NCBI RefSeq assembly: GCF_001573155.1
Contig: NZ_JRWG01000001.1
Location: 372,001 to 436,000 of the forward strand
DNA: 64,000 nucleotides
Origin: Aequorivita aquimaris
Lineage (GTDB): Bacteria; Bacteroidota; Bacteroidia; Flavobacteriales; Flavobacteriaceae
Direction: 5' to 3'
Below are positions 1-64,000 of this stretch, piece by piece. Both the position numbers and the translations under genes were made by a program. A model generated the notes under the pieces. That model worked only from the letters and a program-made list of their open reading frames with translations, was not told the DNA's origin and searched no databases. Numbering within the stretch: the first letter of the stretch is position 1; every line of letters starts with the position of its first letter.

Positions 1-99
1 ATCTGCCCCTCCTATACGGGAACCTATTCCATCCAGATTCCGATGGAAATGCTGATGCCCGTTTTGCGAAAGTATAAAAAGAATCCGTTGATTGGTTGA
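1..99 (+). CDS. C-terminal end of an unidentified protein (partial)
   Basis: Frame 1 is open from the first base to a TGA at 97-99 and encodes 32 residues ending in RKYKKNPLIG. The codon use looks normal. The fragment is too short for me to assign a family. It runs in the same direction as trxA, 62 bp upstream, and could be in the same transcript. The spacer is purine-rich and shows no hairpin. Confidence 0.5.
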   Translation: MCPSYTGTYSIQIPMEMLMPVLRKYKKNPLIG

Positions 100-161
100 T
101 TTATTAGAAAAGAGAAGAAAGAGGAAAGAGAAAAGAAATAAAATTTATAATAATTGTTCCA

Positions 162-464
162 ATGAAAAGCAATTTTAAAGACATCATAAATTCGGAAACG
201 CCCGTCCTTGTCGACTTTTTTGCCGATTGGTGCGGTCCTTGCAAAATGCTGGCGCCCATTCTGAAACAGGTGAAGGATGAATTAGGCGACGACGTAAAAA
301 TCGTAAAAATAGACGTTGACAAAAACCAGCCCCTGGCTGCCCAATTTCAGGTGCGTGGGGTGCCCACGATGATTCTTTTTAAAAACGGCAAGCAACTTTG
401 GCGACAGAGCGGCGTCCTGCAGAAAAACGAACTGGTTTCCATCATCAATCAACATAAAAATTGA
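162..464 (+). CDS. trxA: thioredoxin
   Basis: This is a 100-residue cytoplasmic thioredoxin, a general protein disulfide reductase. The active site WCGPCK lies at about residues 23-28. The downstream cis-proline loop is present as GVPTM. The length is near the usual 105 residues for the family, and there is no signal peptide or extra domain. Its TGA stop (462-464) shares its last A with the ATG of deoC, so the two genes are probably translationally coupled. I see no TAnnTTTG box just upstream, so it may be transcribed from further up. Assignment is secure; the physiological partner is unknown. Confidence 0.95.
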   Translation: MKSNFKDIINSETPVLVDFFADWCGPCKMLAPILKQVKDELGDDVKIVKIDVDKNQPLAAQFQVRGVPTMILFKNGKQLWRQSGVLQKNELVSIINQHKN

Positions 465-1135
465 TGGAACTGAGCCAATATATAGACCACACCCTACTAA
501 AAGCCACTGCTACGCCCGAAGACATTATAAACCTTTGCAATGAAGCAAAAGAACACAACTTTTATGCGGTTTGCGTAAACAGTTGTTACGTATCCTTAGC
601 TGCAGAAAAATTAAAAAATAGCGACGTAAAAGTAGCTTCGGTCGTGGGTTTTCCTTTGGGTGCAAGCAGCCTTCACGCCAAGGTTTGCGAGGTCGAACAA
701 ACTATAAAGGACGGTGCCGATGAAATTGATATGGTGCTGAACATCGGTTTTTTAAAAGCCGAAAGGTACGACGAGGTGCAGAATGAAATCGCCGGTGTAA
801 AAAAAGCCATTGGCGACCGAACCTTAAAGGTAATTCTGGAAACCTGCTATTTAACCGATGCCGAAATACGGACAGCCTGCCATATTTCAAAAAAGGCAGG
901 TGCCGATTTTGTAAAAACCTCCACAGGCTTCGGATCCGGCGGTGCCACGGAAGAGGCCGTGAAAATAATGGTTGCCGAAGTAGGCGATAGTTTAAAAGTA
1001 AAAGCCTCCGGCGGAATAAAAGATGCTGCCACCGCCAAGAAATATATAAAATTGGGCGTGAGCAGAATCGGCACTTCCTCGGGAATCGAGATTGTAACGG
1101 CCACCAAAAAAGACACAGATGAGCACACATATTGA
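464..1135 (+). CDS. deoC: deoxyribose-phosphate aldolase
   Basis: Cleaves 2-deoxyribose-5-phosphate into acetaldehyde and glyceraldehyde-3-phosphate in deoxynucleoside catabolism. With the start at 464 the protein has 223 residues. The Schiff-base lysine is K151 in DFVKTSTGF, the second catalytic lysine is K180 in VKASGGI, and the catalytic aspartate is D89 in EIDMV. A TTG at 461 would add one residue, but the ATG at 464 overlaps the trxA stop as TGATG and is the likelier start. The 3' end overlaps deoD by 17 bp. The pairing with deoD makes a short nucleoside-salvage operon. Confidence 0.95.
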   Translation: MELSQYIDHTLLKATATPEDIINLCNEAKEHNFYAVCVNSCYVSLAAEKLKNSDVKVASVVGFPLGASSLHAKVCEVEQTIKDGADEIDMVLNIGFLKAERYDEVQNEIAGVKKAIGDRTLKVILETCYLTDAEIRTACHISKKAGADFVKTSTGFGSGGATEEAVKIMVAEVGDSLKVKASGGIKDAATAKKYIKLGVSRIGTSSGIEIVTATKKDTDEHTY

Positions 1136-1820
1136 AGCCAAGCCCGGAGAAATTGCAGAATCCGTTCTGCTGCCCGGCGACCCGTTGCGCGCCAAATGGA
1201 TTGCGGAAACCTTTCTCGAAAACCCCAAATGTTACAATGACGTGCGCGGTATGTTGGGCTATACCGGAACTTTTAAGGGAAAACCTATTTCAGTACAGGG
1301 AACGGGCATGGGTATTCCTTCGGCTTTGATTTACTGTCACGAACTTATAAACGATTACGGCGTAAAAAACCTGATACGCGTTGGTTCGGCGGGAAGCTAT
1401 CAAAAAGATATCAATATTCGCGATATTGTGATTGCGATGGCGGCATCCTCCACTTCGGGCATCAACAACACCCGCTTTGTAAACTGCGACTACTCGCCCA
1501 CCGCCGATTTTGACCTGTTTATGAAAGCCGCGCTTTACGCACGGGAAAAAAACATTCCCATTAAGGCCGGAAACATACTTTCCAGCGACCAGTTTTATGA
1601 GGATGACTTCAACAATTATAAGAAATGGGCCGAGTTCGGCGTGCTTTGCGTAGAAATGGAAGCTGCCGGACTTTACACCATAGCGGCAAAATTCAATGTG
1701 AAGGCCTTGGCCATTTTGACCATATCAGATAGTCTGGTAACGGGGGAAAGCACCACAGCCGATGAACGCGAGGGCAGTTTTTCAAAAATGATTGAAATTG
1801 CCTTGAATACCGTTCTTTAA
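1119..1820 (+). CDS. deoD: purine-nucleoside phosphorylase, DeoD type
   Basis: Phosphorolyses purine (deoxy)nucleosides to the free base and (deoxy)ribose-1-phosphate. The 233 residues are close to the usual hexameric DeoD length of about 239. Visible hallmarks are the phosphate-binding LLPGDPLRA near residue 20, GMGIPS near 65, RVGSAGSY near 88, the nucleoside-binding VEMEAAGLY near 178, and the TISDSL serine-aspartate near 202. It starts inside deoC (17-bp overlap), so expression is coupled. The product, after mutase action, would feed deoC. The gene is followed 8 bp later by a clear terminator. Confidence 0.95.
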   Translation: MSTHIEAKPGEIAESVLLPGDPLRAKWIAETFLENPKCYNDVRGMLGYTGTFKGKPISVQGTGMGIPSALIYCHELINDYGVKNLIRVGSAGSYQKDINIRDIVIAMAASSTSGINNTRFVNCDYSPTADFDLFMKAALYAREKNIPIKAGNILSSDQFYEDDFNNYKKWAEFGVLCVEMEAAGLYTIAAKFNVKALAILTISDSLVTGESTTADEREGSFSKMIEIALNTVL

Positions 1821-1827
1821 AAAATAA

Positions 1828-1860
1828 AAAACAGGAACCCAAAATTAGAGTTCCTGTTTT
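1828..1860. terminator. bidirectional terminator between deoD and the universal stress gene
   Basis: A perfect 11-bp inverted repeat (AAAACAGGAAC / GTTCCTGTTTT) with an 11-nt loop lies between convergent genes. The A-run on one side and T-run on the other let it work in both directions. Confidence 0.85.
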
Positions 1861-1899
1861 AAATCGTTAATTGTTGTCGATAGCAATTAACTAAATTAA

Positions 1900-2736
1900 C
1901 TATACTTTAAAGGTCATTACCGGCAAGTCGGAATGGTTTACCACATCCTCACCTATGCTGCCTGAGAAGAAGTGCGCCAGCCCTTGGCGGCCCTGTGTGG
2001 GCAGGGCGATAATATCGGCATTGCTCACTTGGCTGTAGCCGAAAATTCCCGCTTCCACAGAATATTCGTTATACTGTACCACCTTGTTTAAAGTTTCCAG
2101 TGGGTTCTCTTCGCCCGCGCTCTTTAAAAAGTTGAGGATGCGTTTTTCTATTTCGCGGGTACTGCGGAAATCGCCCGCCAGGTTCACATAGAGCATTTGC
2201 ATTTCAATTCCCAAATCTTCAAACATTTTTTGGGCGCGCTGGTAGGGACCAATTGAGTTTTCCAAAAAGTCGCAGGCAAAAACCCCAACTTCCGGGTTGA
2301 AATATTCATGACGGTGCTTTATCACCAAAACGGGGATTTCGGAAGTGCGGACTACTTTTTCGGTATTGCTTCCCACAAAAACCTCCTTAAGACCAGAACT
2401 GCCGTGCGAGCCCATGATAATTAAATCTGCTCCAAACTCGCGGGCCACATCGTTCAATTCACTAAAAATTTTATAATTGTGGACGGCATCGGTTACGGTT
2501 ACGTCTTTTAAATAATCTTTATCGAGAAATTCGGCAAAACGCTTTTCTGCCAATTTCATGTAAAACATCGCCTCAAAAGCTTCCTTGCTTTCATCGCGTG
2601 TTAAGACTGCGTCGCTAAGACCCATCATATGAACCGCAACAATTTCAGCATTTTGTTTTTTCGCAATATTTGCTGCAACTTCCAATGCATAGTCTGAATG
2701 TTCGGAAAAATCTACGGGAACTAATATTTTTTTCAT
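1900..2736 (-). CDS. universal stress protein, tandem UspA domains
   Basis: A 278-residue cytoplasmic protein with two UspA domains, the usual Bacteroidota form. The N-terminus has KKILVPVDFSEHS. Domain 1 (about 1-140) carries the nucleotide-binding G-2x-G-9x-GS pattern as GSHG...GS. Domain 2 (about 150-278) has PTQG...GS, with the first glycine replaced by proline, so it may bind nucleotide poorly. The gene lies 12 bp downstream of the HPF gene and probably shares its promoter at 3074. Joint expression with a ribosome-hibernation factor fits a role in starvation or low-energy stress. The exact function of such proteins is generally unknown. Confidence 0.9.
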   Translation of the reverse strand: MKKILVPVDFSEHSDYALEVAANIAKKQNAEIVAVHMMGLSDAVLTRDESKEAFEAMFYMKLAEKRFAEFLDKDYLKDVTVTDAVHNYKIFSELNDVAREFGADLIIMGSHGSSGLKEVFVGSNTEKVVRTSEIPVLVIKHRHEYFNPEVGVFACDFLENSIGPYQRAQKMFEDLGIEMQMLYVNLAGDFRSTREIEKRILNFLKSAGEENPLETLNKVVQYNEYSVEAGIFGYSQVSNADIIALPTQGRQGLAHFFSGSIGEDVVNHSDLPVMTFKV

Positions 2737-2748
2737 GTTTTTGATCTT

Positions 2749-3048
2749 TTAGTGGGTTGAGAATTTAGCCTTGCGTTTTTTAAGCTGTTTTTCAAGGTCC
2801 GAAATTGTTTCTTTTGCGGCTGCCTCAAACGTAGCCTCTTTTGATGTTGCAAAAATTTTCGGTCCCGGAAGGCTCAATTCCATTTCGCAAATATTGCCTT
2901 TGCCGTAAACGTTGTTTTCCAACTTAAAGCTTACGTCGGCCCTAATTAGCCAATCATACTTTTCAGCAAGTTTTTGAAGTTTTTTTTCAACATAATCGTT
3001 CATTGCCTCGCTGGTGGGCATTTTCACATACTGAATGTTTATAGTCAT
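2749..3048 (-). CDS. hpf: ribosome hibernation promoting factor, short HPF/RaiA family
   Basis: A 99-residue member of the HPF/RaiA (sigma-54 modulation) family, which binds the 30S subunit and silences idle ribosomes. Visible family features are the N-terminal beta strand MTINIQYVKMPTSEAM, the helix DYVEKKLQKL, and a basic C-terminal helix LEKQLKKRKAKF. It lacks the C-terminal dimerisation domain of long HPF. It is first in a two-gene unit with the universal stress protein. Its promoter shows a TATATTTG -7 box and a palindromic operator upstream, so it is probably activated by a Crp/Fnr-type regulator. Confidence 0.9.
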   Translation of the reverse strand: MTINIQYVKMPTSEAMNDYVEKKLQKLAEKYDWLIRADVSFKLENNVYGKGNICEMELSLPGPKIFATSKEATFEAAAKETISDLEKQLKKRKAKFSTH

Positions 3049-3073
3049 GATACTCTGATTTTTTTATTCATCT

Positions 3074-3081
3074 CAAATATA
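3074..3081 (-). promoter_or_regulatory. -7 box of the HPF/USP unit
   Basis: On the minus strand this reads TATATTTG, an exact match to the Bacteroidota -7 consensus TAnnTTTG, 25 bp upstream of the HPF start codon. Confidence 0.7.
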
Positions 3082-3103
3082 TCCAGAATTTGCGGGTTTT
3101 AAA

Positions 3104-3117
3104 ATGACCAAAGTCAT
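3104..3117. promoter_or_regulatory. Crp/Fnr-like operator upstream of HPF
   Basis: A perfect palindrome ATGAC-CAAA-GTCAT with a 4-bp spacer. Exactly 22 bp separate it from the -7 box at 3074-3081, which puts its centre near -42, the usual class II activator position. The same geometry occurs at 9783 and 10460. Confidence 0.65.
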
Positions 3118-3134
3118 ATTGTACCTGTATTCAC

Positions 3135-3170
3135 AAAAAAACCCGCTTACAATTTTCTGCAGCGGGATTT
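3135..3170 (-). terminator. terminator of the efflux operon
   Basis: On the minus strand an inverted repeat (AAATCCCGCT / AGCGGGTTT) is followed by a run of T. It lies 27 bp after the DUF2892-type gene. Confidence 0.8.
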
Positions 3171-3196
3171 GGATTTATTGAATTTAAAGCGAAACT

Positions 3197-3403
3197 TTAA
3201 GCGCAGCAGCTATCCCCTTCGTCCTTCACGCCAAGTTTTTTAAGGATTTTTTCCATCAAACACCATTTTGTAAATGACGATTGCAAGAGGTTGACGCCCA
3301 CAAAACCTGTAAACCACAACCAGTTTATGTTTACATATACAGCCAACAAAAGGCTGATTAAAATGAAAGTTCCGGCAATTGCCCTGATATACCTGTTTAT
3401 CAT
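3197..3403 (-). CDS. small inner-membrane protein, DUF2892/YgaP-type
   Basis: A 68-residue protein with two hydrophobic segments (about 8-22 and 26-42) and a cytoplasmic tail ending in GDSCCA. The pattern of an N-terminal arginine pair, two membrane spans and a C-terminal ILKKLGVK matches the DUF2892 membrane domain found alone or fused to rhodanese in YgaP. The terminal cysteine pair might bind metal or thiols; that is inference. It is the last gene of the efflux operon, just before its terminator. Confidence 0.75.
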   Translation of the reverse strand: MINRYIRAIAGTFILISLLLAVYVNINWLWFTGFVGVNLLQSSFTKWCLMEKILKKLGVKDEGDSCCA

Positions 3404-3466
3404 ACTATTGAATTTTAGTGATTAGTGAATCGGGATTCGTAAAAGAAAAAGCCTGAACCCCTAACT

Positions 3467-3505
3467 CATAATTGTTAATTGCTAATTGTAAATTGCTAAT
3501 TGATT
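3467..3505. repeat. heptanucleotide tract (AATTGnT type)
   Basis: About five degenerate copies of a 7-base unit of the form AATTGTT / AATTGCT / AATTGTA, just downstream of the PII-like gene and touching its stop codon. Confidence 0.75.
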
Positions 3506-3809
3506 AAATACTCCGTTCTATGGGTACTACCACCGCATGGATCGGGTTGTTGGTTTCAAGATTTTTATTGAATTCTTTTACCAAACTGAAAAAAGAATCA
3601 ATCTTTTCATCTTCAGTGAAGGAGAAAAACATACTGCTGTCCGCGCCTCCTTTTTCCGATGGAAACCAACTGGAATTCATCATAAAGGAAGACGCATTTT
3701 TATAGCCCTCAATATCGGAACCGCTATAGCTCTCAATATTCGCTTGTTTAAAAAGTCGCAGCACGTCTTTCTGAAATTCGTCCACAACGGTTACTATTAG
3801 TAGTTTCAT
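3504..3809 (-). CDS. small PII-like protein linked to the RND efflux operon
   Basis: A 101-residue soluble protein beginning MKLLIVTVVDEFQKDVLRLF and ending HAVVVPIERSI. The alternating strand-helix pattern with hydrophobic strands at both ends suggests a PII/CutA-like ferredoxin fold. Small proteins of this kind (for example DUF3240) are often encoded beside heavy-metal RND pumps. It lies 168 bp downstream of the pump gene, in the same direction, with a low-complexity spacer between. A role as sensor or modulator of the pump is inference. I cannot place it in a named family with certainty. Confidence 0.55.
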   Translation of the reverse strand: MKLLIVTVVDEFQKDVLRLFKQANIESYSGSDIEGYKNASSFMMNSSWFPSEKGGADSSMFFSFTEDEKIDSFFSLVKEFNKNLETNNPIHAVVVPIERSI

Positions 3810-3826
3810 TGGGTTATTTTCTATTT

Positions 3827-3872
3827 TTTATTGTTATTGTTTATTGTTATTGTTTATTGTTATTATTTATTC
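3827..3872. repeat. 13-bp tandem repeat
   Basis: Three near-perfect copies of TTATTGTTATTGT between the PII-like gene and the RND gene. Confidence 0.8.
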
Positions 3873-3891
3873 AAAGTCATACAAACCTGAC

Positions 3892-3992
3892 TGTCTTACG
3901 TCTTACGTCCTACGTCTTATGTCTTAAGTCTTTTTTCTTTATTTCTTATTTAAATCTCAAATCTCACCTCTCAAATCTCACCTCTCCCGTCT
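3892..3992. repeat. two heptanucleotide tracts at the 3' end of the RND gene
   Basis: First a GTCTTAC-type 7-base repeat (3892-3930), then an ATCTCAA/CTCTCAC-type 7-base repeat (3953-3992). The second tract runs into the last codons of the RND gene. Confidence 0.75.
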
Positions 3993-6900
3993 ATTTTCAA
4001 TCATATAATAAACCAACGGCACTACAAGCAAAGTCAGTACTGTAGAAACAATAGTTCCGCCCATCAGCGAAATGGCAAGTCCTTGGAAAATTGGGTCAAA
4101 AAGAATTACAAAAGCGCCAATTACCACCGTTCCCGCAGTCAATAAAATTGGGGTTGTCCGTACGGCGCCCGCTTCTATTACGGCTTGTTTTAACGGAATT
4201 CCCTCTGCGGTTCGCAGGTTAACGAAGTCTATCAGCAGCACCGAGTTCCGCACCATAATTCCCGCCAGTGCAATCATCCCGATAAAGGAGGTGGCCGTAA
4301 AGAACGCGCCCATAATCCAGTGGCCTAGCACGATTCCTATCAACGAAAGTGGAATGGCAACCATCATAACAACAGGTGCCTTAAAGTTTTGGAACCAACC
4401 TACAATCAATATGTAAATGATGATGATTACACCCAAAAAGGCAATCCCCAAATCGCGGAATACTTCCAGTGTAATCTGCCATTCCCCATCCCACTTTACG
4501 GTGAAATCGTCTTCATGTTCGGGTTGCTGTAAATACAGTTCGTTCATTTTGTAACCCGTGGGCAACTCAATTTCATTAAGCTTGTCCGTCATTCCCAATA
4601 TGGCGTAAACAGGACTCTCGAGTTCTCCCGCCATATCCGCCAACACATAAACCACCCGTTTTTGGTTTTTGCGATAAATACTCTTGGCGCGTGTGCTTTC
4701 TTGAACAGAAACCAAATCGCCCACAGAAAGCATATTGCCCTGTTTGGAAGCAATCTTCAACTGCGAAATATCCTGGATGGTGGATTTTTCCTTTTCATCC
4801 AAAGCAAGCAATATTCCCACCTGATTGGTGGCGTTTTCATCGTACAGATGGGTTACTGGCCTATCCGAAAGCGCCATATTCATCGTATGGACAATCTGCT
4901 GTGGTGCCACGCCGTAGCGCATGGCTTTTTCCTTGTCAATGATAAATTCGTACTCCATTTGGTCGGCTTCTACCATCCAGTCCACATCAACCACATCCTG
5001 GGTTTCGTTCAAGATGTTTTCTACCTTTTTGGCCACGGCAATCTGCTGGTCGTAGTCAGGACCATAAATTTCTGCTACGATAGTTGATAGCACGGGTGGT
5101 CCGGGCGGTACTTCCACGATCTTCACATTGGCGCCAAACTTCTTTCCAATTTTCTGAATACCGGGTCGCAGTTGTTTGGCAATGTCGTGGCTTTGGTCGC
5201 TGCGGTCTTCCTTGCCTACCAAATTCACTTGGATATCGGCCATATTGCTACCCCCACGAAGGTCGTAATGGCGGACCAAACCGTTAAAGGTTATCGGAGC
5301 CGAAGTGCCCACGTAGTTTTGATAATTTACAACCAAGGGCTGTGTGGAAAGGTATTGTCCAATTTCGCGGGCAACCACTGCTGTTCTTTCCAAAGTAGTT
5401 CCCTCCGGCATATCGATCACTACCTGCATTTCGTTTTTATTGTCGAAAGGCAGCATTTTTACGGCAACCGATTTGGTAAAGAACATTGCCACAGACCCCA
5501 ACAGCAACAGCACGGTAACTCCCAAAAACAGCCAGCGCGTCTTTTTGTTTTCAATCAAAGGGGTTTCAAGTTTTGAATAGATGCGGTAGATAAGCGTGCT
5601 TTCCAAAGGTTTTTCTTCTTTTGGCGCTTTTCCTTTCCCACCACGGCGGGCAGGCTTTTCTTTTTCTCTTAGGAAAATGTAGCCCAAATAAGGTGTTATC
5701 GTTAAAGCCACAAACAACGAAAGTATCATTGCAATGGAAGCCCCAATTGGCATTGGCGACATATACGGCCCCATCAACCCAGAAACGAAAGCCATAGGCA
5801 AGACGGAAGCGATTACGGTAAAGGTTGCCAAAATGGTCGGGTTTCCTACCTCATTTATCGCATAAATAGCGGCCTGCTTAAACGGCAAGCGTTTCATCTT
5901 AAAATGCCGGTGCATGTTTTCGGCTATGATGATGGAGTCGTCCACCACGATTCCCGTTACAAACACCAAAGCGAAAAGTGTGATCCGGTTCAGCGTATAA
6001 TCAAGCAAATAATAACTCAAAAGTGTCAAGGCAAACGTAATTGGTACTGAAAGAAATACTACCAAACCACCGCGCCAGCCCATTGCGAGCATTACAATCA
6101 AGGTAACGGCAAGGATTGCGCCTATCAGGTGCATCAACAATTCCGAAACTTTTTGGGAAGCGGTTTCCCCGTAATTTCTCGTAATTTCTACGTGAACGTC
6201 GTCGGGGATTAGGTTGCTTCGCAGATGGTCAACCTTGTCGATAATCACATCGGCAATTTTCATTGCATCGGCACCTTTCCGCTTTGCTACCGAAATGGTT
6301 ATGGCGGGATATTCGGAAGGATACTTTGAAGCATTTTCACCAGCGCCTCCAAACCCAAACGAAACATATTGTCTTGGGATTTCGGGGCCATCAAAAATAG
6401 CCGCGACTTGTTTTAGATAAATGGGTTGGTTCTGCTGTACGCCCACTACCAAGTTTTCAACATCGGTTGCGGATTTTAGGAAATTTCCCGTTGTAACCAA
6501 AAACTCCGTATCGTTCTTATCAAAACTGCCCGAGCCCAGTTGCTGGTTGTTTGCCTTTATCATTTCGGCAACGCCCAAAAAGTCGAGACCGCTGGCAGCC
6601 AGTTTGTCCTTATCCAACACTACGCGCAACTGCCTGTTTCTACCGCCAATTTTATCGGTCAGGGAAACTTCATTTACCTTTTCAATTTCTTGGGTAAGTT
6701 CATCGGCAAGCTGCTTAAGCTGGAAATCGTCGTAATTCTCGCTCCACAGCGTTATCCCGAGCATCGGCACATCATCTATGGCACGCGGTTTTACAAGCGG
6801 CATGGTAACGCCTGGAGGCATTAGGTCCATATGCTTGTTCATTTCGTTGTAAAGTTTTACGAAGGAGCGCTCAATATCCTCGCCCACATAAAACTGTACA

Positions 6901-7190
6901 ATTACCATCGCCCCTTCCTTGGAAGAAGTGGAATACACATACTCCACCCCGGGAATGTTGGACACCAATTTCTCCAAAGGTTTTACCACCCTCGATTCCA
7001 CTTCGGTCGGGGAGGCGCCGGGGTAGCCCACGAAGATGTCGGCCATGGCCACATCAATCTGCGGTTCTTCCTCGCGCGGTATCAAAAACGAACTGTAAAC
7101 GCCAATGACCATAAACACAATCATCAACAGTACCGTAAGCTTTGAGCCTATAAATAACTTGGCAATTTTGCCTGCTAATCCGTCCTTCAT
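3978..7190 (-). CDS. RND efflux transporter permease (AcrB/HAE family)
   Basis: A 1070-residue inner-membrane proton antiporter, the pump of a tripartite efflux system. One transmembrane helix is near the N-terminus (LTVLLMIVFMVIGVYSSFL), followed by a periplasmic porter domain, a helix bundle around 340-520, a second porter loop and a C-terminal helix bundle around 880-1060. The proton-relay pair is visible as GIVVDDS in helix 4. The N-terminal REEEPQIDVAMADI resembles the multidrug/hydrophobic branch more than the CusA metal branch, so substrate is unknown. A charged glycine/lysine-rich insert near 515-535 is cytoplasmic. It starts 2 bp after the adaptor stop. Confidence 0.93.
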   Translation of the reverse strand: MKDGLAGKIAKLFIGSKLTVLLMIVFMVIGVYSSFLIPREEEPQIDVAMADIFVGYPGASPTEVESRVVKPLEKLVSNIPGVEYVYSTSSKEGAMVIVQFYVGEDIERSFVKLYNEMNKHMDLMPPGVTMPLVKPRAIDDVPMLGITLWSENYDDFQLKQLADELTQEIEKVNEVSLTDKIGGRNRQLRVVLDKDKLAASGLDFLGVAEMIKANNQQLGSGSFDKNDTEFLVTTGNFLKSATDVENLVVGVQQNQPIYLKQVAAIFDGPEIPRQYVSFGFGGAGENASKYPSEYPAITISVAKRKGADAMKIADVIIDKVDHLRSNLIPDDVHVEITRNYGETASQKVSELLMHLIGAILAVTLIVMLAMGWRGGLVVFLSVPITFALTLLSYYLLDYTLNRITLFALVFVTGIVVDDSIIIAENMHRHFKMKRLPFKQAAIYAINEVGNPTILATFTVIASVLPMAFVSGLMGPYMSPMPIGASIAMILSLFVALTITPYLGYIFLREKEKPARRGGKGKAPKEEKPLESTLIYRIYSKLETPLIENKKTRWLFLGVTVLLLLGSVAMFFTKSVAVKMLPFDNKNEMQVVIDMPEGTTLERTAVVAREIGQYLSTQPLVVNYQNYVGTSAPITFNGLVRHYDLRGGSNMADIQVNLVGKEDRSDQSHDIAKQLRPGIQKIGKKFGANVKIVEVPPGPPVLSTIVAEIYGPDYDQQIAVAKKVENILNETQDVVDVDWMVEADQMEYEFIIDKEKAMRYGVAPQQIVHTMNMALSDRPVTHLYDENATNQVGILLALDEKEKSTIQDISQLKIASKQGNMLSVGDLVSVQESTRAKSIYRKNQKRVVYVLADMAGELESPVYAILGMTDKLNEIELPTGYKMNELYLQQPEHEDDFTVKWDGEWQITLEVFRDLGIAFLGVIIIIYILIVGWFQNFKAPVVMMVAIPLSLIGIVLGHWIMGAFFTATSFIGMIALAGIMVRNSVLLIDFVNLRTAEGIPLKQAVIEAGAVRTTPILLTAGTVVIGAFVILFDPIFQGLAISLMGGTIVSTVLTLLVVPLVYYMIENRRER

Positions 7191-7192
7191 CG

Positions 7193-8272
7193 TTATTGTT
7201 TAATGGTTACTTTCGCTCCGTTAAAAAGTTTTCCTTCGGAAGAAATAATATAGTTTTCATCAGCGGCAAGGCCCGAAAGCACTTCCACATTATCGCCAAA
7301 CGTGCGACCAAGGCGCAACCAGCGCAGTAAGGCGGTATTGCTTTGGCTCACCGTGTAAATGCCCGTCAATTGTCCGCGTTTTACCAAGGCCTCCTTTGGC
7401 ACCATAACCGTGGTAACATCTGTTTTCTTTTCTATGGGAAACTGAACCGTAGCGTACATACCTGAAAGAATATCGGCATCGGTTTTGTCCAATACCACTT
7501 TCACCAAGTACTGCCCGCCCGTGTTTTTAGCGGAAGTGCTGACCTCGGTAACCGTTCCTGGTAATGTTTTATCTGAAGATTTTACAATTACTTGCACTTC
7601 CGTTCCAGATTTTATTTTTGAAATCTCACTCTCTGGCACCGAAGCCGTTACTTCAAAATTCCCTGGTCCTTCCACTGAAATCAATGGCACCCCGGGATTT
7701 GCCATATCGCCTGCCTCAATGAATTTATTGGTAACCACGCCGCTAAAAGGAGCGCGAAGGTTTACATAGGCAAACTGCGATTGCACTTCGTTCTTCATCT
7801 GTTTTGCGCCTTCCAATCTGGCCTTTGCCATTTCGTATCGGGCGCGTTGGTCGTCGAGTTCCTTTTGGCTTGCGCTGTTTTCAGCAAATAGGTTTTGGAA
7901 ACGTTGGTAATCCTTTTGGGCATTGTTAAAAGCAGCTTGCGCTTCGGTAATCCCGGCACTGGTCTGTGCTTGTTTTGCAGAAAGGTCTGAATTGTTGATG
8001 CTGACCAACAATTGTCCTTTTGCCACCTTGTCGCCCACATTTACGTGCACATTATCCACAAAGCCCATCATCCGGGTGCTGAGGGTAGCGCTATTGGCGG
8101 CCTCAATCTTGCCGCTGGCGGTTAAAAACGGCGAATTATTTTCCGCAGCTACCGAACTTACAGTTACCGACACTGCAGGAGTATTATCTATATTTTTTTC
8201 TTCGGAAGCATTGCCGCAACTGGCTAGGCTTAAAACTCCGAGGAAAAACAAACTTGTGTATAGTGACTTCAT
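7193..8272 (-). CDS. periplasmic adaptor (HlyD/MFP) lipoprotein of the RND system
   Basis: A 359-residue adaptor that bridges the RND pump and the TolC-type channel. The N-terminus has a lipoprotein signal ending LSLASC-G, with lipidation expected at the cysteine. A barrel-sandwich lipoyl-type domain follows (VDNVHVNVGDKVAKGQLLVS), then a coiled hairpin around 100-160 rich in Q/A/E, then the second lipoyl half (VNLRAPFSGVVTNKFIEAGD) and beta-barrel domains. The length is typical. It sits between the channel gene (157-bp gap holding a GC hairpin repeat) and the pump gene (2-bp gap). Confidence 0.92.
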   Translation of the reverse strand: MKSLYTSLFFLGVLSLASCGNASEEKNIDNTPAVSVTVSSVAAENNSPFLTASGKIEAANSATLSTRMMGFVDNVHVNVGDKVAKGQLLVSINNSDLSAKQAQTSAGITEAQAAFNNAQKDYQRFQNLFAENSASQKELDDQRARYEMAKARLEGAKQMKNEVQSQFAYVNLRAPFSGVVTNKFIEAGDMANPGVPLISVEGPGNFEVTASVPESEISKIKSGTEVQVIVKSSDKTLPGTVTEVSTSAKNTGGQYLVKVVLDKTDADILSGMYATVQFPIEKKTDVTTVMVPKEALVKRGQLTGIYTVSQSNTALLRWLRLGRTFGDNVEVLSGLAADENYIISSEGKLFNGAKVTIKQ

Positions 8273-8340
8273 ATAAATATTTTTTAAATCTTTTTTGATA
8301 CTGTATTTAATTTTGATTTTTGGGTTTCGATTTCGTCTGT

Positions 8341-8362
8341 CCCCCTAGCCCCCAAAGGGGGA
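8341..8362. repeat. GC-rich hairpin repeat (CCCCCTAGCCCCC-aaa-GGGGG family)
   Basis: A short hairpin CCCCC-aaa-GGGGG preceded by CCCCCTAG, inside the spacer between two efflux genes. Relatives occur at 54471-54606 and 54651-54678. Confidence 0.7.
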
Positions 8363-8428
8363 ATTTTATTCGGGTACATATGTAAATTATTTTTAATTTC
8401 CTTCCGATTGCTATCGGGATCAATTTCA

Positions 8429-9733
8429 TTAGTTTTTAGTTAAAAATTGAAGGTATGCCAAGGCGTAATTATGCTGAAATACGGTATTGAAATACTCCAG
8501 TTGTTTTTGCGAATACTGCGTCTCGGCCATTAACAGATCTGTGGTTTTCTCCAGACCTTCCTTAAATCTGTTGGTGCGGATTCTAAGTGCTTCTTTTGAT
8601 TGCTCCAATGCCAGTTCGGTCAATTTTAAATTGTTTTGCGCATCTTGGAACATCCGCTTGGCCTTGTTCAACTCCAATTGGCTTTCGGCCTTATATTGCT
8701 CCAATTCCAGATTTGCCTTATAGAATTCGGCCTTGCTTTTTTGGGTCTTTCCGAAGCGTTTTGAGCCTTCAAAGAGATTCCAGCTAAGGGATGCGCCAAA
8801 TAAATAACCATTGGCATCGGCCTGAAATATTTCATCATCATAAAGCTCATAACTTCCAAAAGCATTCAGTCTTGGCAAAAACGTCATTTTATCGGCCTTG
8901 TAATTTTGTTTGTAGGCTTCGGCGGCAAATTCCATCGCCTGAATATCGGCCCTGGAATCGGATAGGGTTTCCGCAGCATTCAATTCCGAAGCAACCATTA
9001 AGGAATCCGTTGGTTTTAAAACTCCCCCAACTTCCTCGTTCATAAGTACGGCAAGATATTCCGAAGCGTTTATCACGTTGCTCTTGGCGTATTGCAATTG
9101 ATTTTCCACTTCGGTAACTCGTACTTGCACCGCAAGCACATCGCTTTGTTGCAGATAACCCTGCTTAAAACTGTTGTTTGCCAAGCGCAGGTTTTCATTC
9201 GCCGCATTTAGAGCGGTCTCCAAAACGGCTACGCTCTTATACGCCAACTGCAACTGCATATAGGCCTTTTCGGTTTCCAGGGCAAGGTAATCGCCCGTGC
9301 GCGCCAACTGCATCTGGGTAGCTTCCCATTTTGCCTTTGCGGCTTTTCGCTGGAAGATACCATCCATATTTATCAGCGGCTGCTGCACCTCAAGCTTTGT
9401 GGTAAACATATTGATCTGGGAGGGATCATTCAGTTTGTTCGGGTCAAAATCGGCTTGGGTCACTATTTCCTGGTTCAGTTTAAACCCAAAGGCCATCAAC
9501 GGATTGGTGGTGGCCATTCCGCTGTGCGAGGCTGTAATATTGGGAAGGAACACGGCGTTCGTCTGGTTGAAATCGCCCTTGGCGGCAAGCACCTGCTGTT
9601 CGCCTATCTTCAGTTTGTTGTTTTGTTGGACCACCTTTTCCAGCACTTCGGCCTTGGAAATGGGAACGGTTTGCTGCGCAAAAACCATCGCTGGCAGCAA
9701 CCCGATTAGTGTAACTATATTTTTAATCTTCAT
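8429..9733 (-). CDS. TolC-family outer-membrane efflux channel
   Basis: About 434 residues with the start at 9733, which gives a clean signal peptide (MKIKNIVTLIGLLPAMVFAQQ). An upstream in-frame start at 9799 would lie before the -7 box at 9753-9760, so it is rejected. The mature part has two long helical repeats characteristic of outer-membrane efflux proteins, for example EVENQLQYAKSNVINASEYL around 225 and LELEQYKAESQLELNKAKRM around 355. The protein forms the outer-membrane exit duct for the pump below it. It is the first gene of the operon, and its promoter carries a palindromic operator. Confidence 0.92.
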   Translation of the reverse strand: MKIKNIVTLIGLLPAMVFAQQTVPISKAEVLEKVVQQNNKLKIGEQQVLAAKGDFNQTNAVFLPNITASHSGMATTNPLMAFGFKLNQEIVTQADFDPNKLNDPSQINMFTTKLEVQQPLINMDGIFQRKAAKAKWEATQMQLARTGDYLALETEKAYMQLQLAYKSVAVLETALNAANENLRLANNSFKQGYLQQSDVLAVQVRVTEVENQLQYAKSNVINASEYLAVLMNEEVGGVLKPTDSLMVASELNAAETLSDSRADIQAMEFAAEAYKQNYKADKMTFLPRLNAFGSYELYDDEIFQADANGYLFGASLSWNLFEGSKRFGKTQKSKAEFYKANLELEQYKAESQLELNKAKRMFQDAQNNLKLTELALEQSKEALRIRTNRFKEGLEKTTDLLMAETQYSQKQLEYFNTVFQHNYALAYLQFLTKN

Positions 9734-9752
9734 TTTAATAATTAATTTGGTG

Positions 9753-9760
9753 CAAACATA
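9753..9760 (-). promoter_or_regulatory. -7 box of the efflux operon
   Basis: Reads TATGTTTG on the minus strand, an exact TAnnTTTG match 19 bp before the chosen start of the TolC-family gene. Confidence 0.7.
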
Positions 9761-9782
9761 CGTTAGAAATCGAGCTTGGTCA

Positions 9783-9796
9783 GTAACTAATGTTAC
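9783..9796. promoter_or_regulatory. Crp/Fnr-like operator upstream of the efflux operon
   Basis: A perfect palindrome GTAAC-TAAT-GTTAC, 22 bp upstream of the -7 box. Spacing and half-site length match the sites at 3104 and 10460. Confidence 0.65.
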
Positions 9797-9811
9797 CAAA
9801 GAAGTATTGAT

Positions 9812-9898
9812 AGTGGGTAGTGGGTATTAGGTATTAGGTATTAGGTGGTAGGTAGTGAATGTTGAAAATTGATAATTGAATATTAAAAATTAATCTCT
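9812..9898. repeat. heptanucleotide tracts (GTGGGTA/TTAGGTA and AATTGAT types)
   Basis: Seven degenerate 7-base units from GTGGGTA to TTAGGTA, followed by an AATTGAT-type run. This fills much of the spacer between the efflux promoter and the DUF302 terminator. Confidence 0.7.
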
Positions 9899-9913
9899 CA
9901 ACCCTACCCTATT

Positions 9914-9950
9914 ATATCAAAAAGAGACTGCCTATTAAGACAGCCTCTTC
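9914..9950 (-). terminator. terminator of the DUF302 gene
   Basis: On the minus strand AAGAGGCTGTC pairs with GGCAGTCTCTT (two G-U wobbles) around a 6-nt loop, followed by TTTTTGATAT. Confidence 0.75.
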
Positions 9951-10002
9951 ACTAACCAAATAAATCTGCACTTATTAGGAACGAACCAACCACGAAACGT
10001 CC

Positions 10003-10392
10003 CTAAATACTTTTAATAACCTTGGTCAATTTTTTTTGTACGTCCTTGGCTATTTCCGCCAAGGAGTCATTTTCCACCGCCATCATGGAAGCCGCGGGAT
10101 CTACCGCCGAAACCTCAACAATGCCAGGCTCGCGTTCCTGCACTATCACGTTGCAGGGCAGCATAGTGCCAATCTTGTTTTCGGCCTGTAATGCCTGATG
10201 TGCCATTTGTGGGTTGCAGGCGCCGAGGATGGTGTAATTGTAAAAATCGGCATCCAACTTCTTTTTTAGGGTGGCCTTTATATCTATTTCGGTCAACACG
10301 CCGAAACCTTCCTCCTTTAAAGCTGCCGTTGTCTTGTCAATGGCCTCCTTAAAAGTGGTGTTTTTTAATGTTGTACTGATGTAATAACTCAT
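10003..10392 (-). CDS. DUF302 family protein
   Basis: A 129-residue cytoplasmic protein of the DUF302 family, recognised by the core YTILGACNPQMAHQAL and IGTMLPCNVIV near residues 60-90. The two conserved cysteines lie within these two motifs. The biochemical role of DUF302 is unknown; homologues often occur near sulfur, metal or anaerobic genes. It is monocistronic, with a strong -7 box at 10430-10437, a palindromic operator at 10460 and its own terminator at 9914-9950. The shared operator suggests co-regulation with the neighbouring efflux and hibernation operons. Confidence 0.88.
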   Translation of the reverse strand: MSYYISTTLKNTTFKEAIDKTTAALKEEGFGVLTEIDIKATLKKKLDADFYNYTILGACNPQMAHQALQAENKIGTMLPCNVIVQEREPGIVEVSAVDPAASMMAVENDSLAEIAKDVQKKLTKVIKSI

Positions 10393-10429
10393 AGCTTTAG
10401 ATTATTTAATTTATTTGAACAATCTGGTA

Positions 10430-10437
10430 CAAAGGTA
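10430..10437 (-). promoter_or_regulatory. -7 box of the DUF302 gene
   Basis: Reads TACCTTTG on the minus strand, an exact TAnnTTTG match 37 bp before the start codon. Confidence 0.7.
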
Positions 10438-10459
10438 AGATTGCTGTTTGGGAAGTTCT

Positions 10460-10473
10460 GTAACAAAGATTAC
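10460..10473. promoter_or_regulatory. Crp/Fnr-like operator upstream of DUF302
   Basis: The inverted repeat GTAAC-AAAG-ATTAC (one mismatch, extended by T/A on both sides) lies exactly 22 bp upstream of the -7 box, as at 3104 and 9783. Confidence 0.6.
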
Positions 10474-10549
10474 ACAACCGAAGATTTTTAATTGTTTGTT
10501 GAATAAATCCTATTAAGGATGTCTTGGAAGTTCAACGTAAACTTTTCTT

Positions 10550-10740
10550 GACGTAGGACTATAGGACGTAGGACGTAGGACTTGGGCCGAAATGGATTCT
10601 TTCTATATTTCTCATAGGTAAAGCGAGTCCTACGTCTTAAGACCTATTGTATTGTTTCAAGACACTCACATTTCAAATTTAACATCTCCCGTCTCAAGTC
10701 TCACGTCTCACGTCTCACCTCTCAAATCTAACATCTAACC
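10550..10740. repeat. gene-free spacer with two heptanucleotide tracts
   Basis: 10550-10585 holds GACGTAG-type 7-base repeats, and 10690-10740 holds GTCTCAC/ATCTAAC-type 7-base repeats abutting the stop of the next gene. I see no gene in the 348-bp spacer. Confidence 0.7.
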
Positions 10741-11325
10741 TCAATTCGCCGGGGTAATCATAATATGCGACCGGTGCGTGCCCGCATCCATCAGCCAGGG
10801 CATGCCGGGGGCTTGGGGTTTGGTGGGTAGGCCAGTGCTTTCGCCTGTCATATAAGGTTTGTAGATTACGTAGCGTATCTTGCTTTTAAGAAGTTCGCCC
10901 GTTTCGGCGCTATAGTCGCCTTCCTCGCCGGCCAGCACATAGACCATTGCGGGTTCCTCGGGCATTTTAAGCATGCCCGCCTCTATTTCGGCCTTTCTGA
11001 TCTGCTGCTTTTCCTCGTTTGATTTTCCTTCGGCCACCAACTCACGGCCACGGGCCATAAAGGGTTCCAGTTCGGCGCCGTAACAGGCTACGCTAATGCC
11101 CGCCTTGTTAGGGTCGTCTGCCAGGCATACCATGCCGTTGTTGCCCTCGCGCAGGGTGACGAGTTTTCCTTCTTGATTATAGCCCAGAACCGTGGCATCT
11201 TCTCGATACATTTCGGGGGCAGCCAGGACGGCGGTCTTAATCTGTATGTCTTTTGGAAGGATCTTGTTTTGGGCGAAGGTGGAGAACGCCACTGCCAAAA
11301 CGAAAAGAGTCATTAGTTTTTTCAT
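10741..11325 (-). CDS. secreted protein of unknown function, full-length copy
   Basis: A 194-residue protein with a signal peptide (MKKLMTLFVLAVAFSTFAQ), so exported to the periplasm or beyond. The mature chain is soluble, with DIQIKTAVLAAPEMYREDA near the N-terminus, a cysteine pair region around VCLADDP and SVACYGAELEP, and a C-terminal GTHRSHIMITPAN. I do not recognise the family. A truncated near-identical copy with the same promoter region lies about 9.5 kb away at 20409-20783. The stop codon abuts a 7-base repeat tract. Function unknown. Confidence 0.8.
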   Translation of the reverse strand: MKKLMTLFVLAVAFSTFAQNKILPKDIQIKTAVLAAPEMYREDATVLGYNQEGKLVTLREGNNGMVCLADDPNKAGISVACYGAELEPFMARGRELVAEGKSNEEKQQIRKAEIEAGMLKMPEEPAMVYVLAGEEGDYSAETGELLKSKIRYVIYKPYMTGESTGLPTKPQAPGMPWLMDAGTHRSHIMITPAN

Positions 11326-11669
11326 AGTCCGTAGATTTTAAAAGTGAAGGCTTAAGATACGGATTTTTTGGGGGATTATGGGAGTGGGTTGCCCTTGGAA
11401 ATTATATGCCCATTGGTTTATAAAGACACTATGGCTTTGGCATGGCCTATTTATGCTTTTATACGGTTAATGGTTATTCGTGAATCGTGAATTGTTATTC
11501 GAGAATCGTGATCGTGTTACCCGTTCTAAAATAACTATACAGGTTAATAAAGCTATGCTGTTAAATGCCCTATTTGCAGACACTTTGCAAACGGGTGCCA
11601 AGTAGATTAGATGGAAGTATAAGCGTTATTTACAGAAGCCCTAATGTTGGAAGGCTACATATTTGTTGT
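11326..11669. other. gene-free spacer with a heptanucleotide tract
   Basis: The first ~58 bp are shared with the spacer above 20783 (duplicated promoter region). 11473-11516 holds 7-base repeats of the GTGAATC/GTTATTC type. I see no gene or hairpin terminator. Confidence 0.6.
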
Positions 11670-13292
11670 TTATTTTAGGACTATTTTTTTTGTAGCTACT
11701 CCCTTGTCTGTAATAATCTTTAATAAATAAATTCCGGGGGAATTGCTGCTTAGATCAATTTCGTTTTTATCGGTGGTTTTTACACAAACGCCATTCACAT
11801 TATAAATTTCAATTTTTTGTAAGGCAGTGCTTTTAATCATTAAAAGCCCTGAAGTAGGATTTGGGTACACAGCAATTTCATCTGCTATATATTCTGCTAC
11901 ACCTAAAAAATCATCTATCATTTGTGCATATACAGCATCTCCTAAGTTATTTACAAGAACGTTTTGCCCTGAGTTGTAGATAAATTCCTCATCAAATCTA
12001 CCTGCATATAATAACTCCCCATTGCTATAATCTATATAATTTGTAAAATGAGATCCTGCAAATTCCGTAACCCAGCGCACTTGTTGGTGCTTATCCATTC
12101 GTACTATAAAACCTGTGGTGTTGTTAAGGGTTACCGTTCCAGGTGCTATCCCCAAGGTACCACCATCTAGACACCACCCTGATACATATGCAATATCATA
12201 TTCATTAAAAGTTATGGAGTAAAGCCTAAGGTCATAGGGTGCAGGATAGGTATGTTCGGAAATAACCGAACCGTCACTGTTATAAAAACCAACCAATCCT
12301 TCGGGATCCATACCCACGGTAGTGCCACACACTCCCATAATTCCCGAGTCACTGATAGCTAATGAAGTACAACTTGAATAACCATAATTGTCCTCGACCA
12401 GCACTAGCTGCATCCAATTCTGAATTCCATCCAGCTCATAGGAAATAAGTAAGGCAGCATTATCGGTGAGGCCGTTACTGGGCATTGGCACCCCGTCAAA
12501 AAACACCTCGCCCTCCCCCAGTGCCAAAACAATAAGCTCATTGGTTTGGGGGTTAATTTCTAAATCATGCCCATAGGCAAAGGTATTGTGCGGAAGCCCC
12601 CCAGCACGTTTGCCCCACATAATAGTTCCATCGGGTTGGTATTTTGCTAAAAGATAGTCGGTGGTAGTACCGCTAGAAGGATTTGTTAAGGTAATGCTAC
12701 CACCAAGCGTTATCGTTTGGCGAAAGTACCCCGTTATATACACATTGCCATCCACATCTGTGGTAATGCCACGAAAGGAACTGCCTACAGTGCCCGAGTC
12801 GTGCCATAGATATTCCCCATCCCCATTAACTTTAATCAGTACCGCTTCCCCACCATATTGGCCAATAGAATTTATGCCACTTAAAACCATTCCGTTATAT
12901 CTAAAGCTGCTACCCGTTGCCCTAATGCTTAGGTAGATATCCCCAAAAGGGTCAATATGCAAATCTTGCGCCTCATCATAATAAATGGCGTCATTTGCAC
13001 CCAGCGGTCGCATCCAAACCAATTGTTTGTTAGGGTCTAGTTTGGCAAAAAATGCGTCCCCGTCACCATTTGACGCATAGGTTACTCCCTCATACTCAAA
13101 AAAGTGCTCAGTGGTATAGCCTAAAATAAAAGTGTTTCCCAACGCATCCTTTGCTATTTTTATACCGTATTCATAGCCATCTCCGCTTACTGGGGTTGCC
13201 CAGTTAAATTCCTGGGCCTGCACACTTACTAGCTGAATCATTAAAACAAGATAAATAAGCGCCTTGGTTCTTATGCTGATTGGTTTTTTCAT
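11670..13292 (-). CDS. secreted beta-propeller-like protein with T9SS sorting domain
   Basis: A 540-residue exported protein. It starts with a signal peptide ending around VSVQAQ. The body has SBBP-type propeller repeats such as DVDGNVYITGYF, LLAKYQPDGTIMWGKRAGG and AKDALGNTFILGYTTE, each pairing a 'D..GN.y..G.f' strand with a 'k...dG...W' strand. The C-terminal ~75 residues are a type A Por secretion domain (VYPNPTSGLLMIKS ... GIYLLKIITDKGVATKKIVLK), so it leaves through the type IX system and is anchored or released at the surface. No enzyme motif is visible. Substrate or partner unknown. It appears monocistronic. Confidence 0.85.
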   Translation of the reverse strand: MKKPISIRTKALIYLVLMIQLVSVQAQEFNWATPVSGDGYEYGIKIAKDALGNTFILGYTTEHFFEYEGVTYASNGDGDAFFAKLDPNKQLVWMRPLGANDAIYYDEAQDLHIDPFGDIYLSIRATGSSFRYNGMVLSGINSIGQYGGEAVLIKVNGDGEYLWHDSGTVGSSFRGITTDVDGNVYITGYFRQTITLGGSITLTNPSSGTTTDYLLAKYQPDGTIMWGKRAGGLPHNTFAYGHDLEINPQTNELIVLALGEGEVFFDGVPMPSNGLTDNAALLISYELDGIQNWMQLVLVEDNYGYSSCTSLAISDSGIMGVCGTTVGMDPEGLVGFYNSDGSVISEHTYPAPYDLRLYSITFNEYDIAYVSGWCLDGGTLGIAPGTVTLNNTTGFIVRMDKHQQVRWVTEFAGSHFTNYIDYSNGELLYAGRFDEEFIYNSGQNVLVNNLGDAVYAQMIDDFLGVAEYIADEIAVYPNPTSGLLMIKSTALQKIEIYNVNGVCVKTTDKNEIDLSSNSPGIYLLKIITDKGVATKKIVLK

Positions 13293-13480
13293 TTGGGGTA
13301 TGGTTTATTCTATGAATGGTTAGCTTGTTTGTTTTAAAACCCAATAGTATTTTCAACTATGCCTATAAGCGTTATGGCTATTTCCCAAAATCTTAAAAGG
13401 TTTTATTTCCATTGAGCAAAAGGCCAAATATAATGATATTTGGCTATTTTGAAAGTGGGGATATACGATTTACAAATAAC

Positions 13481-13596
13481 AGTGCTTTGAAGTCCAAATC
13501 AACATACTGCTGTCACACTGAGCAGCCTGTCCTGAGCGGTAGCTTGCCCTGAGTTTACCGAAGGGAAGGGCAGTCGAAGTGCTTTGAAGTCCAAAA
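13481..13596. repeat. short interspersed element flanked by a 17-bp direct repeat
   Basis: The sequence GTGCTTTGAAGTCCAAA occurs at 13482-13498 and again at 13579-13595. Between them lies a GC-richer segment with TGTCACACTGAGC, CCTGAGCGG and GGCAGTCGAAG, the reverse complement of the CTTCGACT..GCTCAG..TGACA intergenic repeats common in Bacteroidota. Confidence 0.6.
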
Positions 13597-13598
13597 CA

Positions 13599-13680
13599 AT
13601 ATCGTTATAACCGAGGGGTTCGACTTTAGTTTATTCTGAGCGCAGGCGAAGGGCTCACCCTGACATCCTGCTTACCTTGA
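13599..13680. repeat. second CTTCGACT/GCTCAG-type intergenic repeat
   Basis: GGGGTTCGACTTTAG..TTCTGAGCGCAGGCGAAGGGCTCACCCTGACAT continues the same repeat style next to the flanked element. No coding potential. Confidence 0.5.
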
Positions 13681-13694
13681 CACTTCCCCTGTCT

Positions 13695-13945
13695 CCCGCT
13701 AGTGCGCGATTGTATCGCGTTCCTTTCCGTCTCAACCATAATAACGAAATACCACAATACCATCCAATAATCCTTTTTCCTTTGCATAATCTGCACATCT
13801 TTCTATCCTCCAGCCTTTTCTCCTTTTGGCACGAGCTACTACCATCGAGGCAAAGAACTACGGTAATTAGTACGTCCCCTAATTTACCGCTTCAAAGAAT
13901 TTTTTATCCCCCTCCCCTTTAGCATCTTGTATGCCAATACTTAAA
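13695..13945. repeat. RAYT-derived repeat, copy A
   Basis: About 250 bp, nearly identical to copies B (13950) and D (18918). On the minus strand it encodes the last residues of a REP-associated transposase (ADYAKEKGLLDGI...) before a stop, followed by the hairpin GCGAT-aca-ATCGC. It starts CCCGCTAGTGCGCG and ends TTTTTTATCCCCC plus a 3' tail shared with copy D. Confidence 0.75.
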
Positions 13946-13949
13946 TCCC

Positions 13950-14168
13950 CCCGCTAGTGCGCGATTGTATCGTGTTCCTTTCCGTCTCAATCATAATAGC
14001 GAAATACCACAATACCATCCAATAATCCTTTTTCCTTTGCATAATCTGCACATCTTTCTATCCTCCAGACTTTTCTCCTTTTGGCACGAGCTACTACCGT
14101 CGAGGCAAAGAACTACGGTAATTAGTAAGTCCCCTAATTTACCGCTTCAAAGAATTTTTTATCCCCCG
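13950..14168. repeat. RAYT-derived repeat, copy B
   Basis: About 219 bp in direct orientation with copy A, separated from it by 4 bp and differing at only a handful of positions. It lacks the 3' tail of copies A and D. Confidence 0.75.
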
Positions 14169-14215
14169 CCAATAGAAGCAAAGTATATATCTTTATATCA
14201 GCCGGTTTGTGCTAG

Positions 14216-14590
14216 TTATTGAATCTTTTCATCATTTAATTCTGTAGCCGCCATATTTGCAATTAATGAATACCCTTTAGGAATGGTTTTACTATTCTTT
14301 AAAAGTTCCTTCAGTTTTTCAAGGGCTGCTTCAGCCTGTACAAGATCGTTTTGCAACAACCAATATTCCCCTAAATATAGATAACCGTAAAGTTTTTCTA
14401 TATCCTCTTTGTCAGATGCAAGCAATGCATCCAATAGTGGTTTCACTTTAGCATCATTTTCAAAATTGTCATCAAAAAGATACATTCCTATTAGGGAGTA
14501 AGAGTTACGTTCCCGGTTTTCTTTTTCTGCTTCTTCAGAATAAATATCGTTTCTGTAAACCAGTTTCCATTATCTATCTTATACCATCTA
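14216..14590 (-). pseudogene. remnant of a TPR-like protein gene (frameshifted)
   Basis: An 89-codon frame (14216-14485) encodes a helical protein with TPR-like residues (YGYLYLGEYWLLQNDLVQAEAALEKL). Translation can be continued upstream without a start (YSEEAEKENRERNSYSLIG) to a stop near 14560. In the neighbouring frame the text YRWYKIDNGNWFTET reads on directly above it. This suggests a longer gene broken by a frameshift and truncated at its 5' end. It lies between RAYT-derived repeats. A short intact gene starting at 14485 is the alternative. Confidence 0.5.
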
Positions 14591-14992
14591 TAAATAGAGT
14601 GCCCCCTCTAGCGCGCTTTTGCAAAGCTTATACTTTTACGTATAGCATTTGCAATGCGACCCAATTAATTATAAGTGTTTCACTTGAGCCCCTTCCAAAT
14701 ATTCCATACGCCAGACAAAGCTAACACGAACGGAGTTGAATACTTTACGGAAAACCATATCAAACAAAAAATTTGGGTTAGGATAGCTATTTGAATTATT
14801 AAGGAGGTCTCGACTGCGCTCGACCGGACATTGGAGGTGCGAAGTACGAAGTGAGAAGTTTAATAGCAAGAAGTTTCATGAGATTAACTACTTTGAATCT
14901 TCGATTTGCCAAGCTGCGCTCACAATTGCGATTACCATAATTTATTTCCCTTAACAAAATTTTAATATATTGCGTTTCAAAAAAATCATTGA
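14591..14992. other. gene-free spacer with REP-like sequence
   Basis: 14597-14660 resembles the REP part of the RAYT repeats (CCCCCTCTAGCGCGCTTTTGC). Around 14806-14825 there is TCTCGACTGCGCTCGACC, a common intergenic repeat core. No gene or convincing promoter box was found before the next start. Confidence 0.45.
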
Positions 14993-17900
14993 ATGAAAAA
15001 GTCTTTACTCTTCAATAGCTTACTGATAGGTATTTTTATTAAAACAACTGCCCAAGTTGGCTTTCAACCCCATACTATAATTGACCAAGGAAGCACCAAT
15101 AGCCCTAGTGCTGCCTTTGCTGCCGACCTTGACGGCGATGGGCATTTAGATCTAGTTTCAATTTCAGAACATGACAATAAGCTTGCATGGTATAAAAATG
15201 ATGGCCTTGAAAACTTGGGATTACAGCAAATTATTTCTTTGGATGTTTTAGCCCCTAAAGCAGCACACGCTGCCGATTTTGATAACGATGGAAATAAAGA
15301 CCTTTTGGTTTCTTCTGCCGAAAACAGTAAAGTAGTTTGGTTTCGGAATGATGGCACTGCCCATTTTGGATCCCCAAGATTGATTACAGATAATGTAGAT
15401 GGAATTACTAACTGCATACCTGAAGATATTGACGGGGATGGCGATTTGGATGTGGTGGTTACTTCTACAGACGACAATAAAATAGCTTGGTTTGAAAATA
15501 CAAATGGGCAAGGGCAATTTGGGCAAGAAAATTTAATAGCCACATCATTAGATAGACCCAATAAAATTTCTGCTTCCGATCTAGATGGAGATGGCGATTT
15601 TGATTTAGTAGCTTCCACTATTTATAGTGATGAAACTGTCTGGTTTGAAAACATGAATGGACAAGGAACCTTTGGTTCAAAACAAATAATAGATGACAAT
15701 ATATCAGCCACTTATGGACTTTATGAATTTGACCTTGATAACGACGGAGATAACGACATTATAACAAATAAGAATAGTGAGCTTATTTATTATGAAAATT
15801 TAAACGGCCAAGGAAACTTTTCAACCGCACAAACTATTATAACAGCGGGTGTAACTTATTTTGCTACAGCAGATTTTGACCAAGACGGTGATATGGACAT
15901 AATAGGCAATGTGAATCACGAAATTGTATGGTTTGAGAATATAAATGGACAAGGAACTTTTAGTAGTGGACAGACACTTACTACTACTGAAACATACGTT
16001 GCAATTAATTTGGCAGATATAAACGGAAATGGAAATTTTGACCTCATTGCTTATAATAATGGTTTTGATAAAATAGCTTGGTATCCAAGTACAGGTTTGG
16101 GCAGCTATGGCGGTGAAGTCATTATAAGCATCATTGATGGTGTGCAAGGCTCTTACAGTCTTCAGGCTGCCGATTTTGATGGGGATGGAAATATAGATGT
16201 AGTTTCGGCAAATTCACATATAGGAAGCATTACTTGGTTTAAAAATCTAGATGGACAGGGCAGTTATAGCTCTCCAAGAATTGTAGCGGAAACACTATCT
16301 TCAGTGCAATCGGTTTTTGCAGCCGATCTTGATGGCGATGGCGATATGGATATTTTGTCATCTTCAAATGACGATAATCAAGCTACTTGGTATAAAAATA
16401 CAGATGGACAGGGAAATTTTATAGAACAGCAGCCTTTTTCTATTGATCTTAGTGGTTCAATGGTCGTGAATGCGGCTGATTTGGATGCCGATGGCGATAT
16501 GGACGTTGTTGTTTTTGACTTTAATTTGGGAATAGTATGGTTTGAAAATATAAATGGACTGGGCTCTTTTGGTCCAGCGCGAACAATTGAAGAAAATATG
16601 GGCTACACAGAATCTATCCACACTGTTGATTTAGATGGCGATGGTGATAAAGATATTATTGTCGCTGCATATGGCAGTCAACTTTTGGGATGGTATGAAA
16701 ATATGGATGGTCAAGGAAATTTTGGCTCCCAGAATATAATAGATAATGATCCTTTGAATGCGATAGACATTTATTATTCTGATTTGGACGGTGATGGCGA
16801 TATGGATATTCTGGGCACTTCGATTTCGGAAAATATAGTTATGTGGTATGAAAACACAGACGGGGCTGGAACTTTTGGCCCACGAATCATTATTGCCGAC
16901 ACCTGTCTCTCTCCATGGCTGATAAGAGCAATGGATGCCGATCAAGATGGCGATATGGACGTGATTGTTTCCGATTATAGCGCTGATACAATTTCGTGGT
17001 ATGAAAACACCAATGGTTTGGGAACCTTTGGACCACAACAGATTATTGATTTGCATATGAATGGCGTTCAAGGAATGGCAGTAGCAGATATTAATAATGA
17101 TGGAACTCCAGATCTATTTGCAAGCTCCTATTTGGGCGATAATATGAAGTGGTATGAAAACTTCGGCCGTTTGGGAAATAATATTTCAGGTACGGTAACC
17201 CTCGATCTGGACAGCAATGGATGTACAAGCAATGATGCTCCCATGAAACAGGTTATGGTTATTTCCGATAACGGTACCCATAGTTTTGCAACGTTTACAC
17301 AAACCAACGGAGATTACCAACTTTATACCAATGAAGGCACCTTTATCACTTCGCTGGATTCAGAAATGCCCAATTACTACTCCCCCAACCCATCCTTTCA
17401 TACATCAACGTTTATGGGTCAAAACAATAGCGATTTAGCAGATTTTTGTGTTGAACCTACAGCTGTAATCAACGATCTAAATATTACATTTTACCCTTTG
17501 GGTGATGCACGTCCGGGCTTTGAGGCCGAATATCAAATTGTATATAACAATGTGGGAACTACTGTTCTTGATGGCGCTATAACCGTTAATTTTGATGATG
17601 TGCGCCTTGACTTTTTAAGCGCAAGCGAACCCCTTAGCTCACAAACTAACAGTACGATAACTTTTGATTACAGTAACTTCAAGCCTTTTGAGACAAGAAG
17701 CATAGATATTAATTTTCAAGTTGCAATTCCTCCCACCACCCAGATTGATGATGTATTGGTTTATAATGCAATTATAGAACCTGTGAGCGGGGATATAACG
17801 GAAGCTGATAATACCTTCACATTAAATCAAACAGTTATAGGCTCCCACGATCCCAATGATATTCAAGTTTTAGAAGGCGAAAGCATTTTTATAGAGGAAG

Positions 17901-18520
17901 CCGAGGAGTACTTGCACTACATCATCCGCTTTCAAAATACGGGTACGGCATCGGCAATTAATGTAAGTGTGAGCAATGAACTTGATCCAAATTTGGATTG
18001 GAATACCTTGCAGATTGAAAATATTAGCCACACAAACAGGGTAGAAATTACCGACGGCAATCAAGTGGAATTTATTTTCAACAATATCAACCTACCAGAT
18101 GCCTCGAGCAATGAGCCCGAGTCCCACGGTTATATTCAATATAAAATTAAACCAAAAAATAATATAGCTGTAGGCGACTTTATGCTGAACAGCGCAGCAA
18201 TTTACTTCGACTTTAATCCGCCGGTAATAACTAATACTGTTATCACAACTGTAATTGACAATTTGGGTGTGGAAGAGAACGCTACAAATTCCATTGCGCT
18301 TTACCCTGTACCTAGCAGTGATATCTTAAATATAAAAAGCACGCTACCCATCGTGGACGTGAAGGTGTTTAATAATTTGGGGCAATTGCTCTTTACTGTA
18401 GCAAATCCTAAAGGTGTTCAGTTTCTAAATATTGAGCAACTAAGCGCTGGGATGTATTTTGTGAAGTTGACAGATTTGGACCAGAACAGTAGTACGAAGA
18501 AGTTTATAAAGCAGGAATAA
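14993..18520 (+). CDS. large secreted VCBS/FG-GAP repeat protein with T9SS sorting domain
   Basis: An 1175-residue exported protein. A signal peptide (to about residue 21) is followed by roughly 14 VCBS/FG-GAP-like repeats up to residue ~725, each with a calcium-type DLDGDGDxD loop and a 'WYENxNGxGxFG' strand. Next come a carboxypeptidase-like segment (GTVTLDLDSNGCTSNDAPMK), two domains typical of Bacteroidota T9SS cargo (SHDPNDIQVLEGE, LHYIIRFQNTGTA), and a type A sorting domain (LYPVPSSDILNIKS to KKFIKQE). It is probably a surface or secreted binding protein, perhaps an adhesin. No catalytic residues are visible. The flanks carry RAYT repeats. Confidence 0.88.
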   Translation: MKKSLLFNSLLIGIFIKTTAQVGFQPHTIIDQGSTNSPSAAFAADLDGDGHLDLVSISEHDNKLAWYKNDGLENLGLQQIISLDVLAPKAAHAADFDNDGNKDLLVSSAENSKVVWFRNDGTAHFGSPRLITDNVDGITNCIPEDIDGDGDLDVVVTSTDDNKIAWFENTNGQGQFGQENLIATSLDRPNKISASDLDGDGDFDLVASTIYSDETVWFENMNGQGTFGSKQIIDDNISATYGLYEFDLDNDGDNDIITNKNSELIYYENLNGQGNFSTAQTIITAGVTYFATADFDQDGDMDIIGNVNHEIVWFENINGQGTFSSGQTLTTTETYVAINLADINGNGNFDLIAYNNGFDKIAWYPSTGLGSYGGEVIISIIDGVQGSYSLQAADFDGDGNIDVVSANSHIGSITWFKNLDGQGSYSSPRIVAETLSSVQSVFAADLDGDGDMDILSSSNDDNQATWYKNTDGQGNFIEQQPFSIDLSGSMVVNAADLDADGDMDVVVFDFNLGIVWFENINGLGSFGPARTIEENMGYTESIHTVDLDGDGDKDIIVAAYGSQLLGWYENMDGQGNFGSQNIIDNDPLNAIDIYYSDLDGDGDMDILGTSISENIVMWYENTDGAGTFGPRIIIADTCLSPWLIRAMDADQDGDMDVIVSDYSADTISWYENTNGLGTFGPQQIIDLHMNGVQGMAVADINNDGTPDLFASSYLGDNMKWYENFGRLGNNISGTVTLDLDSNGCTSNDAPMKQVMVISDNGTHSFATFTQTNGDYQLYTNEGTFITSLDSEMPNYYSPNPSFHTSTFMGQNNSDLADFCVEPTAVINDLNITFYPLGDARPGFEAEYQIVYNNVGTTVLDGAITVNFDDVRLDFLSASEPLSSQTNSTITFDYSNFKPFETRSIDINFQVAIPPTTQIDDVLVYNAIIEPVSGDITEADNTFTLNQTVIGSHDPNDIQVLEGESIFIEEAEEYLHYIIRFQNTGTASAINVSVSNELDPNLDWNTLQIENISHTNRVEITDGNQVEFIFNNINLPDASSNEPESHGYIQYKIKPKNNIAVGDFMLNSAAIYFDFNPPVITNTVITTVIDNLGVEENATNSIALYPVPSSDILNIKSTLPIVDVKVFNNLGQLLFTVANPKGVQFLNIEQLSAGMYFVKLTDLDQNSSTKKFIKQE

Positions 18521-18598
18521 GCTAGCCTGTAAGGCTTTGAAAGAAAAAATTATTTTGAATATATAATACCTCCTGGCGCGCTTTTGAAAGGCGTGCCT

Positions 18599-18919
18599 CA
18601 CTAGTGCGCTCCCGAGACTTCGGGAGCATCGCGTTCCATTCCGACTCAACCATAATAGCGAAATACTACATACCGTCCAATAGTCCTTTTTCATCTGCAT
18701 AATCTGATGCATTGCCATAAACATAATCGTGAGCTTTATAGACTAAACCTGCAGCCACAGGATTATTATGAACATAACTAATTTTGCTTCCAAATAACTT
18801 TATTGCTCCACAACTCAATAGAACGACGAAGTACGATAGACGAAGTATGAGGGGCTAAATGCGCAGAACGAATATGAGGCTCGTCCCTAATTTACCACTT
18901 CCAAGAATTTTTTATCCCC
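18599..18919. repeat. RAYT-derived repeat, copy C (longest)
   Basis: About 320 bp. It begins CACTAGTGCGCTCCCGAG with a strong hairpin (GCTCCCGA-gac-TTCGGGAGC) and ends with the TTTTTTATCCCC tail that joins copy D. It contains the transposase remnant at 18666-18800, which copies A, B and D have mostly lost. Confidence 0.7.
18666..18800 (-). pseudogene. C-terminal fragment of a REP-associated tyrosine transposase (Y1/IS200-like)
   Basis: The minus strand reads KISYVHNNPVAAGLVYKAHD and, after YVYGNAS, DYADEKGLLDGM and a stop. HNNPV.AGLV followed by DY.Y.SA..DY...KGLL is the diagnostic C-terminus of RAYT transposases. The catalytic HUH part is absent, so this is a relic. It identifies the source of the surrounding repeats. 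Confidence 0.75.
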
Positions 18920-19170
18920 CGCTAGTGCGCGATTGTATCGCGTTCCTTTCCGTCTCAACCATAATAGCGAAATACCACAATACCATCCAATAATCCTTTT
19001 TCCTTTGCATAATCTGCACATCTTCTATCCTCCAGCCTTTTCTCCTTTTGGCACGAGCTACTACCGTCGAGGCAAAGAACTACGGTAATTAGTACGTCCC
19101 CTAATTTACCGCTTCAAAGAATTTTTTATCCCCCTCCCCTTTAGCATCTTGTAAGGCAAATACTTAAAAC
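18918..19170. repeat. RAYT-derived repeat, copy D
   Basis: About 250 bp, near-identical to copy A including the CTCCCCTTTAGCATCTTGTA tail, and ending just before the next gene. Confidence 0.75.
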
Positions 19171-19177
19171 CGCTATT

Positions 19178-19501
19178 ATGAAAAGCAAGAAAACCCAATT
19201 AAAGCATTTAAGGAAATCTGCAAGGGACTCGCTGGTAACTCTCCAGCCGGCAAGGGATAATTCTAAAAAATTTAGAGCCAGCTTTCTGTATTTTGAAGGA
19301 TATCTGGATTTATTTACCACCATCGAATCCCTTCTCAATGTATGTATACTGGCAACCCAAGGAGATGGCTTTTGTCCCCCACATATCAAGGAACACGAGC
19401 GCGACATTAGAAAAACCTTAGAACTCGCGGCAAAACTGCTTCCCTTCGAGGAAGGGGAGTTTTTGGATAAGGCTTATGTGGCATTTATAAAAAATGGCTA
19501 G
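19178..19501 (+). CDS. hypothetical protein
   Basis: 107 residues, soluble, basic N-terminus (MKSKKTQLKHLRKSARDSLV) and a helical body. The segment NVCILATQGDGFCPPHIKEHERDI is the most distinctive. No signal peptide or membrane span. I do not recognise the family. It starts directly after a RAYT-derived repeat and is convergent with the PLD-like gene (7-bp gap). The frame has normal codon use and an AAAACCGCTATT leader with no clear promoter box. Probably a real gene of unknown function. Confidence 0.6.
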   Translation: MKSKKTQLKHLRKSARDSLVTLQPARDNSKKFRASFLYFEGYLDLFTTIESLLNVCILATQGDGFCPPHIKEHERDIRKTLELAAKLLPFEEGEFLDKAYVAFIKNG

Positions 19502-19508
19502 TATAGCT

Positions 19509-20366
19509 TTATAGATTAAACTTTTCTTTTGCGGCCTTCCAATTTTTATTTAAAATTGGTTTTTTCACTGAGGTTTCCCCATTAGATTCCTCCCCCGAAA
19601 AATGACAGTATTTCTCAGGAAAATCAGGGTTTTTATATTTGTTCCACATTTTAAAAGCTTCATAATCCATAGGTTTTTCTAAATTGAAGGGTATTTTTTT
19701 TCCCGTTCTAATGCAATAGCCGGTTTTCTCTCTTAAGACTTCCACAGGGCGATCATTTTTTATTGAAGCACTTTTTTTAAATACTTTGCTGTAGGCTTTA
19801 TTATTAAAAAAATCAGAAAGTTTATCTACTGTTATTTCTGAGTTTACGTATTTGGTAGAACTCAAGATGTTCCTTTTTTCATAAATAGGTTTTTTTTCAA
19901 ATAAGAGTTCTGCCTGGTCTAAAACAGTGGTAAAATATTTCCAAGTATCATCCTCTAAATTTTTACTTCCAGTAAAGGCTGCCATTGTGCTTTTTTCCAT
20001 TAAAATACCAGCTTCTATATTGTTGTCATGAGAGAAACCGTACAGATTCATTGAGGTTAAAATTGCTTTACTCTCATTTGCATAATATTTAGCGTGAAGT
20101 CTATTTTCAAACCGAATTTCAATATTCGGAAATTGTTTAAAGAAATCGAAATCTTCCTGCTTCATGCTTTTTGACATATCATCTTCATTTTTTCCAAACA
20201 GCACCGTAATTTTTAAATCGTGGGCTTGAAGTTTGGTAAGTAGGGAAGCTTTATACCTATCGAGAAGTTTTATATAAGGGGAAATCAAAATAATATCCCC
20301 TTTGGCGTCATCAAATATTTTTTCCAGTTCGGAATTCAATTCATTCCCTTTTAAAAATTTAGCCAT
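19509..20366 (-). CDS. phospholipase D-like domain protein
   Basis: A 285-residue cytoplasmic protein with one HKD motif: RLHAKYYANESKAILTSMNL near residues 92-112 (H-x-K, then S/T-x-N). The N-terminal half (KGDIILISPYIKL) fits the PLDc_2 domain found in nucleases and in proteins paired with helicases. With one HKD it would need to dimerise. The C-terminal ~130 residues (IRTGKKIPFNLEKPMDYEAF, YCHFSGEES) look like a small DNA- or zinc-binding tail common in PLD-domain proteins of Bacteroidota. It could be a nuclease; the substrate is not deducible. The 3' end meets the 107-residue gene. Confidence 0.75.
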   Translation of the reverse strand: MAKFLKGNELNSELEKIFDDAKGDIILISPYIKLLDRYKASLLTKLQAHDLKITVLFGKNEDDMSKSMKQEDFDFFKQFPNIEIRFENRLHAKYYANESKAILTSMNLYGFSHDNNIEAGILMEKSTMAAFTGSKNLEDDTWKYFTTVLDQAELLFEKKPIYEKRNILSSTKYVNSEITVDKLSDFFNNKAYSKVFKKSASIKNDRPVEVLREKTGYCIRTGKKIPFNLEKPMDYEAFKMWNKYKNPDFPEKYCHFSGEESNGETSVKKPILNKNWKAAKEKFNL

Positions 20367-20408
20367 AATTTATGTTTTAAAAATTTCAAAAAATATGCAT
20401 TTTAAAAT

Positions 20409-20783
20409 TTAGCTCTCTAATTTAAACAGAAACGGAATGCTAGCGGTAACTAGGGGCACCTCCCGTTTTTCTTCGTTTGATTTACCCTCAGCCACCAACT
20501 CACGGCCGCGGGCCATAAAGGGTTCCAGTTCGGCGCCGTAACAGGCTACGCTAATGCCCGCCTTGTTAGGGTCGTCTGCCAGGCATACCATGCCATTGTT
20601 GCCCTCGCGCAGGGTAATGAGCTTTCCTTCTTGGTTATAGCCCAGAACCGTGGCATCTTCGCGGTACATTTCGGGGGCGGCCAGGACCGCGGTCTTAATC
20701 TGTATGTCCTTTGGAAGGATCTTGTTTTGGGCAAAAGCCGAGAACGCCACTGCCAAAACGAAAAGAGTCATAAGTTTTTTCAT
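20409..20783 (-). pseudogene. truncated duplicate of the secreted protein at 10741-11325
   Basis: The first ~105 residues match the full-length copy almost exactly, including the signal peptide, with one residue change in the signal and one V-to-I change. After KSNEEK the sequence diverges to REVPLVTASIPFLFKLES and stops, losing the C-terminal ~85 residues. The upstream ~57 bp are also shared. It may still be expressed and exported, but it lacks nearly half of the parental protein. It lies between the PLD-like gene and the small membrane-protein cassette. Confidence 0.8.
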
Positions 20784-20919
20784 AGTCCGTAGATTTTAAA
20801 ATTGAAGGTTTAAGATACGGATTTTTGGGGGATTATGGGATCAGGTTGTTGCGGAGATTAATATGTTTTATGGGTAATTGATTTGGTCACGTGTTGCAAA
20901 TGCGCGCCAGCCGAGAATT

Positions 20920-21126
20920 CTATTTTCTATCCTTCTTTTTTTTAAATTTTTTTAATCTTGGTTTTAAAAAGAGGTTTAAAAGACAAGACATTAAAAAGCT
21001 AATAATTGCACCTATTACAGCAAGAATAGCCGAAGTGACAATATTTTCAACTGGTAGTACCGCGAAAGCAGACAGTGCGGTACCACTTACAGTACCTATG
21101 GCGATTGGAAATTCTTTATAACTCAT
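20920..21126 (-). CDS. small membrane protein (68 aa), cassette gene 3
   Basis: Two hydrophobic spans (about 8-30 and 34-52) and a very basic C-terminal tail (RLKKFKKKKDRK). Size and topology resemble phage holins or small pore-formers, but no family is recognised. It is the last of three closely spaced minus-strand genes (21419, 21149, 20920), with a 22-bp gap to the one before. The glycine/alanine/valine-rich helices differ from ordinary transporters. Function unknown. Confidence 0.6.
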   Translation of the reverse strand: MSYKEFPIAIGTVSGTALSAFAVLPVENIVTSAILAVIGAIISFLMSCLLNLFLKPRLKKFKKKKDRK

Positions 21127-21148
21127 GGTATAGATTTTAAAAGTTTAC

Positions 21149-21361
21149 TTATGTCTCAACACTTTCCACTACTGCCTGACTAACTGCAGAAGCTACGGAG
21201 CCTGCTATTGTTAAAATTGTCCCTAAGTTTATTAATAGCTGTGGGATAGTGATGGGAAGGGATAATATGGTACCACCGATTGTGGCCATAGCTATTCCTA
21301 TATTGCGAAGAACCCTAAAAAATTTTGGGGTCGGTTTTCTATATCTTTCTAAAATATTCAT
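21149..21361 (-). CDS. small membrane protein (70 aa), cassette gene 2
   Basis: The start at 21361 gives MNILERYRKPTPKFFRVLRN, a basic amphipathic head; an in-frame ATG at 21379 would add six residues. Two hydrophobic segments follow (IGIAMATIGGTILSLPITI and INLGTILTIAGSVASAVSQ), then an acidic end. Proteins with this PTPKFF..lRNIG head recur in Bacteroidota as hypothetical holin-like proteins, from my recollection. It is placed between the 251-residue soluble protein and the second small membrane protein. Function unknown. Confidence 0.6.
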   Translation of the reverse strand: MNILERYRKPTPKFFRVLRNIGIAMATIGGTILSLPITIPQLLINLGTILTIAGSVASAVSQAVVESVET

Positions 21362-21418
21362 TTGGATAAATTTTATCATTATAGAAAGGGAGGGTGAATA
21401 CCCCCCCTTTAAAACTAC

Positions 21419-22174
21419 TTATACATCATCAACATTTACGATACCTAAGGCATTGTAAGCTCCGTTCTTCAGGGAGTAAAACTCCCCATTTACCTCCTGG
21501 TAGAATTCAATACCCAATACACTAAGAATTGGATAGGGAGAATTTGGTGTTACCGCGGCGGTTAACGTTGAAGCTGCAACTTGAGTATTATCGTAGGGAA
21601 GTACACCCATGTCCATTTCACTGTAAACAAAAGTTTTGTTTACAAAATCAAGTTCCGTCGCCCCCATTGCTAATTTGTAATGGGTTGTTCCCGAGGGAGC
21701 TGCAATACGCTCTGTAGCGCTAAAAGCATCCACTGCGATGGTCGCATCGCCACTAACCCGATCAAAAGCTGTAGTAAAAAGACCAAAGAAAGTAGCATCT
21801 AGTTTACCATTGATATTGAAGTCAAAGCCTTCCAAAAGGTTGATATTGCCTTCATCAATGTTTCGCTTACCACGCGGATTAACGGGATCGGTTTTGATAA
21901 TAGCAAGCAATTGGGTTGTTAATCTGCTAACCACCCTTCGATCCTTTGCATTTTGCATTAAAGACCGAACAGCACTACGGATAAGCTTACCACCTTGGCC
22001 TGCCCGACCAAATTCAGAGTTGTTTTCACGAGTACGTGCAAATGCAGCACTGTGAAGGATCTTGTCGCGATCTACCCCGCCTTTTGCACGAGCGAGGTGA
22101 CCGTCTGCCGTTTTGTAAAAGGCAATATCATCAATAGTACCTTTTAACTTGATAATTCCAGCTTGTTTAGCCAT
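21419..22174 (-). CDS. conserved soluble protein of unknown function, cassette gene 1
   Basis: The start at 22174 (MAKQAGIIKLKGTIDDIAFY) is preferred; a frame open to 22231 would add 19 weak residues. The 251-residue chain has no signal peptide. The N-terminal ~110 residues are striking: GTIDDIAFYKTADGHLARAK, then FARTRENNSEFGRAGQGGKL, an RRVVSRL stretch and GKRN. The C-terminal half is beta-rich with a few aromatic residues. I recall similar 'KGTI..i.FYK..dG.y.aR.KGGV' proteins in other Bacteroidota without known function. The architecture (basic N-terminal region, beta-rich C-terminal half) could suit an assembling structural protein; that is inference. Confidence 0.6.
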   Translation of the reverse strand: MAKQAGIIKLKGTIDDIAFYKTADGHLARAKGGVDRDKILHSAAFARTRENNSEFGRAGQGGKLIRSAVRSLMQNAKDRRVVSRLTTQLLAIIKTDPVNPRGKRNIDEGNINLLEGFDFNINGKLDATFFGLFTTAFDRVSGDATIAVDAFSATERIAAPSGTTHYKLAMGATELDFVNKTFVYSEMDMGVLPYDNTQVAASTLTAAVTPNSPYPILSVLGIEFYQEVNGEFYSLKNGAYNALGIVNVDDV

Positions 22175-22555
22175 AATAAAAAGATTTAAAGTGAGCTGCA
22201 AAGATGCGTTCTGGTATAAGCCAATATTCACAAGTGGGGAGCAACTTGGGTATGATTATTTTTAGGAATTAACGCGATAACAATTAGGGCAATGGATAAC
22301 GCATCTTAGATTTTATGCGTTTGAAAGAGGAAGACTTAAAAAAAGAGCGAAAAGGCACTTTTAAAAATGAGGAAAAGAAACTTTGATCCTCTTTATATTA
22401 TTTAAATAAATGGGGGAAGCATTATATATTAAGGGATTCTTGTAGTTATAAAATGAGAAATAGTTTATGGATTTTCCCAAGTTGAACACAAGTTGTAATT
22501 GATAAAAATAAATTTGTAGGAAAAATGACTGTTTTTCTTACATTTTAATGAACTT
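22175..22555. other. gene-free AT-rich spacer
   Basis: This holds the weak -7-like GCATCTTTG (minus strand, 22193-22201) before the cassette. Otherwise I see only AT-rich sequence with no frame or hairpin. Confidence 0.4.
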
Positions 22556-22610
22556 GCTATGGCTTTGCTATGGCTTTGCTATGGCTTTGCTATGGCTTTG
22601 CTATGGCTTT
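22556..22610. repeat. 11-bp tandem repeat
   Basis: Five perfect copies of GCTATGGCTTT. Confidence 0.95.
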
Positions 22611-22652
22611 GAATGGGGTATGTAGGAGTAGATTGGTAGATTTCGATATTCA

Positions 22653-22770
22653 GTTGTGGGTTGATGGTTGATGGTTGATGGTTGGTGGTTGATGGTTGAT
22701 GGTTGTGGGTGGTGGGTTGATGGTTGATGGTTGATGGTTGATGGTTGATGGTTGATGGTTGACGGTTGTG
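22653..22770. repeat. heptanucleotide tract (GGTTGAT type)
   Basis: Roughly sixteen copies of the 7-base unit GGTTGAT with a few variants (GGTTGGT, GGTTGTG), ending about 20 bp from the stop of the DnaE-type gene. It creates a spurious frame of N-H-Q-P-S-T-I repeats. Confidence 0.95.
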
Positions 22771-22788
22771 GGTTTGTGATTATTGTAC

Positions 22789-25776
22789 TCACACAATTGA
22801 CTTATGTGTTTTCTGTTCTTCGGAAAAGCGGGGATCGGGAAGTCTTGGTACTTTTAACAATTGGGTTGTAGTTATGGCGTAATAGCCTAGATCTTCGGTT
22901 ACCGTTCCTTTTATAAAATAAATTCCAATACCTGTTAAAGGGTATTTTACCATTATTTTTGGGAATTGTACCGTATCAAAACATTTTCCGTCTTTATCGA
23001 GGAATGTTGAGAATGCCATATAATCGCCTTTAGATGTTTTTGTGGTTTTGGAGGTTACCAATTTTCCGAGGATTGTAATTTCCTTACCCTCATAGGTACT
23101 TAAATCACTTGCTATTGTAATTGGATACTTGCCCGGTTTTATAAGATTAAAATCGTTGTGAAGCGTAAAGCCCAAGAGCTCCAGATTGTCATAGGCGTCA
23201 ATAATCTGTTCGCTCTTTAAGGATGGTAAGCTATAATTTACCCGTTTAGGTTTAAATAATTGGGGTTGGTTATTTAGATTTTTAATTGCGTGGGTATTGA
23301 GATGGGCAAGCCACATTAATTTATGTTTATTTGATTCAAATGTCCTAAAAGCCTTTAAACGAATTAATAGTAGCAGTTGTTCCAATCCGAGCTTACATCT
23401 ATCCAAAAAATCGTCAAAGCTATTAAATGGGCCAAAAAGCTGTCTCTCAGTGAGAATTTTCTGAATGCTTCTATGTTCTAAATCCTTTATCATCCCAAAG
23501 CCCAAAAAAACAGTTTTATCCTTAATATAATTACTGTGATCGCTATTGTTGATACAGGGATTTTCAACTACACCACCACATTTAAAAATTTCATTGATAT
23601 AGGTATCCAGGTTGTAAAAGCCCCCCCCATTGTTAAGAACAGCGGTCATAAATTCCAATGGGAAGTATTTTTTAAGGTAAAGGCTTTGATAGCTTTCCAC
23701 GGCATAACTTGCGGAATGTCCCTTGGCAAACGCATAGCCCGCAAAAGCTTTGATCTGATCCCAGACTTCCGCTATCACTTTTTGGGTGTAGCCCTTTTCT
23801 TTACAGTTTTCATAGAATTTCCTTTCCAGGGCATCAAATTGTTCTTTGCTCCTACCCTTGCCACTCATACCCCTTCGCAACACGTCTGCTTCGGCCAGAC
23901 TTAATCCTGCAAAATAGTGTGCCACTTTTAAAACGTCTTCCTGATAAACCATAACACCATAGGTATCGGGCATAATCTTCAAAAGAACGGGATGTGCCTC
24001 TGCCTTTTTTTCGGGAAATCTATGGCGCTCTATATAGGCATTTTTCATTCCTCCATTGGTTACACCGGGACGTATAATGGAGCTAGCAGCGACTAATCCC
24101 AAATAGTCCTGTGTTTGCAGGCGTGTCATCAAAGTACGCATTGCAGGGGATTCGACATAGAACACGCCCATACAATCCCCTACTTTTAATAGATTGTTAA
24201 TTGCAGGATCATTTTTAAAAGATGTAGTATCGTCTATATTTTTTATATGTGCATTGGGTTGATTTTCCCTGATCAATTGAATTGCATCCTTAATTTTTGA
24301 AAGACCGCGTTGGGCAAGAATATCAAATTTAAAAATACCCACAGCTTCTGCTATGTGCATATCAATTTGCAAGGTTTGAAACCCTTTCGGGGGCATAAAA
24401 GTGCCACAATAAGCTTGTACAGGATTTTTTGTTATAACAATGCCTCCAGAATGTACACTTAGGTAATTTGGAAAACCATGGATAAGATGACTATATTTTA
24501 TTACCAATTTAAAATAATGATCGTTTTTTTTGTTCTCTCTATTGCCATTTAAAAAAGCATCAATTTCAGCTTTTGGCAGTCCAAATACTTTGGCAAGCTC
24601 CCGAACAACTGCTTTGAATTGAAACGTTACATAAGTACCCATAAGGGCGGTATTTGGGAAACGTTCAAAAATATAGCGGGTAACATCGTCCCTATCCTTC
24701 CAAGAAAAATCTATATCAAAATCAGGCGGTGAGGAACGATACAGGTTGATGAACCGTTCAAAATACAGATCCAATTCAATCGGGTCAACATTGGTAATAC
24801 CTAAGATATAGGCTACGACACTATTGGCCCCACTGCCCCGCCCTATATATGGGTAATTATTTTTTATGGCATATTGAACAATATCGTAATTAATGAGAAA
24901 GTAGGATACAAAATCCATTTGCCGAATGGCGTTAAGTTCCTTTTCAATACGTTCTGTAATTTTGGAATTGACCGTTTTATATCGGGAGGGTATATTTTGT
25001 TTTACCAAAGAAACCAAATATCCATAATCATCTTGTGCATTGGAGAGGTAGGTGGTTTGATTTTGGTTTTCTCGGATATCATCAAATTTAAAATCGATGG
25101 AACAGGAATTTAAAAGAGCTTGGGTGTTGGACAATATATGCTCAAAATCCTCAAACAAGTCTTTGAGTTTGGTTAGCGAATACATTTTATCGTTGGCAGT
25201 ACCCTGTTCAGCCTCCGGGAGTTTACTCAAAACTATATTGAGGTCTATACATCGCAATAAACGATGTATATTTATATGCGTCTGACTGCAGAAAGTTACA
25301 GGCTGTAACAACACCAATTTTTCAGTATATTGTTTTAGATGGGAGAATTTTAGTTTATTAAGATCATTTACCGCAATTCCGATGTACCAATCGGGCGCAA
25401 AGGATTCCAGTTCATATTCCAGTACTTTTTCGAAAGGAAAAATGGTTATAACATTTAAAAAAGAGGGAGGGATTTCAGGGAAGTCCTTCTTTGTATGTAG
25501 ATGGGTGGACAGAAATTGGTTGATTTCCAAGTAGCCTTTATTGTTTTTTGCCAAGCACACATAGCATCTGTTGTTTCCGTTACGAATATCGGCTCCCACC
25601 ACGGGCTTAAGTTTTTCTTTTGCTGCTTCCCTACTAAATTCCAAGCAGGCCGATGTACTGTTAATATCGGTAATTGCTACAGATTTAATAGTATATTTTT
25701 TTGCCAATTCCAAGAGTTGCGGTACAGAAAGTACACCGTAGCGCAAGGAGTAATATGTATGGCAATTGATATACAT
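22789..25776 (-). CDS. DnaE-type DNA polymerase III alpha, probable translesion/second copy
   Basis: A 995-residue C-family polymerase, shorter than replicative DnaE (~1150-1450). The N-terminal PHP domain begins MYINCHTYYSL; the first metal-binding histidine of the usual HxxxH is replaced, so PHP proofreading is probably inactive. The palm has the catalytic PDFDIDF near residue 350 and GRGSGANSVVAYILG near 313. A fingers region and a C-terminal OB fold (KEITILGKLVTSKTTKTSKGD) follow. Its start codon overlaps the stop of the Y-family polymerase as TAATG. The pairing resembles the ImuB-DnaE2 mutasome layout, so induced mutagenic repair is likely; a lesion-specific role is inference. Confidence 0.85.
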   Translation of the reverse strand: MYINCHTYYSLRYGVLSVPQLLELAKKYTIKSVAITDINSTSACLEFSREAAKEKLKPVVGADIRNGNNRCYVCLAKNNKGYLEINQFLSTHLHTKKDFPEIPPSFLNVITIFPFEKVLEYELESFAPDWYIGIAVNDLNKLKFSHLKQYTEKLVLLQPVTFCSQTHINIHRLLRCIDLNIVLSKLPEAEQGTANDKMYSLTKLKDLFEDFEHILSNTQALLNSCSIDFKFDDIRENQNQTTYLSNAQDDYGYLVSLVKQNIPSRYKTVNSKITERIEKELNAIRQMDFVSYFLINYDIVQYAIKNNYPYIGRGSGANSVVAYILGITNVDPIELDLYFERFINLYRSSPPDFDIDFSWKDRDDVTRYIFERFPNTALMGTYVTFQFKAVVRELAKVFGLPKAEIDAFLNGNRENKKNDHYFKLVIKYSHLIHGFPNYLSVHSGGIVITKNPVQAYCGTFMPPKGFQTLQIDMHIAEAVGIFKFDILAQRGLSKIKDAIQLIRENQPNAHIKNIDDTTSFKNDPAINNLLKVGDCMGVFYVESPAMRTLMTRLQTQDYLGLVAASSIIRPGVTNGGMKNAYIERHRFPEKKAEAHPVLLKIMPDTYGVMVYQEDVLKVAHYFAGLSLAEADVLRRGMSGKGRSKEQFDALERKFYENCKEKGYTQKVIAEVWDQIKAFAGYAFAKGHSASYAVESYQSLYLKKYFPLEFMTAVLNNGGGFYNLDTYINEIFKCGGVVENPCINNSDHSNYIKDKTVFLGFGMIKDLEHRSIQKILTERQLFGPFNSFDDFLDRCKLGLEQLLLLIRLKAFRTFESNKHKLMWLAHLNTHAIKNLNNQPQLFKPKRVNYSLPSLKSEQIIDAYDNLELLGFTLHNDFNLIKPGKYPITIASDLSTYEGKEITILGKLVTSKTTKTSKGDYMAFSTFLDKDGKCFDTVQFPKIMVKYPLTGIGIYFIKGTVTEDLGYYAITTTQLLKVPRLPDPRFSEEQKTHKSIV

Positions 25777-26990
25777 TATTGATTTCTATGCGCCAATAAA
25801 ATTGGTGGTTCACCATCAAAGGGGTTACGGCCAGAAATTACAGTCCGCACATCGAGCATAGACGCTTTCATAACACTGCCTGCCCCAAAACGGTTGCGGA
25901 TATGATCTAAGGATTTATAGAGGTTCAATGTCTTTTCATTATCGTCAAAAAGATTTATCTGATAATGCCCACCTACCAAATGGGAAAACTTTACTCCAAT
26001 TAACCTAACTAAAATTCTTCTTTCATAAAGTTTATTAAAAAGTTCCATAACTGTAGGCACCAGGATATGGTCTGCACTTGTATAGGGAATGCGGATTTGT
26101 TTGTTATAAGTCTGAAAATCGGAATATCTGATTTTTACAGAAACACAACCCGTCATTTTATTGCCAAGCCGGAGCTGGTAACAAAGCGTATCAGCCATAG
26201 CGGTAAGGGTATCGCGAAGTTTTTGGACATCTATGGTATCTAAATTGAAAGTGCGTTCGTTGGAAATGGATTTACGTTCACAATAGGGAACCACAGGGGT
26301 ATTATCAATGCCATTGGCTCGGTTCCAGATAATCTGGCCGTTCTTTCCCATAACGGAGGTAAGCATTTCCACAGGCATTTCCTGTATCAGTTTTACGCGA
26401 TCAATCCCAAGATGGATTAAAGTTTGGGCAGAAGCCTTTCCAATCATCGGTATTTTTCGGATTGGCAATGGCGCCAAAAAAGCCTTTTCAAAACCGTAAT
26501 CAATCTTTAGCTGGTTATTGGGTTTAGCCTCTCCCGTTGCCACCTTACTGACAATTTTATTTTGGGAAAGCCCAAAAGATATTGGCAAACCCGATTCCTT
26601 GATTATGCGTTTTCGAAGCTCTGAAGCAAATTTATAATTGCCAAAAAAGCGATCCATTCCAGTAAGGTCCACATAAAATTCATCCACGCTTGTTTTTTCA
26701 AAGAGGGGCACTGAATCACGAATAATATCGGTGATAAGGTTTGAGTATTTCATATAGGTACCCGCATTGCCTCGAATGATAATTGCTTGTGGACAAAGTT
26801 GTTTGGCAATTTTCATTGCCATGCCCGAGCGAACCCCGTATTTTCGGGTTTCATAGCTGCAGGCAGCTACCACGCCCCTGCTTCCCGTTCCCCCTACCAA
26901 GACAGGTTTTTTCAGCAATTCACTGTTCAGTAAACGTTCTACAGATACAAAGAAAGTATCAAGATCGAGATGGAGAATTGATTTTTTCAT
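25776..26990 (-). CDS. dinB: Y-family DNA polymerase (DinB/Pol IV type)
   Basis: A 404-residue translesion polymerase with the start at 26990 (MKKSILHLDLDTFFVSVE). The first catalytic aspartates are in HLDLDTFF, and the second acidic motif is SVDEFYVDLT near residue 105. The helix-hairpin-helix GKASAQTLIHLGI and a little-finger domain (KYKQIRIPYTS region) follow. An upstream start at 27017 is excluded because the -7 box lies at 26996-27003. No C-terminal clamp-binding motif is obvious. Its ATG-to-stop overlap with the DnaE-type gene gives a two-gene damage-tolerance operon. Confidence 0.9.
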   Translation of the reverse strand: MKKSILHLDLDTFFVSVERLLNSELLKKPVLVGGTGSRGVVAACSYETRKYGVRSGMAMKIAKQLCPQAIIIRGNAGTYMKYSNLITDIIRDSVPLFEKTSVDEFYVDLTGMDRFFGNYKFASELRKRIIKESGLPISFGLSQNKIVSKVATGEAKPNNQLKIDYGFEKAFLAPLPIRKIPMIGKASAQTLIHLGIDRVKLIQEMPVEMLTSVMGKNGQIIWNRANGIDNTPVVPYCERKSISNERTFNLDTIDVQKLRDTLTAMADTLCYQLRLGNKMTGCVSVKIRYSDFQTYNKQIRIPYTSADHILVPTVMELFNKLYERRILVRLIGVKFSHLVGGHYQINLFDDNEKTLNLYKSLDHIRNRFGAGSVMKASMLDVRTVISGRNPFDGEPPILLAHRNQ

Positions 26991-26995
26991 CTTTA

Positions 26996-27035
26996 CAAAA
27001 CTATGGAATATTTCCATTATTTTGGAATTACTCCA
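26996..27035 (-). promoter_or_regulatory. -7 box with two palindromic operators before dinB
   Basis: On the minus strand TAGTTTTG (26996-27003) fits TAnnTTTG and lies only 5 bp before the ATG, so the transcript is nearly leaderless. Immediately upstream is the perfect palindrome ATGGAATATTTCCAT (27003-27017) and, 19 bp further, TGGAATTACTCCA (27023-27035). Both fit TGGAA-N3-NTCCA. This is a likely repressor (LexA-like) target. Confidence 0.65.
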
Positions 27036-27146
27036 ATAGGAAATTTATAAACACCTATAAGATTTGTAAAGAATTTATATAAATGGAAATTCAGAAAATA
27101 AATGAAATGTCGAGAAGAAATGATATCGATATATTGTTTTGATAAT

Positions 27147-27174
27147 AAAAAAACCCCCATCACAACGATGGAGG
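27147..27174 (-). terminator. terminator of the 43-residue gene
   Basis: On the minus strand CCTCCATC-gttgt-GATGGGGG (one G-U pair) is followed by seven T. Confidence 0.85.
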
Positions 27175-27200
27175 CCACTTCAAATAAGCAAGTTAATCAC

Positions 27201-27332
27201 CTACTCTTCTTCTTGATTCCAATTATCCCCTTGTTTTCTTGTGGGATCTTGGTTTCTGTCATTTTGTGAAGGATTATTTCCAGCAAATTGTGGATTGTTC
27301 TCCTTGCCTGTTTGATTTCTTTCATTTTTCAT
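27201..27332 (-). CDS. very small hydrophilic protein (43 aa)
   Basis: A frame of 43 codons from ATG at 27332 to TAG at 27201, starting MKNERNQTGKENNPQFAGNN and ending NWNQEEE. It is rich in N, Q, E, R and lacks hydrophobic residues, so it should be disordered. Similar small hydrophilic N/Q-rich proteins are common in stress clusters of Bacteroidota. The strong terminator 27 bp downstream supports transcription. It sits at the start of the stress island, divergent from the SDR gene. Role unknown, perhaps desiccation or osmotic protection (inference). Confidence 0.6.
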   Translation of the reverse strand: MKNERNQTGKENNPQFAGNNPSQNDRNQDPTRKQGDNWNQEEE

Positions 27333-27488
27333 AGCAATACAATTTTAGTTAAACTTTTTTTATTAAAAGTAGCGTCAAATTTCTAATTGTAAATACCTTA
27401 TAACATTCCATTGGCATCTATTTTTAAAATAATTAACTAAAAATGTATTTAAGAAATGATTTTTTCGCTTTGGGTTTAATACATATTC

Positions 27489-27505
27489 GTTAAAACAATT
27501 TTAAA
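27489..27505 (+). promoter_or_regulatory. shared stress box GTTAAA-N7-TAAA before SDR
   Basis: GTTAAA-ACAATTT-TAAA, 66 bp before the SDR start, followed by C-TATGTTTT, close to a -7 box. The same pattern occurs at 28441, 33487 and 34930, and with a 6-base gap before Ku. Confidence 0.5.
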
Positions 27506-27554
27506 CTATGTTTTTAATAGCTATGGGTTTAATAATTTTAAAACAAAAAATACT

Positions 27555-28415
27555 ATGGGAACAGACAAATCCAAACCAAAAAAATTTCCTTCCCAATCGC
27601 AATCGCAACCGGGGGAGGAAAGAAAGATGAAACCACAACCTGAAATTATTAGAGATAATTATAAGGGCAGTGATAAATTAAAAGGGAAGGTCGCTTTTAT
27701 TACCGGTGGAGATAGTGGAATTGGAAGAAGTGTAGCCGTTCACTTTGCAAGGGAGGGCGCTTCGGTGGCAATTGTATATTTAGAGGAAAACAAAGATGCA
27801 AAGGAAACCAAACGGTTGGTTGAAAAGGAAGGGAGCAATTGTATAATATTGGCAGGAGATTTAAAGGATGCTACATTTTGCAAAAAGAGTATAGCTGCGT
27901 GTATAAAGCACTACGGAAAATTAAATGTTTTGGTCAATAATGCGGCCGTACAGTTTCCAAAGGACAAGCTGGAACAAATTTCGGATCAACAATTGGCGGA
28001 AACTTTTCGCACCAATATATTTGCTTATTTTTATATAGCCAAGGCGGCCCTTCCCCATTTAAAGGATGGAGATGTTATAATTAATACCAGTTCGGTAACC
28101 GCCTATAGGGGCAGTGATCATTTAATGGATTACGCCAGTACAAAAGGCGCTATTGTAAGTTTTACCCGCTCCCTTTCAAGCAATCTTGCTGCCAAGGGAA
28201 TACGTGTAAATGGGGTGGCACCGGGTCCCATCTGGACGCCCCTTATTCCCGCAACATTTGATGATGTAACCGATTTTGGTCAAGATACCCCGATGGGAAG
28301 AGCAGGACAACCCAGTGAGGTGGGACCTGCCTATGTTTTTTTAGCCAGTGAGGACAGTAGTTATATGACAGGGCAATTTATTCATATTAATGGCGGCGAA
28401 CTTATTGGAAGTTGA
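27555..28415 (+). CDS. SDR-family oxidoreductase (YghA-like)
   Basis: A 286-residue cytoplasmic classical short-chain dehydrogenase. After a ~40-residue polar N-terminal extension (KKFPSQSQSQPGEERK) there is the NAD(P)-binding TGGDSGIGR near residue 50, NNAAV near 127, catalytic serine in NTSSVTAYRG near 178 and YASTK at about 192-196. The N-terminal extension and PMGRAGQPSEV tail match the stress-associated SDRs of the YghA/GsiB-neighbour type. The substrate is unknown. It heads the plus-strand part of the stress island, with a shared box upstream. Confidence 0.88.
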   Translation: MGTDKSKPKKFPSQSQSQPGEERKMKPQPEIIRDNYKGSDKLKGKVAFITGGDSGIGRSVAVHFAREGASVAIVYLEENKDAKETKRLVEKEGSNCIILAGDLKDATFCKKSIAACIKHYGKLNVLVNNAAVQFPKDKLEQISDQQLAETFRTNIFAYFYIAKAALPHLKDGDVIINTSSVTAYRGSDHLMDYASTKGAIVSFTRSLSSNLAAKGIRVNGVAPGPIWTPLIPATFDDVTDFGQDTPMGRAGQPSEVGPAYVFLASEDSSYMTGQFIHINGGELIGS

Positions 28416-28440
28416 AATTTTAAAATAATTAACAACCGTC

Positions 28441-28457
28441 GTTAAACTACCTATAAA
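28441..28457 (+). promoter_or_regulatory. shared stress box before DUF1328
   Basis: GTTAAA-CTACCTA-TAAA, 87 bp before the DUF1328 start. Confidence 0.45.
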
Positions 28458-28527
28458 AAATTTTCTAGAATTAATAACATAGGTATCTTGGATACATATT
28501 AATTAATTAACAAAAAAACTTTTTATT

Positions 28528-28689
28528 ATGATACGATGGATTATTATTTTTCTTGTAATTGCTATTATCGCTGCAATTTTCGGATTTGGAGGAATAGCGG
28601 AAGGGGCAACGGATATAGCCCAAATTATTTTTTACATCTTTTTGGTTTTATTGGTATTGGGGTTACTGTCGCGCCTATTTAGAAGATAA
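28528..28689 (+). CDS. DUF1328 (YtjA-type) small membrane protein
   Basis: A 53-residue frame from ATG at 28528 to TAA at 28687. Two hydrophobic helices flank the glycine-rich turn [16 protein letters not shown], which is the DUF1328 signature. The C-terminus SRLFRR is basic. E. coli YtjA is a stress-responsive inner-membrane protein of unknown function. It lies between the SDR and VOC genes in the same direction and has a shared GTTAAA-N7-TAAA box upstream. Confidence 0.85.
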
Positions 28690-28725
28690 ATCGAAACACC
28701 ACTAAAATTATCTAAAACAGCAATT

Positions 28726-29127
28726 ATGAGAATTGAAGCATATTTATCATATAGGGGTCAATGCCAGGAAGCCTTTAATTTTTACAAGGAAATTTTTGGC
28801 GGAAAAATCCAAAATATTGAAACATACGAAGACAAGGAAATTGATATTCCTGAAAATTACAGGACCAAGTGGCAACATGCGGAATTAATAGGGAAAAATT
28901 TTACACTACTTGGATACGATGCCGCTCCTGACACCCCGTTAACTGACGGGACCAATATGCATTTAGGTGTAGATATGGATACTGAGGGGAGTGCAAAGTT
29001 TGCATTCACGGAATTGTCCAAAGGGGGGCAGGTACACACCAATTTTCAAAAAACTTCCTGGGGTGCCTATTATGGAAGATGTACGGATAAGTACGGAATA
29101 AATTGGATGGTCAATTATAAGGAATAA
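28726..29127 (+). CDS. VOC-family protein (PhnB/glyoxalase-like)
   Basis: A 133-residue cytoplasmic protein of the vicinal-oxygen-chelate fold. The start is typical of the PhnB-like subgroup (MRIEAYLSYRGQCQEAFNFY, YKEIFGGKI), followed by HAELIGKNFTLLGYDA and a C-terminal GAYYGRCTDKYGINWMVN. These proteins are usually annotated as 3-demethylubiquinone methyltransferase-like or glyoxalase-like with no proven reaction. It lies 36 bp after DUF1328, so they may be cotranscribed, and it ends before a bidirectional terminator. Confidence 0.85.
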   Translation: MRIEAYLSYRGQCQEAFNFYKEIFGGKIQNIETYEDKEIDIPENYRTKWQHAELIGKNFTLLGYDAAPDTPLTDGTNMHLGVDMDTEGSAKFAFTELSKGGQVHTNFQKTSWGAYYGRCTDKYGINWMVNYKE

Positions 29128-29146
29128 AAATTTTACTCTTATTTAG

Positions 29147-29174
29147 AATAACGCCTGAAATATCGGGCGTTATT
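29147..29174. terminator. bidirectional terminator between VOC and SRAP genes
   Basis: AATAACGCC and GGCGTTATT (9 bp) around a 10-nt loop, with T-run on the plus strand and AT-rich sequence on the minus strand; the genes are convergent. Confidence 0.8.
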
Positions 29175-29178
29175 TTTA

Positions 29179-29796
29179 TTATAAGGGGGCGGCGGTTAAA
29201 TTTACACTATATGGAAACCGAAAATTTTCGATGGCATCTCCGTTCAACCATTTATTTCTATCTTCCTTTTTTACAATTATCGGCATTCGTTTTTTATTGT
29301 TATGAATCTCGGCCATAAGTTCATTTGCCTCGGTAGTTGCGATAGTATAGGTGGTGATATTCGCGCCGCTAGCTGGATTGGTCCATTCACTATAGAATCC
29401 CGCAAAACCGAATATTTCCTGATCGGTCGGTTTAATAATATATTTCTGTTTGTTTTTTCCTTTGGCATCGAGCCATTGCCATTCATAAAAGGCATCGGCA
29501 ATAACAAGACAACGATTTTTTACTGAATTTCGAAATGCGGGTTTTGTGGCTGCTGTTTCAATACGCGAATTCAACGTCATTTTTTTTATGCCATCATCTT
29601 TTGCCCAAAAAGGAATAAGACCCCAATTAGCCATACTTATATGCCCCTTATCCTCGTCTAATATGACGGGATTTTTAGAAAATGAAAAGCCATTGATGGC
29701 CTCTTTGGGAACATACAATTCCGGTTCATAAAATTCGGCATTAAACTCTTTTTGAATTTCTTCTTTGGGGGTCGTTAATTTGGTATGGTAGCACAT
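29179..29796 (-). CDS. SOS response-associated peptidase (HMCES/YedK, SRAP domain)
   Basis: A 205-residue protein that crosslinks to and protects abasic sites in single-stranded DNA. The catalytic cysteine is Cys2 (MCYHTKL, after Met removal). Other SRAP hallmarks are ANWGLIPFWAKD near 50, LNSRIETAATKPAFR near 72, FYEWQW near 102 and the IHNNKKRMP histidine near 160. The length is typical. It is the last gene of a minus-strand set that begins with the sensor kinase at 32674. Its presence supports a DNA-damage theme, with dinB, LigD and Ku nearby. Confidence 0.92.
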   Translation of the reverse strand: MCYHTKLTTPKEEIQKEFNAEFYEPELYVPKEAINGFSFSKNPVILDEDKGHISMANWGLIPFWAKDDGIKKMTLNSRIETAATKPAFRNSVKNRCLVIADAFYEWQWLDAKGKNKQKYIIKPTDQEIFGFAGFYSEWTNPASGANITTYTIATTEANELMAEIHNNKKRMPIIVKKEDRNKWLNGDAIENFRFPYSVNLTAAPL

Positions 29797-29815
29797 TAGG
29801 GTATAATTTTAATTT

Positions 29816-30238
29816 TTAATATAACATATATATTCCAAACGCGGTTAATCCAAAAACAATATGGGCAAAAAAAAGTTGGATGTAAAACACCGTATAATTT
29901 ATATTGGGTCTTTGCGGATGTAAATAAAACAACAATTGCCATCCCCATATTCCTAAAAATCCCATTATACTTCCAACCCCCAAACCCCAAAAAAGTGATT
30001 TGTTAATATTAACAATTGACCACAGGACCTCAAATAATGCCATAAATATTAGCCCAAAGCCGAAGTGTAATAACCAACCTATCAGTAAGGGAGCAATTGG
30101 AAACTTGGAGTGTTTATCCACAAACCATTTTAAAAGCACATATTCACGAACCTCTTTTTTGGAAAAAAAATTGACAATACCACTGAACAAAGTCATTGTA
30201 GTAACGGAGAGTAACCAGGCACAAATAAATTTAACCAT
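29816..30238 (-). CDS. four-span membrane protein, unknown
   Basis: A 140-residue protein with hydrophobic segments at about 1-22, 48-72, 80-105 and 115-138, and a charged loop after span 1 (SKKEVREYVLLKWFVDKHSK). No signal for a known transporter family. It lies 44 bp below the previous membrane-protein gene and 19 bp above the SRAP gene, and so is probably in the same transcript. It may be a stress-island membrane protein of the DUF2938/DUF6789 kind, but I could not confirm this. Confidence 0.6.
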   Translation of the reverse strand: MVKFICAWLLSVTTMTLFSGIVNFFSKKEVREYVLLKWFVDKHSKFPIAPLLIGWLLHFGFGLIFMALFEVLWSIVNINKSLFWGLGVGSIMGFLGIWGWQLLFYLHPQRPNINYTVFYIQLFFAHIVFGLTAFGIYMLY

Positions 30239-30282
30239 AAGGATTTATTATTACCGTTTTATTCACCACCCCATTGCACATA

Positions 30283-30780
30283 CTATTCCTCATTTTCTTT
30301 TTCATTCACCGCCAACGGATGTTTTTTTGATATTCCCATAATCCAGATTATACCTAAAACAGTTTTATATAGCATTAATATAGCTGTAATCAAGGTACCA
30401 CTTAGAAGTGAAGACAACAATATGGTTGACCAATAAATATATGGAAACCAATGGGCGGGAACATTGTCTGCTTGCGTCAATGGAATATTAAGCATTTGAA
30501 AAAGTAGTAATGTCGCCACAAAGAGAACGGTAATTAACTTAGCTATTACTACTATTTGATAATAATATTGGCTTTTTAATTTTGACCCACTTCCCGAACT
30601 GATTCCCAATAAGGTCAATAATAGGCCTAAAATTGTAGCGGATGCAAGAACTATGGTATTACATAAAATATTTATGCCCTCAACTGACATGGCAATCAAT
30701 ATTTTTGCCTCGTAGTTGGAAATCTTTCCCAACAGAAAAACGCCCCCCGCTATGACAACGGCAGCTATGATCCCGCCCAA
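30283..30780 (-). CDS. membrane protein of unknown function (start uncertain)
   Basis: At least 165 residues with four or five hydrophobic stretches and the polar loop SSGSGSKLKSQYYYQ. The only start in the listed frame is TTG at 30780. The frame stays open upstream (IKEYKKNIRGPLLGG) into the end of the receiver gene, with no ATG, so the true start may overlap that gene. It follows the receiver at 30819 and precedes the four-span protein. Function unknown. Confidence 0.55.
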   Translation of the reverse strand: MGGIIAAVVIAGGVFLLGKISNYEAKILIAMSVEGINILCNTIVLASATILGLLLTLLGISSGSGSKLKSQYYYQIVVIAKLITVLFVATLLLFQMLNIPLTQADNVPAHWFPYIYWSTILLSSLLSGTLITAILMLYKTVLGIIWIMGISKKHPLAVNEKENEE

Positions 30781-30818
30781 TAATGGTCCTCTAATATTTT
30801 TTTTATATTCTTTAATAA

Positions 30819-31235
30819 TTACAATAAGTAGTTTTTAAAGTGACTTTCAAGAATATTGTTAAGATAATTTTCGTTTAATGGTTTACTATAAAACCCATGT
30901 ACACTTTTGAATTGTTGTGCCCGCAACCGATCCCTTTCGTCAATGGAATTACTCAACATGGTTAGCACGACCTCACCCTGTTGGGAGAGTTCCAATTTTT
31001 CATATTCCTCCAAAAACTCCCAGCCATTCATTCCGGGCATATTAATATCCAAAAAAATAAGTGTGGGTTGTGGATGGATACCATCCAATTCACTTTTAAG
31101 ATAGGACAATGCTTCCTCTCCACTGAAACAAATATGAATATTATCGGTAATTCCCAATTTTTTTATTTTTCGGGCATGGTAAAAATTATCACTTTCCGAA
31201 TCATCGATCAGGAGTACATTTTTTAATTTCTTCAT
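30819..31235 (-). CDS. stand-alone receiver (response regulator, CheY/Rcp1-like)
   Basis: A 138-residue single receiver domain. Visible residues are the acidic pair in LLIDDSESD, the phospho-acceptor aspartate in LIFLDINMPGMNG near 60, TMLSNS near 92, and the lysine in YSKPLNE near 118. There is no output domain. Receivers of the Rcp1 type are typical partners of CHASE- or phytochrome-type kinases. It lies 2 bp after the kinase gene and so is coupled to it. A second receiver lies divergently at 32823. Confidence 0.88.
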   Translation of the reverse strand: MKKLKNVLLIDDSESDNFYHARKIKKLGITDNIHICFSGEEALSYLKSELDGIHPQPTLIFLDINMPGMNGWEFLEEYEKLELSQQGEVVLTMLSNSIDERDRLRAQQFKSVHGFYSKPLNENYLNNILESHFKNYLL

Positions 31236-31237
31236 TA

Positions 31238-32674
31238 TTATTTTTTTAAGGTGAAGTGAACGGTAGTTCCTTTTCCAAATTTAGAACTTACCCAGATATT
31301 ACCCAAATGGAGTTCCACTATTTTCTTGCAGAATGCAAGCCCTATGCCCTGGCCTTCATAATCTTTTGTACTGTGAAGCCTGCTGAACATATCAAAAACC
31401 TTGGAAAAATCCTTTTCTGGAATCCCTATGCCGTTATCGCTTATGTGAAAGTTATAATAATTAGTGGTTTCCTCAAAAGTTATGACAATATGGGGCTGGG
31501 TTTGTGGTTCGGTAAATTTTATGGCATTGGAAATAAGATTTTGGAATAACTGCTTAATTTCCATTCTATAACCCGTAATGACGGGAAGGGTTTCATATTC
31601 AAGAATAATTCTGCGTTCCTCGATTACGGTGTCGAAATCGTCCTTTATTTTTTGCAGGGTTGCATTTAGATCGATATTTTCCATTTGACCACTGGTACCC
31701 AGGCGGGAGAAGGATAGCAGTCCGCTAATCAGATTTCGCATTCGTTCCACTGCCTTATTGATAAACTGGAAATACATAGTTGCCTCACCTTCCAAGCGTT
31801 CGGGGAAATCTTCCTGAAATATTTCCAAGTAGTTGGAAACGGTACGCAGGGGTTCCTGTAAGTCGTGGGAGGCTACATAGGCAAAATGGTCCAACTGTTG
31901 GTTCTTTGCAATCAGGGACTCGTTTAATTTTTCCGCTTCCCCTATGGCTGCCTCTTTTGCCAAAATTTCACTTTCCTTCTCCTCATTTAGGATTTTGAGT
32001 TCCACAAGTGCCTTTTCCATATTCCGATTGGTTTGTTCCAATTCGTGTTGGGTAGCCAAGAGCTCTTCAATAAGCGGTTTTACTTTTTTTATAAGGTTAA
32101 ATAGACTCAGAAAGACAATAATTGTTGCGATACCGAGAGCCCCCACAATAATATACTTCCAAATTGTAAATTTTTGGTTTCTCTCTTCCAAGAGCGCATC
32201 TTCCACTGCGATCAGTTCTTCGAGCTTATTTTCAACATCCATCATAAAATGCAATTCTATTTCTTTTTGCTGCAAATTCTCTAAAGAGTATCCTGAGTCT
32301 AATTTTTGTTGGAATAAAGCAATATTGCCTTGCATTTGTTGGGAAATAATATTGATGCGCTGCAATTGGTCATTGTTATCGGCAACCAGATTTTCCAAGG
32401 ATGTCAAAAGTGAATCGTATTCTTCCTGTGCGTCGCGAAATGCCTGTTTAAATTTTATTTTCCCGGTGGCTTCATAGGCTAGGCCAAAACTTTCCATACG
32501 TGAAATGGTAGCCGAAATTTGGCTAATATTGCTTTTAACTTTCCAGGTATGGGCTATTTCATTTGCAGAAGTTGCATTTCTTATAAAGGAGAAACCTATT
32601 AGTATAATTACCAGGATAAGGGATGAAATTAAGAGTATAAAGTTGGTTAGGCCTACTTTTCGTATTCGCTTCAT
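31238..32674 (-). CDS. CHASE3-type sensor histidine kinase
   Basis: A 478-residue membrane kinase. The first transmembrane span (about 9-31) is followed by a ~150-residue helical CHASE3-like periplasmic domain (NISQISATISRMESFGLAYE; SLENLVADNNDQLQRI) and a second span (about 173-195). After a coiled coil (200-255) comes HisKA with the phospho-histidine in YVASHDLQEPLRT near 270. The ATPase domain shows QNLISNAIKF, DNGIGIPE and GQGIGLAF. No PAS or GAF domain is visible. It probably senses a periplasmic stress and signals to the receivers at 30819 and 32823. Confidence 0.88.
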   Translation of the reverse strand: MKRIRKVGLTNFILLISSLILVIILIGFSFIRNATSANEIAHTWKVKSNISQISATISRMESFGLAYEATGKIKFKQAFRDAQEEYDSLLTSLENLVADNNDQLQRINIISQQMQGNIALFQQKLDSGYSLENLQQKEIELHFMMDVENKLEELIAVEDALLEERNQKFTIWKYIIVGALGIATIIVFLSLFNLIKKVKPLIEELLATQHELEQTNRNMEKALVELKILNEEKESEILAKEAAIGEAEKLNESLIAKNQQLDHFAYVASHDLQEPLRTVSNYLEIFQEDFPERLEGEATMYFQFINKAVERMRNLISGLLSFSRLGTSGQMENIDLNATLQKIKDDFDTVIEERRIILEYETLPVITGYRMEIKQLFQNLISNAIKFTEPQTQPHIVITFEETTNYYNFHISDNGIGIPEKDFSKVFDMFSRLHSTKDYEGQGIGLAFCKKIVELHLGNIWVSSKFGKGTTVHFTLKK

Positions 32675-32822
32675 AGAGATGGTCAGTTGATTTTATTATA
32701 AATTTAAGAGGATGGAATTAATTATAAAACATCAGTGAAAAAATAATAAATTTTTGTCTTAAATTTTTATCTTTATTAAAATTAGCTATTAAATAAATCA
32801 TGTATTAAAGAACCTACATTTA

Positions 32823-33383
32823 ATGAGCCTACCAGATGTATTACACTTTCTGATCGTTGAAGATCAAGTATCAGATTCCTTTTTATTACAGCGACAATTA
32901 AAAAAAATTTGCGCCCATCCCGAAATACGCTTTGTGGACAGTGAAATAAGTTTAATCAACGCACTCAAAACCTATATTCCGGATATGGTACTCACCGATT
33001 TCAATCTTGTGGGTATGAATGCTTTTGATGTGCTTAGAATTACAAAAAACTACAACACCAAAATTCCAGTGGTAGTTATCACCGGTAATCTAAAATATGA
33101 GGCAGATAAAGAAAAGCTATTGGAAAGTGGTGCAGAGGGATTTTTTATTAAGGAGCCCGTAAACACTTTAAATGAACGTATGCTGCCCCTATTTAAAAAT
33201 ATAATGGAAACCCAAAAGGAGAAACAGGACAAGTTGCGTTCTGAAAGAAGAAAATACGACTCTTCCAAGTCGCAAAGTGATTTTTTGAGGGAACACACTT
33301 TTGGGAAAGAGGAAGATGATGAGCGTGAGGAAAATCATAAAACTTCTTTGTGGGATGGACTATTACGGCTTTTCAAAAGATAA
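32823..33383 (+). CDS. response regulator receiver protein with C-terminal tail
   Basis: A 186-residue protein with a receiver domain: LIVEDQVSD acidic pocket, aspartate in MVLTDFNLVGMNAF near 60, VVITGN near 88 and lysine in FFIKEPV near 110. The remaining ~65 residues are highly charged (KEKQDKLRSERRKYDS, KEEDDEREEN) and end in LRLFKR, with no recognised DNA-binding domain. It is divergent from the kinase at 32674, so it is probably a second target. Its mode of output is unknown. Confidence 0.8.
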   Translation: MSLPDVLHFLIVEDQVSDSFLLQRQLKKICAHPEIRFVDSEISLINALKTYIPDMVLTDFNLVGMNAFDVLRITKNYNTKIPVVVITGNLKYEADKEKLLESGAEGFFIKEPVNTLNERMLPLFKNIMETQKEKQDKLRSERRKYDSSKSQSDFLREHTFGKEEDDEREENHKTSLWDGLLRLFKR

Positions 33384-33486
33384 TAGAAATTGATTACTCT
33401 ATTATTTAAAATATTTTAAACAATAGCTTTTTATTAGGATATATTGATACATTTAATTAAAAAAGTATCACATTTAAATTATGTGC

Positions 33487-33503
33487 GTTAAAACAATGAT
33501 AAA
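33487..33503 (+). promoter_or_regulatory. shared stress box before DUF892
   Basis: GTTAAA-ACAATGA-TAAA, 76 bp before the DUF892 start. It matches the SDR box over GCGTTAAAACAAT and also has TAGTTTTT twelve bases after GTTAAA. Confidence 0.5.
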
Positions 33504-33562
33504 GTAGTTTTTCCTGTGCTGGATGTTTTCTAATTTCGATAAAAACAAAAAAATCCAACACT

Positions 33563-34045
33563 ATGAAAAATTTAAATGAATTGTTTGAACATCAATTGAA
33601 GGATCTTTACAGCGCGGAAGATCAATTGACAAAAGCATTGCCCAAAATGGTTAAAAATGCCAAAGATGCAAAATTAAAAAAAGCATTTGAGGATCATTTG
33701 GAAGAAACAAAAGAGCACAAGGAACGCCTTGAGGAAATTTGTGAGGAACTTGGTATTGATCCCGGTGGGGAAACCTGCAAAGCCATGAAAGGCTTGATTA
33801 AGGAAGCTGAAGATTTTCTAGATGAAGTGAAGGACGATGATGTAAAAAATGCTGGGATGATTGCAGAAGCCCAACGCGTTGAACATTATGAGATTTCTGG
33901 GTACGGAACAGCAGTACGTTATGCCAAGGAGTTGGGCCATAAGGATATTGCCAAGAAACTTCAAAAAACTCTGGACGAGGAATACAATGCTGATAAAAAA
34001 CTGAACGATTTGGCCGAGAAACGTTTAAACGACAAGGCTAAATAA
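33563..34045 (+). CDS. DUF892 (YciE/YciF-type) ferritin-like protein
   Basis: A 160-residue helical protein of the DUF892 family: LNELFEHQLKDLYSAEDQL near the N-terminus, HLEETKEHKERLEEI near 50 and AEAQRVEHYEISGYGTAVRY near 108. The conserved E/H positions (E.. in SAED, E/H in HLEETKEH, EH in RVEHYE) could hold a di-metal centre as in ferritin-like folds. E. coli YciE/F are induced by osmotic and stationary stress. It has its own stress box upstream and a terminator 20 bp downstream. Confidence 0.9.
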   Translation: MKNLNELFEHQLKDLYSAEDQLTKALPKMVKNAKDAKLKKAFEDHLEETKEHKERLEEICEELGIDPGGETCKAMKGLIKEAEDFLDEVKDDDVKNAGMIAEAQRVEHYEISGYGTAVRYAKELGHKDIAKKLQKTLDEEYNADKKLNDLAEKRLNDKAK

Positions 34046-34064
34046 CCCTGATTAATTTTATATC

Positions 34065-34092
34065 AAAGTCCGTTTAACACGGACTTTTTTTA
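34065..34092 (+). terminator. terminator after DUF892
   Basis: AAAGTCCG-tttaaca-CGGACTTT stem followed by a T-run. Confidence 0.85.
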
Positions 34093-34116
34093 TTAATAAT
34101 TAAAACAATATAAGTT

Positions 34117-34638
34117 ATGGAAAAATTATTAGACTTAACAATATCCAGTGCTGGCCGCATAGTAATTAGCTGTTTGGGAATATATATATTGGTAATTGCA
34201 TTTACGCGTATTTTCGGAAAACGAAGTTTTAGTAAAATGTCCAGTTTTGATTTTGCCATGACCGTGGCGGTGGGGTCGTTAATAGCTACTACGGTCTTAT
34301 CCAGCACCGTATCATTGGCAGAAGGTGCCCTTGGCCTGCTAGCAATCTATTTTTTTCAACTTACCGCCGCTTTTTTCAGGCGGTATAAGAACTTTCGGGA
34401 TGCTATAGACAATACTCCCTTATTATTAATGCAACAGGACCAAATATTGCAGGAAAACCTTAGAAAGGCTAGGGTAACGGAAGGCGATTTACGCGCCAAG
34501 TTGAGGGAGGCCAACGTAACCGACTATTCAGCCATTCAGGCAGTTGTTTTTGAAACGACGGGAGATATAACGGTATTGCACAGCAAGGATATGAACGAAA
34601 ATTTAAAGTCCTGGCTCCTAACCGATGTAGCAGTTTAA
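34117..34638 (+). CDS. DUF421 (YetF-type) membrane protein
   Basis: A 173-residue protein with three membrane spans (about 12-30, 45-60 and 62-80) and a C-terminal soluble DUF421 domain. The signature FTRIFGKRSFSKMSSFDFAM and VAVGSLIA is clear. DUF421 proteins occur in spore and stress contexts; the biochemical role is unknown. Translationally close to the SemiSWEET gene (2-bp gap). Confidence 0.88.
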   Translation: MEKLLDLTISSAGRIVISCLGIYILVIAFTRIFGKRSFSKMSSFDFAMTVAVGSLIATTVLSSTVSLAEGALGLLAIYFFQLTAAFFRRYKNFRDAIDNTPLLLMQQDQILQENLRKARVTEGDLRAKLREANVTDYSAIQAVVFETTGDITVLHSKDMNENLKSWLLTDVAV

Positions 34639-34640
34639 GG

Positions 34641-34901
34641 ATGGAGGTTCAAATAATAGGGTTTATTGCTGGCCTGCTAACTACGATTGCCGTGCTGCCC
34701 CAGCTATTAAAATCATGGAAGACTAAGAAGGTTTTGGATATATCCCCCGCGATGTTTATGCTTTTACTAGGGGGTGTGGGTTTATGGGTAATATATGGAA
34801 TTATTAAAATGGATTATCCCATCATAATAACCAATGGAATTTCCTTTTTATTAAACGCATCGATGTTGTTTATAATGATGCGATATAAAACGGAAGATTA
34901 A
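34641..34901 (+). CDS. SemiSWEET-type small transporter (PQ-loop)
   Basis: An 86-residue three-helix protein. The PQ motif is in TTIAVLPQLLKSWKTKKV, followed by a hydrophobic span and TNGISFLLNASMLF. This matches bacterial SemiSWEET (MtN3/saliva) sugar transporters that work as dimers. It is 2 bp after DUF421, so they are coupled. The substrate (a small sugar) is known only from other family members. Confidence 0.85.
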   Translation: MEVQIIGFIAGLLTTIAVLPQLLKSWKTKKVLDISPAMFMLLLGGVGLWVIYGIIKMDYPIIITNGISFLLNASMLFIMMRYKTED

Positions 34902-34929
34902 CACTTTTGCCACAGTTCTTTGGTTGAAT

Positions 34930-34946
34930 GTTAAAATGGCTTTAAA
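34930..34946 (+). promoter_or_regulatory. shared stress box before YqcI/YcgG
   Basis: GTTAAA-ATGGCTT-TAAA, 86 bp before the start at 35016. Confidence 0.45.
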
Positions 34947-35015
34947 TAGCAGCTAAGAAATTATTAAAAGAAATGAGAATCCTAAAGCAAATTGATAATT
35001 TTCAGAAAAAAAGTT

Positions 35016-35684
35016 ATGAAACCATCAATACCAACCTGTGGAAATAGACACATTTCTGAAGATTTTAAAAAGTTTGTCATACATGATAATCATCCCTGCA
35101 TAATGGCAAATACAGTATTCCAAATGGAGAACTATCAACTTAACGTTTACGGACGTTTGGGAAGTAAGAAAACTGCAAGGGATTTGTTTGGGGATTTAAG
35201 TGAGTATATTGCCCAATATGATTTTGACAGCAAGGAATTTGAGTCTTATATTGCTGTATTTCCAGATATGGAAGTTTTTAGTGAGATAGAATTTGAAAAC
35301 TTATTGTGGAGACAATTACAATTCCTACACGAAATGGACAACGAGCCCTGGGATAGCAGTGTGAGCAATGATCCAGAAGATTCTAAATTTAGTTTTAGCA
35401 TAGGCGGGAAAGCCTTTTATGTAGTGGGTCTGCATCCAAAGGCATCCAGAAAGGCACGCCGGGCCCCCTACCCCACGTTAGTATTTAATTTACACGCCCA
35501 ATTTGAGAAGTTACGGGAGATGGGAGTTTATCATAAGATTCGCGACAAGATACGTAAGCGTGATATTGATTTACAAGGAGATATAAATCCAGTATTACAG
35601 GATTTTGGGGAAGATAGTGAAGCGAAACAATATAGTGGAAGAAAGGTGGAAGGCAATTGGAAGTGCCCATTTCATCATAAATAA
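35016..35684 (+). CDS. YqcI/YcgG-family heme-dependent N-hydroxylase-like protein
   Basis: A 222-residue cytoplasmic protein with the start at ATG 35016 (a TTG at 34992 would add 8 residues). The family is shown by HDNHPCIMANTVF near residue 25, YGRLGSKK near 50, and the C-terminal GLHPKASRKARRAPYPTLVFN near 145, ending GNWKCPFHHK. One member, GntA in guanitoxin biosynthesis, is a heme enzyme that N-hydroxylates a guanidine. The substrate here is unknown. The stop codon abuts the MgtC start, and a DUF1989 gene follows, hinting at a shared guanidino or urea-related theme (inference). Confidence 0.82.
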   Translation: MKPSIPTCGNRHISEDFKKFVIHDNHPCIMANTVFQMENYQLNVYGRLGSKKTARDLFGDLSEYIAQYDFDSKEFESYIAVFPDMEVFSEIEFENLLWRQLQFLHEMDNEPWDSSVSNDPEDSKFSFSIGGKAFYVVGLHPKASRKARRAPYPTLVFNLHAQFEKLREMGVYHKIRDKIRKRDIDLQGDINPVLQDFGEDSEAKQYSGRKVEGNWKCPFHHK

Positions 35685-36146
35685 ATGAAAAGGATGGAGG
35701 CAGTTACTACATTTGAATTTGTATTAAATACCATTATTGCCATGATTGCTGGAATTTGTGTAGGGATAGAACGGCAGATGAAAAATAAGAATGCGGGACT
35801 TAAGACCAATGCATTGGTAGCAGTAGGTGCCGCTATATTTATTGGTATTTCCTTTCAGTATATTGATTTGCCCAATGTGGATTTAACTCGGATAGCAGGA
35901 CAAATTATTGTAGGCGTAGGATTCTTGGGCGCGGGGGTTATTGTTAAGCGCAAAAGAGAAATTTCTGGACTGGCAACTGCCGCAGCTATATGGTGCAGTG
36001 CTGCCTTAGGGTGTTTGGCAGCTTTGGGTATGTATATTGAATTGGCTGCCAGCACGCTTATCATAGTATTTATAAATCTGGTTCTGGGTTATTACAACAA
36101 GAAAATTTACAACAATAACCATAAAAACCAATCACAAATTACATAG
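35685..36146 (+). CDS. MgtC/SapB family membrane protein
   Basis: A 153-residue inner-membrane protein with the MgtC core: AGICVGIERQMKNKNAGLKT near residue 22, ALVAVGAAIFIGIS, DLTRIAGQIIVGVGFLGAG and AAAIWCSAALG. Four to five hydrophobic spans. It lacks the C-terminal cytoplasmic domain of Salmonella MgtC, so a role in virulence-type regulation should not be assumed. The start codon directly follows the previous stop. Confidence 0.88.
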   Translation: MKRMEAVTTFEFVLNTIIAMIAGICVGIERQMKNKNAGLKTNALVAVGAAIFIGISFQYIDLPNVDLTRIAGQIIVGVGFLGAGVIVKRKREISGLATAAAIWCSAALGCLAALGMYIELAASTLIIVFINLVLGYYNKKIYNNNHKNQSQIT

Positions 36147-36150
36147 CATT

Positions 36151-36738
36151 ATGATAAAGGAGATCGCGGCCCAGACTGGAGTTGCATTTACATTGAAAAA
36201 AGGTGAAAAGTTAAAAGTTATTGACCCACAGGGAAAACAGGTAAGCGATATGGTGTTGTTTAATAAGCAGGACCCACGCGAAAAGATTTCCTCAGGAAAA
36301 ACGCTTGATTTTGAGGAATGCATACTTATCACTAAGGGAAATTATTTATGGAGCAATCGCAGCAGAAAGATGATGGAGATTTTGGAAGATACCAATGGCC
36401 GGAACGATTTTTTGTTGGCACCATGTAGTCCGGAGACATTTAAGATCATGTACAATAACCCGGAATACCATCCCAGTTGTTTCGAAAATCTATATACAAA
36501 TCTGGAGCCTTATGGTATATCAGCTGATGATGTGCCCACGGCCTTTAACATATTTATGAATGTCCAATTTGATGCGAAGGGGAAAATTTCAGTACTTCCA
36601 CCTTTAAGCAAACCCAACGATTTTGTGCTTTTTGAGGCGCAAATGGATTTAATAGTTGCTCTTACGGCCTGTTCTGCAGAAGATAGTAACGGAGGAAGTT
36701 TTAAACCTATTCATTACGGAATTTTAAAGGATAATTAA
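36151..36738 (+). CDS. DUF1989 / urea carboxylase-associated family protein
   Basis: A 195-residue cupin-like cytoplasmic protein. The core VIDPQGKQVSDMVLFNKQDP and the metal-ligand-like CSPETF, HPSCFENLY and FNIFMNVQFD match the DUF1989 family, whose members sit with urea carboxylase or aminomethyltransferases in other bacteria. It lies 4 bp after the mgtC gene. The reaction is unknown. Neighbouring YqcI/YcgG makes a role in oxidised guanidine or urea derivatives conceivable. Confidence 0.82.
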   Translation: MIKEIAAQTGVAFTLKKGEKLKVIDPQGKQVSDMVLFNKQDPREKISSGKTLDFEECILITKGNYLWSNRSRKMMEILEDTNGRNDFLLAPCSPETFKIMYNNPEYHPSCFENLYTNLEPYGISADDVPTAFNIFMNVQFDAKGKISVLPPLSKPNDFVLFEAQMDLIVALTACSAEDSNGGSFKPIHYGILKDN

Positions 36739-36834
36739 ATAATGAAAGGGGGCTAGCAAAGAGATGGAATTAGTGTTATTCTATTTGCTTGACCCACCAG
36801 ATACCTATAAAAATTGGAAATAAGCTGTTTTAGG

Positions 36835-39255
36835 TTATTTTAGATTATCAATAGCCTTTCCCATATCAAGGCCCTTTCCAAGAACAGGTTTAAACCAATC
36901 GCCCATATTTGTTATTCGGTCGGGCATAGTTTTAATTGTGAAATCTAAAATCTCCAGCCCTGGCTTCACTTCCATCCATGAAAGGGGGGCAGAAACAGGG
37001 GCTCCCACTTTCGGACGTACACAATATGGCGCTGCCAAGGTTTGTCCACGGCGGTTTTGCAGATAATCCAAATAGATTTTATCCTTGCGGTTTTTTACCG
37101 CACGCTCCATGCTGGTTAGCTTCGGTAGTTTTTCCTGTATATAATAGCACAAAAGTTTGGTGAAGTCACGGGCTTCTTCGTAACTATATTTTTCACCCAA
37201 TGGCAGATAAATATGCAAACCTGAAGAGCCGGAAGTTTTACAAAACCCTTTTATCTTTGCCAAATCCAACACCTCTTTTGCTGCCAAGGCCACTTCAATC
37301 ACCTGCTCAAAGGTGTTTTTGCTGGAAGGGTCCAGATCTATTACCGTATAGGTGGGATGTTCTAAATTTTGGATGGTAGAGTTCCAAGGATTTATCTCTA
37401 TGCAGCCCAAATTTGCCATATAAAGCAGCGTGGCCTCATTTTGGCACAGCAGGTAGTCAATTTCTTTTTTGGAGGATTCAGAATATATTTTTACGGTTTC
37501 TACCCAATTGGGCAAGGTTTCATTGTCCTTTTGATAAAAGGAGGGTTTTGAAATACCGTTTGGATGCCGATGTAGATTTTGCGGACGGTTCAACAGATAT
37601 GGTAGTATGGTTTCCGAAATATTGAGGTAATAGTCAATTAAATCGTATTTAGTATATCCGGCATCTGGCCAATATACCTTTTCCAAGTTGGAAAGGGGAA
37701 CGGAAATACCATTCACTTCCAAATGGGAGTTACTGCTTTTGCTGGATTTTGAAGTTGATTCTTTAGGCGAGCCCGACGTTACTTCCTCCAACTCCTTGTC
37801 GTTTCGCAAACCTTTGAAAATTGGGTGGCGCATCAGGCCGCTTTTGGTCCATTCCGAAAACTTGACCTCGCAAATCAATTGTGGTTCGACCCAGTGCGGA
37901 ATCCTTCCTTTAAGTGCCAATTTCTTTCCAAACGGATTGGTCTCTATTTCCAAGGCCTTTAATTTTTTCAACAGTGACTTTTGTTCCGAAGCGGAAAAAC
38001 CCGAGCCGCAATTGCCCACGTAGGTAAGCTCTTCATTTTGGAACATCCCGAGGATAAGCGATCCAAAAATTGCCCCGCCGCTTACCGAATCGGTAAACCC
38101 ACAAATAACAGTTTCCTCCGTATGGGTATCTTTTATTTTTAGCCATTTTTCACTGCGGTAAGCCGGGAAATATAGCGAATCGGCTTTTTTGGCAATTACA
38201 CCCTCCATACCCGCCCCAATGGCGCGTTCATAGAGTGTAGGTCCCATACCCTCTATATGGTCGCAAAAAAGAATATGTTTCAAACCCTCCAAAATATCGG
38301 GCAACAGACTTTTACGCTCCAATAAGGGAAGGGAAATGGTATCGTGGCCATTTAGATAAAGTAGATCAAATACATAATACCGAAGCTCGCCTTTGGGCTT
38401 TCCAGCTTCGTAATTTTGAAGTTTTTGGAAATCTGGCTTCCCCTTTTTATCTACTATCACTACTTCGCCGTCCAATATACAATCGTGGGGGATGCTTTCC
38501 AGTTCCCTTTTTAACAACGCAAATTTGCTGTTATAGGATATCCCGTTGCGCGAGTACAGTTCCACCTCACCGTTGTTGATGTTGGTCAGGACTCGATAGC
38601 CATCCCATTTCAATTCAAAAACCCAATCGGGATCCTTAAATATTTTCTTGGCCGGGCTTGCGAGCATCGGTTTTATAAATTCCTTGGGGTTAAGCGATTT
38701 TACTTTTCCAGCTTTTATTTCCTTGTTCGTTTTCGCAAAAACCTCGGCGTCATATTCTAAATCGGTGGCATAGTTGTCTTTCTTTTTAATGAGGAGCCAT
38801 TGGTTTTTCTCTTCCCCTCTTTGGGTATGTACCAAAGCAAAAACTCCCTTTATTTTTTTTCCGAAAAATTCAATTTTCAGGTCACCTTTTTCCAATTGCT
38901 CTACCGGGTCTTTACCTTCCCCACTCTCCAAAACCTTATAGGTGCCCTGGTCCCAAATGTCCATTACGCCTGCGCCGTAATTGCCTTTGGGAATAGTTCC
39001 GTGAAAAAAGAGATATTTCACCGGGTGGTCTTCGGTCATTATTGCCAGGCGTTTGTCCGATGGATTCATGGACGGACCTTTAGGTACAGCCCAACTTTTA
39101 AGAACGCCATCCATTTCAAGCCGAAGGTCGTAATGAAGTCTTCTTGCCTGATGGCGCTGTATTACGAAGCGGTATGCGTTTTCCTTATCCAACTCGCCCG
39201 TGGGTTCAGGCGTGGAGTTGAATTTGCGCTTTTTTATATAATCGTCTAATGCCAC
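36835..39255 (-). CDS. ligD: DNA ligase D (non-homologous end joining)
   Basis: An 806-residue NHEJ enzyme with the order phosphoesterase-ligase-polymerase, as in Pseudomonas LigD. Phosphoesterase: RHQARRLHYDLRLEMDGVLK near residue 33 and HGTIPKGNYGAG near 85. Ligase: adenylated lysine in FELKWDGYRV near 215, GEVVIVD near 265 and GMEGVIAKK near 345. Polymerase (primase-like): from about residue 520, with YTVIDLDPSSK containing the catalytic DxD near 640 and SGSSGLHIYLPLG near 690. It ends strand breaks together with Ku, encoded 2 bp upstream. Confidence 0.95.
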   Translation of the reverse strand: MALDDYIKKRKFNSTPEPTGELDKENAYRFVIQRHQARRLHYDLRLEMDGVLKSWAVPKGPSMNPSDKRLAIMTEDHPVKYLFFHGTIPKGNYGAGVMDIWDQGTYKVLESGEGKDPVEQLEKGDLKIEFFGKKIKGVFALVHTQRGEEKNQWLLIKKKDNYATDLEYDAEVFAKTNKEIKAGKVKSLNPKEFIKPMLASPAKKIFKDPDWVFELKWDGYRVLTNINNGEVELYSRNGISYNSKFALLKRELESIPHDCILDGEVVIVDKKGKPDFQKLQNYEAGKPKGELRYYVFDLLYLNGHDTISLPLLERKSLLPDILEGLKHILFCDHIEGMGPTLYERAIGAGMEGVIAKKADSLYFPAYRSEKWLKIKDTHTEETVICGFTDSVSGGAIFGSLILGMFQNEELTYVGNCGSGFSASEQKSLLKKLKALEIETNPFGKKLALKGRIPHWVEPQLICEVKFSEWTKSGLMRHPIFKGLRNDKELEEVTSGSPKESTSKSSKSSNSHLEVNGISVPLSNLEKVYWPDAGYTKYDLIDYYLNISETILPYLLNRPQNLHRHPNGISKPSFYQKDNETLPNWVETVKIYSESSKKEIDYLLCQNEATLLYMANLGCIEINPWNSTIQNLEHPTYTVIDLDPSSKNTFEQVIEVALAAKEVLDLAKIKGFCKTSGSSGLHIYLPLGEKYSYEEARDFTKLLCYYIQEKLPKLTSMERAVKNRKDKIYLDYLQNRRGQTLAAPYCVRPKVGAPVSAPLSWMEVKPGLEILDFTIKTMPDRITNMGDWFKPVLGKGLDMGKAIDNLK

Positions 39256-39257
39256 GG

Positions 39258-40037
39258 TTAGGAGGCTTTACTTTTTTTCTTTTTCTTTTCCAGACTGGCT
39301 TTAAGTTTTGCCATTAAATCGTCAGCTTGGGTAGGCGTGGTGTCTACTTTCTTTGCACGGGTTTTCTTGCCCGAGGCTTTGTTATTAATGATTTTCATCA
39401 ATTGGTTATTGTAAACATCCTTGTATTTATCCAGTTTAAAACTTGTAGTATAGTTTTCGATAAGCGAAAGGGCCATATCCACTTCCTTTTTTGAGACCTT
39501 GGAAGATGGGAGTTTTAAATCGGCAGGGTCACGAATTTCATCTGCAAAGCGGATAACGTGCAGTACCAAAGCGTTTTTGTATACTCCAATAAGGCTTAAA
39601 TTTTCCTTTTGGCGCATTACGAAAGTTGCTACTCCCAATTTTTTCGTTTTTTTTAGGGCATCTCGCAATAAATTATAGCTTTTTCCACCTTCTTTTTGGG
39701 GCTCCAAAAAATACGGACTTTTAAAAAGTAGATCGCTCACCTCAGCCTCCTCAACAAACTCTTCTATATCGATGGTCTTGCTCTTTTTCATATTCGCTTT
39801 TTCAAAATCCTCTTTTTCCAAGACTATATATTTATCATCCTTTTTAAACCCTTTTACGATGTCTTTCCACTCTACTTCCTTTCCTGTTTCCTCATTGACC
39901 CGCTTGTATCGAATACGTGCATTGTCGTGTACATCGAGCATATCCAAGTCAAGTTTTCTATCTTCGGAAGCACTGTACATTTTTATGGGGATTGACACTA
40001 GGCCAAAGCTGATTGAACCGTTCCAGATTGATCTCAT
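39258..40037 (-). CDS. ku: Ku protein (NHEJ)
   Basis: A 259-residue homodimeric DNA-end binding protein; the start at 40037 (MRSIWNGSISFGLVSIPIKM) is the family norm, and the frame to 40067 is discarded. The core LLFKSPYFLEPQK near 130 and GVATFVMRQKENL are visible, with a lysine-rich C-terminal tail (KASGKKTRAKK, LEKKKKKSKAS) typical for recruiting LigD. Its gene is followed by ligD after 2 bp. The GTTAAA box on its promoter has a 6-base gap (40088-40104). Confidence 0.95.
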   Translation of the reverse strand: MRSIWNGSISFGLVSIPIKMYSASEDRKLDLDMLDVHDNARIRYKRVNEETGKEVEWKDIVKGFKKDDKYIVLEKEDFEKANMKKSKTIDIEEFVEEAEVSDLLFKSPYFLEPQKEGGKSYNLLRDALKKTKKLGVATFVMRQKENLSLIGVYKNALVLHVIRFADEIRDPADLKLPSSKVSKKEVDMALSLIENYTTSFKLDKYKDVYNNQLMKIINNKASGKKTRAKKVDTTPTQADDLMAKLKASLEKKKKKSKAS

Positions 40038-40087
40038 AATATCCTTTTTCTTTAAAATTAAAACCAAAATTTGGATAGAAAACAGCA

Positions 40088-40104
40088 GTTTACGATACTT
40101 TAAC
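40088..40104 (-). promoter_or_regulatory. stress-box-like element before ku
   Basis: On the minus strand GTTAAA-GTATCG-TAAAC (gap of 6 instead of 7) followed by TGCTGTTTT, about 52-67 bp before the ku start. Confidence 0.35.
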
Positions 40105-40203
40105 AGTTAGCTATTATTTCTCAGTTAACTGGGGGTTGTTGGATGTTTGTCCGATTGAGTGTAAAAATAAAAATGACAACGTATTCAAATAGCCTCTAAA
40201 TTA

Positions 40204-41034
40204 TTATCCATCAGCTTCTATCATACGATTTTGCAGACAATCTTTTAGGTGATCCAAAAACTTAGTTGGATGCAATTTCCTATTTCTTATTTCTAGAAAG
40301 ATTCTATAATAATCCCCTAATTCTATGTGCATTACAGATTCAAAAGCTTTAGCAATTTCCTTAATATCTGCACGGCCGTGATTTATTGAGCCAGTTGAAT
40401 GGAGCGCATATACCAGTTCGACCAAATCTACCTTTGCGCCAGTCCATTTTAACATATTGGTATTTTCAATATTAGAAAATGGGTTTTTTGTTTTTCGTGA
40501 AATTTTATGTTTAAGGAAATTTATGGTTAATGTATTTCCCATTATCTGGGCAAATACCATATCCTTGGCGGTAGAAAATTTAATATCGATCAATGATGCA
40601 ATTGAATCGCAATGCAATTCAACAGGCGAAGAATTCCTTATAAAATATTGATCATCAAGATGCGTAAGGTTGCGGATATAATACTCATATATCTCATGGT
40701 TTTCGATAAAGTAATTTTTTAAAATGGAAATATATTCTATATAAAATTTGTGTTTCTCCTTCCAGCTTTCCAGTGGACTATAGCGTTTAATATGTACCAA
40801 ATTCCAATAATAAATAAGATACCCTACGACTTTTGGTTTTATAGTTTTAAAAAAAAGGCATTCGTCACGGAGGTTTATAAAACCTTTTTTTAAAACCTGT
40901 TCGCGCATATTGTTTATTGTATCCGTGCATAACTGAATCGCAGTTCCCGCACTGGAGTACATATGAGTAGCGTTCAATTCCAGTTGTTCCAGGTTATTTT
41001 CCAGATGCGTAAGTTCTTGTTGAAAAAGTTTCAT
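40204..41034 (-). CDS. RteC-family protein
   Basis: A 276-residue helical protein of the RteC family, known from tetracycline-induced excision control in Bacteroides conjugative transposons. Hallmarks are INLRDECLFFKTIKPKVVGYL near 62 and DLVELVYALHSTGSINHGRA near 195. No mobility genes lie beside it, so it may serve as an ordinary chromosomal regulator. It is divergent from the LytTR regulator at 41175, with a palindrome (41110) in the shared spacer. Confidence 0.85.
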   Translation of the reverse strand: MKLFQQELTHLENNLEQLELNATHMYSSAGTAIQLCTDTINNMREQVLKKGFINLRDECLFFKTIKPKVVGYLIYYWNLVHIKRYSPLESWKEKHKFYIEYISILKNYFIENHEIYEYYIRNLTHLDDQYFIRNSSPVELHCDSIASLIDIKFSTAKDMVFAQIMGNTLTINFLKHKISRKTKNPFSNIENTNMLKWTGAKVDLVELVYALHSTGSINHGRADIKEIAKAFESVMHIELGDYYRIFLEIRNRKLHPTKFLDHLKDCLQNRMIEADG

Positions 41035-41109
41035 GCTGGGGCTAATTTTGTTTAATACTATGAAATTAGCAATAAGGCTTTATTTGAAGCTATAATAATC
41101 CATAGCAAG

Positions 41110-41128
41110 AGTAAGGTTGAACCTTACT
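41110..41128. promoter_or_regulatory. palindromic operator shared with 45095
   Basis: AGTAAGGTT-G-AACCTTACT, a perfect palindrome extended to AGAG..CTCT. It lies between the divergent RteC and LytTR genes. The half-site AACCTTACT returns at 45106 and 45128 before the MauE-like gene. Confidence 0.6.
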
Positions 41129-41174
41129 CTTTAAACAGTGGTAATTCTTAATATTCGGGTATTAATCCTTCCTT

Positions 41175-41918
41175 TTGAGATATTATTTAATTATCGATAG
41201 CAATACAAAGACAATTGAATTTATTCAAGAGGCTTTTTCTGCACTATCTGAATATAGTTGTGCAGGAATAAATAGTTCTTTTTCTTTAGAACTGAATAAC
41301 AGTTTAAAATGTAATCCGGAATTAATACTTATCAATTTTGATGCAATAAGCGCGAACCCATTTAAAACCATAAAACAAATAAATAAAATCTTTGGTATTC
41401 CTCCTAAATACATAGTGCTGACCTCTTGTTACAAAAAAGCTTTTAAAGCATATAAAAAGGGTGCCGTGGATGTAGTTGACAAGTGGGAAACACCGAAAGA
41501 AATTGAAAGAGCCATCTCTCGTTATCACTCTGCAAATTTTCCCACTAAATTATATTGTATTCATTATTATTATAAATATCGATATCTTCATTTAGACGAT
41601 ATTTTATTTTTAAAAGCGGACAATTACACAACTGATTTTATTTTAAAAGACGGGACTATCTTACACGGCTACAAAACCCTTAAAAACACACATCATCAAT
41701 TACCCCATAATTTCCAGCGAATCCATAGAAGTTACGTTATAAATTCTTACTATGTAAAGCGGATTGATTATGGGAAAAAGGAAATCATTTTACATTATTC
41801 CGAACAGGTTCTCAAATTCTCAAAAACCTATACTAACAATATAGAAACAGTAAAACGGATTTTAGCAGATCCTGAGAATCCGCTTTTTGGACAAAAGTCG
41901 ATTCATTTACTGCCATAG
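41175..41918 (+). CDS. LytTR-family response regulator
   Basis: A 247-residue regulator with a divergent receiver (YLIIDSNTKTIEF; LILINFDAIS) and a C-terminal LytTR DNA-binding domain (DDILFLKADNYTTDFILKDG; FQRIHRSYVIN). Start is TTG at 41175; there is no better ATG. The phospho-acceptor region is atypical, so phosphorylation is uncertain. Its neighbourhood contains a palindrome likely bound by it, and the same half-site controls the MauE-like gene 4 kb away. Confidence 0.82.
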   Translation: MRYYLIIDSNTKTIEFIQEAFSALSEYSCAGINSSFSLELNNSLKCNPELILINFDAISANPFKTIKQINKIFGIPPKYIVLTSCYKKAFKAYKKGAVDVVDKWETPKEIERAISRYHSANFPTKLYCIHYYYKYRYLHLDDILFLKADNYTTDFILKDGTILHGYKTLKNTHHQLPHNFQRIHRSYVINSYYVKRIDYGKKEIILHYSEQVLKFSKTYTNNIETVKRILADPENPLFGQKSIHLLP

Positions 41919-42042
41919 CCTCACTTCTTGCTTTTACAACTGTGGTTTTCACTTACTAACCACCTTCCGAATGCATTTTTTATAAATGCACAATTATCTT
42001 AGCACTAAGGAACTAGCTTACATTTAATTCTAGTTCTAGTTT

Positions 42043-42056
42043 CATTGTGCACAATG
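42043..42056. promoter_or_regulatory. perfect 14-bp palindrome before the lipoprotein gene
   Basis: CATTGTGCACAATG, 51 bp upstream of the lipoprotein start codon. No -7 box of the usual kind is visible next to it. Confidence 0.45.
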
Positions 42057-42107
42057 GGCGCCCTCCTAAAAAGGGAAAACTATTTTATTCACTTAAAATC
42101 GCTCACG

Positions 42108-42266
42108 ATGAAAACAAAAATTACTTTTCTCGGTCTAGTAATATTTACTAGCCTGCTCACCAATTGTACACCCAATGCGTTAATTGACGAAACCAGTGCA
42201 CAAACCCCTCCAATTTATAATACGGGGGGAGAACACAGTGCCGAACCTGATAATGATAAGGATTGA
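42108..42266 (+). CDS. tiny lipoprotein (52 aa)
   Basis: A frame beginning MKTKITFLGLVIFTSLLTNC has a lipoprotein signal peptide ending in the lipobox LLTNC. The mature part is about 33 residues, hydrophilic, rich in T, P, E, D and ending AEPDNDKD. A longer frame from 42045 is not preferred. It precedes a hairpin (42290) and the TPR kinase gene. Such tiny lipoproteins often sit beside TPR kinases in Flavobacteriaceae; whether they are ligands or decoys is unknown. Confidence 0.65.
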   Translation: MKTKITFLGLVIFTSLLTNCTPNALIDETSAQTPPIYNTGGEHSAEPDNDKD

Positions 42267-42289
42267 GATTTATAACATCCTGAATACAA

Positions 42290-42319
42290 GAGAAGCCTTT
42301 TATTTTAGAAAGGCTTTTC
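42290..42319 (+). terminator. hairpin between lipoprotein and kinase genes
   Basis: GAGAAGCCTTT-tattttag-AAAGGCTTTTC with one mismatch, followed by a T-rich stretch. Directly after it lies TACATTTG (42321-42328), the -7 box of the kinase gene. Confidence 0.65.
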
Positions 42320-42320
42320 T

Positions 42321-42328
42321 TACATTTG
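42321..42328 (+). promoter_or_regulatory. -7 box of the kinase gene
   Basis: TACATTTG, an exact TAnnTTTG match, 23 bp before the ATG at 42352. Confidence 0.65.
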
Positions 42329-42351
42329 TAAACTCCCCCTATACATTGAAT

Positions 42352-44370
42352 ATGAGCATAATTAAGCTATCATATTATTGGGAGATTCCTCTTGTGATGC
42401 TGTTATCACTACACTTATTCTCATTGCCCAATTTTTTCCAACCCGATCGGACACAGCAACTTTTTGAAAAATATTATCAGAAAGCCCAGATAGACTCGCT
42501 GTCATTAAATACCAGAATTAGGCTATTACATATTGCGTATGAAGCTTTAAAATATACCCCTACAGATAGTCTTAAATATTCCAGCATCAGTAAAGTGGTG
42601 GTAGCATCATCCCATCTCGAGGATTCTATATTTTTTCACAAATTTGCTATGGAGGGTTTAAAACTTGCCAAGCACTTAAAAAATCCTTCTTTCATTGCAG
42701 ACGCGCATTGGAATTACGGTGCCTATTACTTAAATGAAAAAAAATACGACAGCAGTTATTTCCATTACGATCGTGCATATAAACTTTTTCAACAGGTAAA
42801 TAAAAATTATTATGCCGGAAAAATGCTTTACAATATGGCTTATATATCAAGCCAAACGAACGATTTTACTGGTGCGGAAATTCTATTGTTTCGCAGCATT
42901 AAATATTTTGAGGGCACCACCAATTTTAAACAGCTTTATTTGTGTTATAACCTATTGGGAACCAACGCTGATGATATGGAGGAATATGATAAAGCTTTGG
43001 TTTACTATACTGCTGCAGAGAAATTTATACCAAAAATTAACAATTCGGAATACTATCAGTTAGAGCTTTTGAATAATATGGGTGTACGTTTACATAAGAT
43101 AGGGAAGTACGAAAATGCCATTATCTATTTTGACAAGGCTTTGGGTTTTAAAGAAACTCTGAGTGAAGCTCCATCCCTCTACGCAAAATTATTGGACAAT
43201 AAGGCATTTAGTTATTTAGCTCTAGGGAAGTATGGGGATGTAAGGCCCTTTATGGAAAAAGCGTTAACGCTACGTGACAGTATTGATGACCGTGCGGGTT
43301 CAACTATTGGCCGACTTCGATTTGCGATTTATTTTGCCAAGATTGGCGACACTATTTCAGCCATAAAGTATGCGGAAGATGCAATGCATTTGGCAGAACA
43401 AAACTATTTTTCCCGTGATTTGCTGGATGCTCTCGAACTATTGGCAGAGCTGGACCAAGAAAATAGAGTGGACTATTTTAAAAAACATATTGCGCTGGGA
43501 AAGACCCTTAGCGCCAGGGACCGAAATCTCAGAAATAAATTTACCGCAATCCAATATGAAACTGATAAGTATATCAGGGAGAACAAATGGCTTTTTAAAC
43601 AAAAGCTTTGGATTACAATAGGTGCTATTATCGTTACGCTACTATTATTATTTATATATCTAAATACTAGACAACGTGCTAGAAACAAAGCATTGCTTTT
43701 TGAGCGGGAGCAACAACAATATAACGAAGATTTGTTTTTAATGGCCATGGAGCAAAAAACCACTTTGGAACGTGGCAGGAGTCAAGAAAGATTACGGATA
43801 TCAGAGGAATTGCACGATGGTATTTTGGCGCGATTATTTGCCATTCGATTTAAGTGGTCATTTATACAATTAGATGGAGATGAAGAAAGTTTAATGCAGC
43901 ATAAAAAATCTATTTCACTTTTAACCGATATTGAATCGGAGATTCGCAATGTATCCCACGACCTAAGAAACGATCTTATTTGGGAGGAATTAGGATTTAG
44001 GAATGAAATTGAAAATTGTATAAAAGAGCGAAGCGAAATAGGCCAATTTAAGACCTCATTGAACTATGGAGATTCTGATAGGTGGGAAAGTTTAGATTAC
44101 TTGTACAAAATCAATATTTGTAGAATACTGGACGAAATACTTCATAACATCATTAAGCATGCGGAGGCAACTTATGTGTCCATTACATTTTTGGTAGAGG
44201 ACCCACATTATATTATTACAGTTGCAGATAATGGAAAAGGATTCAACAAAAGTTGGGTGCGCAAGGGAATCGGTTTAAAGAACCTAAAAATTCGAGCGAA
44301 TAAAATGAAGGGACACTTAACTGTAAGCTCTAAAGTCGGCATTGGCACCACCGTGGAAATTAAATTTTAA
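42352..44370 (+). CDS. TPR-containing sensor histidine kinase (NarX/DesK type)
   Basis: A 672-residue kinase with the start at 42352, which gives a short N-terminal hydrophobic segment (WEIPLVMLLSLHLFSLP); an upstream frame from 42184 overlaps the lipoprotein gene and is rejected. TPR-like helices span ~25-390 (GAYYLNEKKYDSSYFHYDRA; LLGTNADDMEEYDKALVYYT; KYENAIIYFDKALGFK). A membrane span lies near 425-445. HisKA_3 phospho-histidine is in RLRISEELHDGILARL near 485, and the ATPase has DNGKGFN and GIGLKNLKIRA. It pairs with the regulator 13 bp downstream. The signal is probably periplasmic and binds the TPRs. Confidence 0.88.
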   Translation: MSIIKLSYYWEIPLVMLLSLHLFSLPNFFQPDRTQQLFEKYYQKAQIDSLSLNTRIRLLHIAYEALKYTPTDSLKYSSISKVVVASSHLEDSIFFHKFAMEGLKLAKHLKNPSFIADAHWNYGAYYLNEKKYDSSYFHYDRAYKLFQQVNKNYYAGKMLYNMAYISSQTNDFTGAEILLFRSIKYFEGTTNFKQLYLCYNLLGTNADDMEEYDKALVYYTAAEKFIPKINNSEYYQLELLNNMGVRLHKIGKYENAIIYFDKALGFKETLSEAPSLYAKLLDNKAFSYLALGKYGDVRPFMEKALTLRDSIDDRAGSTIGRLRFAIYFAKIGDTISAIKYAEDAMHLAEQNYFSRDLLDALELLAELDQENRVDYFKKHIALGKTLSARDRNLRNKFTAIQYETDKYIRENKWLFKQKLWITIGAIIVTLLLLFIYLNTRQRARNKALLFEREQQQYNEDLFLMAMEQKTTLERGRSQERLRISEELHDGILARLFAIRFKWSFIQLDGDEESLMQHKKSISLLTDIESEIRNVSHDLRNDLIWEELGFRNEIENCIKERSEIGQFKTSLNYGDSDRWESLDYLYKINICRILDEILHNIIKHAEATYVSITFLVEDPHYIITVADNGKGFNKSWVRKGIGLKNLKIRANKMKGHLTVSSKVGIGTTVEIKF

Positions 44371-44383
44371 AAAGAGTTAAAAC

Positions 44384-45064
44384 ATGGAGCGAAAAGAGAT
44401 AAATGTTTTAATGATTGACGACCACAAAATGACCTTGGTAGGCTATTCCAGTGCGATTGAGGTATTAAACGAACAAGCACTTATATACGCTTTTAAAATA
44501 TATCATGCCACCACCTTTGAAGAAGCGCTGTATAATTTGGATGAAACTTTTAACTACCGACCTTTACATTTGGTTTTTTTAGATATACAATTGCCCAAAT
44601 ACAGTAATAAGAAATTCCAAACTGGTGAGGATTTAGGCATTGAGATAAGAAGACGTTTTCCAAACACCAAAATTATTGTTATTACAACGTTTGACAATAA
44701 TTTGCTAATTCAGAATCTTTTGGAAAGTATCAATCCAGAAGGGTTGATGATAAAAAGCGATGTGACCCCTTCCAACTTTCCGCAGGCAGTTTTGGATGTA
44801 TTGGAAGATCCACCCTACTACAGCAAGGCGGTAACCAAATTTTTGAGAAAACAGCAACTCACCAAATTACATTTAGATAGGTGGGATAGATTGATGCTAT
44901 ATTATATATCCATTGGCACATTTACTAAAGATCTACCTACATATATTCCCTTATCAATGGCAGGTATAGAAAAGCGCAAAAAACGGTTAAAGGAAATTTT
45001 TGAAGTAGAGGATGGCAATGATGTTGACCTCATAATGCGTGCCAGAGAAAAAGGCTTTATATAA
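44384..45064 (+). CDS. response regulator of the TPR kinase
   Basis: A 226-residue protein with a receiver (LMIDDHKMT; phospho-acceptor in LVFLDIQLPKYS near 67; lysine in LMIKSD near 122) and a C-terminal helical domain (YYISIGTFTKDLPTYIPLSM; EKRKKRLKEIFEV) that resembles a diverged LuxR-type DNA-binding region. It follows the kinase at 13 bp. Its targets are unknown; the MauE-like and SusCD operons next to it are candidates. Confidence 0.8.
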   Translation: MERKEINVLMIDDHKMTLVGYSSAIEVLNEQALIYAFKIYHATTFEEALYNLDETFNYRPLHLVFLDIQLPKYSNKKFQTGEDLGIEIRRRFPNTKIIVITTFDNNLLIQNLLESINPEGLMIKSDVTPSNFPQAVLDVLEDPPYYSKAVTKFLRKQQLTKLHLDRWDRLMLYYISIGTFTKDLPTYIPLSMAGIEKRKKRLKEIFEVEDGNDVDLIMRAREKGFI

Positions 45065-45094
45065 TGCCTTAAACCATAGTTTCCACCCCCTAAA

Positions 45095-45136
45095 AGTAGG
45101 GTTATAACCTTACTATTTCTATTGTTCAGCCTTACT
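45095..45136 (+). promoter_or_regulatory. palindrome plus direct repeat before the MauE-like gene
   Basis: AGTAGGGTT-AT-AACCTTACT (45095-45114), then AGCCTTACT (45128-45136). The repeats AACCTTACT and AGCCTTACT are 22 bp apart start to start, like LytTR sites. The half-site equals that at 41110. Confidence 0.6.
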
Positions 45137-45182
45137 TCCATTCCCTTTTAAGGATTTAATTTTAAGCAATTGGGAACATGCT

Positions 45183-46682
45183 ATGTTAAGAATGGGAATT
45201 ATACATGGAAAAAACAAAACACTTGTTATAGATATTATAACAATGGCCATTACATTACTATTTGTATATGCTGCCACAAGTAAATTTTTAGATTATGAAA
45301 CCTTTAGGGTGCAATTGGCGCAATCTCCCCTACTAAGTGCTTATGCAGGGATTATATCTTGGTTGGTGCCGGGAGTGGAAATAGTTATAGCCGTATTATT
45401 AATGATAAAACGATTTAGAACCCTTGCCCAATATGCTGCTTTTACCTTGATGGTTATGTTTACGGCTTATATCTTTATCATTCTTAATTTTTCCGACTTT
45501 ATACCCTGCTCCTGCGGTGGGGTGCTCGAAAAACTGAGCTGGACGCAGCATCTTATCTTTAATGTTCTTTTCATACTTCTGGCAGGGGTGGCGGTCTTTT
45601 TTGCAGGCAGGTATAGACCAAAAAGGATTTTGCTTTTTCTGGTGACACTTGCTATAATAGGGATAGGAATAGTGACTTTGTTGTTTGCATTTTCGGAAAA
45701 GAAAATGCATCGAAACAATGCCTTTTTACGACGTTATCCACATCATCCTATTGTACCCAAAGACACTTTTGATATTAGGTATAATTCCTATTATTTTGCG
45801 GGAGGAAATGACAAACAATTCTATCTAGGGAATTTCACCGCGCCTAAACAGGTATTGCAAGTTTCATACAACTTTACGGATACTACCTATTCGTATATCC
45901 AATTACCAAAAAGCAATATAGACTATAAATATCCACGCCTACGTATCATAGACAGTACCTTCTTTCTGTTTGATGGTACCGTGCCCATCGTTCATACTGG
46001 CAGTATAAAAGATTGGGGGGTTCAAAAAACCTTCCACCCAAAAGCCTACTTTACTTTTGCCGAACCCATTGACTTTAAAACACTCATCATCCGCTCGGTA
46101 AGTAGCGATACGGGCAATAATATTTTAGGAATAATTGAATTGGATTCCATCCCTAAAGTAAAGTTGCAGCCCGACATTCTTCAAGGCAATTTAGACGGTT
46201 ATTTTGATAGGGATGGACAGTTATTATTTAATAACCAACTTTATAAAATGATTTATGTGTATTACTATAAAAATCAGTTTCTGGTTGGCACTCCTAAGTT
46301 AACAGATATACAGATCTACAATACCATTGATACTATTAAGGAACCTCAGATTGACGTTAAGGAATTACAATCTTCCCAACAAAAGCAATTGGGAGGAAAA
46401 TCGGTACGAGTACACGGGCTAGTAGCTACCTATGGCAATTATTTATTTATCAATTCTGACCGTTTGGGTAGGTATGAAACTGATGATATATTAAAAAATG
46501 CATCAATCATAGATGTTTATAATATAAGGGAGCAAACTTATGATTTTAGTTTCTATCTGTATCACGACCCAACTGAAAAGCTGCTTTCATTTTGGCTGAT
46601 GAAAAGACAACTTTATGCCTTAATGGGGAACAGATTGTATCATTTTAAACTAAAAGATGAGTTTCTGGATTATCCTAACTAA
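45183..46682 (+). CDS. MauE/DoxX-like redox-associated membrane protein with large soluble domain
   Basis: A 499-residue protein. The N-terminal ~160 residues form four spans with a MauE/DoxX pattern (YAATSKFLDYETFRVQLAQS; VPGVEIVIAVLLMI; FIILNFSDFIPCSCGG), including the CSCGG cysteine pair typical of thiol-redox proteins. After a fourth span, the ~330-residue C-terminal part is beta-rich and extracytoplasmic (LGNFTAPKQVLQVSYNFTD; LFNNQLYKMIYVYYYKNQFL) with no recognised family. Flavobacterial MauE proteins often precede small cysteine-bearing secreted peptides, as here. It may oxidise or reduce disulfides in that peptide (inference). Confidence 0.75.
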   Translation: MLRMGIIHGKNKTLVIDIITMAITLLFVYAATSKFLDYETFRVQLAQSPLLSAYAGIISWLVPGVEIVIAVLLMIKRFRTLAQYAAFTLMVMFTAYIFIILNFSDFIPCSCGGVLEKLSWTQHLIFNVLFILLAGVAVFFAGRYRPKRILLFLVTLAIIGIGIVTLLFAFSEKKMHRNNAFLRRYPHHPIVPKDTFDIRYNSYYFAGGNDKQFYLGNFTAPKQVLQVSYNFTDTTYSYIQLPKSNIDYKYPRLRIIDSTFFLFDGTVPIVHTGSIKDWGVQKTFHPKAYFTFAEPIDFKTLIIRSVSSDTGNNILGIIELDSIPKVKLQPDILQGNLDGYFDRDGQLLFNNQLYKMIYVYYYKNQFLVGTPKLTDIQIYNTIDTIKEPQIDVKELQSSQQKQLGGKSVRVHGLVATYGNYLFINSDRLGRYETDDILKNASIIDVYNIREQTYDFSFYLYHDPTEKLLSFWLMKRQLYALMGNRLYHFKLKDEFLDYPN

Positions 46683-46765
46683 AAAATACTTTGCGCGAAG
46701 CCAGGGATGAAGCCGAAAACCTGTAGAAAAGAGTAGGCATTAATAATAATTTAAATTTATATATT

Positions 46766-47017
46766 ATGAAAACGATGAGAAAAAAATGGCTACTACCCAT
46801 AGCGGTATTTGCCATCGCGATTGCCAGTGCTTTTGCTAGCAATACAACTACAGCTGAAGCTGTGCCAGTATTGGGTTATATTGATAATCCTCTACCCTGC
46901 CATATCTCGGTGCAATGTTCCACAACAGGAACTATCGCCTGTAAGAGTGGGGCACAAACCGCCTTTAGGATGAACGGTTCGGGAACACGTTGTGACCTGC
47001 CTGCCTTTAAACTTTAG
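46766..47017 (+). CDS. small exported cysteine-containing peptide (DUF6520-like)
   Basis: An 83-residue precursor. A signal sequence (KKWLLPIAVFAIAIASAFA) is followed by about 55 residues with four cysteines (PCHISVQC, IACKSG, TRCDL) and little else. The pattern fits Bacteroidota small secreted families annotated DUF6520; the match is from memory. Located 83 bp after the MauE-like gene and before a bidirectional terminator. With four Cys it may form two disulfides. It might be a signal, toxin or structural peptide; the sequence alone cannot decide. Confidence 0.65.
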   Translation: MKTMRKKWLLPIAVFAIAIASAFASNTTTAEAVPVLGYIDNPLPCHISVQCSTTGTIACKSGAQTAFRMNGSGTRCDLPAFKL

Positions 47018-47028
47018 GTAGCATGAAG

Positions 47029-47060
47029 GAAAGGCTGGAAAATCCAGCCTTTCTTTTTAT
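47029..47060. terminator. bidirectional terminator between the peptide and peptidase genes
   Basis: GAAAGGCTGGA-aaa-TCCAGCCTTTC (11 bp) with T-run on the plus strand; the genes are convergent, and the peptidase stop lies at its right edge. Confidence 0.85.
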
Positions 47061-49696
47061 TTAAATTCCTGCATCCACGGTTTTTTGAGGGCTCCTTTTA
47101 GATAATGATCAAACCAATCCCACATTTTATTGGTAAAATCAATTTGTGATTCATTACTAAAAAGATCATGTCCCTCATTAGGATAAAGGAGCATTATATG
47201 TTCCTTACCCAAAACCCTAAGGGCGTTGTACATTTTTATAGATTGTTGCCAATTGATATTTGTATCTTGATCTCCTGTATAGGTTAATAGGGGTATCTTA
47301 ATATTTTCTACAAACTCCATTGGTGAATTAGCTTTATACAATTCAGGGGTTTCAAAATACGTTTTTTCAAATCTTTGTTGGTCATTTAAAAATCTTCCCG
47401 CCTGCGGCTTATCCCACAGCCAAGCCACTGATAAATAAAAACTAGGAGTATCGTGATAACCCGCACCACTGATGGCAGTTGCGAAGAGATTGGTCTGTGT
47501 AATAATGAAAGAGGTTTCGTAGCCGCCAAAAGAATGTCCGAAGAGTCCCAAGCGTTTTTTATCTACCTTTTCTGTTTCCACCACCTTCTCTACCCCTGCC
47601 GTTACGCAACGGAGGGCAGAAATACCTGGTTCGTTTAATTCATATACAATATCTGGACAAAAAACAAAATACCCTCTTTGGCTTAGATTAGTGATATTGA
47701 CATTGGCTCCATTAAAAAGAGATGGGTTTTCATATTTATGGAGTTTGTTGCTCAACTTTTCGTAGATGTAAACCACCATTGGGTATTTGGTATTGGCAAC
47801 ATAGTTGGCCGGGTAAAACAAGGCACCTTGTAGCATATCGCCATTTTCTATTTTATAATCAACCAATTTTGACTTGCCCCATTTATAATTGAAATGTTGG
47901 GGATTACTCTGGAAGATCAATTCACTCTTTTTACTCTTAGTATTGCAAGCCATTATTCCTGGGGGTACATCATAACGTTCCTGTGTATATATAACCGTGT
48001 TATTTACAGCATCCGTTACTAAATTTGAAATATAAAAGCCTCCATATATTAGCTGCTGTAAGTTGCCATTGCTAGATAATAAGCTTATGCCCATTTGGTG
48101 GGTAGTGGGGTTTTCCATTTCTAATAATAGGCCGTGTTCCATAGCTATTGATTTTGCCAAATATCCATTAAACTTATCCACTACAGCTTTGGGGTTATAA
48201 ACCCTGTACTCTATATTATTTGTATTTCCACTTGTAAGCTTTCTAAATTTTTCACCATTTGGTGCAAACGCCCATATATCATAACGATCATAAAGCAAGA
48301 CCTCAACATCATTTTCGGTCCATCCTGCCAAGCCATAAGGCGGTGCAACTCCAGAATAATCATATTCACTATTTCGGAAAGTGGCAGGAATATTTCTAGT
48401 TATGTTTTTATGACTATCCATTACCGCATCATAAATCCACCAATTATTTTCATCAAAATAGCTTAAGTATCTCCCAGTTGGCGAAACTTGAACAGGCATA
48501 TAAGGGGTTCGAGATACTACAAATTTGCTTTCTCCGGTTCGGGTATTATATACCATGATTGGTCTTTCCTCCCAAGGGTCATCACTGCCTGATTGGTCAT
48601 CCAGAAAGCTATAGGTAAATACAAAGGCATTCTCGCTTCCCCAGGCCGTTTTGGAACTTTCTCTATTGCCTAAAGAATACAGCGTATCCTCTTCCCTATT
48701 CCAGACTACCATTATGGGAGGGTTGTCAAAAAAACCAAGGCTTTCTTCCCGAACAGGAGCTATTAAAATATCCTTGCTGTTCCACACTTGGACTTTAGAC
48801 CCATGGTCTTGTGGTAGCATTACTTCCATGTCTTTTTTAATATGGAAAAATAGTCTAGTGGCGTCGGGGGAGAAATGAAGGGTAGTACTTAAATTATCCA
48901 CAAGTGTTATGGGGAAATCAAAATACTTTTGCTTGGCGGTATCAAAGATGTTTTTTTCCTTGTTAAGTACTGATGGGAGCCAGTGGACTATTTTCTGTTT
49001 ACCCTCTTTTACCTCCTCAAAAAATGCAAGGGCTCCATTAGCTCCCCAGACAAGTTTGTTACAAGGATTTTTGCTGGAGTATATAATCTTTGGGATTATA
49101 GTAGCTGATTGAAAATCCAAATAACCAAGCTGATAGGTATCGGCAATTTTCTGTGAAAAAGCGAGGTAGCTATTGGATTCATCAAAAGAATATTCATAGA
49201 CATCGGGAATGGTACGTTGCACTGCTCCCCCACTCTTTACAAGTAAAAGCTCTTGTTTTTTAGTATCAGCATTGTCTTTCCTTAAGACAGCAAAATAATC
49301 TCCATTTGAAGTGGTCTTATAGTCCCATACTTGTTCAAAGTGTGTTGGAGCGTCGTTCTTGAGATTGAAGTATGTAAGTCCTTTTTTATCAAGCAATAGA
49401 AATCCATTGTTGTCTTTTAAGAATTGTTCCCTCGCACCCTCGGGAAAGAGATATCGGGTTTTGGTAATTGTATTTTGAAGGACTAAGGTATCTGCGCCAC
49501 TATCATAGATTTTATGATAGGATATCCACGCTCCATTGGCAGCAATGGAAGGAGCGGTAAGCGAATGCCATAAAGCAAAGTCTTTTTCCTTAAGGTCTTT
49601 TTTGTTGACCTGCCCCCATAGAGGGCAAGCCAAGCAAAAAGAAATAATAAAAACTAGTTTGTGAATGCTAATCCAAGGTATTATAGTTTTCATCAA
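47057..49696 (-). CDS. S9-family (prolyl oligopeptidase-type) secreted peptidase
   Basis: An 879-residue exported serine peptidase. A signal peptide (to about residue 29) precedes a seven-bladed propeller region (to ~600; WISYHKIYDSG, YLSYFDENNWWIYDAV) and an alpha/beta-hydrolase domain. The triad is Ser in FGHSFGGYE near 722, Asp in YTGDQDTNINW near 808 and His in NEGHDLF near 840. It cuts short peptides, classically after proline, in the periplasm. Its ATG overlaps the SusD stop by 4 bp, so SusC, SusD and peptidase form one operon, suggesting peptide uptake and trimming. Confidence 0.9.
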   Translation of the reverse strand: MMKTIIPWISIHKLVFIISFCLACPLWGQVNKKDLKEKDFALWHSLTAPSIAANGAWISYHKIYDSGADTLVLQNTITKTRYLFPEGAREQFLKDNNGFLLLDKKGLTYFNLKNDAPTHFEQVWDYKTTSNGDYFAVLRKDNADTKKQELLLVKSGGAVQRTIPDVYEYSFDESNSYLAFSQKIADTYQLGYLDFQSATIIPKIIYSSKNPCNKLVWGANGALAFFEEVKEGKQKIVHWLPSVLNKEKNIFDTAKQKYFDFPITLVDNLSTTLHFSPDATRLFFHIKKDMEVMLPQDHGSKVQVWNSKDILIAPVREESLGFFDNPPIMVVWNREEDTLYSLGNRESSKTAWGSENAFVFTYSFLDDQSGSDDPWEERPIMVYNTRTGESKFVVSRTPYMPVQVSPTGRYLSYFDENNWWIYDAVMDSHKNITRNIPATFRNSEYDYSGVAPPYGLAGWTENDVEVLLYDRYDIWAFAPNGEKFRKLTSGNTNNIEYRVYNPKAVVDKFNGYLAKSIAMEHGLLLEMENPTTHQMGISLLSSNGNLQQLIYGGFYISNLVTDAVNNTVIYTQERYDVPPGIMACNTKSKKSELIFQSNPQHFNYKWGKSKLVDYKIENGDMLQGALFYPANYVANTKYPMVVYIYEKLSNKLHKYENPSLFNGANVNITNLSQRGYFVFCPDIVYELNEPGISALRCVTAGVEKVVETEKVDKKRLGLFGHSFGGYETSFIITQTNLFATAISGAGYHDTPSFYLSVAWLWDKPQAGRFLNDQQRFEKTYFETPELYKANSPMEFVENIKIPLLTYTGDQDTNINWQQSIKMYNALRVLGKEHIMLLYPNEGHDLFSNESQIDFTNKMWDWFDHYLKGALKKPWMQEFK

Positions 49697-51078
49697 TATC
49701 CGGGGTTTTGAGGGTTTAACGCAGGGTTTAACAGCAGTTCCTTTTCAGGGATGGGAAACAGGCGGTCTGTAGTGTTCCAATTGGGTTTGGAGCTTATTAA
49801 AGTTCCATCCAAATTGGCTGTACGTTTTAAATCGAAAAACCGATGTCCGTGTTCGGTAAAGAGCTCTACCCGCCTTTCCTTTAAAACGGCATTCAAAAGT
49901 GTTTCTTGGGCAGTTGCGGTAGTTGGTGACAAGCCAGCGCGTTCCCTAATTTTATTAATATCTGAAGCTGCGGCTGAGAGGTTACCCAAGTTTGCATTGG
50001 CCTCCGCTCTTACTAGATAGAGTTCGGCAAGCCTTAGCACTACTGAATATTCAGCATTAAATGGTTCACCTGCCCGATGTTGGTATTTATAGGGATAATA
50101 AAATGTTTGTGAACCATCGGTAACGGCGCCTGTCCATAAGTCCTTTCTTAAATCGCCCGGCTCAAACGCATCCATCAAGGTAGTCGTTAATGCCCTAGCA
50201 GGAGGTGGAGCAGCTTCAAATATAAAGTTTTGTGCCTCAAAAGTATTTTGGCCTTCAAATTCCGGTTGAAACTGCCATAAAATTGAAGGGCTTTCCTTTA
50301 GAAAAACGTTAGTAGGGTCTGATTCCCAAGGTGTTTCATCTATTACAAGCGTTGCCAATTGTGATGCCTGCTCCCAATTTTCGGCATATAATTGTACCCT
50401 TGCCAATAGTGCAGTGGCAACGGCTTGGTATGGCCTAACCTTTTTCCCGCTTAGATCTGTGGCGGGTAGCAATTGCCTAGCTTCCTCTAGGTCGGAAATA
50501 ATTTTAGCATAAATAATTTCCTTGGCTTCCCGTTCCACGTTTTTGTTAATGTGATAATTGGTAGTTGTTATGTATGGGATATCTCCATAGATATTCACCA
50601 AATAAAAGTGAATAAGTGCTCTTATAAATAGCGCCTCGCCTTTAAAAGAAGCGATTTCATCGGGCGTGAAATAAATGGAGTCCGCTACCCCCTCCAAAAT
50701 GGCATTTGCCGCATATATTTGATTGTAGCAGCCATTCCACACTTCAGCAACCGTAGGATTTGTAGCCAACAATGTATTTTTATGGAAGGGCTCTTCCGGT
50801 AAAGGATATGGACTGTAATAATCCAATTCGTCTGTATAGGTACCCAGCAGGACGCTCAAACCTTGCGGATTTCCCGTTAATAATACATTATTTCGCAACT
50901 GTGCATAGATACCGACCATTGCGGCTTCTACGGTTTTGGTATCGGTAAAAATTGTTTCCCCACTTAAGAGGTAATTGGGGGTATCCACTTCCAAAAAATC
51001 CTCACAGGAGCTTGAAAGAAAAATAAAGAGTCCCCAGAGTAAAACTGTGGCATATCGTTTTATAGTTATTGTTTTCAT
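49693..51078 (-). CDS. SusD/RagB-family lipoprotein
   Basis: A 461-residue outer-membrane lipoprotein that binds nutrient at the cell surface together with SusC. The signal ends in the lipobox FLSSSC-E. Typical SusD features are NGCYNQIYAANAILEG near 115, ALFIRALIHFYLVNIYGDIP near 148, RLAELYLVRAEANANLGN near 355 and the C-terminal RLFPIPEKELLLNPALNPQNPGY. The ligand is more likely a peptide than a glycan because no glycoside hydrolase is present and an S9 peptidase follows. Confidence 0.93.
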   Translation of the reverse strand: MKTITIKRYATVLLWGLFIFLSSSCEDFLEVDTPNYLLSGETIFTDTKTVEAAMVGIYAQLRNNVLLTGNPQGLSVLLGTYTDELDYYSPYPLPEEPFHKNTLLATNPTVAEVWNGCYNQIYAANAILEGVADSIYFTPDEIASFKGEALFIRALIHFYLVNIYGDIPYITTTNYHINKNVEREAKEIIYAKIISDLEEARQLLPATDLSGKKVRPYQAVATALLARVQLYAENWEQASQLATLVIDETPWESDPTNVFLKESPSILWQFQPEFEGQNTFEAQNFIFEAAPPPARALTTTLMDAFEPGDLRKDLWTGAVTDGSQTFYYPYKYQHRAGEPFNAEYSVVLRLAELYLVRAEANANLGNLSAAASDINKIRERAGLSPTTATAQETLLNAVLKERRVELFTEHGHRFFDLKRTANLDGTLISSKPNWNTTDRLFPIPEKELLLNPALNPQNPGY

Positions 51079-51095
51079 CTTTAGATTTTTAAGCG

Positions 51096-54095
51096 TTAAA
51101 TATTGATTTCAAGACCCGCATTTATTACACGTAAGGGCGGAAGTTGGTCGAGGGATTGGGTTTCGGGATCCATACCGAGAAAATCGGTAATTGTAAATAG
51201 GTTTTGGGCTAGGACATATAGGCGGCATTTAGCGCCTAAGGTGGCCTGTATGGGGAGGTTATACGAGAGGGAAATATTTCTTAATCGAAGGTAAGAGGCG
51301 TCGCTTACCACCGCATCGCTATTTAGGAGGTTGCCGTAGGCCGTATAGGCGGCATCGCTATAGCCTGCGGAGTACATTTGGGTAAAACCCCCATCGCCGG
51401 GTTGCTCCCAATGGTCAAGGACAGCGGTAGGCTGATTTGCCATAGTTCCAGCGAGGGCTGAGGTATATAAATAGTTATAGCCCGTTTGCTTTACATATTG
51501 CAGGAGGAAGTCCAAAGAAAAATTCTTGTAAGAAACTGAATTTGTTATCCCCCCATAATAATCCACGCCCACTTTTGTGGCCTGTTTTGCATCGTTAGGA
51601 CTGGTTATGTTACCATCGCCATCAAAATCCTGAAAGGTGTACAAGCCTGTTTGCGGATCAACCCCGGAATAATGGTACAACAATGCTATGTCTAATGGCT
51701 GACCTATCACAAAGCGGTTTGAGTAAGTAGAAGACTCCAGATTAGGAAAGGAGATAAGCTCGTTACGGGGGATGGTCAACTGCGCTTTTGCAGTCCAATT
51801 AAGGTTATCATTGTTTAGCAATTTGGCATCAAATTCAAACTCCCAACCTGTATTTTGGACCGTGGCATCGAGGTTTCCCGTAAGCGTGGGAAAGCCAGTT
51901 GTGCCCGGCAAGGGAATACCCACCAATTGGCTGGATGAGCGGTTGCGGTAATAAGCTCCTGAAATGTCGAAACTGTTTTTAAACAGACCAAGTTCTAAGG
52001 CTAACTCTAATTTTCTATTAGTTTCCCATCCAAAATTTGGGTTATAAAGTTGGGTTGGTTGCAAGGTAGGGATGCCTTGATAGGAAAGGCCAGAACCGAT
52101 GTAGGTATCGAGATAACCATAATTGCCTATTTGGTCGTTGCCACTTGTACCGTAACTGCCCCGTATTTTCCCGAAGCTTAGAAAGGTTACATTCTCCTTG
52201 ATGAACTTTTCTTCGCCAAAAAGCCAAGCTGCTCCCACCGCCCCGAAGTTTGCAAAGCGGGTGTCGGCGCCAAAGCGGCTGGAGCCATCGCGCCGACCTG
52301 TGAGATTAAGAATGTATTTCTTATTCCAATTAAAATTAAGCCTTCCGTATACTGCATTGTATCTATAAACATCGTCCGTACTAGCGAGCACTTCACGTTC
52401 CGCAGCCGAAGCCAGGTTATAAATAAGGGCATTGCTGGTAAAATTTCCCGCATACTGGAGTAAGCCGTTGCTGTTTTCGTTTTGGAAGGTTGTACCTACC
52501 AGAGCAGCTATTTCCAAATCGCCCATTTGGGTGTTGTATTCTATTTGCGGTTCTACGATCCAGGACTTTCGGGAGGAGGTGTTTACCGATATGGAAGAAT
52601 AGCTACTATCCAAACCATAGGCTGGATTGTAAATGGTATTGGGGGAAGTACGGCTTTCTTCCAAATGGATTTCGTTATAGCCAAGATTAGTCTTTAAGTT
52701 GAAGCCTTTAAAAAGTTGATAGGAAATTGTGGAGCTCCCCAATAAGGTGGAGGAGTTTGACAGGTATTTTGCCTTTAATTGGGCAATGGGATTAAAAAAG
52801 GTGCCATCTTCCCAGTTTACCTCACCATTTTCATCGTAAAGCGCAGGGGCATTTGGTGCAAGATTTAGCGCAGGGGTAATAAAGGCTGTAGTGGGTAGGT
52901 CATTTTCATCTGCAACATAATTCGCTGTAAAGGATACAAACAACCTATCATCGGCAGCATTATGGGTGACAGTGGCCAGGGCCCCATACTTTTTGTAATT
53001 GAAATTGCCCGGGAAAACAGTCGTTTGTTTTTGGTGGCTTGCACGTAATAGGTAACGCGTGTTTTCATTGCCTCCTGTAAGGGAAAGTCCATAGTCATTA
53101 AAGTAGGCCGTATGCCCCAAGAGCTCTTCCTGCCAATCGGTATATCGGGATTGGTCCCAAGTACCGTTAATGTCATATTCGTTAAAGGGGTATTCGGTGA
53201 TGCCGTCGTTTGCAAAGGCTTCCCTTCGCATTGCTAGATATTCTTGGGTATTTAACAAATCCATGCGGCGGGTCAGTTGGCCTACCCCTGTACTGGTATT
53301 TAGGCTTAAAGTAGTTTTACCACTAGTACCTTGTTTGGTTGTTATTAGCACTACCCCATTTGCGCCACGGGAGCCGTAAATAGCCGTAGCATCTGCATCC
53401 TTGAGTACTTCAATACTGGCAATGTTGTCTGGGTTGATACCGTTGAGCGGACTTTGGGGCGCACCGAGGACGGTTGAAACAAAGGAACTACCCAACGACT
53501 GCGAAGGATACGGCACCCCATCCACTATATAAAGGGGCTCACTCCCATCGGCACGGATGCTGTTGCGGCCTCGGATGCGGACTGTAAAACCACCACCCGG
53601 TACACCCGTATTCTGAATTATATTGACCCCTGCCAATCTGCCCTGCATAGCGGCAAGGGGATTGGAAATGGGTTGGTTTTCTATTTCAGTTGCGGTGATA
53701 CGGGCAATACTTCCTGTTTTCTCTTTATCGGAAATCTTGTAATAGCCTGCATTTATAACCACTTGGTCTAAAGAGGTTTCATTAAGTTGCATCACTATAT
53801 TTAGGAAGCTATTATTAGCTATTACTCGCTCTTGGGTTTTATATCCTAAATAGGTAAAAACTAGGGTATCCTTTTCCGTGGCAGTTAAGGCATAACGGCC
53901 TTCCAGATCGCTTATGCTGCCACGGGCGGTATTTTTTACCAAGACATTGACACCGCTGAGCGGGCCATCGGCATCGGTAATTGTTCCACTTATGGTTTTT
54001 TGTGGAAGGTTCTGTGAAAAAATTGGAGAGTTGTAGGATAGTAAAAGGGCAAAACATAATGCAAGCGCAAGGCTATGCCTGTAATTATTTTTCAT
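51096..54095 (-). CDS. SusC/RagA-family TonB-dependent outer-membrane receptor
   Basis: A 999-residue receptor with signal peptide, an N-terminal carboxypeptidase-like domain (SGTITDADGPLSGVNVLVKN), the plug domain (QPISNPLAAMQGRLAGVNI; TVRIRGRNSI; LYIVDGVPYP; VLKDADATAIYGSRGANGV) and a beta barrel ending in LRVINAGLEINI. It lacks a FecR-type signalling domain, so an anti-sigma link is unlikely. It is first of the SusC-SusD-S9 operon. The leader region upstream carries hairpin/T-run elements on the plus strand. Confidence 0.93.
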   Translation of the reverse strand: MKNNYRHSLALALCFALLLSYNSPIFSQNLPQKTISGTITDADGPLSGVNVLVKNTARGSISDLEGRYALTATEKDTLVFTYLGYKTQERVIANNSFLNIVMQLNETSLDQVVINAGYYKISDKEKTGSIARITATEIENQPISNPLAAMQGRLAGVNIIQNTGVPGGGFTVRIRGRNSIRADGSEPLYIVDGVPYPSQSLGSSFVSTVLGAPQSPLNGINPDNIASIEVLKDADATAIYGSRGANGVVLITTKQGTSGKTTLSLNTSTGVGQLTRRMDLLNTQEYLAMRREAFANDGITEYPFNEYDINGTWDQSRYTDWQEELLGHTAYFNDYGLSLTGGNENTRYLLRASHQKQTTVFPGNFNYKKYGALATVTHNAADDRLFVSFTANYVADENDLPTTAFITPALNLAPNAPALYDENGEVNWEDGTFFNPIAQLKAKYLSNSSTLLGSSTISYQLFKGFNLKTNLGYNEIHLEESRTSPNTIYNPAYGLDSSYSSISVNTSSRKSWIVEPQIEYNTQMGDLEIAALVGTTFQNENSNGLLQYAGNFTSNALIYNLASAAEREVLASTDDVYRYNAVYGRLNFNWNKKYILNLTGRRDGSSRFGADTRFANFGAVGAAWLFGEEKFIKENVTFLSFGKIRGSYGTSGNDQIGNYGYLDTYIGSGLSYQGIPTLQPTQLYNPNFGWETNRKLELALELGLFKNSFDISGAYYRNRSSSQLVGIPLPGTTGFPTLTGNLDATVQNTGWEFEFDAKLLNNDNLNWTAKAQLTIPRNELISFPNLESSTYSNRFVIGQPLDIALLYHYSGVDPQTGLYTFQDFDGDGNITSPNDAKQATKVGVDYYGGITNSVSYKNFSLDFLLQYVKQTGYNYLYTSALAGTMANQPTAVLDHWEQPGDGGFTQMYSAGYSDAAYTAYGNLLNSDAVVSDASYLRLRNISLSYNLPIQATLGAKCRLYVLAQNLFTITDFLGMDPETQSLDQLPPLRVINAGLEINI

Positions 54096-54182
54096 AATTT
54101 TGCATTGGTTAAAGTGTTATACATTATTTTAACTACTGGCCTGCTCCGTTGTGTTCGACTACTGGGAGTGGGTCATTTTTTT
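54095..54182 (+). ncRNA. candidate antisense RNA over the SusC leader
   Basis: The plus strand has TAATTTTG (54095-54102), an exact TAnnTTTG box, then about 30 nt to a hairpin (GGCCTGCTCC / GGGAGTGGGTC, 54138-54174) and a T-run. The predicted ~70-nt RNA is complementary to the SusC leader, as with cis-encoded PUL sRNAs (DonS type) of Bacteroides. No -33 box was found. Confidence 0.4.
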
Positions 54183-54357
54183 AATTTCTTACTATTCTTT
54201 TTTATGCATTCCTCTCTATCGTGCCTCCCTCGTCGGATGCAAGGCCAAAAAAGTACGCCTTCCTCTCGCCATACTCGTCGGAGACAAGCATTTTAGGAAC
54301 TCGGGCGAGGCCCTTAAACAGCCTAAAATTTTACGGCTCCTTCACTTCAAATTTTAT

Positions 54358-54386
54358 ACGGCAACTTTTCGGTAGGCCGTTTTTGA
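54358..54386 (+). terminator. hairpin with T-run in the SusC upstream region
   Basis: ACGGC...GGCCGT with TTTTTG after it, in a gene-free area. Confidence 0.45.
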
Positions 54387-54420
54387 TATTTGTTAATGCT
54401 ATTCATTTACTTTTACATTT

Positions 54421-54470
54421 AACTACTGGCCTGCTCCAATCGTCTTCATAACCGGGGAGCGGGCTTTTTT
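54421..54470 (+). repeat. second copy of the hairpin/T-run element
   Basis: AACTACTGGCCTGCTCC repeats the sequence at 54131 exactly 290 bp away, and again pairs with a right arm (GGGAGCGGGC) and a T-run. The two elements are thus duplicated. Confidence 0.65.
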
Positions 54471-54606
54471 GTAGGTCCCCCCGGCCCCCGAAGGGGGAGA
54501 AGACCCTGTTTTAGGTAGTCCCCCCGGCCCCCGAAGGGGGTGAGGATCCTGTTTTTTTAGGTAGTCCCCCTGGCCCCCGAAGGGGGTGAGGACCCTGTTT
54601 TTTTAG
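54471..54606. repeat. tandem GC-rich hairpin repeats
   Basis: Three copies (~43-46 bp each) of GTCCCCCCGGCCCCCGAAGGGGG plus a 3' GA(T/C)CCTGTTTT run. Each forms CCCCC-gaa-GGGGG. Confidence 0.85.
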
Positions 54607-54678
54607 TGAGTCGTGAAGCGTGAGGCGTGAGATGTTTGCCTTAGCAAAACATCCCCCTAGCCCCCTCCGAAGGGGGGA
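54604..54678. repeat. heptanucleotide tract followed by another GC hairpin
   Basis: GTGAGTC/GTGAAGC/GTGAGGC 7-base units (54605-54632), then CCCCCTAGCCCCCTCCGAAGGGGGG (54653-54677). Confidence 0.7.
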
Positions 54679-54843
54679 TTGATTATGACTTCAATTCACA
54701 ATTCGTACTTTTCATAAGCAATATCATTTATATTAAATATTACTCGCGAAGCTTCTTGGTGGAAGAAACAGTTGCCTTGAAGGAAAGTTGATGGAAGAAA
54801 AAGCGACCAAGCCAAATACAAAAAGGCGCGGAACTCAACTTAC

Positions 54844-54949
54844 CGACTTGGGGTACTGGTATACCTGACAACGATAAGAGAGCCCACGCCCGGGTCGTGA
54901 GCAATCTGCTTATCCTCTCGTTGTCTAAAAATTACCAGTTTTCAAGTCG
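54844..54949. ncRNA. 106-nt nested stem structure, candidate structured RNA
   Basis: Five nested complementary pairs, from outside in: CGACTTG(54844)/CAAGTCG(54943), ACTGGTA(54855)/TACCAGT(54933), GACAACG(54867)/CGTTGTC(54919), GATAAG(54873)/CTTATC(54909) and CACG(54885)/CGTG(54896) around CCCGGGT. It lies in a gene-free area next to the defence island. Strand and function are unknown. Confidence 0.6.
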
Positions 54950-55086
54950 AGATTCAAAGCGAATGCTTCTAATGTTTTGCTCTTAGAAGAATCGCAAATT
55001 TATAATATAGACTGCAATATAATAAAATATTTATTCAGTACAAATATGTATCGAATAAAATTCTGTTTTATTACAACTTTTACTTA

Positions 55087-55452
55087 ATGGATGAGGATGA
55101 AAAAAAATATTTAGGATTATTAAATATCCAGATTGGTTGTATTCTGAAGGTAAATCGATTAAGAAAAGATATATCGCAACATTATTTAGCTGCTGCTATT
55201 GATTCAACTTCCACAACTGTTGGCAGAATAGAACGTGCAGAAGTTGTGAGTGGATGGGATAAAATTTACATATTAAGTCAAGAATTAAATATTGATTTTA
55301 ATAAATTATTTCTACCCCTGCCTCAAAATGAATTACTTTTAATTGTAGATGAAATATTCAAACTTGATCAAAAATTAAATAATGAAAAAAAAGAATATTA
55401 TCGTAAATTAAAAGCAACAATAAAAAGTAAATACGATTCATTAAAAAAGTAG
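55087..55452 (+). CDS. XRE-family transcriptional regulator
   Basis: A 121-residue protein with an HTH_3-type DNA-binding domain at about 14-72 (LKVNRLRKDISQHYLAAAID; TTVGRIERAEVVSGWDKIYI; LNIDFNKLF) and a lysine-rich helical tail. It faces the defence operon. The two genes 55087 and 55486 are convergent, so it does not sit at the operon's start. It may repress or sense the operon in trans (inference). Confidence 0.82.
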   Translation: MDEDEKKYLGLLNIQIGCILKVNRLRKDISQHYLAAAIDSTSTTVGRIERAEVVSGWDKIYILSQELNIDFNKLFLPLPQNELLLIVDEIFKLDQKLNNEKKEYYRKLKATIKSKYDSLKK

Positions 55453-55485
55453 AATCCATACTACTATTCAATAGAACCTCTCAAC

Positions 55486-55710
55486 TTAATCTTCCCACCC
55501 ACAAAGTGACCGACCCAAATTTTTAGCCTCACTCAACGACACTGAATAAGTATCAGTTGAACAATTTTTTAAACCTCTACAATCCTTTTTATAATGGTAC
55601 TTTTTGCTTTGAGGCCCTTTGCAGATATAAACATCGGAAACATCATAAGAAAATGAGGTAAGAAATAGAAATACCAATCCTCCAAAGAATAAAATTTTAC
55701 TTTTTTTCAT
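55486..55710 (-). CDS. small secreted cysteine-containing protein
   Basis: A 74-residue protein with a signal peptide (MKKSKILFFGGLVFLFLTSF) and a short mature part with four cysteines and a histidine: VYICKGPQSKKYHYKKDCRG, LKNCSTD and LCGWED. The YHYKKDCRGL core looks like a small metal-binding (Ada- or zinc-ribbon-like) unit common in Bacteroidota proteins of unknown role. It is downstream of the nuclease gene in the same direction, with a 44-bp gap. Confidence 0.6.
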   Translation of the reverse strand: MKKSKILFFGGLVFLFLTSFSYDVSDVYICKGPQSKKYHYKKDCRGLKNCSTDTYSVSLSEAKNLGRSLCGWED

Positions 55711-55754
55711 AGTTTTTAATTTTAAAAAACTGGGTTTTATTGTCTGGGGAATTA

Positions 55755-57467
55755 TTATTCTGGTGGTAACAATGAATCTTCCAATATATGCTTAATGTTT
55801 TCTCTTTTAGAATTTAACGATTTTGGAAACTCTTCAATACTTAAATAGTCTGAAAAAGAAATCATTGAATCAAAAAGTTCATTCTTTTTAATGTACTTAT
55901 GGTATTTGACTATGAGTTTTTTTAGATTCTTTAACCGGACTTGATGCTTAAAAAAATCATCAATATGAATGATGGTTATGGGTTTGACTTTATCCTTATT
56001 TTTGATGGACGATTTTTTTAATTCTTCTTGAAAATAATAGTTCAGTAGCTGAGTAAAGCCTAATGAAGTAAATGAATGGTCTAACACTATTAATATTGGA
56101 AAATAGTTTGAACGTTCCGGTTTTTTAACTCTATCGAAAAATTGATACTGGCCATTCATTGAGTTGATAACATAATCAAGTAATTGTAAAATACCTTTAT
56201 GACGTTTTTTGTTTGTTTTTGAGTTTATAGTGAAGTAAAATTTATCCTGAATCTCTTTTATTAATTTGCGCGTATTGAGAGAAATTTTTTTATTATTAGA
56301 AAGGAATGAGTTTTTACATTCGAACATTATAATATTATTACCATTACGGATATAGTAATCTGGCAAGCTAATATTTTCAATCCTTTTTCCGCCTAATTGT
56401 TTTATGCGATGTTCTGGAAATTGAATGTAGGATTTACCAAATGATGTTTGAAATACGTTTTCAAGCAGTATTACCTCAACAAATTCTTTTACGTAGTCTT
56501 GAGCAAACTTGGTAAAACCATTTTCTTTACTATATCCAAGAATGTCGTGATATAAACTGCTAAAGAACTTATTTAATAAAAACTCAAAATCTAATACTGC
56601 ATATTTATGCTCACTAATCTTAAATAATGGACTTTTTCTTATTTGAACAAATTCATCCCAAGAGGGATTATTAGATGTATTAATCTTTAAATGCTCTACT
56701 AATGTTTTTATAACAGGATAATCTTCAAGTGAAACAATATTAGAAGTTGTTGCTATTTTACTTAATTGAAAAACATCATTGAAATATTGATACCAATTTT
56801 CTAATCCGATGTGAACTATATAATCACTAAGTAATTTCGAATACTTTGGATTAGCTCTAAACCATTTTTCAAATAATAAAAATTTATATATCTCAGGTTG
56901 CAAAGCATCGACCCTATAGTAATGATGTAGCGGCTGTGTTATCCCAAAAAATAGATAAAAGTGAATATCATCAAAATAAGAAGGATTCTTACTATGATAT
57001 TGCTTAAAAACACTATCCTGCCTTTCAGCTATTTCATCACTAATCAATAGGTATAGTTTGAGTAAATTCTCCCTACTTCTCTTTCTTGTTATTGCTTTAC
57101 CTTGAGTATCTATTTGTGAAAGCGAACACAAAATTTCAATAACTCGTAACGTTGAAATTCTATTGACAAGTACAACAGTTTTCAGTTTTGCTTGCGGTTT
57201 ATTATTTATAACAAATTTTTCAGAGTGTTTTGCATAAGCACCAATAATCTTATTCCTTAAATCTGAGTTATCCTCTATCAGCCACTCAGACAATATAAAG
57301 TGAAGTTCTGTATTGTCTTTTTCTCTTAATTTATATTCGTACTTATTTATTGCTGTTAATAGTATTAAGGAATCCACTATATCAACTTCTTTTAGAAGTG
57401 ATTTAATGGTATGTCTTTGGGTGAAGATTTGACTATAACCGAGGCGAACTAAAATATCTGTTTTCAA
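55755..57467 (-). CDS. PD-(D/E)XK nuclease-like protein, last gene of the defence operon
   Basis: A 570-residue soluble protein. The N-terminal ~340 residues are helical and not recognisable. The C-terminal half holds a PD-(D/E)XK nuclease motif: D370 in SLPDYYIRNG, E383 and K385 in IIMFECKNS, with a preceding KQLGGKRI region. A final ~180 residues contain LLNYYFQEELKK and IIHIDDFFKHQVRLKNLKK. It lies 19 bp below the HNH gene and is clearly in its operon. It may be a third, nuclease, effector in a Septu-like system. No named family known to me. Confidence 0.6.
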   Translation of the reverse strand: MKTDILVRLGYSQIFTQRHTIKSLLKEVDIVDSLILLTAINKYEYKLREKDNTELHFILSEWLIEDNSDLRNKIIGAYAKHSEKFVINNKPQAKLKTVVLVNRISTLRVIEILCSLSQIDTQGKAITRKRSRENLLKLYLLISDEIAERQDSVFKQYHSKNPSYFDDIHFYLFFGITQPLHHYYRVDALQPEIYKFLLFEKWFRANPKYSKLLSDYIVHIGLENWYQYFNDVFQLSKIATTSNIVSLEDYPVIKTLVEHLKINTSNNPSWDEFVQIRKSPLFKISEHKYAVLDFEFLLNKFFSSLYHDILGYSKENGFTKFAQDYVKEFVEVILLENVFQTSFGKSYIQFPEHRIKQLGGKRIENISLPDYYIRNGNNIIMFECKNSFLSNNKKISLNTRKLIKEIQDKFYFTINSKTNKKRHKGILQLLDYVINSMNGQYQFFDRVKKPERSNYFPILIVLDHSFTSLGFTQLLNYYFQEELKKSSIKNKDKVKPITIIHIDDFFKHQVRLKNLKKLIVKYHKYIKKNELFDSMISFSDYLSIEEFPKSLNSKRENIKHILEDSLLPPE

Positions 57468-57486
57468 ATAGAACTCTTATTTTCTT

Positions 57487-58425
57487 TTAAACGATTAAAC
57501 CCAATTCTAAAGCTATATCCCTGTATAATTTTGAAAATGGTCTTTTATGAAGTTCATTTAGTGATGTATAATTACTAATAAGTACCCTGTCTATTTCTGC
57601 ATCGGAAAAAGTCAAGCCTTTGTAATTATTTAAATATTCCCTATACCTGGCGGTATAATTTACTTCCGCTTTGACTACAAGTTCTAAAACGTGGTCATTG
57701 TGTAGTTTGTATAATTCATCAAGCTTGAATATCTGAACATTGCCATCTATCTGTTTTAACAATATTACATCAACACTACTGCTCCCGTCAAGTGGCGACA
57801 AATAATCTAACTTGGTTAAATCAAACGTAAATTTATAGTCATCATCTTTCGTAAGGTATGGTGAAACCATTTCATTCGAAAAAGGGTCTAATTCTCCTTT
57901 TACGCCTAAACCATTACAAGTTTGACAACTTGGTATTAGATTATAAAAACTAACACCAAAATAAGGGTAAAGGCTCTTTGGGTAAAAATGGTCTAATTCA
58001 GGTTTTATTTTAGATGACTTTGAAAGACTATAGATGTAATTCCTATTACAATATGAACAAGTGTCAGTATCCAATTTAGCTATAAATGAGTGCTTATCTA
58101 ATGTACTATAAGCATCTAAAACAAAAATCTTATACAACAAACGGTTTAAATTATTTGTATTTAAATGAATGTGAGGAAAGCGTTTTAACATATAGCGCCG
58201 TAGCAATTGTAATCTTTCAGGGCTTGCAGTAACCAAACCTTTTAAAATTATTTTCTGTTTTAAAGTATTTAGAAAAGCTCTTTCAGTTGCATCAGGTGTG
58301 TATCTAACCTTCTTATATTTACATCCATTTTTAAGAACATATTTTATGCTCTTTTGTAATCTTTCGAAAACCCTATCAAAATGAGTGTCAACTATTAGAT
58401 TATTGGCAGATTTAAGTGGTATCAT
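57487..58425 (-). CDS. HNH endonuclease, PtuB-like
   Basis: A 312-residue protein with an HNH zinc-finger nuclease domain: CSYCNRNY (C123, C126), PELDHFYPKS (H146), NLIPSCQTCNG (N162, C167, C170). The N-terminal ~100 residues and C-terminal ~130 are helical. Combined with the ATPase directly upstream (1-bp gap) this matches the PtuA-PtuB pair of the Septu anti-phage system. The order ATPase then HNH is that of Septu. Identity with a Septu subtype is inference. Confidence 0.78.
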   Translation of the reverse strand: MIPLKSANNLIVDTHFDRVFERLQKSIKYVLKNGCKYKKVRYTPDATERAFLNTLKQKIILKGLVTASPERLQLLRRYMLKRFPHIHLNTNNLNRLLYKIFVLDAYSTLDKHSFIAKLDTDTCSYCNRNYIYSLSKSSKIKPELDHFYPKSLYPYFGVSFYNLIPSCQTCNGLGVKGELDPFSNEMVSPYLTKDDDYKFTFDLTKLDYLSPLDGSSSVDVILLKQIDGNVQIFKLDELYKLHNDHVLELVVKAEVNYTARYREYLNNYKGLTFSDAEIDRVLISNYTSLNELHKRPFSKLYRDIALELGLIV

Positions 58426-58426
58426 A

Positions 58427-60421
58427 CTAATTATCTAAATCTCTCAATTGTTGTAGTAATAGCTCTCTTTGATACGCCTTATCGTCATCATATTTTTTTA
58501 AATACATTTGAATAAGTTTATTTCTCAGGAAATCTTCTGATATTATTTCAATTCTCTTTTTTATTTCTTGTGGATTCTCATTAAAATTAGGTTCAATTTC
58601 TTTCTTTTCATTAGAGCGAAGTGTATTAATAATCTTCTCAATATCAAGCCTCGCTTTTTCGCCTATGTAATATTTTTCAAGGAAAAAACTATCAGTAAGC
58701 AAATCGTAAATATTTGCTCCATAGGTTTGAGGTTCTGTCAATGAACTTAAGGGATTACCTTCATTTAATTTTAAAACGTTGGATATTGGTATGTCTGAAA
58801 GGATATATGGCGAATGAGTTAAGAAAAGTATATTCAAACCTTTGATAAATGCAATATTTGTAAAAGTTATTTTACCAATAGCATCTAACATATCATTTAT
58901 ATAAGTTCTCTGCCATTCAGGATGATAATATAATTCTATTTCGTCCAATACAATATTTAGATAATGGTAACTATGAAATTCATTGTTAGAAACATTCTTT
59001 GCATTATAATTACTGACAGAATTTAAGTTGATGATGTGATAGATAATAGAGCTTATGCTATGCACTTTCTGTTTCTCGCCTGAACTAAGAGCATCGATGC
59101 TTGAACCGTCTTCCAAAATGATATTTGTATCATAAAATGAAGGGGGCGCTAACATATAAGTATTAACAAAGAATGATTCTTTATCTATAATTTGCTGGAT
59201 TTTTTTTGCAAACTCATTTATTACAATTTCGTTTCGTTTAGATTTAATATTATCGATAGAACCGAATAATAATTCATAATATTTAAGGTAAAGAATAGCA
59301 CCTTTTACCTTAAAAAAAATGTGACTATTGCTTTCATTTACAGTTTTTATAAATGCATTGATATTTCTAAGTAGTTTTTTATCCTCTATCTCGTTGTAAT
59401 ACTTATGATATGGTCTATAGTATGTGGCAATTTTTAAAAGTTTACTGCAGATGTAATTAATACACACATTAAAGAACAAGTTTGAATCTAAGTCTTTTTT
59501 AGCTATATTAAAGTTAAAAATCCTTTCAATAGAATTGATAACCTTTTTCCTTAATTCCTTATTCTTCTGAGCCTCTAACTCAAACCCTTTCAATTTATCA
59601 GAATTATAGCTAATCTCTATTTTTTCCGCAATCTTACTGTTTGCAATATTTCTTAAAGAATTGATTGGCTCTTGATTTTTTATGTCCTGTAATAGGTTAG
59701 CTTGAAGTCTCCTCTTTAATAGTTTATTTTCTCTTACTATGTCGATATTACCATTGTCTCTCATAGGATTGAGTACTATAGGTGTTTGATAACCATCATT
59801 CTTATGAAATAAAGAATTAACCCATCTACCTACTTCTAAAGCATTCAAAGCATAATGAGAATAATTGACAGTGATAGTGTAAAAATATTCTTTGAAATCA
59901 GACTGAGTAAAAGTTAAACATTCATTATTATTTTTTATCAGATAATCGTTTTGTAAACTTAATACACTCTTAGTAATAGTACCCTCTGAAAAGTTGACTA
60001 CAAAAAAATCATTCCCAACTAAATAAAACAATTCAAGTTCCAATTCCTTAAATGGTGTAAGAACTCTATTGCTTTTGGGATCTCTAAGAAGTTTTAAAAA
60101 TGCACCTAAGTTGTAAGTAGCTAAATAAAGCAATTCTATAAGTGAACTTTTGCCTGACCCATTTTTGCCAACTACCGCACTAATATTAACTTCAATTTCG
60201 TGACCTTCAATATCTAATGAAAATAAATCTACAAATGAATCACTATTAATACCTATTTTACTAAAATCCTTATTTGGAAAGAAATAATTTGCATAGAAGG
60301 GGTATACTGTATTTGTTTCTAAAACCTTGTATGGGTCAATTTTTCTATTACTATCTGGTATAGTAATAAAACGTTTTTGCTCCGCTCCTGTTTTTAATGC
60401 AATTAGCTTAAATCCTTTCAT
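58427..60421 (-). CDS. AAA/SMC-like ATPase, PtuA-like
   Basis: A 664-residue ABC/SMC-type ATPase. Walker A is GKNGSGKSS (85-93), signature LSSGEKQ (445-451), Walker B LNIVLDE (488-494) and the H-loop FLTHSPYILSD near 540. A long helical insert (230-430) lies between. The N-terminus has no membrane signal. It is 6 bp below the PHP-ATPase gene and 1 bp above the HNH gene. As PtuA it would control the nuclease in response to phage or nucleotide depletion (family knowledge). Confidence 0.8.
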   Translation of the reverse strand: MKGFKLIALKTGAEQKRFITIPDSNRKIDPYKVLETNTVYPFYANYFFPNKDFSKIGINSDSFVDLFSLDIEGHEIEVNISAVVGKNGSGKSSLIELLYLATYNLGAFLKLLRDPKSNRVLTPFKELELELFYLVGNDFFVVNFSEGTITKSVLSLQNDYLIKNNNECLTFTQSDFKEYFYTITVNYSHYALNALEVGRWVNSLFHKNDGYQTPIVLNPMRDNGNIDIVRENKLLKRRLQANLLQDIKNQEPINSLRNIANSKIAEKIEISYNSDKLKGFELEAQKNKELRKKVINSIERIFNFNIAKKDLDSNLFFNVCINYICSKLLKIATYYRPYHKYYNEIEDKKLLRNINAFIKTVNESNSHIFFKVKGAILYLKYYELLFGSIDNIKSKRNEIVINEFAKKIQQIIDKESFFVNTYMLAPPSFYDTNIILEDGSSIDALSSGEKQKVHSISSIIYHIINLNSVSNYNAKNVSNNEFHSYHYLNIVLDEIELYYHPEWQRTYINDMLDAIGKITFTNIAFIKGLNILFLTHSPYILSDIPISNVLKLNEGNPLSSLTEPQTYGANIYDLLTDSFFLEKYYIGEKARLDIEKIINTLRSNEKKEIEPNFNENPQEIKKRIEIISEDFLRNKLIQMYLKKYDDDKAYQRELLLQQLRDLDN

Positions 60422-60427
60422 ATATGT

Positions 60428-63217
60428 TTAAACTATTTTATATCTATCTGAACGCATTTTGAAAGCTTTCTCACTTCCTTCCATAACATCGCAAATCTCT
60501 TTCTTTATCTCTTCTCTTTCTACAGTTCCTGAGTGTAATACAGATGTATATTGACTTTCTGAATCCATTGAAATAATGTATTCAGCATCTCCATTAACAG
60601 GAATATTGGCGTTATGTGTGACTACAATAATTTGCCTACTACCTTTAGCTACTTTTAGTCTATCTACAATCAAATCATAGACTAACCTATTATCTAAATC
60701 ATCCTCTGGTTGGTCTAATAATAAGGGTATAGACCCAAATGAAAGCAGAAAAGTTAATATTGCCGTTGTACGTTGTCCAGCAGAAGCTGTTGATAATGAT
60801 TTAAACACAGTAGCATTTTCAGGTTTATACTCTACAACAACCTCATCTTCTGGCATAAATAACTCTAATTCATCCATACCAGCATCGGTAATACCTTTAA
60901 CAGCATTCTTGAAATGCCCACCAACTATATCTGCATTATCATCAAAGTAATTTTTACGTAGTTCATCTTTTACCTCTTTTATTTTTTGTTCTACTTGACC
61001 TCTAAAGCATAAATCTTTGAGTTTTCTAAAATCTTCTTCAAAAGATGTATCCTTGCCAATAATTTTACGGACTTGTAACTCGAAGCTTGTTTGATTTCTA
61101 AATGGTTTAATTTTCACCCTAATTTTATCGTCTGTTACATTAGCATCGATAAACTCTTTACGCTTATCTGTAATATCTTTGCATAGTTGAATAAATTCTT
61201 CTTGATATTTAGCTCTCTCTATAAGCTCTAATCTTTCTTTTTCTTTTATTACATCAAGTGCTACTAATTCTTCTTCTTTATCTTCAATATCTTTGGATAT
61301 AGCTTCATATTGGTCAATATTCTCTACGCCTTCCGATTCAAGCTCAGCTTTCTTAGTATCATAATTTGTTATTGCTGTAGAATATGCTTGTTGCCATTGT
61401 GAAGATGCCAATTTAGTCGCTAAATCATTTTTAATTTGGGATATAGATGTTATTAATGCTTCATACTCTGTAGCCTTTGCAGATAGAGATTGCTTAACTT
61501 CAAACAGTATATCTTGAATTTCTTCTTTATTTTCTTCTGAAAAACTTTCTTCCTTTGGTTGTTCAATTTCAAATTCAGCTTTTAAACTCTCTAATTGATT
61601 AACTAAATCCTGAATTTTTTCCTTGTAATCATTGAGCAATTTTTCTTCTTCAGCAAATGTCTTCTTTTCTGCCATTAACTCTTTGATTCCTGCCTTATCT
61701 AAAGTTTCTAATTTCTTTTTTAAATCCTCAATGTCAGTTTTTAATTTAAGTCTTGATTTTAAGCTTACCTGATAAGTCCTAATGGTACTACAAGATTTTA
61801 AGAAATTTTCTTTAGCAACCTTTCTTTTATCCTTTAACTCACTTATTTCTTGAACATTTAAGTCAATTCTATCCAATAAAGCATTAGGGTCTTTAGATAT
61901 TTCAAATATTTGTTTTTGGGAATACTGTTCAAACTCTAAAAAACTTAAAAATTCTTCTTCTTCAATTTCAACCCAATTACCCTCAACTAATTTATGAATT
62001 TCAATAGATTGACTTTCTGAGCTTTTTATGTGTGATGCTTTTACTCTGTATAAAAAATCTTTACGAATAAACTCTATTTCAATTGTAGATTCATCATTAA
62101 ACACACCTATTGACTCCGTTCCTCTAACTTCATTTGTTTTATAAAAACTATTATGCTCTTTAAGTAAATCATTAAAATTTGCAAGATTACTTGTGCGGTT
62201 AAAAACACCTCTTATAAATCTTAGAATACTTGACTTTCCGCTACCACGACCACCAATGATAGTGTTTAGTTGTGGGTTAAATCCAATTTTAAAAGGCTCT
62301 ATTCCTGTTAAAGTAGTATTAGTTATTGTTATAGATTTTATCCAAAACTCAGGCTTATCCGTTACAGAGTTTGCATCAACGAAATCATTAACTATTCTAT
62401 GTGATGGCAATAAAAATGCTTGTCTTAATCCTTCTAAAGAAGGTATTTCGTCCATTTTTATATATGTAAAACGTGAACCAATGCCATCTAAACCGTGCTT
62501 AGGGTTTTTAGGTTCGTGTGGATTATCAGAAAAAGTTAATAATGCTAAGTTGTTTTCTTTGGATAGTTTAACTGTATTATACCATTTCTTAGCTGTAGCA
62601 TCATCTATTGCTGGTGCAGGATTATTGTAATAGTCATTTAGACTTGCTACCACACTACCTATCGTTGCAGTAGAATATTCATTCTCATAAAATGCTTTAT
62701 GTACAACTTGTACAGCATTAATATCTTCTCTTCTGTAAAACTCTTCTAATATTTGATTACCAATTGATTCCAAGCCATTAAATTCGTCTATATGAGCAGG
62801 TATTACAATAGCTCCATACTTTAAAGCCATATCGGCAATTTCTATAATACTCTTATTTGTTTTTGCATCTTGGTTACCAAAATTTGCTTCATCAATATCA
62901 CATCTTATTAAAAAGTCACGAATATCATTTGCTTGTTTGGAAGGATCAAACAATACCAACAAATGAACTTTTGATGTATCGCAAGTAATTTCAACACCAG
63001 GGAAGATAGTAAGATTAGTTCCTTTGGCAGCCTCTTGAATTTCTGTAATGCCATTTGCACTATTGTGGTCAGTAACTGCTACACAATCTAAACCTTGTTC
63101 AATCGCTCTATCAACCCATTGTTGTGCCGTTACTTCTCTATCTTGAAAACATCTACTTGCAGTAGTATGCAAATGTAAATCACACTTATACCACCTTGCT
63201 CCGTTAAAATCTTGCAT
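60428..63217 (-). CDS. PHP-domain AAA ATPase (TrlF-like)
   Basis: A 929-residue protein with an N-terminal PHP phosphoesterase domain (DLHLHT at 13-18; DHNSANG at 50; FPGVEIT at 72; H142/E145 in IPAHIDEF) fused to an SMC-type ATPase. Walker A is IIGGRGSGKSS (320-330), a coiled coil spans ~470-740, the signature is STASAGQRT near 830 and Walker B LLLDQPEDDLD near 850. This matches the TrlF-type AAA-like ATPases of defence islands. It lies 8 bp below the Res-like gene. PHP may hydrolyse nucleic acid or a phosphoester; substrate unknown. Confidence 0.85.
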   Translation of the reverse strand: MQDFNGARWYKCDLHLHTTASRCFQDREVTAQQWVDRAIEQGLDCVAVTDHNSANGITEIQEAAKGTNLTIFPGVEITCDTSKVHLLVLFDPSKQANDIRDFLIRCDIDEANFGNQDAKTNKSIIEIADMALKYGAIVIPAHIDEFNGLESIGNQILEEFYRREDINAVQVVHKAFYENEYSTATIGSVVASLNDYYNNPAPAIDDATAKKWYNTVKLSKENNLALLTFSDNPHEPKNPKHGLDGIGSRFTYIKMDEIPSLEGLRQAFLLPSHRIVNDFVDANSVTDKPEFWIKSITITNTTLTGIEPFKIGFNPQLNTIIGGRGSGKSSILRFIRGVFNRTSNLANFNDLLKEHNSFYKTNEVRGTESIGVFNDESTIEIEFIRKDFLYRVKASHIKSSESQSIEIHKLVEGNWVEIEEEEFLSFLEFEQYSQKQIFEISKDPNALLDRIDLNVQEISELKDKRKVAKENFLKSCSTIRTYQVSLKSRLKLKTDIEDLKKKLETLDKAGIKELMAEKKTFAEEEKLLNDYKEKIQDLVNQLESLKAEFEIEQPKEESFSEENKEEIQDILFEVKQSLSAKATEYEALITSISQIKNDLATKLASSQWQQAYSTAITNYDTKKAELESEGVENIDQYEAISKDIEDKEEELVALDVIKEKERLELIERAKYQEEFIQLCKDITDKRKEFIDANVTDDKIRVKIKPFRNQTSFELQVRKIIGKDTSFEEDFRKLKDLCFRGQVEQKIKEVKDELRKNYFDDNADIVGGHFKNAVKGITDAGMDELELFMPEDEVVVEYKPENATVFKSLSTASAGQRTTAILTFLLSFGSIPLLLDQPEDDLDNRLVYDLIVDRLKVAKGSRQIIVVTHNANIPVNGDAEYIISMDSESQYTSVLHSGTVEREEIKKEICDVMEGSEKAFKMRSDRYKIV

Positions 63218-63225
63218 ATATAATC

Positions 63226-64000
63226 CTATTTCATATCCTTTAATATATCTATCAATTGCGCTACTGTTCTTGCTCCGTCTAATTTCTCTCCTTTAAAAAC
63301 CATAAAGTAACGATAATTATTTCCTGCTTTACTTGCCCACTTCTCGCCTAATCGTAATTTTTGTTGACTATCAGAACCATCTAAATAATCTCCTTTAGTT
63401 TCAATAAGTATTGTATTTCCATTCTTCATTTTAACAATAAAATCTGGATAATGATTAATAAAACCATTTAGCAAAAATCCTTTACCACGCTCTAAATTTC
63501 TATGCCAATACACCACACTATCAAGATTTGCTACTTCATTGATTACTTGTTTTTCAAAATCATTAATATCCTCTTCTTGTATGTAAAGATTTTTAGTAAT
63601 GCTTTTAATTGGTTTTTTGGGACTAATTTTTTTAGAGAATTTAAATAAAGGCTTGCATACTATTGTTCCTTTATCTAATAAAATATCAAACTTCTTTTCA
63701 GAATATTGCTCTTTTAAAATTTCTATTTTATCCTTAATCATATTAGCATAAATAGATTCATTATTAGTGATTTCAGCAATCTTTTCACTGTTTAAATTCC
63801 CAATAATCTTTTTTACATAAGCAATTATTTGCGGTTCTGGTATTTGGTCAATCTTCTTGATGATTTTAGTAATGCGACCAGCAATTTGATTAATTTTCTG
63901 CTCTGGCGTAAGTGTTGTAAGGTATTCTGCAAACGCTTCCTTTACGTGATTATCTACATACTTATACTCTGGCACATATTCATCTTTTCTACCTTCTGCA
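63226..64000 (-). CDS. C-terminal part of a Type III Res-like or helicase-nuclease protein (partial)
   Basis: The frame is open to the window end; residues visible there read EGRKDEYVPEYKYVDNHVKE. The visible ~258 residues contain a PD-(D/E)XK nuclease core near the end: YPDFIVKMKNGNTILIETKG, then WASKAGNNYRYFMVFKGEK. This resembles the C-terminal nuclease of Type III restriction Res subunits or related DEAD/DEAH proteins. The helicase motifs would lie beyond the window. It is the first visible gene of the defence operon. The true start is outside the window. Confidence 0.6.
   Translation of the reverse strand, partial: AEGRKDEYVPEYKYVDNHVKEAFAEYLTTLTPEQKINQIAGRITKIIKKIDQIPEPQIIAYVKKIIGNLNSEKIAEITNNESIYANMIKDKIEILKEQYSEKKFDILLDKGTIVCKPLFKFSKKISPKKPIKSITKNLYIQEEDINDFEKQVINEVANLDSVVYWHRNLERGKGFLLNGFINHYPDFIVKMKNGNTILIETKGDYLDGSDSQQKLRLGEKWASKAGNNYRYFMVFKGEKLDGARTVAQLIDILKDMK

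Follow-up and report, generated by a model that had tools for sequence, protein, structure and literature searches.

Two classes of Crp/Fnr-type sites on one promoter geometry in Aequorivita and a candidate two-tier network

Three promoters with a common spacing

The window, by which we mean the whole 64-kb stretch of Aequorivita aquimaris DNA analysed here, carries on its minus strand three adjacent genes or gene clusters. The first consists of hpf, encoding a ribosome hibernation factor of the Ribosomal_S30AE type (2749..3048; Pfam PF02482, E 1.5e-18), and, 12 bp downstream and presumably in the same operon, the universal stress protein gene usp (1900..2736; Pfam Usp, E 5.1e-40). A presumed efflux operon begins with a tolC-like outer membrane efflux gene (8429..9733; Pfam OEP, E 2.2e-46), followed by genes for an HlyD-type membrane fusion protein (7193..8272; Pfam HlyD_D23, E 4e-23) and an RND pump of the AcrB family (3978..7190; Pfam ACR_tran, E 1.3e-160); downstream of the RND gene lie open reading frames for a 101-aa protein without a Pfam match (3504..3809) and, at the end of the cluster, a 68-aa YgaP-like transmembrane protein (3197..3403; PF11127, E 1.1e-13). 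The tolC start was taken as the ATG at 9733, which is conserved in orthologues; a longer open reading frame with a TTG start would overrun the promoter. The third is duf302 (10003..10392; Pfam DUF302, E 8.7e-26).

The first-pass annotation had proposed that hpf, the efflux operon and duf302 each possess a palindrome of the form RTnAC-N4-GTnAY exactly 22 bp above a TAnnTTTG box. A search of both strands of the window for RTNAC-N4-GTNAY-N22-TANNTTTG, with at most one mismatch, returned three matches, all on the minus strand (3074-3117, 9753-9796 and 10430-10473), against a chance expectation of 0.25 (sd 0.50, largest 2). The count never reached three in 100 shuffled sequences, so the shared spacing was confirmed and the pattern is commoner than chance. 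The proposed palindrome form held exactly at hpf and tolC (no mismatches) but is one base off at duf302, where the left half-site reads GTAAT instead of RTnAC. The palindromes and -7 boxes, the latter located by the pattern search and in orthologue promoters, are ATGACTTTGGTCAT (3104..3117) and TATATTTG (3074..3081) for hpf-usp, GTAACATTAGTTAC (9783..9796) and TATGTTTG (9753..9760) for the efflux operon, and GTAATCTTTGTTAC (10460..10473) and TACCTTTG (10430..10437) for duf302; the palindromes begin 69, 63 and 81 bp before the respective start codons. Among the eight strand-instances of the exact palindrome in the window, 22 bp (found twice) is the sole distance to TAnnTTTG within 5-44 bp; with one mismatch allowed, 132 strand-instances gave a distance of 22 bp three times and of 24 bp once.

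At class II CRP/FNR promoters the activator site has its centre at about -41.5 relative to the transcription start. Both the window pattern and the loci of other genera described below have a fixed 22 bp between palindrome and predicted -7 box. Because TAnnTTTG is reported at the -7 position for this phylum (PMC7366714), the palindrome centre is predicted to lie at about -41. Counting boxes with at most one mismatch at N22, the geometry is kept within the genus in 26/26 orthologous promoters of hpf, 21/22 of tolC and 20/21 of duf302, as well as upstream of usp1 (27/27), hemN (25/26) and the gene after crp2 (26/27).

Two site classes and their genomic partners

A single palindrome family for all three promoters was considered and rejected, since orthologue footprints and profile scans split the sites. 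The hpf site reads ATGAC..GTCAT, whereas tolC has GTAAC..GTTAC and duf302 GTAAT..GTTAC. Class A (nTGAY-N4-RTCAn) is found upstream of hpf-usp, other usp genes, hemN, ccoS, cytochrome genes and a presumed operon that contains crp2; class B (GTAAY-N4-GTTAC) precedes the efflux genes, duf302, a gene for a Tll0287-like haem-domain protein and, weakly, an SQR-like gene, whose box CAATTTTG has one mismatch and whose class B profile E-value is only 0.018. When the 21 best of 50 class A profile matches in the A. aquimaris genome (G000) were tallied, 12 had the strict palindrome-N22-box form and nine did not; a strict site stands upstream of the mlaE-mlaF-mlaD-crp2 gene set. A fifth class B match in this genome (C6:103805, E 0.038) has no palindrome beneath it and was taken as chance. 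In genome G005, class B sites occur among TauE, MBL-rhodanese, SQR-like and cytochrome bd genes.

The duf302 site is of class B in 18 of 21 orthologous promoters, is class A-like (ATGAT..GTCAC) at the same place in two, those of G001 and G020, and is missing from one. The two exceptional genomes imply that the site classes can interchange, and some cross-recognition between A and B may occur. These sequence data show two site classes on one geometry and bear out the first-pass proposal only in part: one regulon under one shared regulator is not supported in that form.

Candidate regulators and competing explanations

No regulator was found within the window, as all G000 matches to the cNMP domain and the Crp-type HTH fall outside it. 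The best candidate for class A is a receiver-CRP fusion (REC-Crp) paired with a FixL-like PAS kinase, at a locus 2.6 kb beyond the left edge of the window. REC-Crp belongs to the CRP/FNR superfamily by its domains (PF00027, E 1.7e-17; PF13545, E 2.2e-13) and also has a receiver domain (E 2.3e-29). FixJ combines a receiver with a LuxR-type HTH, and FNR is marked by an N-terminal Fe-S cysteine cluster; REC-Crp is of neither kind, its output being a cNMP domain plus a Crp HTH and its N-terminus the receiver, with C51 and C154 the only cysteines of the A. aquimaris copy.

REC-Crp relatives were sampled as the best 80 of 563, from which L251-L253 were left out because their contigs are as long as those of the genus genomes G023, G014 and G012. 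In all 77 remaining other-genus proteins the receiver Asp52 is present, and the recognition-helix residues T180, E181 and R185 are matched by T/P/S, E and R. At these 77 loci the distance from class A palindromes to TAnnTTTG is 22 bp in 110 cases, and no other single distance occurs more than seven times; control palindromes whose centre is 3 or 5 bp long gave none at 22. With the box relaxed to TAnnTTTR, 76 of the 77 loci contained 242 sites between them, whereas five Markov resamples yielded 0-2. The proposal that the palindromes are of Crp/Fnr type at class II distance thus held up, both in the genus orthologues and, as a sharp class A peak at 22 bp, in other genera.

FixL is a haem-PAS kinase with a proximal His, HisKA and HATPase domains. 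The nearest solved relatives of the PAS domain in the REC-Crp-associated kinase are DosP and FixL (E about 1e-17), and the protein carries HisKA and HATPase_c; its score against the NCBIfam FixL model, 101.7 of 850 bits, is far below the cut-off. The FixL-type His (residue 67) is aligned in 26/26 genus orthologues listed in full; outside the genus, only 45 of 72 aligned kinases have it. The divergent promoter also has a palindrome facing the kinase gene, but it is weak or mis-spaced for that gene, with no good box at 22 bp in the kinase orientation; it was rejected as a kinase promoter site and gives no evidence that REC-Crp controls itself.

For class B the best candidate is Crp2, a Crp/Fnr protein in which both PF00027 and PF13545 exceed the cut-off at its place and Cys77, 83 and 84 are invariant (27/27). 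Its recognition helix has R180, V181 and R185. A published helix code associates Arg180 with G and loss of Glu181 with GTAAC (PMC1274295), and the helix residues of REC-Crp and Crp2 fit it.

The distribution of sites and regulators was compared across 28 genomes (class A cut-off E 0.02, class B E 0.05; scoring confined to the top 150 first-look candidates of each genome). G005 alone is without REC-Crp and alone has no class A hit among the matches listed, and G002 alone is without Crp2 and alone has no class B hit. Each joint absence is seen in one genome only and is confounded by target loss: at the chosen cut-offs G005 also has no orthologue of hpf, duf302, tolC or hemN, and G002 none of hpf, tolC or duf302. 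Since hemN gave no match in G005 at E 1e-100, it is no test there of a gene kept with its site lost. Crp2 relatives are present in G003, G005, G009 and G027, although neither duf302 nor tolC has an orthologue there. Another group of Crp proteins, those with the helix PESLSR (L090/L344 type), was tried for class A and rejected, as G005 keeps L333 (71% identical to L344) yet has no class A hits among the matches listed; this rejection is weak because G005 has also lost known targets.

The first-pass annotation had a single Crp/Fnr protein reading all three sites, which would have to tolerate both TGAY and TAAC half-sites. The identical geometry speaks for it, as do the two genomes with the other form of the duf302 site at the same place and the usual duf302 left half GTAAT, an imperfect class B half. 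It is nevertheless opposed by the presence of class A hits without class B in G002 and the reverse in G005 (among the matches listed, and confounded by target loss), by the 77 REC-Crp loci (from the best 80 of 563), where class A at N22 is abundant and class B occurs only twice, and by the published code, under which the two helices are expected to differ in specificity (PMC1274295). We regard a single reader as improbable; what stands of the proposed regulon is the Crp/Fnr type of its sites, while the shared regulator is not supported, the two classes differing in their genomic partners and in the recognition helix that matches each best.

It is unlikely, too, that class A is read not by REC-Crp but by CrpX, another Crp/Fnr protein (195 aa, G000:C3). 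Its helix QRVETVIRAI offers Glu and Arg at the contact positions, and in three compared genomes it is distributed like REC-Crp (present in G000 and G002, absent from G005), so that the G005 absence fails to separate the two; however, CrpX is unlinked to the sites, with no class A palindrome in the 6 kb fetched around it, whereas class A sites adjoin REC-Crp in 76 of the 77 other-genus loci (best 80 of 563). A CrpX neighbour guessed by eye to be a globin found no support in Pfam and was dropped. That the palindromes serve as operators for a repressor, or are repeats that lie above promoters by chance, we hold to be very improbable: polymerase could also be shut out by a site with its centre near -41, but the 22-bp phase is exact in many genera, the controls giving zero or close to it, and class II activation requires a fixed distance while operators tolerate shifts.

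A predicted network and its known relatives

Our main reading, to which we assign a probability of roughly 0.7, is that two Crp/Fnr-family activators using a shared class II geometry form a two-tier network, in which one regulator most likely senses low oxygen and the other handles sulfide stress. In the first tier, falling oxygen would lead the FixL-like PAS histidine kinase to phosphorylate the receiver domain of REC-Crp, which would then act on class A sites to turn on hpf-usp, the usp cluster, hemN, ccoS and cytochrome genes. Because a class A site precedes mlaE-mlaF-mlaD-crp2, the class A and class B genes are probably coordinated by a cascade, in which activated REC-Crp would turn on this gene set. 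In the second tier, Crp2 would act on class B sites to turn on the TolC-HlyD-RND-YgaP cluster, duf302, the Tll0287-like haem-domain gene and, probably, the SQR-like gene; its signal is perhaps sulfide or persulfide.

At about even odds, the scheme may apply to the Flavobacteriaceae: microaerobic respiration, ribosome hibernation and universal stress proteins would answer to an oxygen sensor of the FixL type and to FixJ and FixK fused in one protein, and a second-tier, cysteine-based CRP-family sensor of sulfide or persulfide would use a TAAC instead of a TGAY code, with the geometry locked and genes passing between tiers by half-site bases alone, as duf302 seems to have done. REC-Crp is a candidate low-oxygen master regulator for this family, with a DNA site and a target list uniting low-oxygen respiration, stress proteins and ribosome hibernation, and the network would link the latter two to an efflux pump in a family of bacteria that are common in the sea. 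The fixed promoter geometry is usable for whole-genome prediction, and a natural pair of CRP relatives that differ in half-site code but share a promoter layout would be a clean system for testing the evolution of codes and regulons. A literature search by titles and the beginnings of abstracts, with most subscription journals outside its scope, found no such system described.

FNR and ANR of Proteobacteria, whose target sets include hemN and cbb3 assembly, offer a likeness in their palindrome and targets; REC-Crp differs in starting with a receiver domain and in having, in the A. aquimaris copy, just the two cysteines at 51 and 154. DosR is a NarL/FixJ-type regulator. The DosR dormancy regulon and the Burkholderia lxa locus are hypoxia-induced sets rich in universal stress proteins (PMC6127331) and in this would resemble the class A genes, but they belong to other phyla and regulators, Aequorivita having a receiver-CRP fusion and Bacteroidota promoters. 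The FixLJ-FixK2-NnrR cascade of Bradyrhizobium places CRP/FNR regulators in a hierarchy for low-oxygen respiration (PMC6710368). A haem-PAS kinase and a response regulator stand above them. The order of PAS kinase, response regulator and CRP/FNR hierarchy proposed here is similar, but in Aequorivita the receiver and CRP/FNR parts (FixJ and FixK) are in one protein, and sulfur compounds seem to be what the second tier deals with.

For HcpR2 the reported motif is GTAACnnnnGTTAC, which equals the class B palindrome consensus (PMC1274295). HcpR2 controls hcp according to the same text, whereas the candidate Crp2 sites are next to efflux, duf302, TauE and SQR-like genes, and no hcp was recognised by eye beside the class B sites inspected. 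The helices differ as well, Crp2 having Val181 where most HcpR2 proteins described there have Pro181, with Ser or Gln in three species.

A palindrome and a box at fixed spacing

The window was scanned on both strands, allowing at most one mismatch and using 100 shuffles as control, for the pattern proposed in the first-pass annotation, namely a palindrome RTnAC-N4-GTnAY separated by 22 bp from a TAnnTTTG box. Three matches were found where 0.25 were expected, all on the minus strand and at the promoters that it had named, those of hpf-usp, the tolC efflux operon and duf302; none of the 100 shuffles contained three. The proposed common geometry is thus borne out. The palindrome was also said to have the same form at all three promoters, which is exact for hpf and tolC and fails by one mismatch at duf302, where the left half is GTAAT. 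There are eight strand-instances of the exact palindrome in the window, and only those of hpf and tolC have a TAnnTTTG within 5-44 bp.

The genus is represented in our collection by 28 genomes, including the 3.15-Mb assembly that contains the window. The palindrome (at most one mismatch) lies exactly 22 bp from TAnnTTTG in all 26 hpf orthologue promoters; the hpf relatives of genomes G002 and G005 are distant paralogues only (loci L027 and L028), and their promoters are without the palindrome site. The site is present in 21 of 22 tolC promoters (L081 is the exception). Of 21 duf302 orthologues, counting boxes with one mismatch, 18 carry GTAAY..GTTAC; in two (L034 and L040) its place is taken by ATGAT..GTCAC, and one (L049) shows neither form. 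At nine duf302 paralogue loci (62-67% identical) no promoter site was found. Because orthologue promoters keep the sites and paralogues do not, the sites upstream of hpf, tolC and duf302, spacing included, look to be under selection. Judged from these promoters, the palindrome-box feature is real and strongly conserved.

Two site classes and the loci of two candidate regulators

The three promoters had been taken to form one regulon under one regulator. The sites themselves do not support this: the form is ATGAY-N4-RTCAT for 25 of the 26 at hpf and GTAAC-N4-GTTAC for all 21 at tolC. We therefore distinguish class A (nTGAY-N4-RTCAn) from class B (GTAAY-N4-GTTAC) and correct the proposal to two regulons, likely arranged in a cascade. 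At the duf302 promoters L034 (genome G020) and L040 (G001), ATGATATTTGTCAC replaces GTAAT..GTTAC at the same position 22 bp from the box, so that the promoter seems to have changed regulator class without moving its site.

Crp-type HTH domains are encoded at four places in the A. aquimaris genome and cNMP domains at six. One protein, REC-Crp (contig C1, 368360-369409, 2.6 kb left of the window), combines a receiver, a cNMP domain and a Crp HTH; its gene follows that of a PAS histidine kinase and precedes five universal stress protein (usp) genes. All 27 genus REC-Crp loci have a class A site 22 bp from its box (at most one box mismatch) at the usp1 position; 24 of them have one at the usp2 position, and 26 have one in front of a 134-aa gene that is divergent from the kinase. 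Of 26 hemN orthologues, 25 likewise follow a class A site with this spacing; the remaining one (L250) is a partial match that has the palindrome and lacks the box. As for the second regulator, Crp2 (C1:464811-465440), 26 of the 27 genomes that encode it have a class B site with the 22-bp spacing to the box just downstream of the crp2 gene, in front of the gene that follows.

As an independent test of the spacing beyond the genus we took the best 80 of 563 REC-Crp relatives from named genomes, nearly all titled as Flavobacteriaceae genera and a few only by order or phylum; three loci from genus genomes were left out and 77 used. There the distance from class A palindrome to TAnnTTTG is 22 bp in 110 cases, each other distance from 5 to 44 occurs at most seven times, and no palindrome with a 3- or 5-bp centre lies 22 bp from TAnnTTTG. 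With TAnnTTTR as the box, 242 sites were found in 76 of the 77 loci (none in L324), compared with 0, 2, 1, 0 and 0 in five first-order Markov resamples. Assigned by best match, the genes that follow these sites are usp1 (63), usp2 (46), other usp (21), the 134-aa family (35), hpf (12), ccoS (4), the kinase (3), cytochrome c (2), and duf302, REC-Crp and an ATP-cone gene (1 each); 44 sites precede other genes and nine have no ORF in reach. Genomes G006 (L119) and G019 (L118) encode second REC-Crp paralogues, 40-44% identical and with the helix GTATETAIR; L119 has two class A-like sites whose boxes carry one mismatch.

Gene sets, their candidate readers and a likely cascade

Sequence-only profiles of 53 columns were trained on 46 promoters of class A and 43 of class B, and in each genome only the 150 candidates ranked best at a first look were scored. 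With the class A profile, the A. aquimaris genome has 50 matches within E 10 and 16 within E 0.02, and 12 of the 21 best have a strict palindrome with TAnnTTTR at exactly 22 bp. Four of the genes behind these 12 sites (hpf, usp1, usp2 and the 134-aa gene) belong to the training set; the eight new ones are a PepSY-like gene, mlaE, hemN, ccoS, two cytochrome c genes (one resembling NorC), an outer membrane protein gene and a reductase resembling ferredoxin-NADP reductase. HemN, CcoS and RIC score above the NCBIfam cut-off, and the names PepSY, NorC, Mla, reductase and SQR are our own reading. The RIC gene and a glutamyl-tRNA reductase-like gene have palindromes and no good box at 22 bp. Eleven of the 12 strict sites fall within C1:308210-471961, a stretch of about 164 kb around the window that makes up 5% of the genome and carries hemN, ccoS, cytochrome, usp and crp2 genes; we read it as a low-oxygen gene island. 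The class B profile recovered tolC, duf302 and the gene after crp2, which encodes a Tll0287-like haem domain, all at E below 1e-7, and an SQR-like gene at E 0.018 with one box mismatch.

As to which protein reads which class, the helix of REC-Crp, numbered by an alignment by eye to the CRP helix, has Thr180, Glu181 and Arg185 (all 77 relatives have T/P/S, E and R there), and that of Crp2 has Arg180, Val181 and Arg185. Rodionov and colleagues link the bases of a site to CRP residues 180 and 181: G is associated with Arg180, and GTAAC in HcpR2 with the loss of Glu181 (PMC1274295). The REC-Crp helix would accordingly predict nTGAY and that of Crp2 GTAAC; the HcpR2 motif is identical to class B, although its Pro181 is absent from Crp2. 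Among the 28 genomes REC-Crp is missing only from G005, where the class A profile at E 0.02 has no match (6-18 in the others), and Crp2 only from G002, where the class B profile at E 0.05 has none (2-6 in the others). As this concerns one genome each, and both genomes have also lost known targets, the joint absence supports but does not decide the assignment. CrpX, another Crp protein, remains a rival reader of class A, having Glu and Arg in place in its helix and being likewise absent from G005.

A strict class A site at C1:468036 directly precedes mlaE, which is followed on the same strand and with short gaps by mlaF, mlaD and crp2, and class A matches lie about 2.6 kb upstream of crp2 in at least seven genomes (G000, that of A. 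aquimaris, G003, G008, G011, G021, G023 and G026). Given this arrangement, the link between hpf and the efflux cluster is probably crp2, not a single regulator of both.

Candidate signals and known systems

The nearest solved relatives of the kinase PAS domain are DosP and FixL (E about 1e-17). Kinase His67 aligns with a His in both, which binds haem in these proteins, and is present in all 26 genus orthologues compared in full; the Arg 20 residues on, which would correspond by numbering to the oxygen-contacting Arg of FixL, is present in 25 of the 26. Beyond the genus the His is found in only 45 of the 72 kinases aligned, so that either other inputs exist or the alignments fail there. All 77 relatives keep the receiver Asp52 of REC-Crp. 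The cysteines of Crp2 number only three, at 77, 83 and 84, and all 27 orthologues, some as little as 58% identical, retain them. In G005, the genome without REC-Crp, a class B cluster is kept around crp2 (L345, contig C11, 193001-211500), with genes for TauE, two MBL-rhodanese proteins, an SQR-like protein, cytochrome bd (cydAB) and a 5'-nucleotidase-family protein. The class B sites of G005 lie among the TauE, MBL-rhodanese, SQR-like and cytochrome bd genes, and those of G009 by an MBL-rhodanese gene and genes looking like TauE and cytochrome bd; by inference, these neighbours suggest sulfide or persulfide as the Crp2 signal.

The proposed system would resemble in its working the Bradyrhizobium FixLJ-FixK2-NnrR cascade (PMC6710368), with the difference that receiver and CRP parts are here fused. 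With its many universal stress proteins it resembles the lxa and DosR hypoxia sets (PMC6127331). No description of such a system was found in the literature searched at the level of titles and abstract beginnings, which is weak evidence of novelty.

Within the window, two minus-strand ORFs (10741-11325 and 20409-20783) have near-identical N-terminal halves, the second being shorter, as if a gene had been duplicated and its end altered. At 13677-14222 (plus strand), two ORFs have in common a long, nearly identical stretch that starts with YRVPFRLNHN, probably a DNA repeat and not genes.
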